Below, in pieces: positions 1 through 37,123 of a stretch of 37,123 nucleotides of DNA. The first letter of the stretch is position 1. Every line of letters starts with the position of its first letter. A model generated the notes under the pieces. That model ran no database searches. It was given only the letters and a program-made list of their open reading frames with translations, and was not told where the DNA came from. Made by a program: the position numbers and the translations under genes. The stretch is from Lachnospiraceae bacterium (GTDB lineage Bacteria; Bacillota; Clostridia; Lachnospirales; Lachnospiraceae). The DNA lies in the NCBI GenBank assembly GCA_017551665.1, contig JAFZLB010000065.1, positions 1 through 37,123 on the forward strand, given 5' to 3'.

Positions 1-26
1 AAAAACCTTTTCTTATTTTAGCGCAA

Positions 27-1826
27 TCACAGCTTCTTCGCAACGTCCTCCGCTTCCTCCAGCACCGCGGCGAATTTCTTCATAGCCTGTTCGATGGGTT
101 TTTTCGTCGTGAGATCCACGCCCGCGTGCTTCAGTGCGTCGATGGGATCACAGGAGCCGCCGAGCGAAAGGAACTCCAGATAGCGTTTCACCGCGTCCTT
201 TTTGCCGGCAAGGATGCCCTCGGAAAGCGCGACCGCGGCGGAATAGCCCGTCGCGTATTTGTACACATAAAACGGGTTATAAAAATGCGGGATGCGGGAC
301 CATTCGTGCTTCACCGCCTCGTCGATCACAAGATCCCTGCCGAAGTAATCCCTGATCAGACCAAGATACAGCTTGTTCAGTTCCGTCGCGTTCAGCGGCT
401 TTCCGGCTTCCTGCATGGCATGGGCCTTCATCTCAAACTCCGCGAACATGGTCTGACGGAAGACCGTGGCACGGAAGCCTTCGAGGTACTGGTTCAGCAG
501 GGCGATCCGCTGCTTCGGCGCTTTGGTCTTGCCAAGAAGATGCTCCACCAGCAGATTTTCGTTGACGGTGGAAGCCACCTCCGCCACAAAGATCGTGTAA
601 TCCGCGTCCTGCGGCGGCTGGTGTTTGTTGGAAAACCAGCTGTGCATGGAATGCCCCATCTCGTGAATCAGCGTGGACACGTCGTTCAGCGTGCCGTTGT
701 AGTTTAACAGAATATAGGGATTGGAATCATAGGAACCGCCGCTGTATGCGCCGCCGCGTTTGCCCTTGTTCGGATACACATCGATCCATCTGTCGCGGAA
801 GGCGCTTCTGACGGTGTCCGTGTATTCCTTGCCCAGCACCGCCGTCGCGTCCAGCACCAGCTTCTGCGCTTCTTCGTAAGAATACTTCCCGGCGGCCGCA
901 CCCGCCAGAGGCGCGTAAATGTCATAATAATGCAGATCGCGGATGCCAAGGATTTTTTTGCGCAGCTTCAGATAACGGTACATGAGCGGCATGTGTTTGC
1001 GGATGGTTTTGATCAGCCCGTCATACACGGAGGCCGGGATGTTTTCGTGGAACATGCCGGCGGCACGGCTTCCCGCAAAACCGCGCACTCTCGCGTTGGC
1101 CGCGTCCGTCTTGACCTGCGCCGCATAGGACGCGGCAAAGGTGTTCTGATGCTCCGCGTAGGTTTTGTAAAAACTGTGGAAGGCGTTTTTGCGCAGCGTC
1201 CGGTCCGTGGAACGCTGCAACAGGATAAAACCGGATTCCGTCAGTTCCCGCGATTTTCCCTTCGCGTCCTTCACGGAATCAAACACAAGATCCGCGTCCA
1301 TCAGCATGTTCGCCACTTCCCCCGGCGTCGCAAAGGCCTCTCCCATCTGCGCCAGCACGTTTTCCTGTTCCGATGTCAGCGTGTGGGGCTTTGCCCGCAG
1401 CAGCTTTTCCATGGAATAACGATACTCCGCAAGTGCCTTGTCCTTCGCGATTTTTTCAAGCTTTGCCTGCGGCAGGGAAAGAATCTCCGGCTGCACAAAA
1501 GACGTTGCCGTATCATAGGCGACATAGGCGGAATAGGTTCTGGAATACATGGACTGCGCCTTGTCCGCCCGCGTGTCCTCATCCTTGCGCTGGTGCGCGT
1601 AGGAAAAGAGATTGGAAAGCTTCCGCTCCGCCTCCGTCTTCGCCTTCATGCAGCGCGCGATCGTCTTCGCGTCCTTCAGTTTTCCCCGGAAGACCGCGAT
1701 CTTAGCCGGTTCCTTCGCAAAATCCTTCAGCGCCTTTTCAAAAGCCGCGTCGTTTTTGAAAAGTGTGGACAAATCCCAGAAATACTTTTTGTCCATCTGT
1801 TTGCGTTCTTTGAGTTTTTCTGCCAT
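27..1826 (-). CDS. pepF: Oligoendopeptidase F (M3 family zinc metallopeptidase)
   Basis: This is a cytoplasmic zinc endopeptidase that cuts short peptides and probably recycles oligopeptides. The 599-residue length fits the PepF/M3B family. The zinc-binding HEMGH motif lies near residue 388, followed by the family-typical HSWFSNKHQP stretch, and the C-terminal part (FYNPFYVYKYATGYSAA) also matches the family. The start is an ATG with a strong Shine-Dalgarno site (AGAGGAGGT) about 5 nt upstream. It lies 45 bp downstream of trpS on the same strand and is probably the last visible gene of a hydrolase-trpS-pepF unit. No terminator is visible before the window edge. The family call is firm; the exact peptide substrates are not shown by the sequence. 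Confidence 0.95.
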   Translation of the reverse strand: MAEKLKERKQMDKKYFWDLSTLFKNDAAFEKALKDFAKEPAKIAVFRGKLKDAKTIARCMKAKTEAERKLSNLFSYAHQRKDEDTRADKAQSMYSRTYSAYVAYDTATSFVQPEILSLPQAKLEKIAKDKALAEYRYSMEKLLRAKPHTLTSEQENVLAQMGEAFATPGEVANMLMDADLVFDSVKDAKGKSRELTESGFILLQRSTDRTLRKNAFHSFYKTYAEHQNTFAASYAAQVKTDAANARVRGFAGSRAAGMFHENIPASVYDGLIKTIRKHMPLMYRYLKLRKKILGIRDLHYYDIYAPLAGAAAGKYSYEEAQKLVLDATAVLGKEYTDTVRSAFRDRWIDVYPNKGKRGGAYSGGSYDSNPYILLNYNGTLNDVSTLIHEMGHSMHSWFSNKHQPPQDADYTIFVAEVASTVNENLLVEHLLGKTKAPKQRIALLNQYLEGFRATVFRQTMFAEFEMKAHAMQEAGKPLNATELNKLYLGLIRDYFGRDLVIDEAVKHEWSRIPHFYNPFYVYKYATGYSAAVALSEGILAGKKDAVKRYLEFLSLGGSCDPIDALKHAGVDLTTKKPIEQAMKKFAAVLEEAEDVAKKL

Positions 1827-1871
1827 AAATACCTCCTCTGTATTCCGGCTTTGTGTGTTGTACCGCGCCGT

Positions 1872-2876
1872 TTACCGCGGCAGTTCCAGAAGACCCACGC
1901 GTTTCCTGGCCTTGCGCAGTGTCTTCCACGACACCGCCTCTGCCTTCTGTGCGCCTTCTTTGATCTTCGTTTCCAGATACGCTTTGTCCGCGATGAGACG
2001 CGCGTATTCTTCCCGCACGGGCCGCAAGGCTTCCGCGACGCATTCCCCGACCGCCGCCTTGAAATCGCCGTAGCCCTTTCCCGCGAACTCCGCTTCGATC
2101 TCCTCGTTTGTCTTTCCCGTCAGCACGCCGTAAATCGTCATCAGGTTGTTGATGCCGTCCTTGCCCTCGCGGAAGACCACTTCCTTTTCGGAGTCCGTCA
2201 CCGCGCGCTTGAACTTGTTCATGATGACGGCCGGCTCATCCAGCAGCAGCACCGTCGCGTTTTTGTTCTCGTCCGACTTCGACATTTTTTTCGTCGGCTC
2301 CTGCAGGCTCATGACCTTCGCGCCTGCCTTGGGAATGTAGGCGTCCGGCACCTTGAAGGTCTCGCCGTAGAGATTGTTGAAGCGCACGGCCACGTCGCGC
2401 GTGAACTCCAGATGCTGCTTCTGGTCCGCGCCCACGGGCACGAGGTCCGCCTGGTACAGCAGAATGTCCGCCGCCATCAGCGCGGGATAAGTAAAGAGCC
2501 CGGCGTTGATGTTGTCCGCGTGCTGGGCAGATTTGTCCTTGAACTGCGTCATGCGGGACAGCTCTCCCATCTGCGAATAGCAGTTGAGAATCCAGGCCAG
2601 CTCCGCGTGCGTGCGCACATGCGACTGCACGAAAAGAAGGCTCCTGTCCGGATCAATGCCGCAGGCCAAGAGCAGCGCAAAGGCGGACAGCGACTGCTTT
2701 TTGAGTGTCTGCGGATCCTGACGGACCGTCAGCGAATGTAAGTCCGCGATGAAATACGCGCAGTCGTATTCCTCCTGCATAACGCCCCAGTTGCGGATGG
2801 CGCCGATATAATTGCCCAGCGTGAAAATCCCCTCGCCAGAGGGCTGAATACCGCTTAAGATACTTTTTTTCTCCAA
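1872..2876 (-). CDS. trpS: Tryptophanyl-tRNA synthetase
   Basis: This class I aminoacyl-tRNA synthetase charges tRNA-Trp. The N-terminal IQPSGEGIFTLGNYIGAI segment is the TrpRS nucleotide-binding signature, with the HIGH-equivalent residues inside it. KMSKSDENKN near residue 197 is the KMSKS loop. The length of 334 residues is normal for a bacterial TrpRS. The start codon is TTG, preceded by GGGGAG at a spacing of 7 nt; no in-frame ATG lies nearby and the TTG places the conserved N-terminus correctly. It follows the hydrolase by 36 bp and precedes pepF by 45 bp, so cotranscription is likely. No T-box leader (no GGTGGNACCGCG-like antiterminator) is present in the short upstream gap. Confidence 0.96.
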   Translation of the reverse strand: MEKKSILSGIQPSGEGIFTLGNYIGAIRNWGVMQEEYDCAYFIADLHSLTVRQDPQTLKKQSLSAFALLLACGIDPDRSLLFVQSHVRTHAELAWILNCYSQMGELSRMTQFKDKSAQHADNINAGLFTYPALMAADILLYQADLVPVGADQKQHLEFTRDVAVRFNNLYGETFKVPDAYIPKAGAKVMSLQEPTKKMSKSDENKNATVLLLDEPAVIMNKFKRAVTDSEKEVVFREGKDGINNLMTIYGVLTGKTNEEIEAEFAGKGYGDFKAAVGECVAEALRPVREEYARLIADKAYLETKIKEGAQKAEAVSWKTLRKARKRVGLLELPR

Positions 2877-2912
2877 TGTGATTCTCCCCTTATGTTCTCT
2901 TCGTTTCGAAGA

Positions 2913-3905
2913 TCAATCCTTCCTGTCATCAATGCCGAAGAAGTCAAACAACTCTTCCCAATACTCCCACAGCGGCTCGTCCGGTGCCGAATAAATCTCA
3001 TGCTTCGCGTCCGGAATGTCCACGAGGCAGGCGTTCTCCACGCGGGAAACAAACTCCATCTGTCCCCTGCGCGAAACCAAAACATCCTTCTCCGCGGAAA
3101 ATACCAGCACCTCCGCCGTGATGCGTTCACAGATCTTCGGGTCGCGCACCACGTCCGTGATTTTGAACAGCTCCCGCACCGTCTGCCAGGACGCGGCCCA
3201 GGTCTGATGCGCCTCGTCCGCGTCAATGTATTCCGCGGTATAGCGGAAGCGGCAGTCCACCCCGATGAGGGAATGCTCAAAGGACCACTTGCCGTCATAG
3301 GGCTTCATGCCGGGCGCATAGCGTGCCGCCAAAGGCGTGTGGCTTGCGGCGTTCAGCAGCGGCCGTTCCACCCTCGCCACGGGCCGCGGGTGCTTGATCT
3401 CCATCATGGGCGAGCTCAACACCGCCTTCGGAATCAGCCCCGGACGCTTCGCGAGAAAGAGTCCGCCCAGCGCGCCGCCCATGGAATGACCGTAGAGATA
3501 CAGCGGCAGTCCCGCGTCGTTTTGCGGCAGGACAACCCGGTGCACGTAGCGGTCAATATCCCTTAAAAACAGCCGGTAGTCCGGAATGTGCAGCAGATAC
3601 GGATCATCGACATGCCGGTAAGACTTGCCGTGTCCGCGCAGCTGCAGCTGTCTGACATGAAAGCCCGCCTTCAGAAAGTAATACACGACTTCGTAATACT
3701 TCGGCAGCGTCTCGATATAGCCGTGCAGCATGAGCATGATGCCGCGGGGATTCGGTTCCTCCGTATCATAGTTTTCGTACCAGATCGGAACGCCGGGCTC
3801 CGGCTCGAAAAAATCGCCCTTCCTGCGCGTTTCCAGATACGGCAGCACTTCCTCGTAAAAGCGTACCGGATATTCCTGTTCCGTGATCGGGATGTTCCGT
3901 TCCAT
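2913..3905 (-). CDS. Alpha/beta hydrolase, lysophospholipase/monoglyceride lipase-like (serine aminopeptidase S33 fold)
   Basis: This is a predicted cytoplasmic serine hydrolase of 330 residues. The nucleophile elbow GHSMGG is clear (near residue 140), the oxyanion-side segment MLMLHGYIET is present, and a C-terminal SAEKDVLVS (acid) and DAKHEIYS (His) complete a catalytic triad pattern. The layout resembles PldB/lysophospholipase L2-like proteins that act on lysophospholipids or monoacylglycerols. No signal peptide or membrane segment is seen. The ATG start has GGAAGG 3 nt upstream. It is the first gene after a divergent promoter region shared with the MATE gene. Substrate is unknown; the lipid role is inferred from family resemblance only. 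Confidence 0.85.
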   Translation of the reverse strand: MERNIPITEQEYPVRFYEEVLPYLETRRKGDFFEPEPGVPIWYENYDTEEPNPRGIMLMLHGYIETLPKYYEVVYYFLKAGFHVRQLQLRGHGKSYRHVDDPYLLHIPDYRLFLRDIDRYVHRVVLPQNDAGLPLYLYGHSMGGALGGLFLAKRPGLIPKAVLSSPMMEIKHPRPVARVERPLLNAASHTPLAARYAPGMKPYDGKWSFEHSLIGVDCRFRYTAEYIDADEAHQTWAASWQTVRELFKITDVVRDPKICERITAEVLVFSAEKDVLVSRRGQMEFVSRVENACLVDIPDAKHEIYSAPDEPLWEYWEELFDFFGIDDRKD

Positions 3906-3949
3906 GACCCTTCCTTTCCGCAGGGAAACGCCGTCGCCTGCATTTTCCT

Positions 3950-3958
3950 ATTATAACA
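3950..3958 (-). promoter_or_regulatory. Extended -10 promoter of the hydrolase-trpS-pepF unit
   Basis: On the minus strand this reads TGTTATAAT, a perfect -10 box with the extended TGn motif. There is no good -35 box at 16-18 bp. It lies about 45 bp upstream of the hydrolase ATG. The 13-nt core CTATGTTATAATA is identical to that of the promoter at 24202. Confidence 0.65.
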
Positions 3959-4018
3959 TAGATTCGCGCATTCTGTGTCGCTTTCCGCGGCGAAACGCGG
4001 GCAAGTTTTGTCGACTTG

Positions 4019-4027
4019 TGCTATGAT
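4019..4027 (+). promoter_or_regulatory. Extended -10 promoter of the MATE gene
   Basis: The plus strand reads TGCTATGAT, an extended -10 box with one mismatch to TATAAT, about 45 bp upstream of the GTG start. No convincing -35 element is visible. It is divergent from the hydrolase promoter about 60 bp away. Confidence 0.5.
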
Positions 4028-4070
4028 GGTATTCGTTGTCCTAAGACTGAATTGACGGGAATTACATTTC

Positions 4071-5561
4071 GTGCGGGAAAGAAACACAAGACAGCTCGTC
4101 CTCACCGACGGGCCGATTTTGAAAACACTGATGAAGCTCGCTGCGCCGATCATGGCGACGGCGTTTTTATCGACGGCCTATAACCTGACGGATGCGTTCT
4201 GGGTCGGCACCATCGGCGCGGAAGCCGTGGCCGGTGTCGGCACGGGCGGCATGTACCTCTGGCTCTCCGTCGGCTTCATCACGCTGGCCAGAACCGGCGG
4301 GCAGGTCTATACCGCGCAGTCCATCGGTGCCGGTGATCATGCCCGCGCCAGAGGCTACGCGCGCGCGGCCGTCCGCCTGGCGCTCATCCTCGGCCTTTGC
4401 TACGGCCTGCTCTGTTTCTTTGCCGCGCAGCCGCTGCTCTCCTTCTTCCGTCTGAGTGACGCGAAGACCTATGCCTACGCCTATGACTATCTGCGCATCA
4501 CCGGCGGACTTGTCCTCATGTCCTTCCTGTCGCAGGTACTCACGGGCCTCTTCACCGCCCAGGGAGACAGTCGCACCCCCTTCATCTGCAACGTCCTCGG
4601 CCTTGCTGTCAACATGATTCTGGACCCGCTCCTGATCACGGGTGCCGCCTTCTTCCCGCGCCTCGAAGCCGTCGGCGCGGCCCTCGCGACCGTCGCCGCA
4701 CAGGCCATCGTCCTTACCTTCATGCTACTCATGGTCTTCCGCAACAAGAGCGAGAGCAAGATTTTGTATATCGGAATGCCCCAACGTGACAATCCGCCGC
4801 GCCCGGCGGACGCATGTTTTCCGATGAGCGGCTTGTGCTCCACGGAGCCGAGACTACAGGCTCGGCGGAGTGTTTGGAGCAATAGAGCGAAGCGGAATCA
4901 TCGTCCGCCCGGGCAGGCGGATTCACTCCCTGCCCTCCCCTACACTCTGAATATCCTCCGCCTGAGCTTCCCGCACGCGATACAGACCGCCTGCTACTGC
5001 ATGTTCTCCATGGTGCTGGCGCGGATGATTTCCGCCTTCGGCTCCGAGGCGATCGCGGTGCAGAGGATCGGCGGGCAGATCGAGGCGCTGTCCTGGAATG
5101 TCGCGGACGGCTTTGCCGCGTCGCTGAACGCCTTTACGGCGCAGAATGTCGGCGCTGGAAAACCGGAGCGCTACCGCAAGGGGTACTATTACTCCGCACT
5201 GACGCTGTTTTGCTGGGGATCCCTGATCGCGCTCGCCTTCTTCTTCGGCGCACAGGGCATCGCGGGACTCTTCTTCCACGAAGAGAGCGTCATCATCATT
5301 ATGATTTCGTATCTGACGATCATCAGCATCTGCGAGCCCTTCATGTGTGTCGAGATTCTGACGGTCGGTGCGCTTTCCGCGCTGGAACGGACCAAGCTCT
5401 CCGGCCTGATCTCCATCACCCTCACCGGCGCGCGCATCCCCCTGGCCTTTTTCCTGACCTCACTCGGTCTGGGTATCCCCGCCTTCTGGTGGGCACTGAC
5501 CATCACCTCTGTGTTGAAGGGAATTGTGTTCTTTGTCACCTACCGCGTGATCAACAAATAG
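4071..5561 (+). CDS. MATE family multidrug/Na+ efflux transporter with an in-frame insertion
   Basis: This is an integral membrane exporter of the MATE (NorM/DinF-type) family, expected to expel cationic compounds using a Na+ or H+ gradient. The N-terminal PILKTLMKLAAPIMATAF and the later ILRLSFPHAIQ segment open the two homologous six-helix bundles. The protein has 496 residues, about 45 more than usual. The excess is a hydrophilic Pro/Arg-rich stretch at residues 241-284, in the cytoplasmic linker between the bundles, encoded by a palindromic element (4791-4923). The frame stays open across it, so the transporter may still work. The start is GTG with only a weak ribosome binding site; RERNTRQLVLTDGP matches the usual MATE N-terminus. 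Substrate cannot be told. Confidence 0.9.
   Translation: MRERNTRQLVLTDGPILKTLMKLAAPIMATAFLSTAYNLTDAFWVGTIGAEAVAGVGTGGMYLWLSVGFITLARTGGQVYTAQSIGAGDHARARGYARAAVRLALILGLCYGLLCFFAAQPLLSFFRLSDAKTYAYAYDYLRITGGLVLMSFLSQVLTGLFTAQGDSRTPFICNVLGLAVNMILDPLLITGAAFFPRLEAVGAALATVAAQAIVLTFMLLMVFRNKSESKILYIGMPQRDNPPRPADACFPMSGLCSTEPRLQARRSVWSNRAKRNHRPPGQADSLPALPYTLNILRLSFPHAIQTACYCMFSMVLARMISAFGSEAIAVQRIGGQIEALSWNVADGFAASLNAFTAQNVGAGKPERYRKGYYYSALTLFCWGSLIALAFFFGAQGIAGLFFHEESVIIIMISYLTIISICEPFMCVEILTVGALSALERTKLSGLISITLTGARIPLAFFLTSLGLGIPAFWWALTITSVLKGIVFFVTYRVINK
4791..4923. repeat. Palindromic repeat element inserted in frame in the MATE gene
   Basis: The ends form a 22-bp imperfect inverted repeat (4791-4812 against 4902-4923, 18 of 22 pairs). 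Nested inside are further complementary blocks: GCTCCA with TGGAGC, and GCCGAG with CTCGGC around a short loop near 4855. The element is 133 bp and translates without stops into the extra residues of the transporter. It resembles a MITE or a Rickettsia-palindromic-element-type insertion. No second copy was seen in the window. Confidence 0.7.
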
Positions 5562-5566
5562 CGAAA

Positions 5567-5612
5567 CCCGGACAGCGCAGGAAAACGCCTCTGTCCGGGC
5601 TTCTGTTGTTGT
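5567..5612. terminator. Bidirectional rho-independent terminator between convergent genes
   Basis: CCCGGACAG (5567-5575) pairs perfectly with CTGTCCGGG (5591-5599). On the plus strand it is followed by a T-rich tail (CTTCTGTTGTTGTG); on the minus strand by GGGTTTCG, which is weaker. It lies just past the MATE stop and downstream of the convergent gene that ends at 5647. Confidence 0.7.
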
Positions 5613-5646
5613 GTTCCACCACCTGTTCGTTCAGGTGTTACCTCTC

Positions 5647-6432
5647 TTACGCGGCAGCTAAGGGATTCACTGCCTGCTGTGCCTGCCGCTGCTGCATCTC
5701 GTCGCGCATCCGGTCGAGGGACATTGTCGCGTTACGTACGCCAAGATCGATGGTCTGCGGTGTATTCTGCTCCGCCCCGGCTTTTTCGCCGGCGGCTTCA
5801 ATCGCTTCGCGGCTCGTCTTCGGCTGGTCTGCGGGATTGGCCACTGCGGGCTTTTCCGTTTCTTTGCCCTGCGTATGCTGTTTCAGTTCCTCATCGATGG
5901 CTTCGCGGCTTGTCTTCGGCTGCATGGCAGGATTCGCCTCAATGGTCGCTTCCTCTTCCTTGCGCTCCGTGCGGCGCGCCTGTTCCGCCTTGATTGCGTC
6001 ACGGCTTGTGGCGGGCTGCGCACCAACTGCCGCCTTCCGGGTTTCCTCCGCCTTCTTGTCTGCCTCTTCCGTCTTCTTCTCCTCACGGCGTTCCATCACG
6101 GCTTCCACCGTATCACGGGCCTTTTTCTCCTGCTGCGCAGCCGGCTTCGTTTCCTTGCCGTTCTCCACCTTACGCACACTGCCTTCCGCGGCTTCCATTT
6201 TGCGGACACCCTCTGCGCTCAGATTCATCACGACGCCTTCCTTCGGGTCAGGCGCCGGATGTTCCCGCAAAAAAGACTGACCCGCTCTCGCCGTCTGCTC
6301 CGTCCTTTCTGCCTGTTCCGCACGCGCCGTACTTGCGGGTTTCCCCTGGGTCTCCTGCAACTTACGACTCATCGGCTGTGCAAATCGCTGTGCATAATCC
6401 TCTGCTGTCAGTCTGTTCACTTGCATATTCAT
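5647..6432 (-). CDS. Hypothetical protein with three 32-residue QPxTSRxAI repeats
   Basis: I do not recognise this 261-residue protein. It is hydrophilic, rich in Ala, Glu, Lys, Arg and Gln, and has no signal peptide, membrane helix or known motif. Three copies of Q-P-[AK]-T-S-R-[DE]-A-I start at residues 139, 171 and 203, exactly 32 residues apart, each followed by a charged stretch and ANPA-like spacer. The N-terminal part (NMQVNRLTAEDYAQRF) and C-terminal part (MSLDRMRDEMQQRQ) look like separate short helical tags. An ATG at 6432 was chosen because GAGGG lies 7 nt upstream; the frame stays open 17 codons further up without a ribosome site. It stands alone with its own strong promoter (6502-6530). 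Its protein-binding role is only a guess. Confidence 0.75.
   Translation of the reverse strand: MNMQVNRLTAEDYAQRFAQPMSRKLQETQGKPASTARAEQAERTEQTARAGQSFLREHPAPDPKEGVVMNLSAEGVRKMEAAEGSVRKVENGKETKPAAQQEKKARDTVEAVMERREEKKTEEADKKAEETRKAAVGAQPATSRDAIKAEQARRTERKEEEATIEANPAMQPKTSREAIDEELKQHTQGKETEKPAVANPADQPKTSREAIEAAGEKAGAEQNTPQTIDLGVRNATMSLDRMRDEMQQRQAQQAVNPLAAA
5731..6018 (-). repeat. Three tandem 96-bp coding repeats
   Basis: The 32-residue protein repeat is visible in DNA as three diverged 96-bp units, each starting with a CAGCC-type codon pair and the TCGCGG/GCTTGTCTTCGGCTG-like block on the plus strand (around 5810, 5905 and 5995). The units have diverged at both DNA and protein level outside the TSR-AI core, so the duplication is not recent. 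Confidence 0.7.
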
Positions 6433-6501
6433 TTGTTTACCCTCGCTTTCCCAATCCGTCACCGGCTTTGGAAAATCATACAATCGGGTTGCTATGCAAA
6501 A

Positions 6502-6530
6502 ATATTATCATTTTATGATAGTTTTGTCAA
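6502..6530 (-). promoter_or_regulatory. Sigma-70-type promoter of the repeat protein with a palindrome in its spacer
   Basis: On the minus strand TTGACA (6525-6530) is separated by 17 bp from TAATAT (6502-6507). A perfect 15-bp palindrome TATCAT-AAA-ATGATA (6506-6520) fills most of the spacer and touches the -10 box, as a repressor operator would. Confidence 0.75.
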
Positions 6531-6564
6531 GCATTTTCCGCCTGTTTTGCAAAACGAATTATCG

Positions 6565-7086
6565 TTATTTTAGAATCGTTTTTCCGTCCAAAACGGCGGA
6601 GAGAAGCGTCCCGTCCGACGCGTAGACCAGCTTCAAAGAAAAGAAGGGGACATCTTCTTCCATCAGGCGAAAGAAAATCCTGTCCCCTTCCCATAGATTC
6701 AGATTCATAACATCCGCTACCGGCACCCATTCCAGCTTTCCCTCGTCACATTCCGGCAGCGTTTCCGGGATTCCGCCATTGACTTCCTCGGTCGTGTATA
6801 AATACATGTATTCCGTCAAACCGCTTTCTGACGCGCTTTCCGGCTCATTATCATTTTTCAAAACGAACGTTACGATTCCATGGAACCGCCAGCCGTCCAG
6901 CGTCCACCCTGTTTCCTCTTTCACCTCCCGCAGCAGACACTCCTCCGGCGATTCCCCCGGCAAAAAGTGTCCGCCCACCCCGATCCACTTATCTTTATTC
7001 ACATCTCTATCTTTCGATATCCGATGTAACATTAAATACTTATCGTTATTACGAATATAACACAAGGTACTTAATTCCGTTTTCAT
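6565..7086 (-). CDS. Nudix hydrolase (MutT/8-oxo-dGTPase-like)
   Basis: This predicted nucleoside di/triphosphate pyrophosphohydrolase has 173 residues. The Nudix box GX5EX7REUXEEXGU is complete at residues 39-61 (GHFLPGESPEECLLREVKEE, then TGW), with the metal-binding glutamates present. An N-terminal LCYIRNNDKYLMLHR strand and a Trp-rich C-terminal half resemble clostridial 8-oxo-dGTP diphosphatase-like proteins. The ATG has GAGGAT 5 nt upstream. It lies 58 bp after the HAAS-DUF4097 gene on the same strand and may be the last gene of the padR-led unit, although its role there is unclear. Substrate is not determined by sequence. Confidence 0.88.
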   Translation of the reverse strand: MKTELSTLCYIRNNDKYLMLHRISKDRDVNKDKWIGVGGHFLPGESPEECLLREVKEETGWTLDGWRFHGIVTFVLKNDNEPESASESGLTEYMYLYTTEEVNGGIPETLPECDEGKLEWVPVADVMNLNLWEGDRIFFRLMEEDVPFFSLKLVYASDGTLLSAVLDGKTILK

Positions 7087-7144
7087 ACACTATCCTCTTC
7101 ACGATATCTATTCCATGCCTTCACGACTTCTATCCGCCGTGATT

Positions 7145-8539
7145 TCACGCCATGAACGACACGCGCACGCCCCCGATACTGCTCCCGGCATCCACGCGAA
7201 TCTTCCCTTCCGCCTCTTCCGTCCGGTAGGACTTCCCGTGCTTCTCGCCGCCGACACGGACATCGCCCTGTTTGCTTTGCAGCTGATAGCTGTAATCCGC
7301 CTCGGTGCCCGGCAGGCTGAGCTTGATGCTGCCGACGCTGGAATTCAGGCGGTAGGACGTGGCCTTTGTGTCCTCCAGCCTGACATTGCCCGCGGAGGAA
7401 CGCGCTTCCAGATTGCCGAGGGAGCAGGATACGCATTTCACGCTGCCGGCGGAGCTGCTCAGTTTTGTTTCGTTCCCGGTGACGTCTGTCAGCTTCAGAC
7501 TGCCGGCGCTGCTGTCGAGCGTAAGCTGTTCCGCCTGAAGGGCTTCGGCCCGGATACCGCCCGCACTGCATTTGACCAGGAAGCTTTCCGCGTGTACCTC
7601 CGAAACTTTCACGTTGCCCGCGCTGGCCTTGATGTTGCAGTTCCTGACATCCACGCCGCTGACGCTCACGTTGCCGGCCTTCAGCGTCATGTCGCATTGT
7701 TCCAACGAGGCCTCCTGCGGCACCGTGACGCGGATACGGCCCGCCTTGCCGAAGCCGAAGAAAACGCTGCCCGCGCCGCCGCCGGAAAACCAGGCGTGTT
7801 CCGTCTCTTCCCGGACATACAGCACGCCGTCACGCACCTCGACTTTCGGACGCAGCTTTTCGGTGAGCGAGATCGTGTAACTATCCCCGGATTCCAAAGA
7901 GATATCCGCGATCTTTGCGAAGAGTTCCAAAGAAGTAAAGGGCTCCAGTTCCCGGACCTCGGCCCATGTGTGGTCCGTCCCGGCCTGCGCGGTGCTCTCC
8001 CGTGTGCCGCTTTCTTCGGCCTCTTTGCCGAATTGCGAAAAGGCGCCGCGCACTGCAGAGGCGATGCTCCCGGCAAGGCCTGACATCTCCGCGCCAAGCC
8101 CCGCCATCTCTTTCCCAAATTCCGCACCGAAGCGCCGCATGTCCTCTTCAAACGACGCGGAATCAAAGCCGCCGCTTTCTTCCGATGTCGTTTCTTCCTT
8201 TTCCGCCTCCACAAATTCCGCCTCGAGCCCGTCCAATTCGCTGTCAAGCTCCCGCAGCTCTTCGTCGAGTTCTTGCAACTCCTCATCGGAGGGTGGCGGC
8301 GGCGTCTCCGTGCTTTTGTGCCGGATCGGCTCAACGCCCAGCGCATCCGCCAGTTCCTCCATGCTGCCGAATTCCATGATGACCATGCCAAGCGCCTCGT
8401 GATCATTCTTCCCTTCGGCGCGCAGCTCCTCATACTTCTCCGTCATCATGGCCAGAAGCTCATCCTTGGCCCGCAGCACCTTCGGCTCCTGCGGCAGATT
8501 CATAAACATGTTATCCAGATACACCTTTAACGTTTCCAT
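7145..8539 (-). CDS. HAAS (DUF1700-type) and DUF4097 beta-solenoid fusion protein
   Basis: The 464-residue protein joins three parts. Residues 1-75 form a helical HAAS domain (METLKVYLDNMFMNLPQEPK; then LRAKDELLAMM) that is a paralogue of the N-terminus of the gene at 9462. Residues about 75-190 are acidic and low-complexity. Residues about 195-460 form a DUF4097 domain whose S-S-A-G-S-[VL]-K motif recurs about every 20 residues, the pattern of a right-handed beta-solenoid. No transmembrane helix is evident, so it may be cytoplasmic or peripheral. The ATG start has AAAGGGG 6 nt upstream; the frame is open 11 codons further without a ribosome site. The family is linked in Firmicutes to PadR-regulated envelope-stress loci. 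Molecular function is unknown. Confidence 0.8.
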   Translation of the reverse strand: METLKVYLDNMFMNLPQEPKVLRAKDELLAMMTEKYEELRAEGKNDHEALGMVIMEFGSMEELADALGVEPIRHKSTETPPPPSDEELQELDEELRELDSELDGLEAEFVEAEKEETTSEESGGFDSASFEEDMRRFGAEFGKEMAGLGAEMSGLAGSIASAVRGAFSQFGKEAEESGTRESTAQAGTDHTWAEVRELEPFTSLELFAKIADISLESGDSYTISLTEKLRPKVEVRDGVLYVREETEHAWFSGGGAGSVFFGFGKAGRIRVTVPQEASLEQCDMTLKAGNVSVSGVDVRNCNIKASAGNVKVSEVHAESFLVKCSAGGIRAEALQAEQLTLDSSAGSLKLTDVTGNETKLSSSAGSVKCVSCSLGNLEARSSAGNVRLEDTKATSYRLNSSVGSIKLSLPGTEADYSYQLQSKQGDVRVGGEKHGKSYRTEEAEGKIRVDAGSSIGGVRVSFMA

Positions 8540-8597
8540 ATCGTTCCCCTTTCTGCTACCGTGATTCAACATACAGATTCTGCTTTGTGTTCCGGCA

Positions 8598-8691
8598 GGC
8601 GGCGCTCAAACACAGCTTTCCGACAGGCGATTTGTTGCCGGCTTTCCACGGCAACTCATGGAGCCTGGCGGGAACTGTTTTGAGCGTCGCC
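8598..8691. repeat. Long intercistronic hairpin
   Basis: Arms of about 40 nt pair almost along their full length. GGCGGCGCTCAAA (8598-8610) faces TTTGAGCGTCGCC near 8679-8691, and a perfect GTTGCCG/CGGCAAC stem (8634-8640 and 8649-8655) closes an 8-nt loop. It fills the gap between the two DUF4097 genes, 7 bp past the upstream stop. No T-tract follows, so it is not a canonical terminator; it could be an RNA-stability element or a MITE-like insertion. Confidence 0.7.
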
Positions 8692-8698
8692 GTATGCC

Positions 8699-9460
8699 TC
8701 ACCTCCCAAACGTTAGTGAAATACTGCCAACACTCGTCCGCGCTAAAATCGTCTTTTCCGGCGGCGTCTGCGCCGGGGAGGAAAAGCTCCCCCTGTTGCT
8801 GCCGTTGACCGTGACGCTGCCGAGATCCGTCGTGCAGTCTGTCCGATAGTCCTCTTCCGCGCCCGCGAAGACCGCGTCAATGCTGCCCACGTCACTGCGG
8901 AGCACCGTGTCGCCGCCCTCCGCGTACTGCGACGAAATCGATCCGACATTGGTTTCGACGCTGAGCAGGGACGCGGCGGTGACATCCCGAAGCGTGACCT
9001 CACCCACATCCGAATGCACGGTCAGCTTGTCGAGGCTCAGACCCTCCACGCGGATTTCCCCGACATTGGAGGTCACGTCAATGCGCTCCAAAAGATCCGA
9101 CGGCACCGTCACGCTGATGTCGCATTTCTTTGTGCCGATCAGGTTGAAAAAGTTCCAGCCGTTGCTCTCTTTTTGCGTAATATGAAGATTGCCGTCGCGG
9201 ATGGCGATCACCGGCTCCTTCATCTGATAGACGTCCGACAAAACCTGAAACTCCGCACCGCTCTGGATGGTCAAAGACGCCGTCTCCAGATCCGCGACGA
9301 TGCCCTGAAAGTCCGCGTCGTTTTCCGCAGGCTCAAACGCCACCGAGGCCGTCACCGCGCCGCTGCCGAACAGGGGCAGGACGATGTTGCGCAGGATTCC
9401 CACGCCCACGAGAAGTACCGTGACAATGCCGAGTATCCGCAGATATTTTTTGCTGTCCAT
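8699..9460 (-). CDS. Membrane-anchored DUF4097 beta-solenoid protein
   Basis: This 253-residue protein has one N-terminal membrane helix (residues about 7-28, LRILGIVTVLLVGVGILRNI) and then a DUF4097 domain with recurring [ST]-[DN]-[VL]-G-[SE]-[IV] steps about every 19 residues. It is probably an extracytoplasmic adhesion- or sensor-like solenoid, but no function has been shown for such proteins. The ATG is preceded by a perfect GGAGGAGGT site located inside the 3' end of the upstream gene, and only one base separates the two genes, so translation is coupled. It is paralogous to the C-terminal half of the next gene (7145-8539). Confidence 0.8.
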   Translation of the reverse strand: MDSKKYLRILGIVTVLLVGVGILRNIVLPLFGSGAVTASVAFEPAENDADFQGIVADLETASLTIQSGAEFQVLSDVYQMKEPVIAIRDGNLHITQKESNGWNFFNLIGTKKCDISVTVPSDLLERIDVTSNVGEIRVEGLSLDKLTVHSDVGEVTLRDVTAASLLSVETNVGSISSQYAEGGDTVLRSDVGSIDAVFAGAEEDYRTDCTTDLGSVTVNGSNRGSFSSPAQTPPEKTILARTSVGSISLTFGR

Positions 9461-9461
9461 T

Positions 9462-10601
9462 TTATACCTCCTCCGTTCCGAACTTAAAATTCCGTACGAC
9501 CTTGTACAACGCTTTGGAAATCGGGAAAATAATCCAGGTAATCCACCAGCGGAAGGTCAGGAAACTCCAAACGAGGTACACGCAGACCACCGTGTCATGC
9601 CATAACTCCTTGAAGCGTTTCTCTTCGGATTTCATATTCGCCGAGCTCTTCTTCTCTCTTCTTTCCTCGCGTTCCCGGACTTCCTCGCCCGTGCGGGCGC
9701 TGTCGTCGATGGTGATGCCGCCGCGCTTGATCAGATTCGACATCAGATGATAGCGCTTCACGGCATAGACGATGAAGAAGACGCCGACGGACACCATCAG
9801 CAGCAGCACCGCCGCGCCGATGTTTTCGCCGAACTTCCCGCTGCTTTGTCCGAGCAGGCTGCCGATCGCCTCGCCCAGTACCGGCGGTATGGGACTTAAG
9901 ACGCAGAGCATGATGCCGATGGCGAGGAAGAGCGCGTACATGGGCTTGAACAGCGTCTTCTGTTCCCGGAGATACTCAATGGTCTGAAAGGACAGCTGCA
10001 CACCGCCGTATTTCACGTCCTTCCACTCGCTCATGCGGACACTGCCGAAGATAAAGATGCCCACGGCCGCGGCCACCATGACAAACATGAGGATCACCCC
10101 CACCGCCCTCAAAAGTCCGACACCGGGCAGATCGGGGATCGCTTCGGTGACGATGACAAAGACGGGAGACGCGATGCAGAGCGCGATGCCCAGCGCGACG
10201 CGTGCCGCCTGGCGGCTGCCTTCCTTCAGATACTGCTTGGCAATATCCAGGGTCACGTCCGGCATGTCCCCGGCACCCGTCTGTGCGCGTTCCGTAAACA
10301 CCGTTTCCTGCGCTTCCCCGGCGGCATCCTGCTGCGGCGCTTCGTTCCGGGACGCTTCCTGCGCCGTCTCTTTTTCCGGCCGCACAATGCGTTCAATCCC
10401 CAGCGCTTCCGCCAGCTCGTCCAGGTTGCCGAATTCCGCGATCACGGTGCCGACGGCCTCATTCTCCGTCCGGCCCTCAGCGCGCAGCTGCCGGTACTTG
10501 TCTTCCATCATGTCCAGCAGCTCCCGCTTGGCGCGGATGACCTCCGGCGTCGCCGGCAGCGAAATAAACATGTTCTCTAAGTACGTTCTGATGATCTCCA
10601 T
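9462..10601 (-). CDS. HAAS domain multi-pass membrane protein (DUF1700 family)
   Basis: The 379-residue protein begins with a cytoplasmic HAAS helical domain (residues 1-75, MEIIRTYLENMFISLPATPE) closely similar to that of the fusion protein at 7145. It continues with four to six hydrophobic helices, for example LLRAVGVILMFVMVAAAVGI, AAVLLLMVSVGVFFIVYAV, and a C-terminal VYLVWSFLTFRWWITWIIF. In Firmicutes HAAS proteins commonly sit next to a PadR regulator and act with it in membrane-stress control; here padR lies 8 bp upstream. The ATG at 10601 was chosen for its AGGAGG site 4 nt upstream; the open frame reaches 20 codons higher, into padR. A Ser/Arg/Glu-rich loop lies near residue 310. Biochemical role unknown. 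Confidence 0.82.
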   Translation of the reverse strand: MEIIRTYLENMFISLPATPEVIRAKRELLDMMEDKYRQLRAEGRTENEAVGTVIAEFGNLDELAEALGIERIVRPEKETAQEASRNEAPQQDAAGEAQETVFTERAQTGAGDMPDVTLDIAKQYLKEGSRQAARVALGIALCIASPVFVIVTEAIPDLPGVGLLRAVGVILMFVMVAAAVGIFIFGSVRMSEWKDVKYGGVQLSFQTIEYLREQKTLFKPMYALFLAIGIMLCVLSPIPPVLGEAIGSLLGQSSGKFGENIGAAVLLLMVSVGVFFIVYAVKRYHLMSNLIKRGGITIDDSARTGEEVREREERREKKSSANMKSEEKRFKELWHDTVVCVYLVWSFLTFRWWITWIIFPISKALYKVVRNFKFGTEEV

Positions 10602-10609
10602 ACATCCTC

Positions 10610-10936
10610 CTATTTGATGAACCGCGCGATAACATCCTGCGTCAGATTCCACTCCTCGCATTTCTCCCGGTAGTACGCACGCCCCGCGTCGGTGATGCGG
10701 TAATACGTGCGGCGCTTTCCGCCGGAATCGATATCGTCCTGATAAAAGGATTCGATGTACCCGTTCTTTTCCATGCGCGTAAACGCCGAGTACAGTGTCG
10801 TCTCCTTGATGACATATTTTTCTTCGGATATACTGCGGATCCGCCGGGAGATTTCATAGCCGTAGGACGGCTCTTCCAGCAGCAGATTCAAAATGATGGT
10901 ATCGTTGTATCCTCTGATCACATCGGAACTGATCAT
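10610..10936 (-). CDS. PadR-family transcriptional regulator
   Basis: This is a 108-residue winged-helix repressor of the short PadR type. The family pattern is clear: ILNLLLEEPSYGYEISRRI, then the recognition-helix region ETTLYSAFTRMEKNGYIES, and the wing GGKRRTYYRITDAGRAYY. It probably binds its own promoter, where a 14-bp repeat array overlaps the start site (10964-11048). An ATG at 10936 was chosen because GAGGTG lies 6 nt upstream; a GTG three codons higher overlaps that site. It is the first gene of the unit with the HAAS and DUF4097 genes, the usual partners of this PadR class. The inducing signal is not known, though envelope stress is suggested by family context. Confidence 0.92.
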   Translation of the reverse strand: MISSDVIRGYNDTIILNLLLEEPSYGYEISRRIRSISEEKYVIKETTLYSAFTRMEKNGYIESFYQDDIDSGGKRRTYYRITDAGRAYYREKCEEWNLTQDVIARFIK

Positions 10937-10963
10937 ATCCCGCACCTCGTGGCAGTTTCTTAT

Positions 10964-11019
10964 TACGCCTGTCGTACTACACCTGTCATACTACGTCTGT
11001 CGTACTACATCTGTCGTAT
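10964..11019. repeat. Four tandem 14-bp repeats, probable PadR operator
   Basis: Consecutive units start at 10964, 10978, 10992 and 11006 with consensus TACRYCTGTCGTAC on the plus strand. Each is an imperfect palindrome with TAC/GTA ends. They cover the region directly downstream of the padR -10 box, and a degenerate fifth copy (11027-11040) sits between the -35 and -10 boxes. The position suits autorepression by PadR. Confidence 0.8.
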
Positions 11020-11048
11020 ATACTACCACGCCTGTCAGAGTATGTCAA
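11020..11048 (-). promoter_or_regulatory. padR promoter with A-tract UP element
   Basis: On the minus strand TTGACA (11043-11048) lies 17 bp from TAGTAT (11020-11025). Upstream, 11049-11081 holds two AAGAAAAAAT repeats, an A-rich stretch like an UP element. A degenerate operator copy lies in the spacer. Confidence 0.8.
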
Positions 11049-11081
11049 CACCTTTTTGAAATTATTTTTTCTTATTTTTTC

Positions 11082-14000
11082 TTACACAAAATCAAACAGC
11101 GAAATCTGATTCGACTCCGGAATATCCCCCAAAATCCCCAGCTCCGCCATGGTCTCAATGACGGCCGCCGGACATTTCGTGCGCTCCTTGAAGTCGTCCC
11201 GCGACAGGAAGGCACCGTCACGCGCCGCGGCCTCGACGGCCTGTGCGGCGACCGGTCCCATGCCGTCGATGGCGACAAAGGAGGGCATGACTTTTCCGTC
11301 AATGACCTGGAAGCGTTCCGCCTTGGCGCGGAACAGATCGATGGGCATGAACTCAAAGCCGCGGGCGTGCATCTCCTGTACGACGCGCATGGCGGCATAG
11401 CTGTCCTGTTCCACGTTGGACAGTTCCTTCCCCCGCAGTTCATAATTTGCCATCACCTCCGCGAGATGCGCGGCACCGCTGCACATATCCCTGTAAGAAA
11501 CGGACTTGGCGCGGATGGAAAACCAGGCGGCATAGAAGGCCAGCGGCTCATGCACCTTGAACCAGGCGATGCGCCAGGCGTTCATCACATAGGCCGTCGC
11601 GTGCGCCTTCGGGAACATGTACTGAATCTTCAGGCAGGAATCAATGTACCAGTCCGGCACCTGCGCGTTGATCATGGCGGTCTTCATCTCATCCGTCAGC
11701 CCCTTGCCCTTGCGGACCTTTTCCATCGCGTTGAAGGACAGCTGCGGATCCACACCCTTGTAGATCAGATAGTTCATAATGTCGTCGCGGTTGCAGATCG
11801 CGGTCTCGATGGTGGCCGTTCCGTTCAGGATCAGATCACGGGCGTTCCCCAGCCACACGTCCGTGCCGTGCGCCAGCCCCGCGATGCGGATGAGATGCGA
11901 AAAGGAAGTCGGCTTCGCGTCCAGCACCATCTGCATGGCAAAGTCCGTGCCGAATTCCGGAAGGCCCAGGCAGCCGAGGCGCGTCCCGCCGATCTGGGAA
12001 GGATCAATCTTCAAAGAGGACGTGTCCTTGAACAGCTGCATCACCTCCGGGTCATCCAGGGGTACCTGCGTCGGATCAATGCCCGTCGCGTCATGCAGAA
12101 AACGAATCATCGTCGGATCATCGTGGCCCAGGATATCGAGCTTCAGCAGGTTATGATCAATGGAGTGATAATCATAGTGGGTGGTGACGGTGTCGCTGTC
12201 GGTTTTGTTTGCCGGACGCTGCACCGGCGTAAAGGAATTGATGTCCTCGCCCAACGGCAGTACAATGATACCGCCGGGATGCTGGCCGGTGCCGTGGCGG
12301 ACGCCGGAAAGCCCCTTGACCAGACGGTCGATCTCCGGCCTGCGCTTCGTGATGTGATTAAACTCCAGATATTTCTTCACCACACCGTAGGCCGTTTTAT
12401 CCTTCAGTTCCGAGACCGTACCCGCGCGGTAGGTCTGTCCCTTACCAAAAATTTCCTCCGTGTATTTGTGCGCCGTGGCCTGGTATTCGCCGGAAAAGTT
12501 GAGATCGATGTCCGGCTCCTTTTCCCCGTGGAAGCCGAGGAAGGTTTCAAAGGGAATGTCAAAGCCGTCCTTGTACAGCTTCGTGCCGCAGACGGGACAG
12601 TTCCGGTCCGGCATGTCGCAGCCGGAGTTTCCGGAAAAGCTCTTCACTTCCTCGGACTCAAAATCCGAATAGCGGCAATTCCTGCAGACATAATGCGGCG
12701 GCAGGGCGTTCACCTCGGTAATGCCCGCGGCGAAGGCCACAAAGGAGCTGCCGACGGAGCCGCGGCTGCCGACAATATAGCCGTCCGAAAGCGACTTGGA
12801 CACCAGCTTCTGCGCGATGATGTACATGACGGCAAAGCCGTTGCCGATGATGGAGTTCAGTTCCTTTTCCAAACGCGCCCGCACAATCTCCGGCAGCGGA
12901 TTGCCGTAAATGCGCTCCGCCTTTTCGTAACACAGCTTCCGCAGCGTCTTGTCGGAATCCTCGATCACCGGCGCGCACTTGTCCGGCCGCACAAAGGTGA
13001 CCGAATCGCACATGTCCAGAATCCGGTTCGGTGCATCGATGACAATTTCCCGCACCGTTTCCTCGTCCAGATCGGAGAAGGCCGCGCACATTTCCTCCGT
13101 CGTGCGGAAAAACAGCGGCGCCTCCGCGTCGTCCTTTTTCACGCCCTTGCTGCCCTCAATGTTGATGCCGTCCTTGCCGCCCTTGATGTCCTTGCCTTCC
13201 ACGAGAATGGTACGGAAGGCAATGTCCTGCGGATTCATGGCATGTACGTCACCCGTGGCGACCACAAGCTTTCCGAGTTTTTTTCCGAGGGCGATGATCT
13301 TCCGGTTGATCTCCCGCAAGTCCTCCATGCTTCCGATGCTCTCATAGCGCGGATTGTCGATCATGTAGGCGTAGTTTTCCGGCGGCTGCACCTCCAGATA
13401 ATCAAAGAACCTGGCCAGTGTTTCGATTTCCCGCTCTCTTCTGCCCTCCGCGACGGACTGCCAGAGCTCGCCGTTCGCGTCCGCGCTGCCCACCAGAAGG
13501 CCGTCCCGGTATTGCTCCAGCACGCTCACGGGAATCAGCGGATAGCGGTGAAAGTACTCCACATGGGAAAGGCTGACAAGCGTATAAAGATTGACGCGTC
13601 CCAGGGTATTTTTGGCAAGCAATACGGCATGATGCGGACGCAGATGCTTCGCCGCGTCCAAACTCATGCGGCTCTCCCCTTCGAGCTCATCGACGGTCTC
13701 AAGGCCGCGTTCCTGAAGCATGTCCAGAAAACGCAGAAAAATGCCCGCCGTTGCCTCCGCATCATCCACGGCGCGGTGATGCGTCCGCAGCTCCACCTTC
13801 AACGTCTTCGCGACGGCGTCCAGCGAATGGCGTCCCTGCTTCGGAAAAAACATGCGCGAAAGCCCCATGGTGTCCAGCGTCGTGAACTGTACCTCCCGTC
13901 CCTGCGCGGCGCTTTTTTCGTAAATGAAGGCGGCGTCAAAGGCGACGTTGTGGCCGACGAGGATCGCGTCCTTCGAAAACTCCAGAAAGCGCGGCAGCAC

Positions 14001-15575
14001 CTCTTCCACCGCGTCCGCGTCCTTCACCATCGCGTCCGTGATATGCGTCAGCTGCGTGATGCGCGGCGGAATCGGAATCCCCGGATGTACAAATTCCGAA
14101 AAGCGCGAAACGATTCTTCCCTGTTCAATCCGCACGGCGCCGAATTCAATGATGTTGTTTTTGTGCGGGGAAAAGCCCGTGGTCTCCAGGTCAAAGACCA
14201 CGTAGGCGCTGTCGGAGAGCGACTGCCCCGCGCTGTTCGTGACGGCGGTCTTCGTGTCATCCACCAGATAGCATTCCATGCCGCCGATCACCTTGAAAAA
14301 GTCCTGGCGGTCCGGAACGGGTTCTCCCTGTTCCTTCGCCGCGTCGCGGGCTTTTTTGTAAAGATCCTCCCAGACATGCGCGGCGTCCGTCAACGCCTGC
14401 ACCACGCCGTGATCCGTGATTGCGATGCCGGGCATGCCCCATTTGTATGCCTGCTTCACGAGATCCCCCACATGCGCGACGGCGTCCATATCGCTCATCT
14501 TGCTGTGGCAGTGCAGCTCCGCGCGTTTACGTTCCGCCCGGTCCTCCCGGTTTGACAGTCTCTTTTCCGCCTTCGCGATGCCGATCGGAAAGGCAATCGC
14601 GATCTCGCGGTCAAAGGTATCATACTTCGGTTCACCCTTGACGCGCACACAGGCCTGTTCCTTCAGCTGTTTCAGGAGCTTGTCCGCGTCCTCTTCCGCG
14701 ACAAACACCTTCACGCCGATGGAGTCCGTGTCGTCATGCACGCCGAAGAGAATCATCCGCTTGCCGTTTCGGACGCTGCGGCTGTCCAGCCCCGTGACCT
14801 CACCTTCAATCACCACAACCGAAGTCGTTCCGGCATCGATGGTGTCAATCGCCACCGGCGCGTCCGCGAAGGGTCTGCCGTACAGCATATCCTCCGGATT
14901 GCCCTCCGGCTTTTTTTTGCGCTTTCCGTTCACGGCAGCGGCAGGCTTGACGGTAATCGTACCGCGCCGTTCCGGCTTCTTCGCGGCCGCGGCCTGCGAC
15001 TGCTGCATCACGGCACGCAGCTCCTGTTCATACGGCAGGGGCGCGTTCTCTTCCCCTTCCGTTTCCTCCCGTTCCACAAAGGCGCACTGCACCTGCGCTT
15101 CCCCCAGTCCCGCGCGTTCTTCCAGAAGACGCCGCAGCACCTCCGTCAGCCGGTCCGCGCCGTGACGCGCCACGGGCCCGTCCGGCAGAGAAACGTTCAT
15201 GCTGTGCGCGTCCGGAAAGTCCAGCGCCGCGTTTTTCATCAGCCCGAAGAGCACCGGGTCCTCTTCCTTCAGTTCCAGAAGAAAGCTGTCCTCATAGCCG
15301 CGGAAAAAGGACTCCGCGTTCACGTCCCCGCCGAGGGAAAAGGACTCCATGATCCGCACGTTCATCCGCAGATCGGGAAAGACCTGTCCCGCGATTTCCT
15401 TTTCCAGTTTCCGGATGTCCTTTTTTTCAATGATGACCGGGCTGTTGAGATAGACACAGAGCAGATCACCGCGCTTCGTCTTTGTGACACGCGTCACCTG
15501 AGCCTCCGAAAGCAATGACTTAAAACGATCCTCCGCTTCGAGGGTCGGAAATACTTCAAAGAATTGTTTTTGCAT
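11082..15575 (-). CDS. polC: DNA polymerase III alpha subunit, Gram-positive PolC type
   Basis: This is the replicative polymerase with built-in proofreading found in Firmicutes. At 1497 residues it is slightly longer than the usual 1430-1450. In order there are a variable N-terminal region (to about 225), an OB fold (about 235-330), a PHP domain starting at ELHCHSKMSDMD (about 350) and interrupted by a DnaQ-like 3'-5' exonuclease (VVFDLETTGFSP near 455). A cysteine cluster CRNC...CPVC (about 960-995) and the polymerase core with PDIDLNFSGEYQ near 1020 follow. The extra length is mainly a Glu- and Lys-rich linker near 170-225. It starts 3 bp after ispG and ends the long envelope operon. No hairpin terminator follows its stop. 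Confidence 0.97.
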   Translation of the reverse strand: MQKQFFEVFPTLEAEDRFKSLLSEAQVTRVTKTKRGDLLCVYLNSPVIIEKKDIRKLEKEIAGQVFPDLRMNVRIMESFSLGGDVNAESFFRGYEDSFLLELKEEDPVLFGLMKNAALDFPDAHSMNVSLPDGPVARHGADRLTEVLRRLLEERAGLGEAQVQCAFVEREETEGEENAPLPYEQELRAVMQQSQAAAAKKPERRGTITVKPAAAVNGKRKKKPEGNPEDMLYGRPFADAPVAIDTIDAGTTSVVVIEGEVTGLDSRSVRNGKRMILFGVHDDTDSIGVKVFVAEEDADKLLKQLKEQACVRVKGEPKYDTFDREIAIAFPIGIAKAEKRLSNREDRAERKRAELHCHSKMSDMDAVAHVGDLVKQAYKWGMPGIAITDHGVVQALTDAAHVWEDLYKKARDAAKEQGEPVPDRQDFFKVIGGMECYLVDDTKTAVTNSAGQSLSDSAYVVFDLETTGFSPHKNNIIEFGAVRIEQGRIVSRFSEFVHPGIPIPPRITQLTHITDAMVKDADAVEEVLPRFLEFSKDAILVGHNVAFDAAFIYEKSAAQGREVQFTTLDTMGLSRMFFPKQGRHSLDAVAKTLKVELRTHHRAVDDAEATAGIFLRFLDMLQERGLETVDELEGESRMSLDAAKHLRPHHAVLLAKNTLGRVNLYTLVSLSHVEYFHRYPLIPVSVLEQYRDGLLVGSADANGELWQSVAEGRREREIETLARFFDYLEVQPPENYAYMIDNPRYESIGSMEDLREINRKIIALGKKLGKLVVATGDVHAMNPQDIAFRTILVEGKDIKGGKDGINIEGSKGVKKDDAEAPLFFRTTEEMCAAFSDLDEETVREIVIDAPNRILDMCDSVTFVRPDKCAPVIEDSDKTLRKLCYEKAERIYGNPLPEIVRARLEKELNSIIGNGFAVMYIIAQKLVSKSLSDGYIVGSRGSVGSSFVAFAAGITEVNALPPHYVCRNCRYSDFESEEVKSFSGNSGCDMPDRNCPVCGTKLYKDGFDIPFETFLGFHGEKEPDIDLNFSGEYQATAHKYTEEIFGKGQTYRAGTVSELKDKTAYGVVKKYLEFNHITKRRPEIDRLVKGLSGVRHGTGQHPGGIIVLPLGEDINSFTPVQRPANKTDSDTVTTHYDYHSIDHNLLKLDILGHDDPTMIRFLHDATGIDPTQVPLDDPEVMQLFKDTSSLKIDPSQIGGTRLGCLGLPEFGTDFAMQMVLDAKPTSFSHLIRIAGLAHGTDVWLGNARDLILNGTATIETAICNRDDIMNYLIYKGVDPQLSFNAMEKVRKGKGLTDEMKTAMINAQVPDWYIDSCLKIQYMFPKAHATAYVMNAWRIAWFKVHEPLAFYAAWFSIRAKSVSYRDMCSGAAHLAEVMANYELRGKELSNVEQDSYAAMRVVQEMHARGFEFMPIDLFRAKAERFQVIDGKVMPSFVAIDGMGPVAAQAVEAAARDGAFLSRDDFKERTKCPAAVIETMAELGILGDIPESNQISLFDFV

Positions 15576-15578
15576 GAT

Positions 15579-16634
15579 TTATCCCCAGTGATCCAGTTCG
15601 TACTGTAACGCGGAGAGCAGTTCGCTCTCCGGAAGCTTCTTCACCACTTCCCCTTTTTTGATCAGCAGGCCTTCCCCTTTGCCGCCCGCGATCCCCAAAT
15701 CCGCTTCCCTCGCTTCGCCCGGGCCGTTCACGACGCAGCCCATGACGGCGACCTTGATCGGCAGATCGTACTGTGCGCACAATGCTTCCGTCCGCTCCGC
15801 AAGGCCGATAAGATCAATCTCCGTGCGGCCGCAGGTCGGACAGGCCACGACCTCAATGCCCTCGCGGCGAAGACCCAGTGTGCGCAGGATTGTCTTCGCT
15901 GCACGGATTTCCTCGACCGGGTCTCCGGAAAGAGAGACGCGGATCGTATCGCCGATGCCGGCGGACAAAATCATTCCGAGGCCCACGGCGGATTTCACCG
16001 TCCCGGTGTAGACCGTTCCCGCTTCCGTGATGCCGACATGCGTCGGATAATCCGTCCGCTCCGCCAGCAACTTGTAAGCCGAAGAACAGAGATGCACATC
16101 CGAGGCCTTGATGCTGATGACGAGGTGATCATAGCCCGCATTCTCCACCATGCGCACCTTGTCCAGGGCGCTTTCCACAAGTCCTTCCGGCGTCACGCCG
16201 CCGTATTTTTCGATCAGCGCTTTTTCCAAAGAGCCCGCGTTGACGCCCACGCGGATGGGCACGCCCTTTGCCTTGCAGGCGTCCGCCACCGCGCGCACCC
16301 TCTCCTCCCCGCCGATGTTGCCGGGGTTGATGCGGATTTTGTCCGCGCCGTTTTCGACGGCCAAAAGCGCGAGGCGGTAATCAAAATGAATGTCCGCGAC
16401 GAGCGGAATGCGGATGCGTTCCTTAATCAACGGCAGCGCCTTCGCGGCCTCTTCCGTCGGCACCGTGCAGCGGATGATCTCGCAGCCCGCGTCCTGCAAG
16501 GCTTCGATCTGCGCGACCGTCGCGTTCACATCCTCCGTCTTCGTGTTCGTCATGGACTGGATGGCAACGGGATGACCGCCGCCGATCGCGACATCGCCAA
16601 TCCGTACCACCCTTGTGTTTTCCCTGTATATCAT
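15579..16634 (-). CDS. ispG: 4-hydroxy-3-methylbut-2-en-1-yl diphosphate synthase (flavodoxin/ferredoxin)
   Basis: IspG (GcpE) converts MEcPP to HMBPP in the methylerythritol phosphate pathway, using a 4Fe-4S cluster. The 351-residue protein has the two-domain bacterial form. The N-terminal barrel starts with IGGGHPVAIQSMTNTKTEDV. The C-terminal cluster cysteines are VACPTCGRTEIDL (about 263 and 266) and MGCVVNGPGEAREADLG (about 298). It lies 10 bp after rseP, with GGATAGGAT serving as a ribosome site, and 3 bp before polC. With dxr two genes upstream it supplies two steps of isoprenoid synthesis to the uppS reaction in the same operon. Confidence 0.96.
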   Translation of the reverse strand: MIYRENTRVVRIGDVAIGGGHPVAIQSMTNTKTEDVNATVAQIEALQDAGCEIIRCTVPTEEAAKALPLIKERIRIPLVADIHFDYRLALLAVENGADKIRINPGNIGGEERVRAVADACKAKGVPIRVGVNAGSLEKALIEKYGGVTPEGLVESALDKVRMVENAGYDHLVISIKASDVHLCSSAYKLLAERTDYPTHVGITEAGTVYTGTVKSAVGLGMILSAGIGDTIRVSLSGDPVEEIRAAKTILRTLGLRREGIEVVACPTCGRTEIDLIGLAERTEALCAQYDLPIKVAVMGCVVNGPGEAREADLGIAGGKGEGLLIKKGEVVKKLPESELLSALQYELDHWG

Positions 16635-16644
16635 GGCAGAAATC

Positions 16645-17775
16645 CTATCCGATAAATCGTACTAAATCCTTGAACAGCACAAAGACCATTAAGATGACCA
16701 GTGCCACCATCCCCGCGATGTGCACAAAGCCTTCCTTCTCCGGCGGCACGGGTCTGCCGCGCACGACCTCGATCAGCAGAAAGAGCAGACGTCCGCCGTC
16801 GAGTCCCGGAATCGGCAACAGATTCATGATGGCAAGGTTGACGGACAGTAAGAGCAAGAGCTCCGTCATCGACAGCAGCACCGCCGACGCGCCGTATTCA
16901 CTGGAGACCTCGTAGGTCTCATCCACCATCTGCACCATGCCCACGGGACCGGAGAGCGCGTCCATGCCGAGCCGCCCGGTGACCAGAAGCCAGAGGCTGC
17001 GGTAGGTCCACTTCACATAGTAGCTCATATTGTGGAAGGCGTAGGAAATGATCTGCGGGCCCTTCACCTCGCCGTATTCGCCGATCGTCACGCCCATGTA
17101 ATAACGCTCGTCCTCTTCGCTGTACATCGGGACAAATTCCACCGTCGCCTCATGCCCGTTTCTGTCGACCACAAGGCGGATGGTCTCTCCCTCATTGAAC
17201 TGCGACAGCATCCGCACCTCGTTGGAAAGATGAATGCTCTCGCCGTCCATGGTCAGCACGCGGTCGCCTTGCATCAGGCCTGCCGCCGCCGCGGGGCTGT
17301 CCTCGGAAAAGCCGGTGATCACCGGATAATCCCAGAGCGAAAAGGCGGTCACGACAATCGACGCGAGAAAGGCCAGAATAAAATTGAAAAGCGGTCCGGC
17401 AAAGACCGTGGCAATCCGCCCCCAGACCTTTGCTTCCTTGAAAGGCACGCCCGGAATCTCTTCCTCCTCCGTCATCTGCTCTTCCACAAAGGCACCCGAA
17501 GGCGTGTAGGACTGTTCCAGCGGCTGTTCCTCTTCTTCCTCATCCTCCATGCCGGGCATCCCGTCAAAGACGCAGGCGCCGCCGAAGGGCAGAAGGCGGA
17601 TGGAGTACAGCGTTCCCTTTTTCTTTTTTTTGTACAGACGGGGACCGAAGCCGACCATGAACTCCTTCACGCGGATGCCGTTTGCCCGCGCGATCAGAAA
17701 ATGTCCGCCCTCATGCACCACCACGAGCAGACCGAAAATCAAAAGAAATATCAACACACTGATGATCGTACTCAT
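16645..17775 (-). CDS. rseP: Site-2 intramembrane metalloprotease RseP/RasP
   Basis: This zinc protease cleaves transmembrane segments, for example of anti-sigma factors and signal-peptide remnants. The 376-residue protein has HEGGH at residues 21-25 in the first membrane helix, a PDZ domain around 140-210 (SEDSPAAAAGLMQGDRVLTM), and NLLPIPGLDGGRLLF with the third zinc ligand near the C-terminus. A Glu-rich insertion (MEDEEEEEQPLEQ and MTEEEEIP) lies after residue 75, where the family usually has a shorter loop; it is expected on the cytoplasmic side. Its ATG overlaps the dxr stop by 4 bp (ATGA), so the two are translationally coupled. Confidence 0.95.
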   Translation of the reverse strand: MSTIISVLIFLLIFGLLVVVHEGGHFLIARANGIRVKEFMVGFGPRLYKKKKKGTLYSIRLLPFGGACVFDGMPGMEDEEEEEQPLEQSYTPSGAFVEEQMTEEEEIPGVPFKEAKVWGRIATVFAGPLFNFILAFLASIVVTAFSLWDYPVITGFSEDSPAAAAGLMQGDRVLTMDGESIHLSNEVRMLSQFNEGETIRLVVDRNGHEATVEFVPMYSEEDERYYMGVTIGEYGEVKGPQIISYAFHNMSYYVKWTYRSLWLLVTGRLGMDALSGPVGMVQMVDETYEVSSEYGASAVLLSMTELLLLLSVNLAIMNLLPIPGLDGGRLLFLLIEVVRGRPVPPEKEGFVHIAGMVALVILMVFVLFKDLVRFIG

Positions 17776-18950
17776 CTTCCCTTCCCCTTCAGGCGCACAA
17801 ATTCCCGCGCCTCTTCTTCCGCTTCAAAAATATCTTCGAGCGAAGGCTGCTGTACCACACGGTGCCTTGCCATCGCTTCCTCAATTCGTTCCGTAATGTC
17901 CAAAAACCGGATCTCGTCCTTCAAAAACGCCGCGACCGCTTCCTCGTTCGCCGCGTTGAAGACCGCAGGCAGCGTGCCGAGCGTCTTTGCCGCTTCATAA
18001 GCCAGCGGCAGTGCCCGGAAGGTTTCCGTATCCGGCGCTTCAAAGCTGATCTGCTGCAATGCCGCAAAATCCAAAGGCTCCGAGGGCAGCGCCATCCGGT
18101 CCGGTGTCGTAAAGGCGTAGGCGATGGGCAGCTTCATGTCCGGCTGTCCCATCTGCGCCATCACGCTGCCGTCAACAAAACGCACCATGGAATGAATGAT
18201 GCTCTTCGGCTGCACGACCACGCGGATCTGTTCCGGCGTCACGCCGAACAGATGCATCGCCTCAATCACTTCCAGGCCCTTGTTCACCAGCGTCGACGAA
18301 TCAATCGTGATCTTCGCGCCCATGGACCAGTTCGGATGCTTCAGCGCGTCTTCCTTTGTGACCTCCTTCAGCTCCTCGCGCTTCCTTCCGCGGAAGGGAC
18401 CGCCCGAGGCCGTCAGCAGAATCTCCGCGACACGTTCCGCGCGTTCGCCGTTCAGGCACTGGAAAATGGCGCTGTGCTCCGAATCCACCGGCAGCAGCCG
18501 CACGCCGTGTTCCTTCACAAGCGGCAGGATGAGTTCCCCCGCGGCCACCAGCGTTTCCTTGTTGGAAAGCGCGATGTTCTTGCCGGCTTTGATCGCGGCA
18601 ATCGTCGGTTTGATGCCGATCATGCCCACCACCGCCGTCAGCACCGTATCCGCTTCCGGCATTGCCGCGAGCTCTTCCAGCCCTTCTATGCCGGCGGAAA
18701 TGCGGACGTTCAGATCCTTCACGCGTGCGCGCAAATCCGCCGCGGCTTCCTCCGAATACATGGCCGCCCGCTCCGGCAGAAATTCCCTGATCTGTTGTTC
18801 CGTCTGTTCCACGGAGGCATTCGCCGCAAGGCCCGTCACGCGCAGCGGTCTTCGCTTTCCTTCCGCCGACGCGTTATACGTCCGGATGACCTCCAGCGCC
18901 TGCGTGCCGATGGATCCCGTGGAACCGAGGATGACGATATTCTCAGACAA
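17772..18950 (-). CDS. dxr: 1-deoxy-D-xylulose 5-phosphate reductoisomerase
   Basis: Dxr makes 2-C-methyl-D-erythritol 4-phosphate from DXP with NADPH, the committed step of the MEP pathway. The NADPH-binding N-terminus is ENIVILGSTGSIGTQALEVI. The substrate/metal region PVDSEHSAIFQC and the flexible loop with KITIDSSTLVNKGLEVIEA are intact. A TTG at 18950 is the likely start: AGGGG is 7 nt upstream and the conserved N-terminus begins directly after. This start overlaps the cdsA stop by 8 bp (TTGTCTGA), suggesting coupled translation. A further upstream frame start would add nine residues without a ribosome site. Length is then 392 residues, normal for the family. Confidence 0.95.
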   Translation of the reverse strand: MSENIVILGSTGSIGTQALEVIRTYNASAEGKRRPLRVTGLAANASVEQTEQQIREFLPERAAMYSEEAAADLRARVKDLNVRISAGIEGLEELAAMPEADTVLTAVVGMIGIKPTIAAIKAGKNIALSNKETLVAAGELILPLVKEHGVRLLPVDSEHSAIFQCLNGERAERVAEILLTASGGPFRGRKREELKEVTKEDALKHPNWSMGAKITIDSSTLVNKGLEVIEAMHLFGVTPEQIRVVVQPKSIIHSMVRFVDGSVMAQMGQPDMKLPIAYAFTTPDRMALPSEPLDFAALQQISFEAPDTETFRALPLAYEAAKTLGTLPAVFNAANEEAVAAFLKDEIRFLDITERIEEAMARHRVVQQPSLEDIFEAEEEAREFVRLKGKGR

Positions 18951-19773
18951 TCGGTTTCCCCTGTAAAAAGAACACAATCATAAAGTACACGACCGGCAGC
19001 ATAAAAATCACGGAATCAAAACGGTCCATGACGCCGCCGTGTCCGGGAATCAGGCTGCCGTAATCCTTGATGCCCTTATCCCGCTTGATACCGCTGGCCA
19101 AAAGGTCTCCCAGCTGCGAAAGCACGCCGCAGAGCAGGCCGATGAGCAGGCAGGCCCAGACGACACGCTCGTTATACGCGGTATAATGCGGCAGAATCAG
19201 TCCGTAAGCGCCCGCGATCAGCGCAGAGCCCAACAGGCCGCCGATCGCCCCTTCCACCGTTTTCTTCGGCGAAAGCGCCGGGCAAAGCTTGTGTTTGCCG
19301 AAGGCTCTTCCCGCCAGATACGCGCAGGTATCGCAGGCCCAGGCCAGAAAGGGCAGCCACACAAACCATTCGCCGCCGTACAGCCTGCGGATCAGATAAA
19401 AGAAGCTCAGCATCACCGGCGCGTACAAAAAGGTGAAGATCACCTCCGTCAGCTGCGACACGCTGTAACGCGGAAAGCGCACGACATAGATCAGGGTCTC
19501 CGCGAAAATAAAGCCGATGATCGTACCGATGAAAAAGCGCGGGTTGGCGCGGGAAATCACCAGCAGCAGGTAATGCACGAGCACGGCCAGATAGCCGATG
19601 ATCTCCATCGCGCTGCGCTTTCCTTCCTGCCGGTAGCCGAAGGCTCTGGACAACTCCAGCGTCGCAATCAGGGAAAGCAGACAGAGCATTGCCGCAAGAA
19701 CATAGCCCCCGAGCAGCATCACGGGGACAAAGATCACGACCAGTGCGATTCCGCTGATGACCCGTATCTTCAA
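18943..19773 (-). CDS. cdsA: Phosphatidate cytidylyltransferase (CDP-diglyceride synthase)
   Basis: CdsA activates phosphatidic acid with CTP to CDP-diacylglycerol, the precursor of membrane phospholipids. This 276-residue protein has about seven to eight membrane helices. The C-terminal signature is present: SGIKRDKGIKDYGSLIPGHG, followed by GVMDRFDS. The start codon is TTG and follows the uppS stop without a gap (TGATTG), with GAGGA a few bases upstream, so translation is probably coupled to uppS. It ends 8 bp inside dxr. The neighbour order uppS-cdsA-dxr-rseP is conserved in Firmicutes. Confidence 0.95.
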   Translation of the reverse strand: MKIRVISGIALVVIFVPVMLLGGYVLAAMLCLLSLIATLELSRAFGYRQEGKRSAMEIIGYLAVLVHYLLLVISRANPRFFIGTIIGFIFAETLIYVVRFPRYSVSQLTEVIFTFLYAPVMLSFFYLIRRLYGGEWFVWLPFLAWACDTCAYLAGRAFGKHKLCPALSPKKTVEGAIGGLLGSALIAGAYGLILPHYTAYNERVVWACLLIGLLCGVLSQLGDLLASGIKRDKGIKDYGSLIPGHGGVMDRFDSVIFMLPVVYFMIVFFLQGKPIV

Positions 19774-20490
19774 TCAATCGTCCTCTTCGTTTTTCAGACC
19801 GCCGAAGCGTCTGTCCCTCGCCGCGTAGGCCGCGACCGCTTTTTCCAGCTCCGCGCGGTCAAAAGCCGGCCAGGGTGTATCGGTAAAATAAAGCTCCGTA
19901 TAAGCACTCTGCCACAACAAATAATTGGAGATCCGCTGATCTCCCATCGTGCGGATGAGCAGATCGGGATCCGGCAAATCTCCCGTATCCAGCCGCTTTG
20001 AAACCAGCTCCTCCGTGATGTCCTCCGGACGGAGCCTTCCTTCGGCGCAATCCGCGGCAATCCCCTGCAGCGCGCGGGTGATTTCGTCCCTGCTGCCGTA
20101 GTTGATCGCGAGCGTAAACTGCAGGCCCGTGTTGTTTTTGGTCTCCCCTTCGAGACGGTCAATCGCCCCGAGGATCCCCTTGGACAGCGGGCCGCGGTCG
20201 CCGATCACGCGGCAGCGGATGTTGTTTTTCATGGAACGCGCCACATTGTCTTCCAACTCCTTTTTCAGGATGCGCATGAGCGCGGCAACCTCCGTCTTCG
20301 GGCGTTTCCAGTTTTCCGTGGAAAACGCGTACACCGTGAGGTATTTGATCCCCAGCGCGTCCGCGTCTTCTAAGATTCTGTGTACTGCCAGCGCACCCTG
20401 CCTGTGGCCGAAGGTGCGCGGCTTTCCCTGTTCCTTTGCCCAGCGGCCGTTGCCGTCCAAAATGATGGCGACGTGTTGCGGTATTCTCAT
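19774..20490 (-). CDS. uppS: Undecaprenyl (isoprenyl) diphosphate synthase
   Basis: This cis-prenyltransferase elongates farnesyl diphosphate to undecaprenyl diphosphate, the lipid carrier of cell-wall synthesis. At 238 residues it has the family length. The N-terminal HVAIILDGNGRWAKEQGKP holds the catalytic Asp and substrate-binding residues; YAFSTENWKRP and the C-terminal DPDLLIRTMGDQRISNYLLW segment (with RxxGxxRxSxF/LLWQ-type residues) are intact. Its ATG overlaps the frr stop by 4 bp (ATGA). It draws substrate from the MEP-pathway genes in the same operon. Confidence 0.96.
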   Translation of the reverse strand: MRIPQHVAIILDGNGRWAKEQGKPRTFGHRQGALAVHRILEDADALGIKYLTVYAFSTENWKRPKTEVAALMRILKKELEDNVARSMKNNIRCRVIGDRGPLSKGILGAIDRLEGETKNNTGLQFTLAINYGSRDEITRALQGIAADCAEGRLRPEDITEELVSKRLDTGDLPDPDLLIRTMGDQRISNYLLWQSAYTELYFTDTPWPAFDRAELEKAVAAYAARDRRFGGLKNEEDD

Positions 20491-21041
20491 ACCGTCATGA
20501 TTTCCTTTGACTTTTCCTCAACCGCTTTGTCAATTTCCTTGACGTACTTGTCCGTCATTTTCTGCAGCTCATCCTCCATGTCCTTTTGCTCGTCCTCGGA
20601 GACATCGCTGCCCTTGAGCTTTTTGACCATGTCGCCGCCGTCCCTGCGGATGTTGCGCAGCGCGACCTTCGCGTCCTCGCCCTTTTTCTTGATTTCCTTT
20701 GTGAGCTGCTTACGGCGTTCCTCCGTCAGCTCCGGAAAGACCAGGCGGATGTTCGTGCCGTCGTTCGTCGGCGTGATGCCGATGTCCGAAGCGAGAATCG
20801 CCTTTTCGATTTCCTTTAACATGCTCTTGTCATAAGGCGCGATCTGGATGATGCGCGCCTCCGGCACGGAGATGTTGCCGACCTGCCGGATCGGCGAAGG
20901 CGTGCCGTAATAATCCACGCGCAGCTTGTCCAGCACCCGCGGATTGGCGCGTCCCGCGCGCACCGTCGCCAGCTCGTCGTTCAGGAACTTGACGGACTTC
21001 TGCATTTTCTCGTCGAATGGTGTCAACCTTTCATTCATCAT
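20487..21041 (-). CDS. frr: Ribosome recycling factor
   Basis: RRF splits post-termination ribosomes together with EF-G. The protein has 184 residues, the family norm, with the signature VRAGRANPRVLDKLRVDYYG and the C-terminal KELTKEIKKKGEDAKVALRN-like helix region (here LTKEIKKKGEDAKVALRNIR). The ATG at 21041 was chosen because GGGAGGG lies 5 nt upstream; a TTG five codons higher overlaps that site. It lies 21 bp after pyrH and overlaps uppS by 4 bp. Confidence 0.97.
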   Translation of the reverse strand: MMNERLTPFDEKMQKSVKFLNDELATVRAGRANPRVLDKLRVDYYGTPSPIRQVGNISVPEARIIQIAPYDKSMLKEIEKAILASDIGITPTNDGTNIRLVFPELTEERRKQLTKEIKKKGEDAKVALRNIRRDGGDMVKKLKGSDVSEDEQKDMEDELQKMTDKYVKEIDKAVEEKSKEIMTV

Positions 21042-21062
21042 TGTAACCCTCCCCAAAAACGT

Positions 21063-21755
21063 TTATGCACTTACCACGGTTCCGTTAAACTCACCCGAGG
21101 CGGCCTTGACAATGCTGTCTTCTTCCAAGAGCGAGAACACACGCAGCTCCATGCCCGCGTCCCTCGCCAGCACGGAAGCCGTCAGATCCACGGCCTGCAG
21201 CCCCTGCGTAATCACCTCATCCAGCGTCAGACGGTCATAGCGCTTCGCGTCCGGATGCTTTGCGGGATCCTTGTCATAGACACCGTCGATGGCCTTGGCC
21301 AGCAGCACACAGTCGGCCTTGATCTCAACGGCACGCAGCACCACGCCGGTATCCGTGGAAAAATAGGGATGACCGGTGCCTCCGGCGAAGAAGACCACAT
21401 AGCCCTCTGCCAGATACTCTCTCGCCTTGTCCACCGCAAAGAGCTCCGTGAACGCGCCGCAGACAAAGGGCGTCATGATCTTCGTGCGCAGCCCCTCGCC
21501 GCGGAACACGTCCGCGACATAGATGCAGTTCATCACCGTCGCCAGCATGCCGATCTGGTCCGATTTGTCACGGTCAATCTCCGTGCCCGTGCGGCCGCGC
21601 CAGAAATTTCCGCCGCCGATGACGACGCCCAAACCCGCGCCGTCTTCGGTGAGCTTCTTCACCTGTCCCGCAACCGTACGGATGACCTCCAGGTCAAAGC
21701 CGGTATGCTTTTCTCCCGCCAGCGCCTCACCGCTGAGCTTCAGCATGCAGCGCAT
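21063..21755 (-). CDS. pyrH: UMP kinase
   Basis: PyrH phosphorylates UMP to UDP in pyrimidine nucleotide synthesis; it is the bacterial hexameric amino-acid-kinase-fold enzyme. The 230-residue sequence opens with LKLSGEALAG and has VVIGGGNFWRGR and the FFAGGTGHPYFSTDTG segment for nucleotide binding. The ATG at 21755 shares one base with the bactofilin stop (TGATG), and AAGGGG is 5 nt upstream; a GTG one codon earlier is an alternative. tsf and rpsB, which often precede pyrH, are absent here; a bactofilin gene takes their place. Confidence 0.96.
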   Translation of the reverse strand: MRCMLKLSGEALAGEKHTGFDLEVIRTVAGQVKKLTEDGAGLGVVIGGGNFWRGRTGTEIDRDKSDQIGMLATVMNCIYVADVFRGEGLRTKIMTPFVCGAFTELFAVDKAREYLAEGYVVFFAGGTGHPYFSTDTGVVLRAVEIKADCVLLAKAIDGVYDKDPAKHPDAKRYDRLTLDEVITQGLQAVDLTASVLARDAGMELRVFSLLEEDSIVKAASGEFNGTVVSA

Positions 21756-22774
21756 CACTGCCCCTTAATGTTTTCGAAGAACGCGCTCGGATTGACTTCC
21801 GCGTAAACCTGCGAGCACATACCCTCGATGACGGCGCCGTTGTTGATCTGAACGGACTGGGATTTGATGTTGCCCATGACGATGGCCGTCGTGTCCAGAA
21901 TGACCGGGCCGTGTACATCAATATCGCCCTTGACCGCGCCCGCGATGACCGCGCCGTTCGCGTGGATGTTACCGATGATGACAGTGGACTGGCCGATCTT
22001 GACGCTGCCCTGGCTCTTCACTTCGCCGTTGACGCGTGCGTTCTCCGCGTAGATTTCCGCCGCGACGCTGTCGCCCGAAATTTCGCCGGAGATCGTCAGC
22101 TTGCCGTTCGCGCGGACATTGCCCGTGACCTTCCCCATCAGTTCCAGATTGCCGGATGTCTGTACATCGCCGTGTACCACCATGCCCGCGGTGATGACCG
22201 CATTTTCATCCGTCGCCGGTGCCGTTACCATATCCATTTCCATTGCGTATCCCCCCTGTTGTGCATAAGTTGTCTGTGTCGTTTCCGCTGCCGTAAACTG
22301 CGGCATGGGCGCCGCGCTTTCGAAGACCGGTGCCGGCTCCGGTTCCGGTGCCGCATAGGTCTCTTCCGGCATCACGCTTTCCTCGACCGCCACGCTTTCC
22401 TCGAAGACCGGCGCGGGTTCCACCGTCGCCGCCGGTTCTTCGTAAACCGGTTCGGGCTCCGCCGCAGGCGCGTCATCCTGCACCGTCGTGCCCAGCGCTT
22501 CGGAGAGCTTGGACAGGAATTCGTCGTCCGTATCCTCCGTCTCCATCGCGTCTCCCGCCGGTGCCACCGGAACCTCCTCATCGCCGAGTTCAAAGAAGGT
22601 TTCCGTCACCACCATGCTGTCCGGTGCCGGCTCCACGGTTGCGGAACTGTCCTCCATGGCATCCAGCATGCTGTCCAGATCCGTGCTCTCCGCAGGGATC
22701 ACCTGTGCGCTGCTTTCCGCCGCGTCCGTCGTTTGTCCCGACAGATCGCTTTCCACATCAGAAAAAAATCCCAT
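21755..22774 (-). CDS. Bactofilin family cytoskeletal protein with long acidic N-terminal tail
   Basis: Bactofilins polymerise without nucleotide into filaments that place envelope enzymes. Residues about 190-335 form the bactofilin core, with G-[DN]-[IV]-based beta-helix turns (GKVTGNVRANGKLTISGEIS, GNIHANGAVIAGAVKGDIDV). Residues 1-190 are unusual: an acidic, Pro/Glu/Ala/Val-rich, probably disordered tail with PEPVYEEPA and PAPVFEES repeats; typical bactofilins have tails of only 10-40 residues. No membrane helix is seen. The ATG has GGAGG 8 nt upstream. It sits 41 bp after a membrane-anchored polysaccharide deacetylase gene and overlaps pyrH, so it is likely made together with cell-wall precursor enzymes. 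Confidence 0.88.
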   Translation of the reverse strand: MGFFSDVESDLSGQTTDAAESSAQVIPAESTDLDSMLDAMEDSSATVEPAPDSMVVTETFFELGDEEVPVAPAGDAMETEDTDDEFLSKLSEALGTTVQDDAPAAEPEPVYEEPAATVEPAPVFEESVAVEESVMPEETYAAPEPEPAPVFESAAPMPQFTAAETTQTTYAQQGGYAMEMDMVTAPATDENAVITAGMVVHGDVQTSGNLELMGKVTGNVRANGKLTISGEISGDSVAAEIYAENARVNGEVKSQGSVKIGQSTVIIGNIHANGAVIAGAVKGDIDVHGPVILDTTAIVMGNIKSQSVQINNGAVIEGMCSQVYAEVNPSAFFENIKGQ

Positions 22775-22815
22775 TCCCTTTTCCTCCGTTTTCTTTTTTT
22801 ATTCTTTGACGGTAA

Positions 22816-24171
22816 TCACATGTTACCGTGCTGTACCGCTGTGGTGTCCTCCGTGATCGGCAGAAGAACCGTGTTGTCCAGTCCCTGCAGATATTCGAGG
22901 ATTTCCGGAAGTGCCTCGACGGTCTCCCGTTTGTCCGCGCCGTCGTGCATGAGGATGACGGCGTTCTCGTATTTGCCCACATTCGCGACCACGTTGGAAA
23001 CAATCGCTTCCGGCGCGATATCGTCACCGCCGTAGACGTTCCAGTCAAAGTAGGTGATGTCCTCCCGGCCCAGCCAGTCGATGAGCTCCGGGATCTCCGC
23101 ACGGGCCGTCGTTGTGGACGAACCGCCCGGAAAGCGGTAAATCTTTGACCAGACACGGCCGTCCGTCACGTCGTACAAAAAATTTCGAAGCCGCAGCGTG
23201 TCCGCGGAAAAACTGTCGAGCGAAGCGTACAGCCTCGAAAAGTCATGGTCAAAGCTGTGCATCGCCAGCGTATGTCCTTCGTCCACGATGCGGTTGTAAC
23301 GTTTCTTGGACGCTTCGTCATCCCGGCCGAGGACAAAGAAGGTCGCCTTGACATCGTATTCCTTCAGAATGTCCAGCACCTCATCCGTCACGGCCGTCGG
23401 CCCGTCGTCAAAGGTGAGATACACGCGGCGCAGCCCGTCCTTCGGCACGACGTTTTCTTCCGTCTGCTCCGGCGCGGTGCCCGTTTCCATTCCGGTTTCT
23501 TCGATCACTTCGCCGCTGACAAGGGAACGGTACCAGGCCAGATCTTCCATGGCGGCGTCACGCTCCTTGCGCACCGCGTCGTAACGGATGCCGAGAAAGA
23601 CACTGACGGCGCCAAGCATCAGTACGGCGGCAATGGCGGCCAGGACGGTTCCCCTTCTGGCCCGGACCGCACGGGGCGAAACGACAACCTTGGCCGCTTC
23701 TTCCTCGCGCAGCTTGTACAGCCTGCGCTCCACCTCCGCTTCGATCCGCTCTTCCGCTTCTTCGGCGCGGCGGCGTTCCTCTTCCGCTCTTCTGCGGCGT
23801 TCCTCCGCCTGCCTTCTGCGGCGCTCCCGCTCTTCCTCTTCTTCGCGACGAAGGCGTTCCGCTTCCTCTTCCGCGCGGCGGCGTTCTTCCTCTTCCGCAC
23901 GCTTGCGCTCTTCTTCGCGCAGGCGTTTTGCTTCTTCCTCTTCGCGTCGGAGCCGTTCCGCTTCCTCTTCGCGCAGGCGCTGCTGCTCTTCTTCCGCTTC
24001 CTTTTGCTTCCGCGCTTCGGCTTTGCGCTGCTCCGCTTCCAGGCGTTTCCGCGCTTCCTGTGCCTCTTTCGCTGCCTGCGTTTCCTTCGCGGCTTGCGCT
24101 GCCTGCGTTCCCTTCGCTTCCTGCGCAGCTATGTTTTTACGGCCGCGTCTGACGGCAGCCCTCTTTTCCAT
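22816..24171 (-). CDS. Membrane-anchored polysaccharide deacetylase (NodB/CE4) with cytoplasmic coiled coil
   Basis: The 451-residue protein has three parts. Residues about 15-165 are a highly charged Glu/Arg/Ala coiled coil. Residues about 175-195 form one membrane helix (TVLAAIAAVLMLGAVSVFLG). Residues about 248-445 form a NodB homology domain outside the cell. CE4 motifs are intact: TFDDGP (253-258), HSFDH (305-309, metal ligands), RFPGGSS, YFDWNV and the catalytic ILMHDG. It probably removes acetyl groups from peptidoglycan GlcNAc, like PgdA. The basic N-terminus and lack of a signal peptide place the coil inside. Its ATG has GAGGG 9 nt upstream, with a promoter at 24202. It is cotranscribed with a bactofilin. 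Confidence 0.88.
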   Translation of the reverse strand: MEKRAAVRRGRKNIAAQEAKGTQAAQAAKETQAAKEAQEARKRLEAEQRKAEARKQKEAEEEQQRLREEEAERLRREEEEAKRLREEERKRAEEEERRRAEEEAERLRREEEEERERRRRQAEERRRRAEEERRRAEEAEERIEAEVERRLYKLREEEAAKVVVSPRAVRARRGTVLAAIAAVLMLGAVSVFLGIRYDAVRKERDAAMEDLAWYRSLVSGEVIEETGMETGTAPEQTEENVVPKDGLRRVYLTFDDGPTAVTDEVLDILKEYDVKATFFVLGRDDEASKKRYNRIVDEGHTLAMHSFDHDFSRLYASLDSFSADTLRLRNFLYDVTDGRVWSKIYRFPGGSSTTTARAEIPELIDWLGREDITYFDWNVYGGDDIAPEAIVSNVVANVGKYENAVILMHDGADKRETVEALPEILEYLQGLDNTVLLPITEDTTAVQHGNM

Positions 24172-24201
24172 AATGTTTGCCCTCGAAAATAATTACGAGA
24201 T

Positions 24202-24210
24202 ATTATAACA
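24202..24210 (-). promoter_or_regulatory. Extended -10 promoter at the head of the deacetylase-bactofilin-pyrH...polC operon
   Basis: The minus strand reads TGTTATAAT with no clear -35 box. It lies about 30 bp upstream of the deacetylase ATG. The core CTATGTTATAATA is the same as upstream of the hydrolase at 3950. No other convincing promoter was found down to polC, so a single transcript of about 13 kb is possible. Confidence 0.65.
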
Positions 24211-24245
24211 TAGGAAAGAAGCTTTGTGAATCAAAACAGGTGTTA

Positions 24246-26057
24246 TTACATTCTCTCCGGCGCGTCGAAGCCGAGCAGGTCGATGCCGGTTTCGAGTTCG
24301 CGCAGCGTCAGCGCCAAAAGGGCGATGTAGCCCCGCTTTTTGTCCTCCTCCGGCTCCGTCAGAATCTTGGTTTCATGGTAAAAGCTGTTGAAGCTGTTGG
24401 ACAGCGCGTACAGATGCGCGCAGATCCGATGCGGGGCAAACTGCTCTCCCGCGCTTGCGGCGGCTTCCCCGAAGCCCGTCAGGCAGAGCTGCAGCGCCTT
24501 TTCCGCTTCGCTCTGCGCGGGCGCGAGTCTGCATTCCTTTTGCAGCCCGCCGGCCTCTTCGAATTTTTTCAGGACGGATTTGATCCGCACGATCGTATAC
24601 AAAAGATAGGGGCCCGTGTCCCCCTCAAAGGCCGTGAATTTCTCCGGGTCAAAGACGTAATCCTTGGAAGGCTGGTTGGAAAGATCGCCGTATTTCAAAG
24701 CGGCCAGGCCGATCTGCGCGGCCGTCTTTTCCTGCGCCTCCGCGTCGCTTGCGTGATCGCTTTCCGCAATCCGCTCCGCCATCTTTTCCTCGATTTCGTT
24801 GAGCAGATGCTCCAGGCGCGGCACGCCGCCCTCCCTCGTCTTGAAGGGCTTGCCGTCCTTGCCGTTCATCGTGCCGAAGCCGATGAAGGTCAGCTTCGTT
24901 TCCGGCAGCACCAGCTTTGCTTTTCTCGCCGTGCGGAAGACCTGCACAAAGTGCATGTCCTGGCGTTTGTCCACGATGTAGACGATTTCGTCGGGCCGGA
25001 ATTCCTGCATGCGCTGCTCAATCGTCGCGAGGTCGCTTGTGGCGTAAAGCGCCGCGCCGTCGGATTTCAGAATGATGCAGGGCGGGATTTCCTTTTTGTC
25101 CGTTTCCTCGGAAACATCCACCACCAGCGCGCCCTCGGATTCCTGCGCGATGCCCCTGCGCTTCAGTTCCTCCACCATCGGCATCATGGCGCTGTCGGCG
25201 TCCGACTCACCGCGCCAGAGATCAAAGCGCACCTTGAGCCTATCGTAATTTCGTCTTAAATCAGACGTTGAAACGTTCATAATATGACGCCAGAGCGCAC
25301 GGTACCCGCGCCGCCCTTCCTGCAACGCCCGCGTCATTTCCATGGCACGCGCGTGGAAGTCCTCATCCTCCTTGGCGCGCGCACTCGCCGCGGGATAGAT
25401 TTCCTCTAATTCCTGCACGGTGAAGGGCGCTTCCTTCGGATACGCGCCTTCGTAGGCTTCGTCGAAGTACGGCAGCTCCGGATGACTGTCCGCGACGGAG
25501 GCTAAGATCAGCCCCATCGGCATGCCCCAGTCGCCCATGTGGATGTCGCCCGTCACCTCCGCGCCGAGAAAACGCAGGATGCGCTTCACCGATTCGCCGA
25601 TGACCGCGGAGCGCAGATGCCCGACATGCAGCGGCTTCGCGATGTTGGGGCCTCCGTAATCCAGCACGACGGTCTTGCCCTTCATCGGCTTGCCCGTCCC
25701 GAGCGTCTTGTCCTGTTCCAGTTCCGTCAAATATGTACAAAGATATTCTTCCGTCAGTGTCAGATTCAGAAAGCCCGGCTTCACGGCCTCCGCCTTCGAA
25801 AACACCGCGCCTGTCCCTGCGCCTGTCGAAGGGCCGTCTGCAACGCTCCCGCTCTCCATCAACTGCGCCAGCACTTCCTCTGCGATGACCAGCGGCGCCT
25901 TCCCGTACTTCTTCGCGCCCGCCATCGCGCCGTTGCACTGAAACTCGCACAGATCCGGGCGGTTCGATACCGACACCGTCCCGAGCGCCCTGTCATAGCC
26001 CGCCTTCTCAAAGGCATCCGCGATTACCGTTCCGATTTGTTCCAAAAGTGTTTTCAT
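24246..26057 (-). CDS. argS: Arginyl-tRNA synthetase with a small in-frame repeat insertion
   Basis: ArgS charges tRNA-Arg. The 603-residue protein has the N-terminal Add1 domain, the HIGH-type motif KPLHVGHLRSAVIGES (near 135-150), the KMSKS-equivalent KPFKTREGG, and a C-terminal anticodon-binding domain (from about 480) ending in DAPERM. Residues about 72-83 (DGPSTGAGTGAV) do not fit the family and are encoded by a copy of a repeat also found in queA. The ATG at 26057 follows AAAGGAACGCAGG; the frame stays open 121 codons further upstream but runs through the promoter and the opposite-strand gene, so that extension is not real. It is divergent from the small protein at 26187. Confidence 0.95.
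   Translation of the reverse strand: MKTLLEQIGTVIADAFEKAGYDRALGTVSVSNRPDLCEFQCNGAMAGAKKYGKAPLVIAEEVLAQLMESGSVADGPSTGAGTGAVFSKAEAVKPGFLNLTLTEEYLCTYLTELEQDKTLGTGKPMKGKTVVLDYGGPNIAKPLHVGHLRSAVIGESVKRILRFLGAEVTGDIHMGDWGMPMGLILASVADSHPELPYFDEAYEGAYPKEAPFTVQELEEIYPAASARAKEDEDFHARAMEMTRALQEGRRGYRALWRHIMNVSTSDLRRNYDRLKVRFDLWRGESDADSAMMPMVEELKRRGIAQESEGALVVDVSEETDKKEIPPCIILKSDGAALYATSDLATIEQRMQEFRPDEIVYIVDKRQDMHFVQVFRTARKAKLVLPETKLTFIGFGTMNGKDGKPFKTREGGVPRLEHLLNEIEEKMAERIAESDHASDAEAQEKTAAQIGLAALKYGDLSNQPSKDYVFDPEKFTAFEGDTGPYLLYTIVRIKSVLKKFEEAGGLQKECRLAPAQSEAEKALQLCLTGFGEAAASAGEQFAPHRICAHLYALSNSFNSFYHETKILTEPEEDKKRGYIALLALTLRELETGIDLLGFDAPERM
25812..25851. repeat. Copy 1 of a short palindromic coding repeat (in argS)
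   Basis: The plus strand holds GTCCCTGCGCCTGTCGAAGG (25813-25832) with similarity continuing to about 25851. It aligns without gaps to queA 33780-33819, with about 32 of 39 bases identical. It adds about a dozen Gly/Ser/Thr-rich residues to ArgS without breaking the frame. Confidence 0.65.
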
Positions 26058-26091
26058 CCTGCGTTCCTTTTCTTTCGTTATTTTTCTATCG

Positions 26092-26100
26092 ATTGTACCA
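26092..26100 (-). promoter_or_regulatory. Extended -10 promoter of argS
   Basis: The minus strand reads TGGTACAAT, an extended -10 box, about 35 bp upstream of the argS ATG. No good -35 box is seen. The 12-nt string CTGTGGTACAAT is repeated exactly before the DUF512 gene (29251). Confidence 0.55.
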
Positions 26101-26143
26101 CAGAACCGGCCTGTTCCGCCATCCATGGCGAAATATAAAACTG

Positions 26144-26154
26144 TATAGTATACT
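26144..26154 (+). promoter_or_regulatory. Possible -10 region of the small-protein/nucleotidase pair
   Basis: TATAGTATACT offers two overlapping -10-like hexamers about 35 bp upstream of the ATG at 26187. The -35 region (TGGCGA at 26126) matches only three consensus bases, so this is a weak call. Confidence 0.35.
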
Positions 26155-26186
26155 GTTACCATAAACCAAGAGCGGAGGACGAACTC

Positions 26187-26417
26187 ATGAATCCCATGAA
26201 CACCATGCGACTGATGGCGGAATTTCAGCGCTTCCAACAGGACCACCCGAAGGCGGTCTCCTTTCTGCAGTCCCTTGCGCGGGACGGGCTGGAAGAAGGC
26301 AGCGTCATTGAAATGAAGGTCACTTCCCCGGCGGGCGAGGAAAAAATCTGCAACCTGCGCGTGCTGGACAAGGATCTTGCGATGGTGGAACTGTTCCGGG
26401 AAATGAACCGGCCGTAA
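26187..26417 (+). CDS. Small conserved-looking hypothetical protein (76 residues)
   Basis: The start is an ATG with GGAGG 7 nt upstream, and a second gene follows 18 bp later on the same strand, which supports real translation. The sequence MNPMNTMRLMAEFQRFQQDH has an N-terminal Met-rich amphipathic helix, followed by FLQSLARDGLEEGSVIEMKV and a short beta-rich end. Short proteins of this layout (NPM..M..F...HPK..) are common in clostridial genomes without known function. No membrane segment or metal motif is present. Confidence 0.75.
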   Translation: MNPMNTMRLMAEFQRFQQDHPKAVSFLQSLARDGLEEGSVIEMKVTSPAGEEKICNLRVLDKDLAMVELFREMNRP

Positions 26418-26435
26418 CAAGGCGGGAGGTGACGC

Positions 26436-26990
26436 ATGACAATTTTAGTGGATATGGACGACACCATCGAACAGCTGCTGCGTGCCTGGATTCACGCGGT
26501 CAACGAAACCTACGGCACCGACGTGCGGCATGAAGACATCCGCAGCTGGAATTTCACGGACGCCTTTCCCTCGCTCACCGAAGAGCAGATCTACGACGTC
26601 GTGCTGAACGACGACTTCTGGAAAACGGTGGAACCGATTCCGGACGCGGACCGCGTGTTACAACAATGGATCGACGCGGGACATGAGGTCTACATCGTCA
26701 CGGCGACGCCGTTGCAGGGACTCGTGGGCAAAATGGAACACTGCCTCTTCCGCTACTTTCCTTTCATCGACTGGAACCATGTCATCATCACCGCGCGAAA
26801 GCAACTGCTCAAGGCGGATGTTCTGATCGATGACGGCGTGCATAACCACGAGGGCGGCGATTACAAAAAAGTCCTCGTTACCGCGGGGCACAACCGCGCC
26901 TACGACGCCGAAGCAAACGGCATGATCCGCGCGGACAACTGGCAGGAAATCGAGCGTATCGTCGCGGAACTGGAAAAAGAATGTTCCTGA
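26436..26990 (+). CDS. 5'(3')-deoxyribonucleotidase-like HAD phosphatase (NT5C type)
   Basis: This 184-residue HAD-superfamily phosphatase probably dephosphorylates (deoxy)nucleoside monophosphates. The N-terminal ILVDMDDTIEQLL holds the nucleophile and general acid aspartates (DxDxT). VYIVTATPLQ supplies motif II Thr, a Lys follows in ITARKQLLKADVLIDDGVHN, and the DD of that stretch is motif IV. The cap and the WNF segment near residue 35 match the 5'(3')-deoxyribonucleotidase group. GGGAGGTG lies 4 nt before the ATG. Its stop is only 4 bp from the stop of the convergent queH. Confidence 0.85.
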   Translation: MTILVDMDDTIEQLLRAWIHAVNETYGTDVRHEDIRSWNFTDAFPSLTEEQIYDVVLNDDFWKTVEPIPDADRVLQQWIDAGHEVYIVTATPLQGLVGKMEHCLFRYFPFIDWNHVIITARKQLLKADVLIDDGVHNHEGGDYKKVLVTAGHNRAYDAEANGMIRADNWQEIERIVAELEKECS

Positions 26991-26994
26991 CGAT

Positions 26995-27684
26995 TCATCC
27001 CGCGCTGCAGGATGCGGAGGCCTCCGCCCTGCATTTTGCGCAGCTGCGTTCCGCTTTGGAATAGACGCAGCCGCAGTAATCCTGACGGTAAAGATCCAGC
27101 TCCTCCGACAACTGTGTGGAGCGGAGAAAGCCGTTTTTCTTTTTGAAATCCGAGGGCAGAAACGCTACGCCGCATGCTTCTCCGGCGGCTTGGCCGATCT
27201 CATTCAATACATCCGCGTTTTTGAGCGGACTGATCGTGAGGGTGGTCGTGAAGAAATCAAAGGACTGCGCCGCGGCAACCCGTGCCGCTTCGTTCAGGCG
27301 CAGCGTAAAGCACTTCCGGCATCGCTCGCCGCCTTCGGGTTCTTTTTCCAGTCCCTTCGCCATGGCGAAAAAAGCCTCCGGGTCATAGCGGGATTCTGAG
27401 ATTTCAATGGAGGTGTCCGTCAGCTTGCGGTTGAAAATTTCAATCAGCCGCTGTTCTTCTTCGAGGCGCTTCCGGTATTCCTCCGCCTCCGTGATATTCG
27501 GGTTGTAAAAGAGGACCGTCACATCGAAGAACTGTGTCAGCAGTTCCAGACAGTAAGTGGAGCATGGTGCGCAGCAGGCATGCAGCAGCAGCCGCGGCCT
27601 GCGGCCTTCCGCCTGCAGCCGCGCGACAATCTCATCCATCTGCCGGCGATAGTTTTCTTTTTTTCTGCTTTGCTGCTGCTCCAT
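26995..27684 (-). CDS. queH: Epoxyqueuosine reductase QueH
   Basis: QueH (DUF208) reduces epoxyqueuosine to queuosine in tRNA, the last step of the pathway, and replaces QueG in many anaerobes. The LLLHACCAPCSTYCLELL stretch gives the adjacent cysteines (37, 38) and C41 for metal and cluster binding. ERCRKCFTLRLNEAA and DYCGCVYSKAER supply the remaining conserved cysteines. The second ATG of the frame (27684) was chosen because AAGGA sits 6 nt upstream; the first ATG overlaps the DUF512 stop. Length is 229 residues. queA, which makes the epoxyqueuosine, lies at 33520 in another unit. Confidence 0.93.
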   Translation of the reverse strand: MEQQQSRKKENYRRQMDEIVARLQAEGRRPRLLLHACCAPCSTYCLELLTQFFDVTVLFYNPNITEAEEYRKRLEEEQRLIEIFNRKLTDTSIEISESRYDPEAFFAMAKGLEKEPEGGERCRKCFTLRLNEAARVAAAQSFDFFTTTLTISPLKNADVLNEIGQAAGEACGVAFLPSDFKKKNGFLRSTQLSEELDLYRQDYCGCVYSKAERSCAKCRAEASASCSAG

Positions 27685-27686
27685 AT

Positions 27687-29243
27687 TCATTCCTTCAATT
27701 CATACGGGTTGACGCCTTCCTCGAAACCGCGTCCGCCGCGTACCGCGTCAAAGTATCCCTCCGGCAGGCCGAAGTATGCCGCCGCGAGATCATAGCCGGA
27801 GGTGCCGCTGGATTGTACCCGGACCTTCAGCGTTTCGCCGATCTGTGTCATCGTGACATCATCCAGCAGCACTTCCTCGCCCGCACGCAGCACGGTGGAC
27901 GGAAGAAAGAGGCTTTCTCCCAGCGGTTTGCCTTCTAATTGCCGGAGGATGTCGCCGCCGGTCAGAAGACCCGCCACCGTAATATGCTCCCCGAAGAAAT
28001 CGTTGCGGATCGGATACAGATGTACGCGTCTTTGCGGTGCGAGCGCCGCCGCCTCCGAAAAGAGCGCAAGCAGTACCGGATAAAACAAAACGCCCGTGAC
28101 AAGCGATATTTCGTTTTCGGATACACGGATATCCGAAACAATATCATCGTCCGATTCGGTCAATATTTGCAGCGCATCGCGAAATTCTTCCATCATCAGG
28201 CGGGTCATGCCGACGCCGTTTTCCAGCTGGGGATAGCCTTCGTAGTCTTCCTCCGGCGGGATGACAGAGTTGACCAGTTCGGTCATGTTCGCCCCTTCGA
28301 CAAGATTTTCCAGTTCCTCCCGCACGGCCAGCAGATACCACTCATCTCCCGGATGAATCAGGCGGGTGCCGCGCAGTCGGAGCGCCTCTTCCTGAAAGGC
28401 ATGAATCTGCCGCAAGACCTCACGCGCGTCCTGCGGCGTAAAGGGCTCCAGCGGATACAGCTTCTCCCGGTGTTTTGTGATGCCGACCGGCACCACGGAA
28501 ACGGACACTAACCCGGGCGCGTAATCGTTCAATAAATCCCGCATCGTGCGGTCCAGCTCCGCCCCGTCGTTCAGCCCCTTGCAGAGCACAATCTGTCCGT
28601 TCAGTTCAATGCCCGTGCCCTCCGCCGCCAGCCGTTTTGCCTTTTCCAGCGCCTCGCCGGCCTTCGGATGGCGGAGCATTTTGCAGCGCAATTCCGGATT
28701 CGTTGTATGAAAACTCACGTTGATCGGGGAAAGATGATATTCTAAAATGCGGTCGATCTCGCTGTCCGTCAGGTTCGTCAGCGTGACGTAATTGCCCTGC
28801 AAAAACGAAAGACGCGCGTCGTCATCCTTGAAATACAGCGTCTTGCGCATCCCCTTCGGCATCTGGTCAATGAAGCAGAAGACGCAGCCGTTGCAGCAGG
28901 AGCGGTAATCGTCCATGAGGCCGCGCTCGAAGGAAATCCCCAGGTCTTCAAACGCGTCCTTCTCAATCTCCAGTTCCCATTCCTCACCCGGCAGGACATC
29001 TTCCTCGCCGTCCGGCAGCGCTCCCGCCGCACTTCCCTGCGCTCCCGCAGTCCCGCAGCCCTTGCGAATCAGAACAAGAATCTCTTCCTGCTGGCAGGCC
29101 ATGCGGTAATCGAAAATATCGCGGATGTCCTTTCCGTTGACCGAAAGCAGCACGTCCCCCGCTTCGATGCCCATCTCTTCCGCAATGGAACCGGCGTCCA
29201 CGCCGCTGATGATATGCTCTTTTCCCTGCGTCCGTTCTGTCAT
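27687..29243 (-). CDS. DUF512 protein with PDZ and radical-SAM-like domains
   Basis: The 518-residue protein starts with a PDZ-like domain (GVDAGSIAEEMGIEAGDVLL, residues about 12-50), has a cysteine motif CNGCVFC (117, 120, 123) resembling a radical SAM iron-sulfur site, and ends with the DUF512 domain (VTGVLFYPVL, DDVTMTQIGETLKVR). Members sit widely in clostridial genomes; function unknown. It is about 70 residues longer than usual. One extra block is residues 61-87 (Gly/Ala-rich, GTAGAQGSAAGALPDG), a second around 310-335. It overlaps queH by 4 bp. The ATG has no Shine-Dalgarno site and lies only 7 nt after a -10 box, so the message may be leaderless. Confidence 0.85.
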   Translation of the reverse strand: MTERTQGKEHIISGVDAGSIAEEMGIEAGDVLLSVNGKDIRDIFDYRMACQQEEILVLIRKGCGTAGAQGSAAGALPDGEEDVLPGEEWELEIEKDAFEDLGISFERGLMDDYRSCCNGCVFCFIDQMPKGMRKTLYFKDDDARLSFLQGNYVTLTNLTDSEIDRILEYHLSPINVSFHTTNPELRCKMLRHPKAGEALEKAKRLAAEGTGIELNGQIVLCKGLNDGAELDRTMRDLLNDYAPGLVSVSVVPVGITKHREKLYPLEPFTPQDAREVLRQIHAFQEEALRLRGTRLIHPGDEWYLLAVREELENLVEGANMTELVNSVIPPEEDYEGYPQLENGVGMTRLMMEEFRDALQILTESDDDIVSDIRVSENEISLVTGVLFYPVLLALFSEAAALAPQRRVHLYPIRNDFFGEHITVAGLLTGGDILRQLEGKPLGESLFLPSTVLRAGEEVLLDDVTMTQIGETLKVRVQSSGTSGYDLAAAYFGLPEGYFDAVRGGRGFEEGVNPYELKE

Positions 29244-29250
29244 GTCATCT

Positions 29251-29259
29251 ATTGTACCA
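29251..29259 (-). promoter_or_regulatory. Extended -10 promoter directly before the DUF512 gene
   Basis: The minus strand reads TGGTACAAT, and the 12-nt CTGTGGTACAAT equals that before argS. The last -10 base is 7 nt before the ATG, so transcription would start at or next to the start codon. Confidence 0.5.
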
Positions 29260-29284
29260 CAGGCCTCTCCCGCCCGCTATCCGC

Positions 29285-29682
29285 ACAAGCAGAAGGGGCG
29301 TCAGCTTCAAAAGCAAACGCCCCTTCTAGAACTCTTTGTCCAACGGACCATACCTCCATGTTTTCCTGACTCTCCTTCTACCCGCCGCATCCTGTCGTCT
29401 CATCCGTATGTGGAGTCCGGCGAAAAGTCCATGCTTGGATGGCTGCCGAGTTTTCCTCCCGCTGTGATGTCTTAGGCATCCGGGTCGTCATAATTTGTGG
29501 ATCGGTTGTGGTGATTCAGTTGTTTTTCGGACCGTACCTTCCTTTCTGAACCGCCGGGCTTTCTCTTCGCCCCTTGATCCGTCTTTTTGGGGACCCGCTC
29601 CTATGTAAAGTCTTGCGTTCCTTACTCCCTGCGGTTTCCCCCGGTACCTTTTCGCCGGTACCGTGTTTCTCTCTCTTGATTT
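29285..29682 (-). ncRNA. Unassigned structured noncoding RNA, about 400 nt
   Basis: The longest gene-free stretch of the window (29244-29810) holds a transcript-like sequence downstream of a perfect promoter (29689-29717). It begins with a CGGTACC/GGTACCG hairpin with a GGCGAAAA loop (about 29640-29665), contains many GA- and GAAA-rich connectors between short GC stems (for example CCAT/ATGG near 29425-29440), and ends in the long hairpin at 29291-29327. No convincing ribosome site with a coding frame is present. I do not find the conserved cores of RNase P, tmRNA (no T-arm or tag frame), SRP RNA (no GGAAGGNAGCAG) or T-box leaders. The family is unknown; a raiA-type or 6S-type RNA cannot be excluded by eye. 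Confidence 0.65.
29291..29327 (-). terminator. 11-bp perfect stem-loop at the 3' end of the RNA
   Basis: AGAAGGGGCGT pairs perfectly with ACGCCCCTTCT across a 15-nt loop that itself holds a GCTT/AAGC pair. On the minus strand GCTTGTGC follows, with few T residues, so termination may be weak or the hairpin may be a stable 3' end. Reading into the DUF512 gene, whose ATG is 48 bp further, is also possible. Confidence 0.5.
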
Positions 29683-29688
29683 ACTGTC

Positions 29689-29717
29689 ATTATACGCTTG
29701 CGTTTTAAATTTGTCAA
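29689..29717 (-). promoter_or_regulatory. Consensus sigma-70-type promoter of the unassigned RNA
   Basis: On the minus strand TTGACA (29712-29717) and TATAAT (29689-29694) are separated by exactly 17 bp. The 40 bp upstream are almost pure A/T, like an UP element. It is the only promoter in the window with both boxes at full consensus. Confidence 0.9.
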
Positions 29718-29738
29718 TATACTTTTTGATAATTTTAA

Positions 29739-29753
29739 AATATTCAGAATATT
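29739..29753. promoter_or_regulatory. 15-bp perfect palindrome upstream of the RNA promoter
   Basis: AATATTC-A-GAATATT lies 22 bp upstream of the -35 box. It could be a regulator site or simply part of the AT-rich UP region; no family can be named. Confidence 0.4.
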
Positions 29754-29810
29754 CTCCCATTTTCGCACACTTGCATCTTTGCGTTTATCATGCGAAACAC
29801 CTCAAACCCT

Positions 29811-30797
29811 TTATTTTTGGCGTCTTTTGATAAATGTCTGGTTCAGTCCCGGCTGCGTTTCATGCTCCACATCGCGGATGTCCAGCACGTCCGAAAACTC
29901 ATCGATGAAGCTGCGCAGCTTCTTCGTGGGGAAGCCGTAGTTGCGCGGATCAAAGCCCGGAATCCTGCGGCCGAGCTGCATGCCGATGTTGGAGAGAATG
30001 ACCTCGTCCTCTTCGCGGCTGTCAATGATGTCCAGGATGGTCTCGATGACTTTCTTGCGCGAGGCCACATCCGCCTGGGCTTCCGCGTCCGCGTTTTCGT
30101 TTTCGTTTTCGGCACTCTCCGCCTCAAACAGTTCCGCGCTCTCGGTCTCCTGCACTTCCGCTTCCTGCGCGGCCTGTGTCTTGCGGCTCCGCTTCGCGGG
30201 CTGTTTCCTCGCCTTTGCGCTGCCGGCGTTCTTCTTCTCCTCCGCCTTGCCGTCCGCGTCCTTTGCCTCCGTCTCCGCGTCGGCGCCCTTGTCCTTGTAC
30301 AAGAGATTCAGCCACTTGAACTCCCGGCAGGCGGCGGCCAGCGAAAAGGTCGCGTTGTTGACCTCGCCCATGCCGATCACCATCTTGCCGCCTTCGCGCA
30401 GACGGATGGCGAGCTTCGTGAAATCACCGTCCGAAGATACAATGCAGAAGGCGTCCACGTCCCCGGTATGCAGAATGTCCATCGCGTCGATGATCATCGC
30501 GGAATCCGTGGAGGATTTTCCGCGGGAATTGTTTTCCTGATAGGCCGGCGCCAGCGCGAAGGTGCGCATGGCCTCCCGCCATCCCTTCACCTTCCAGACC
30601 TCGTTGTTGCCGTAGACTCTGCGGTAGGTCGCGAAGCCGAATTCGCTCAGCTCCTCCATGATCGTACGCGCGTATTTTGCCGGAACGTTCTCCGCGTCAA
30701 TCAAAAGCGCGATGCGGAGATTGCCGTTCATGGGCACGTCCTCCGCCACGTTCAGCATGGCCTGCACGGCATCGTTTCTTGTTTTACTCTTACTCAT
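29811..30797 (-). CDS. NYN domain (PIN-like) protein with C-terminal OST-HTH/LOTUS domain
   Basis: This 328-residue protein joins a LabA/DUF88-type NYN nuclease-like domain (residues about 20-170) to an Ala/Glu/Lys-rich linker (about 175-240) and an OST-HTH/LOTUS domain (about 245-315, VILSNIGMQLGRRIPGFDPR). The NYN acidic residues are in place: LLIDAENV near 27-34, TDSAMIIDAMD and IVSSDGDFTKLAIRL. NYN domains resemble RNA-cleaving PIN domains and OST-HTH domains bind RNA, so an RNA-processing role is likely but not shown. The ATG has AAAGGA 5 nt upstream. It is 12 bp after asd in the argH-asd unit and directly precedes the unassigned RNA on the same strand. Confidence 0.88.
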   Translation of the reverse strand: MSKSKTRNDAVQAMLNVAEDVPMNGNLRIALLIDAENVPAKYARTIMEELSEFGFATYRRVYGNNEVWKVKGWREAMRTFALAPAYQENNSRGKSSTDSAMIIDAMDILHTGDVDAFCIVSSDGDFTKLAIRLREGGKMVIGMGEVNNATFSLAAACREFKWLNLLYKDKGADAETEAKDADGKAEEKKNAGSAKARKQPAKRSRKTQAAQEAEVQETESAELFEAESAENENENADAEAQADVASRKKVIETILDIIDSREEDEVILSNIGMQLGRRIPGFDPRNYGFPTKKLRSFIDEFSDVLDIRDVEHETQPGLNQTFIKRRQK

Positions 30798-30809
30798 TGC
30801 GTTCCTTTC

Positions 30810-31895
30810 TTATTTTGCGGAAATGTATCCCTGCTCCGTCAGAAGCTCCGCGCAGAGCACCGCACCGCCGGCGGCACCGCGCAGGGTGTTGTGCGAAAGC
30901 CCCACGAACTTCCAGTCATAGACGCTGTCCTCGCGCAGTCTTCCGATGGAAACGCCCATGCCTCTTTCGTAATCCACGTCCAATGCCACCTGCGGACGAT
31001 TGTCCTCTTCGAGGTATTGGATGAACTGCTGCGGCGCGGAAGGCAGCTTCATGTCCTGCGGCACGCCCTTGAAGCTTCTGAGCTTTTCGATCAGCTCCTC
31101 CTTCGTCGCCTGCTTGCGCAGCTTCACGAAGACCGCCGCCGTGTGGCCGTTTAAGACCGGCACGCGGATGCACTGCGTCGTGATGACGGGAAGCTTTGCC
31201 TTCACAATTTTGCCGTCTTCGATGTGTCCGAAAATCTTCAGCGGCTCCTGCTCCGATTTTTCTTCCTCGCCGCTGATGAAGGGAATGATGTTGCGCTCCA
31301 TTTCCGGCCAGTCGGCAAAGGTCTTGCCCGCACCGGAAATCGCCTGGTAAGTGGTGGCCACCACCTCGTAGGGTTCATACTCCTGCCAGGCCGCGAGCAC
31401 CGGCGTGTAGCTCTGGATGGAGCAGTTAGGCTTCACCGCCACAAAACCACGGGACACGCCGAGGCGTTTTTTCTGTGACTCGATGACGGCCGTGTGCTCC
31501 GGGTTGATCTCCGGAATGATCATCGGCACGTCCTCCGTCCAGCGGTGCGCGCTGTTGTTGGAAACAACCGGCGTCTCCGTCAGCGCGTAGGCTTCCTCGA
31601 TTTCGCGGATCTCTTCCTTCGTCATGTCCACCGCGGAAAAACAAAAGTCCACCTGCGACGCGATCTTTGCCACGTCCTGCACGCTCACGACGTTCATGTC
31701 TTTGACCGCGTCCGGCATGTCCGCGTCCATCTTCCAGCGTCCGCCGACGGCCTCTTCGTAGCTCTTTCCGGCGCTGCGCGGACTGGCCGCAAGCACGCTC
31801 ACCTCAAACCGGGGATGCTCATGCAGAAGCGTCACAAAACGCTGTCCCACCATGCCGGTTGCGCCGAGTACGGCGACTTTCAGTTTTTCCTTCAT
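30810..31895 (-). CDS. asd: Aspartate-semialdehyde dehydrogenase (archaeal/fungal-type)
   Basis: Asd reduces aspartyl phosphate to aspartate semialdehyde, the branch point to lysine, diaminopimelate, threonine and methionine. The 361-residue protein has the NADP-binding N-terminus VAVLGATGMVGQRFVTLL and the catalytic Cys in VKPNCSIQSY (near residue 155), followed by AISGAGKTF-type residues. It belongs to the longer subgroup first described in archaea and fungi, also seen in some clostridia. A strong AAGGAGGT site overlaps the argH stop, 4 nt before the ATG. It is cotranscribed with argH and the NYN gene. Confidence 0.95.
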   Translation of the reverse strand: MKEKLKVAVLGATGMVGQRFVTLLHEHPRFEVSVLAASPRSAGKSYEEAVGGRWKMDADMPDAVKDMNVVSVQDVAKIASQVDFCFSAVDMTKEEIREIEEAYALTETPVVSNNSAHRWTEDVPMIIPEINPEHTAVIESQKKRLGVSRGFVAVKPNCSIQSYTPVLAAWQEYEPYEVVATTYQAISGAGKTFADWPEMERNIIPFISGEEEKSEQEPLKIFGHIEDGKIVKAKLPVITTQCIRVPVLNGHTAAVFVKLRKQATKEELIEKLRSFKGVPQDMKLPSAPQQFIQYLEEDNRPQVALDVDYERGMGVSIGRLREDSVYDWKFVGLSHNTLRGAAGGAVLCAELLTEQGYISAK

Positions 31896-31897
31896 CC

Positions 31898-33313
31898 TTA
31901 CCTCCTTGCCTGTCTCGCAATCATTCCGATCTGCATCTCGCGCAGACTGCGTTCATGCAGCGCGATCACCTTTTCCAACGCAGCCGCGCCGGGTGCGCCG
32001 TGCGTGAGCCGCAGATCCACGCAGTTCTGCAGGGAAATCGCGTCAAACACATCCTCCTCGAACTGCGGCGAAAAGCCCTTCAGTTCCTCCAATGTCAAAT
32101 CGCCGATGGCGCAGTCCAGACCGATGCAGTGCAGCACCAGCTTTCCGATGATGCCGTGGGCATCGCGGAAGGGCACGCCCTTTTTCACCAGATAATCCGC
32201 CGCGTCCGTCGCGTTGGCAAAGCCCTTCACCGCGCTCTCTTCCATCGTTTCCTTGTGGAAGGTAACGGAGCGCAGCATTTCCGTAAACAGCGCAAGACAA
32301 CTGTTCACGGTGTCAAAGGCGTCAAAGGCCGCTTCCTTATCCTCCTGCATGTCCTTGTTGTACGCGAGCGGCAGTCCCTTCATCGTGGTCAGCAGGCTGA
32401 GCAGATTCCCGTACACCCTGCCGGTTTTGCCGCGCACCAGCTCCGCGATATCCGGATTTTTCTTCTGCGGCATGATGGACGAACCCGTCGCAAAGGCGTC
32501 GTCAATCGTAATAAAACGATACTCGTCCGAATTCCAGAGAATGATTTCCTCCGCGAAACGCGAGAGGTGCATCTGGATTGTCGACAGTGCCGCGAGATAT
32601 TCGATCAGATAATCGCGGTCGGAAACGCCGTCCATGCTGTTATCACAAACGCCGTCAAAGCCGAGCAACTGCGCCACGTATTCGCGGTCCAGCGCATAGG
32701 TTGTGCCGGCCAGTGCACCGCTGCCCAGAGGACAGACATTCATGCGCTCGTAAATGTCCGCGCAGCGGTCGGCGTCGCGTTTGAACATTTCAAAGTAAGC
32801 GCCGAGATGATGCGAAAGCGTGACGGGCTGCGCCTTTTGCAGATGCGTAAAGCCCGGCATGTAACTGCGGATATGTTCCTTCATCAGATCATGCAGCGTC
32901 TGAAGCATCTCAAACAGCAGCACGCGCATGCCCGCGATCTGTTCCCTTGTATAGAGCCGCATGTCCAGTGCCACCTGGTCGTTGCGGCTGCGCCCGGTAT
33001 GCAGCTTCTTTCCGGCCTCGCCGATGGTTTCGATCAGCTTGGCTTCCACAAAGCTGTGAACGTCTTCGAAGGTGCCGGCTTCTTCTAAGGAAAGCTCCTT
33101 CCCCGCGGATGTACGGATGTCCTCCAGCCCCTTGACAATCGCGTCACTCTCCTCCTGCGTGAGGATGCCCTGCTTTCCCAGCATCTTCGCGTGCGCGATG
33201 CTGCCTTCGAGATCCGCGTCCAAGAGCCGGATGTCAAAGCCGATGGACGCGTTGAACGCCCACACCGCCGCATCCGTCTTTCCTTCAAATCTTCCGCCCC
33301 ATAATTGTGCCAT
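31898..33313 (-). CDS. argH: Argininosuccinate lyase
   Basis: ArgH splits argininosuccinate into arginine and fumarate. The 471-residue protein opens with LWGGRFEGKTDA and has the fumarase/lyase signature GSSIMPQKKNPD near residue 281 with the catalytic serine, plus HTGRSRNDQVALDMRLY. Length is normal. It is the first gene after a strong promoter (33418-33446) and an approximately 100-nt leader. argG and other arginine genes are not in the window. Its last codons (AGG AGG TAA) form the ribosome site of asd, so the two are tightly linked. Confidence 0.96.
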   Translation of the reverse strand: MAQLWGGRFEGKTDAAVWAFNASIGFDIRLLDADLEGSIAHAKMLGKQGILTQEESDAIVKGLEDIRTSAGKELSLEEAGTFEDVHSFVEAKLIETIGEAGKKLHTGRSRNDQVALDMRLYTREQIAGMRVLLFEMLQTLHDLMKEHIRSYMPGFTHLQKAQPVTLSHHLGAYFEMFKRDADRCADIYERMNVCPLGSGALAGTTYALDREYVAQLLGFDGVCDNSMDGVSDRDYLIEYLAALSTIQMHLSRFAEEIILWNSDEYRFITIDDAFATGSSIMPQKKNPDIAELVRGKTGRVYGNLLSLLTTMKGLPLAYNKDMQEDKEAAFDAFDTVNSCLALFTEMLRSVTFHKETMEESAVKGFANATDAADYLVKKGVPFRDAHGIIGKLVLHCIGLDCAIGDLTLEELKGFSPQFEEDVFDAISLQNCVDLRLTHGAPGAAALEKVIALHERSLREMQIGMIARQARR

Positions 33314-33411
33314 GGTTTCTTCTCTTTCTGCCGTTTCTCCCGGCGGTATTTTCCCTTTGATCGGCGCTCACCACCGTACGCGGCGGCTCCGCCCGCAAGA
33401 TTTCCTGGCTT
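33314..33411 (-). other. Structured leader of the argH mRNA
   Basis: About 98 nt separate the predicted start site from the argH ATG. The RNA can form GGCGG-AG-CCGCC near 33383-33394 and further GC stems (CCGCCGG/ CGGC), with purine-rich connectors. No riboswitch consensus or arginine repressor box that I recognise is present, and no T-tract terminator is seen. It may be an unregulated leader. Confidence 0.4.
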
Positions 33412-33417
33412 CATCAA

Positions 33418-33446
33418 AGTATATCCGTCAGATCAGCCGATGTCAA
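33418..33446 (-). promoter_or_regulatory. Promoter of the argH-asd-NYN unit
   Basis: On the minus strand TTGACA (33441-33446) is 17 bp from TATACT (33418-33423). Between this promoter and the queA stop (33520) nothing else was recognised. Confidence 0.85.
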
Positions 33447-33519
33447 TTCCGCCGGGGGTTCCGATTTCCTCTCCCTGCGCTTCTATATTACTATTACACA
33501 CGTCAGGGATGTCTGCCGT

Positions 33520-34722
33520 CTACGGGATCACCAGCATCGCGTCGCCGAAGGAGAAGAAGCGGTAACGTTCCCGCACGGCTTCCTCGTAGGCCGCAAGCAC
33601 CCGTTCTCTCCCCGCAAAGGCGGAGACAAGCATCAGAAGCGTGGACTGCGGCAGATGAAAATTGGTGATAAGACCGTCCATGACCAGAAACTCATAGCCG
33701 GGGTAAATGAAGATGTCTGTTTCGGCGCGGGTTGCCGCAAGAAGCGCGTCATTTGCCCCGTGCGCAGGTTCTTCCTCCGGTCCCTGCGCTTGTCGAAGGG
33801 ACCGCTGCAATCGTCCCGCTGCCGCTTCCAGCGTGCGGCAGCTTGTTGTGCCGACACAGATCACGCGCCCGCCGTTCTTCTTTGTCTCGTTAATCAGCCG
33901 CGCCGTTTCCTCCGGCACTTCATACCACTCGCTGTGCATGTGATGCTCACGCACATCCTCCGCCTTCACCGGACGGAAGGTGCCGAGTCCCACATGCAGC
34001 GTCACCGTGGCAATCTTCACACCCTTCTCCTGCACTTCCTTCAGCAGGCCTTCCGTAAAATGCAGCCCCGCCGTCGGCGCGGCAGCGCTCCCGTCCACTT
34101 TTGCGTAGACCGTATTATAACGCTCTCGCTCCTGCAATTTGTGCGTGATGTAAGGCGGCAGCGGCATCTCGCCGAGCACATCCAGCACTTCCTCGAAGCT
34201 GCAGTGCCTGCGGTTTTCCGCCGCACTTGCGTCAAGCTGCTTCGTCCCCGCATCTGTTTCGCCCGCGTCGCTGCCTACGTCCCAGAAAAACCGCACCAGA
34301 CGGTTGCCGTCCGGCAGCACATCCTCGATCACGGCGCTCAGCAGGGGCGTATCTTGCTCCGCATTTCCGAACACGACCCGCGTTCCCTTGCGCAGCTTCT
34401 TCCCCGGCTTCACAAGACATTCCCAGACACATCTGTCCGCTGCCTGTGGAATTCTTCTCAGCAACAGCAGTTCCACTCTCGCGCCGCTGTCATTTTTGAC
34501 GCCATGCAGGCGCACCGGCAGCACCTTCGTGTCGTTCAACACCAGAAGATCGCCCGCCCGCAGGAAGGACGCAATCTCCGAAAACACATGATGCGATACC
34601 GCACCGCTCCTCCTGTCCAGCACAAGCAGCCGGGACGAGCTGCGCTCCGCAAGCGGATCCTGCGCAATCAGTTCCTTCGGTAATTCATAATCATAATCCG
34701 CTGTCGCGTAACCTGTCGTCAT
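33520..34722 (-). CDS. queA: tRNA preQ1(34) S-adenosylmethionine ribosyltransferase-isomerase with two in-frame insertions
   Basis: QueA transfers and rearranges the ribosyl part of SAM onto preQ1 in tRNA, giving epoxyqueuosine. The family features are present: [20 protein letters not shown] at the start, [19 protein letters not shown], and [14 protein letters not shown] and FIYPGYEF near the end. At 400 residues it is about 55 longer than usual. One insertion lies near residues 147-175 ([20 protein letters not shown]-like), the other near 305-335 ([19 protein letters not shown]) and contains a repeat also found in argS. The reading frame is intact. It starts 3 bp after the stop of the HExxH gene. 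QueH at 26995 would finish the pathway. Confidence 0.93.
33779..33819. repeat. Copy 2 of the short palindromic coding repeat (in queA)
   Basis: On the plus strand 33779-33802 starts GGTCCCTGCGCTTGTCGAAG and ends in GGACC, with perfect GGTCCCT/AGGGACC arms. Similarity to argS 25813-25851 continues past the palindrome to about 33819. The encoded peptide SLRQAQGP is in a different frame from that in ArgS. Confidence 0.7.
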
Positions 34723-34725
34723 TTT

Positions 34726-35784
34726 CTATTCTTTCTTTTTCCAAACGCGTTTGATTCTGAGATCGTCATCGACCAGTATCACAAAGAACGGTCCGCGAAG
34801 TTGCTTCATTTCTCCCTCTTCCTCATACGCCACGAAGAAGCGCGAGGTAATGTGATTGTCGTAATATCTGGCGTCATAGATATTCGGGCTGACCAGGCGG
34901 AAATCCCCTTCCAGTACGACGTCACCGTTCCGGACGGCATCCTCCACGATGCGCTTCGTTTCTTCCAGATAGGCCGCGGTGCGCGAGGACATCTCCGGAT
35001 GCGAGGGAAGCGTGTCCGCCGGTGCAACATCCTTCAGCACCAGCTCCGGGAAGGTGATCTCCGAAAAGTCAAAAATCCCCGGCACTCTCCGTGCATGCAA
35101 AACCTTCAGCAGACAGGCACCGAAGGCGTAACAGACCGGACGCACCGGAAAGTAAGCATTGGCGTCCGTCAGACAGGCAATCTGCCGCGCCCATCCCTTC
35201 GCCGCCTTTTCTTCGGAAAGCTGCCGCAGACATTCCAGTTCCACAAAGTTTGCGCAGCCTTCGATCTGCTCATTGCAGACCTCATAGCGGAATTCATAAG
35301 AAAAACGGCTGCGTCGCAGCGCACGCAGGGATAGAAATTCCGCAAGCGCGTCCTGCTCCGGCACAGCACTTCCGTCTTCCAAAAGAGACTTCATCAGTTC
35401 CGCGAGCAGCTCCCCCTCCCGCATCTTTGCCGCAAAGTTCTCCGCGTCGTAGCGGTATTTTACCACCGCTTCCAGTTCCTTCGCGTGCCTTGCTTCCTGC
35501 TTTTTGGTCTGATACGCGTGGAACATTTCGTGAACAATCTTGGAGGTAAGAATCTCCGCGTCCTTCAGCTGCTCTCCTTCCATGTTCCAGATCGCGATCT
35601 GTTCCCCCTCATATTCAATCGCCGTGTTGGCACAGAACGCGGACGTCTTTTCCACAAAACGTCCGTCGAAAAAGACCTCTTTGTCGTCATAAAGCGCAAA
35701 CTTCAGCGGATGAAAGCCCGGCCACAACGCGCCAAAGTCCAACCGCCTGAGCTGCTTTTCGATTTCCTCATACAGCGTTTTCAT
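34726..35784 (-). CDS. Hypothetical protein with HExxH metalloprotease-like motif
   Basis: I do not recognise a named family. The protein has about 352 residues, no signal peptide or membrane helix, and a clear HEMFHAYQ (H85, E86, H89) in ILTSKIVHEMFHAYQTKKQE, typical of zinc peptidases in the gluzincin style. An acidic residue following about 20 residues later (AKELEAVVKYRYDAENFAAK) could be the third ligand. A C-terminal beta-rich part carries YDARYYDNHITSRFFVAYEE. The start is uncertain: GGAGG is 13 nt before the ATG at 35784, while a TTG at 35796 overlaps the acetyltransferase stop (TTGA) but lies too close to that site. It is 3 bp before queA, with which it is probably cotranscribed. Confidence 0.75.
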   Translation of the reverse strand: MKTLYEEIEKQLRRLDFGALWPGFHPLKFALYDDKEVFFDGRFVEKTSAFCANTAIEYEGEQIAIWNMEGEQLKDAEILTSKIVHEMFHAYQTKKQEARHAKELEAVVKYRYDAENFAAKMREGELLAELMKSLLEDGSAVPEQDALAEFLSLRALRRSRFSYEFRYEVCNEQIEGCANFVELECLRQLSEEKAAKGWARQIACLTDANAYFPVRPVCYAFGACLLKVLHARRVPGIFDFSEITFPELVLKDVAPADTLPSHPEMSSRTAAYLEETKRIVEDAVRNGDVVLEGDFRLVSPNIYDARYYDNHITSRFFVAYEEEGEMKQLRGPFFVILVDDDLRIKRVWKKKE

Positions 35785-35792
35785 CCGGCAAA

Positions 35793-36272
35793 TCAAGCCT
35801 CCGTCCGTTTCACCAGCAAAGCATACCTGAAATCAAAGCCGAGTTCATTGATATACAGATCCAGCAGTTCTTTGTACCGGTAAGAGATCGCGATGAGCGC
35901 GATCAGATCCACTTTGTCTTTCACGTCCGCTTCCAGAAAGGCATACAGCGCTTTCCCGACGCCCCGGTTGCGATACTCCTTAGAAACGTAGATTTCGTCT
36001 AACTCAAACGCACGCTCCCCGATGCTGTTATACGACGTTTTTTCTTCGAGCACCTTCTCGTGCCCCATGGCAAAGGCAATCATGTTCTGACCGTCAAAGG
36101 CGGCATAAATGCTTTTGCCCCGGAATTCGCTTTCATCGTTCGGGTCATACGCCGGACAGCACTTTTCATCCGCCCATGCTTTCGACAGCCCCAGAAGTTG
36201 TTCCAGCAACCGCCCGGATTCAGCGGAAGCACTTTCCTCCATCTCGATTTTTCTGTAAGCAAACTCTCCCAT
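35793..36272 (-). CDS. GNAT family N-acetyltransferase
   Basis: This 159-residue protein is a Gcn5-related acetyltransferase. The acetyl-CoA-binding motif A is ELDEIYVSKEYRNRGVGKAL (R-x-x-G-x-G/A type, near residue 110), preceded by a strand AFAMGHEKV. The C-terminal ELLDLYINELGFDFRYALLV matches motif B. It may acetylate an amine, peptide or protein; no substrate can be named. The ATG at 36272 has GGAAGGTG 5 nt upstream. It overlaps or touches the next gene. Confidence 0.85.
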   Translation of the reverse strand: MGEFAYRKIEMEESASAESGRLLEQLLGLSKAWADEKCCPAYDPNDESEFRGKSIYAAFDGQNMIAFAMGHEKVLEEKTSYNSIGERAFELDEIYVSKEYRNRGVGKALYAFLEADVKDKVDLIALIAISYRYKELLDLYINELGFDFRYALLVKRTEA

Positions 36273-36342
36273 CACAACACCTTCCCCAACGGCAGATTGC
36301 CTTCCGCAATCATGCGAAACAGACGATGCGCGACCCGGTCAT

Positions 36343-37123
36343 TTAATTCCTTCGTCGCGCGCGAATGCCCATCAGGACGAGCACCATCAATCCCATGGAC
36401 AGCGGCAGGCAGATATACCACGACCGCACAAAACCGGCGATCAGATAGCAGACAAAGGACACCGCTGCCGTCAACAGCGCATAGGGCAGCTGTGTCGAAA
36501 CATGCCGGATGTGGTCACACCTCGCACCGGCGGACGCCATGATCGTGGTGTCGGAAATCGGCGAGCAGTGGTCACCGCAGACCGCACCGGCCATACAGGC
36601 GCTGATCGAGATAATCATGAGTTCGTTCGACAGATCGCTTCCGAACACCGTGCAGACGATGGGAATCAAGATACCGAAGGTTCCCCAGCTGGTGCCGGTG
36701 GCAAAGGCGAGCAGTCCGCCGATCAAAAACACGAAAGCCGGCAACAGACTCAGTAACGTACCGGTTCCGTTCTTGTAAACGGAATCCACAAGCCCCGACA
36801 CATACGTCGCGGCGCCAAGAGAATCCGTCATCGCCTTCAGTGTCCAGGCAAAGGTTAAAATCAAAATGGCGGGCACCATGCTCTTGAACCCCTCCGGGAG
36901 CGCATTCATGCATTCCCTGAAATCAAGCACCCGCGTTGCGAGATAAAATACGATGGTCAGCACAAGCGCGACCACCGAGCCGTAAACAAGACCGACCGAC
37001 GCGTCCGAATTGGCAAATGCGTCCACGAAGCTCTCACCCTCAAAGAAGCCGCCCGTGTAGATCATGCCGATCACGCAGCACACGATTAAGGAAACAATCG
37101 GCAACACCAGATGGATGACCCGG
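36343..37123 (-). CDS. NhaC family Na+/H+ antiporter, N-terminus cut by window edge
   Basis: Only the C-terminal 259 or so residues lie in the window; the frame stays open to position 37123. Several hydrophobic helices are present (IVSLIVCCVIGMIYTGG, VALVLTIVFYLATRVL, LLPAFVFLIGGLLAFATGTS). The stretch ATGTSWGTFGILIPIV and CGDHCSPISDTTIMASAGA are typical of NhaC antiporters. It probably exchanges Na+ or an organic acid for protons (MleN-type), but substrate is not set by sequence. The stop is TAA at 36343; the next gene starts 70 bp further. Confidence 0.88.
   Translation of the reverse strand, partial: RVIHLVLPIVSLIVCCVIGMIYTGGFFEGESFVDAFANSDASVGLVYGSVVALVLTIVFYLATRVLDFRECMNALPEGFKSMVPAILILTFAWTLKAMTDSLGAATYVSGLVDSVYKNGTGTLLSLLPAFVFLIGGLLAFATGTSWGTFGILIPIVCTVFGSDLSNELMIISISACMAGAVCGDHCSPISDTTIMASAGARCDHIRHVSTQLPYALLTAAVSFVCYLIAGFVRSWYICLPLSMGLMVLVLMGIRARRRN

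Follow-up and report, generated by a model that had tools for sequence, protein, structure and literature searches.

A module-built noncoding RNA of Lachnospiraceae and other Clostridia that may serve as a decoy or platform for the translation initiation machinery

The locus and its predicted transcript

The window analysed here is a stretch of 37,123 nt from a Lachnospiraceae bacterium (assembly GCA_017551665.1, contig JAFZLB010000065.1, positions 1 to 37,123 of the forward strand). It contains a gene-free gap at 29244-29810, and the predicted gap length of 567 bp was confirmed by measuring between the start of a DUF512 gene at 29243 and the stop of an NYN gene at 29811. On the minus strand of this gap, a -35 hexamer TTGACA (29712-29717) and a -10 hexamer TATAAT (29689-29694) are separated by a 17-nt spacer. 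The -35 hexamer is also present in 14 homologs cut out from genomes of the genus, and both hexamers and their spacing are identical in the two close relatives G435 and G440. Promoter-like sites with at least nine of twelve consensus matches occur seven times in 1.8 kb, compared to a mean of 0.6 in shuffled sequences; the site at 29717-29689 is the only one in 1.8 kb with twelve of twelve matches, and the perfect promoter of the original prediction is thus borne out. It is preceded by an A/T-rich stretch (29718-29760, minus strand), which had been read as an UP element and which contains long invariant runs in all three members of the clade. Promoter and A/T-rich stretch are well kept across the clade, with a joint identity of 88.3% to G435 and 83.6% to G440.

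The predicted noncoding RNA comprises about 390 nt (29291-29682, minus strand), as judged from conservation, folding and a match to the sequence model R2 described below, and its presumed start lies 7 nt past the -10 box. A stem-loop is found at the position of a terminator (29291-29327, minus strand); it consists of two 17-nt arms, which are 88% complementary, and the 11-bp stem noted earlier at the 3' end forms its uninterrupted base. Where a U-run would be expected after this stem, the window reads GCUUGUGCGG; in G440, seven consecutive U start eight nucleotides past the corresponding stem. A search of the 2.57-Mb source genome found the RNA sequence once. The NYN gene directly upstream of the RNA (29811-30797) carries an OST-HTH/LOTUS domain, and by sequence likeness an NYN gene occupies the same position in G435; it is conceivable that this protein binds RNA.

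The transcript had been proposed to be structured, and its minimum free energy of -134.1 kcal/mol indeed lies below that of 100 shuffled sequences (-113.6 kcal/mol, standard deviation 5.7; z -3.63). The GGTACC hairpin expected at the 5' end was located at 29642-29663 (minus strand) by a motif scan and by folding, where CGGUACC pairs with GGUACCG. Inspection by eye revealed that in G440 this hairpin has one pair replaced on both sides and lacks the outermost pair, and that one pair has become U-G in G435. A second 5' helix at 29589-29641 (minus strand), in which GGGGG pairs with UCCCC around an inner CCGC/GCGG, is found in both the minimum free energy fold and the consensus of three sequences; two outer pairs are altered on both sides in G440 (by eye). 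The loop region of the 5' hairpin (29648-29658) is perfectly complementary over 11 nt to a downstream stretch (29417-29427). A conserved pseudoknot formed by these segments was considered and dropped: eight nucleotides are retained in G435 and the complementarity is absent from G440 (by eye).

An ORF of 90 amino acids overlaps the RNA region. It is unlikely to be coding, as Pfam returned no match for it and the clade members differ by several indels whose lengths are not divisible by three, and a comparison of the clade revealed no conserved ORF in the gap. In all likelihood, the locus holds a genuine noncoding RNA gene with a strong promoter, and the family to which this RNA belongs is absent from Rfam.

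Relation to known RNA classes

A scan of the window against Rfam 15 at gathering thresholds returned no match to a known class, so the novelty of the RNA withstood this check, and a scan of the gap at E values up to 10 yielded four sub-threshold matches that resemble chance hits. In 28 loci of relatives scanned at E<=1, all matches above gathering (tRNA, Gut-1 and Clostridiales-1) lie outside the RNA. Hallmarks of RNase P, tmRNA and SRP RNA had been described as missing, in agreement with the Rfam results: the RNase P RNA of the genome (RF00010, G000:C112:32004-32357, 309 bits) and its 6S RNA (RF00013, G000:C28:11534-11763, 51.8 bits) are located on other contigs, which rejects both identities, and neither tmRNA nor SRP RNA scored over the cut-off at the RNA locus.

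Two known RNAs were encountered beside homologs. Clostridiales-1 RNA (RF01699, 97.5 bits) adjoins the homolog L119, where it occupies positions 2046-2200, beginning where the terminator stem ends; it is regarded as a separate, dispersed element because similar sequence recurs downstream. At L163:1988-2178 (G839), a tRNA gene and a Gut-1 RNA (RF01706) are found shortly past the RNA.

The ROOL, GOLLD, OLE and raiA families are included in Rfam. Like these (PMC12286853), the RNA described here is a large conserved bacterial noncoding RNA of a class whose function was not known when it was discovered; unlike them, it has no Rfam match and is composed of modules of variable copy number. Passages of PMC6344614, PMC8040213 and PMC3997798 make no mention of the module RNA, and no description of it was found in the titles and abstract openings that were searched; a candidate may be listed in supplementary tables. 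The RNA family is new to Rfam, and RNAs that are built from repeats and act as decoys or platforms are a known kind, a function which we infer here.

Distribution and genomic context

A BLAST search of 79 genomes of the genus gave clear matches in G435 (91% over 441 nt) and G440 (74% over 280 nt) and short matches with E values of 0.005 or worse in six further genomes. An exact-pattern search of genome contigs retrieved two stretches, which are the same two relatives. Aligned globally, the RNA is 91.8% identical to that of G435 and 73.1% identical to that of G440; at third codon positions, the DUF512 gene is 54% and 46% identical, respectively, and the NYN gene 70% identical to G435. A first pattern search of 397 genomes of the family, allowing three mismatches, yielded six matches beyond the window, which were judged by eye to be due to chance. 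The initial idea that the RNA is absent from the family at large was overturned by later sequence models.

The first of these, R1, is a sequence-only model of the three clade members and matched 25 of the 79 genus genomes at E<=0.1, eleven of which agree in matching model positions 114-329 or 114-330; the loci that were read contain TTGACA promoters, a repeated motif and a terminator-like stem. R2 was built from 14 R1 matches and contains no member of the window clade; L083, which is coding by eye, and the weaker remainder were excluded. At E<=0.01, R2 detects the RNA in 72 of the 79 genus genomes and in all 47 good ones (completeness of 90% or more, contamination of 5% or less), and the seven genomes missed are 60-88% complete. 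Applied to the window, R2 matches 29333-29550 with 22.4 bits (E 7.2e-5), a region that covers a repeat unit and the last copy of the module described below, which places the RNA of the window in the same family. The window clade is tied to the other RNAs of the genus by weak scores of this kind (22-27 bits) and by a common layout in which promoter, unit and last copy are followed by the 3' stem. Of the 397 genomes drawn from the family, 86 are matched by R2 at E<=0.01, 40 of them at E<=1e-4, with about 4 of 397 expected by chance at 0.01 and E values that are rough. Two to four R2 matches lie side by side at several family loci, and three weak BLAST matches (G319, G272 and G011) fall inside homologs found by R2. 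A third model, R3, describes the unit itself, and its training units include that of the window (29514-29550); at E<=0.01, it matched 40 of 391 genomes of the class, among them eight of family handle f21 and four of f53. No matches were obtained in viral contigs with three patterns, nor in plasmids and phages. Judged by sequence similarity, the family extends across Lachnospiraceae into other families of Clostridia, and the RNA is almost certainly a conserved functional one.

The RNA is flanked by NYN and DUF512 genes in the window. Its neighbours in G435 are NYN, RidA-like and TrpS-like ORFs (by eye) and the RNA is located 2.2 kb from DUF512; G440 has a different neighbour gene, and RNA and DUF512 are on separate contigs. 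A comparison of gaps between NYN and DUF512 genes, which had been suggested as a check, would have been of little use: among the relatives read, the NYN neighbour is kept in G435 alone, and the RNA lies between NYN and DUF512 in none. Among 22 genus loci compared, a serine hydroxymethyltransferase (SHMT) gene is located upstream in 16 and a gene for a GH3-domain protein downstream in 19; the basal genus member L193 has both. The RNA lies between these two genes at most of the genus loci compared (L098, L128-L157, L193). Nine family and class loci have no neighbours in common. Since the neighbouring genes differ, the RNA very probably acts in trans.

The repeated module

RNAs of the family contain a unit of about 40 nt, which consists of a Shine-Dalgarno (SD)-like block and the core GGUAYRGWCC and is present in one to about ten copies, the last of which, close to the 3' stem, is a variant. 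The original prediction of an unassigned structured ncRNA holds as far as the lack of an Rfam class, conservation and covariation are concerned; the build from repeated modules, however, was overlooked. For a gapless alignment, units were filtered by pattern with at most four per locus, and 79 of 90 were aligned (set A5); the 11 excluded by hand were a chance match in L122 and last-copy or similar units. The alignment reads approximately GAAAG-RN-AGGUAYRGWCC-A-NNN-RRNNN-URR; the invariance of its core columns is due in part to the selection of units with the core pattern. One earlier unit collection likewise required the core pattern and excluded last copies. Tandem units are often 46-76 nt apart, and nine to ten are present in G044. 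The window has one unit plus the last copy, and the 32 aligned genus members have two plus the last copy.

The unit of the window (GAAAGGAAGGUACGGUCC..., 29514-29550, minus strand) has its core at 29529-29538 and a UGA at the position of the family URR. It is matched by R3, which contains this unit, and independently by R2 as part of 29333-29550. The last-copy unit (GGAGGUAUGGUCC-GUU-GGAC, 29336-29360, minus strand) was recognized because it shares a 12-nt direct repeat (D3) with the first unit, and it includes a GUCC/GGAC hairpin at 29338-29348.

Outside Lachnospiraceae, one or two modules are located shortly past a TATAMT-like box (by eye), and a strict TTGACA pattern found no promoter at the loci read there. 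These modules stand at the beginning of another long RNA, which has its own conserved blocks and may be the ancestral form. Many of the loci L161, L163, L165, L169, L172, L182 and L183 share blocks such as ACACGRCGGUGU...AUAUAGA, AAAUUCGCC and AAGAGAGGAUAAC (by eye), and the five of these that were scanned have no Rfam match.

Covariation of the folded domain

Of the 72 genus genomes matched, 32 entered the covariation analysis; L184 was excluded as the same genome as L151. Across the four helices, 97.2% of cells are paired compared to 91.9% in shuffled alignments, 39 cells are altered on both sides compared to 15.3, and the covariation score is 0.221 compared to 0.136; none of 500 shuffles reached any of these values. 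When the partner is slid by one to three columns, pairing falls to 23-36%, and this control carries more weight because relatedness may inflate the other covariation measures. The changes on both sides sit in only four pairs of three helices; in the clearest case, 16 sequences have A-U and the other 16 have G-C. The number of pairs with such a change does not exceed the shuffles (4 vs 2.7; 88 of 500 as high), nor does the number of further pair types (10 vs 10.4). Helix 4, the GUCC/GGAC hairpin of the last copy, is paired in 97.7% of cells and has one-sided changes only. The check by covariation proposed earlier thus revealed compensatory changes in three of the four helices. Ahead of the first unit lies a 5' hairpin that occurs in three base versions, as found by a longest-complement search run with no control. 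A helix enclosing the unit appeared plausible at first and was discarded, as it has no covariation support, and RNAalifold on 17 or 36 sequences including the window clade added little.

Likeness of the modules to ribosome binding sites

The duplex calculations used the standard anti-SD sequence of the 16S rRNA 3' end, not one read from the source genome. The duplex energy is -10.7 kcal/mol for 38 units with AUG (-5.9 in shuffles) and -12.7 kcal/mol for 106 units without AUG (-6.8 in shuffles). All 144 usable units (of 150 rows of set A6) lie below their own shuffle mean, which is consistent with STAB-SD-like complementarity for 30S binding, a shuffled G-rich block being a mild control for SD likeness.

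Stop codons were counted in 175 of 209 unit rows (8 without core; 152 unique), and the rows excluded by eye were weak ones, some last copies and four places outside such an RNA (L176, L181, L185 and L186). Among the 49 unique units with AUG, 48 have an in-frame stop within eight codons, 43 of them at codon 3 or 4, and UAA, UAG and UGA are all in use; by the same point, the next frame has reached a stop in 28 units (in 25 of them through the UGA contained in AUGA) and the third frame in three. All 15 unique units counted outside Lachnospiraceae, which derive from 14 of 22 fetched loci, have an AUG followed by a stop at codon 3 or 4 (UAA 12, UGA 2, UAG 1); L182 and L183 read alike and missed the core pattern. 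Twelve more AUG-stop units are found by eye in five basal genus members, whose last copies with AUG have no early stop (by eye). These AUG units look like a translation start with an immediate stop.

The remaining 103 of the 152 unique units contain CCR, AAG or other codons instead of AUG at this position. The frame of the absent AUG nevertheless has a stop within eight codons in 97 of these 103, compared to 47 and 55 in the other frames, a regularity that is explained by neither decoy nor translation models. No AUG is present at the usual place in the modules of the 32 aligned genus members (by eye) or of the window; thus, translation is not needed there.

A search of the 79 genus genomes for the full motif with AUG gave 16 matches, eight inside and eight outside the RNA, compared to 21 for the reversed control; the expectation that the full motif with AUG recurs in other transcripts was thus not borne out in the genus. 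Five of the eight matches outside precede ORFs, two of them being the same gene in two genomes. At L176 (G793) 1501-1540, an iron-containing alcohol dehydrogenase gene uses the module as its ribosome binding site (E 1.4e-5). A motif match is also carried by an HPr-like gene in G436, and in the source genome, an AMP-binding enzyme gene (L194, C47:73899-73913) begins with AGAGGTACAGACCTATG, the sole match to AGGTAYRGWCCNATG in that genome; the latter two matches may be due to chance.

A putative decoy or platform and its alternatives

The explanation favoured here is that the RNA is an independently transcribed, trans-acting structured RNA and the local member of a family found in Lachnospiraceae and beyond. 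Its working part would be the module of about 40 nt, i.e., a purine-rich block that can pair with the 16S rRNA 3' terminus, GGUAYRGWCC, an AUG (or CCR or AAG) and a stop-like URR two codons on. The RNA would present one or more of these modules, in the genus together with a folded 3' domain, and the modules would dock either initiating 30S subunits or a protein that recognizes initiation regions. As a multi-site decoy or platform, the RNA could then shift the free amount of the bound partner. This reading fits the promoter of its own, the copies that mimic initiation sites, the folded body and the lack of a fixed neighbour, and its overall probability is about even. The same even standing is given to the binding of the modules to the initiation machinery or one of its proteins; titration as the outcome is rather doubtful. 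Capture of the initiation machinery is favoured over other partners with modest confidence.

Two known systems are instructive. CsrB, CsrC and RsmZ are sponge RNAs with many copies of GGA in hairpin loops. The module RNA resembles them in being a transcript of its own with many copies of a short motif that resembles an initiation region; where those RNAs have GGA in hairpin loops, the module RNA has GGUAYRGWCC downstream of an SD block. STAB-SD elements of Bacillus mRNAs were reportedly described by Agaisse and Lereclus in 1996. By analogy, the GAAAGGAGG-like block could bind 30S subunits while no protein is produced, and in the form found outside Lachnospiraceae it is located near the 5' end as well; unlike STAB-SD elements, it is repeated, has a conserved core and frame-fixed AUG and stop positions, and resides in a separate RNA.

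The alternative that survives best, although it is considered unlikely, is a Csr/Rsm-like sponge, which would titrate a putative RNA-binding protein that reads GGUAYRGWCC away from mRNAs. The variable number of tandem modules, the core that is better kept than the SD block (the core being also the search pattern), the promoter of its own and the varied context would all agree with such a sponge, as would the alcohol dehydrogenase mRNA of G793 and the other motif matches that precede ORFs. However, the full motif with AUG shows no excess outside the RNA (8 matches vs 21 in the control), and there is no candidate protein. CsrA is an unlikely partner because many units are devoid of GGA (by eye). 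GGA exceeds mononucleotide shuffles at p<0.05 in two of 17 homologs (window, 0.036; G435, 0.014), and this weak enrichment, together with its absence from many units, makes a GGA-type Csr sponge appear less likely.

Arrays of start-stop minigenes are improbable. Here, ribosomes would initiate at AUG modules and terminate after one to three residues, thereby tuning the supply of ribosomes or tRNAs or blocking 5' decay like STAB-SD elements. The early stops in all units counted outside Lachnospiraceae and in the twelve of basal members, as well as the SD complementarity, would be expected from such arrays, but the majority of unique units contain no AUG, the AUG last copies of basal members lack an early stop, and the conserved spacer is left unexplained. 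An equally low probability is assigned to a base-pairing regulator or RNA sponge acting via the SD-like purine-rich stretches: these repeats could pair with CU-rich RNAs, but the degenerate Y, R and W positions of the core disfavour pairing with a single target.

A cis-acting 5' leader of the DUF512 gene is very unlikely. RNA and gene are on the same strand, only about 47 bp separate the 3' stem from the DUF512 start, and there is no U-run in the window; this idea is largely refuted because the genomic context differs, as the RNA precedes a RidA-like ORF 2.2 kb away in G435 (by eye), lies on a different contig from DUF512 in G440 and adjoins SHMT and GH3 genes at most compared genus loci, so that a conserved position before DUF512 is not found. 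A divergent housekeeping RNA (RNase P, tmRNA, 6S or SRP RNA) or a coding gene, for which size, promoter strength and the overlapping 90-aa ORF could be cited, has a negligible probability, given RNase P (300-309 bits) and 6S RNA (52-61 bits) elsewhere in all three clade genomes, the lack of Rfam and Pfam matches and the non-triplet indels.

Implications

The RNA occurs in every one of the 47 good genus genomes and in a portion of those searched from the family and class, and yet has no model in Rfam 15. The sequence of the module and its variation in copy number make the decoy idea readily testable. It is tempting to speculate, though only tentatively, that the family is a Clostridia-wide class of RNAs which imitate translation starts, ancestrally with an AUG and an immediate stop, and which act as a tunable ribosome trap or landing platform. 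If true, such a ribosome trap would be a kind of RNA of its own, a ribosome-directed counterpart of CsrB and 6S RNA and a housekeeping decoy aimed at translation rather than at a regulator or RNA polymerase. If the initiation machinery is titrated by the modules, translation in a large group of anaerobes would be under a global control that has gone unmodelled.
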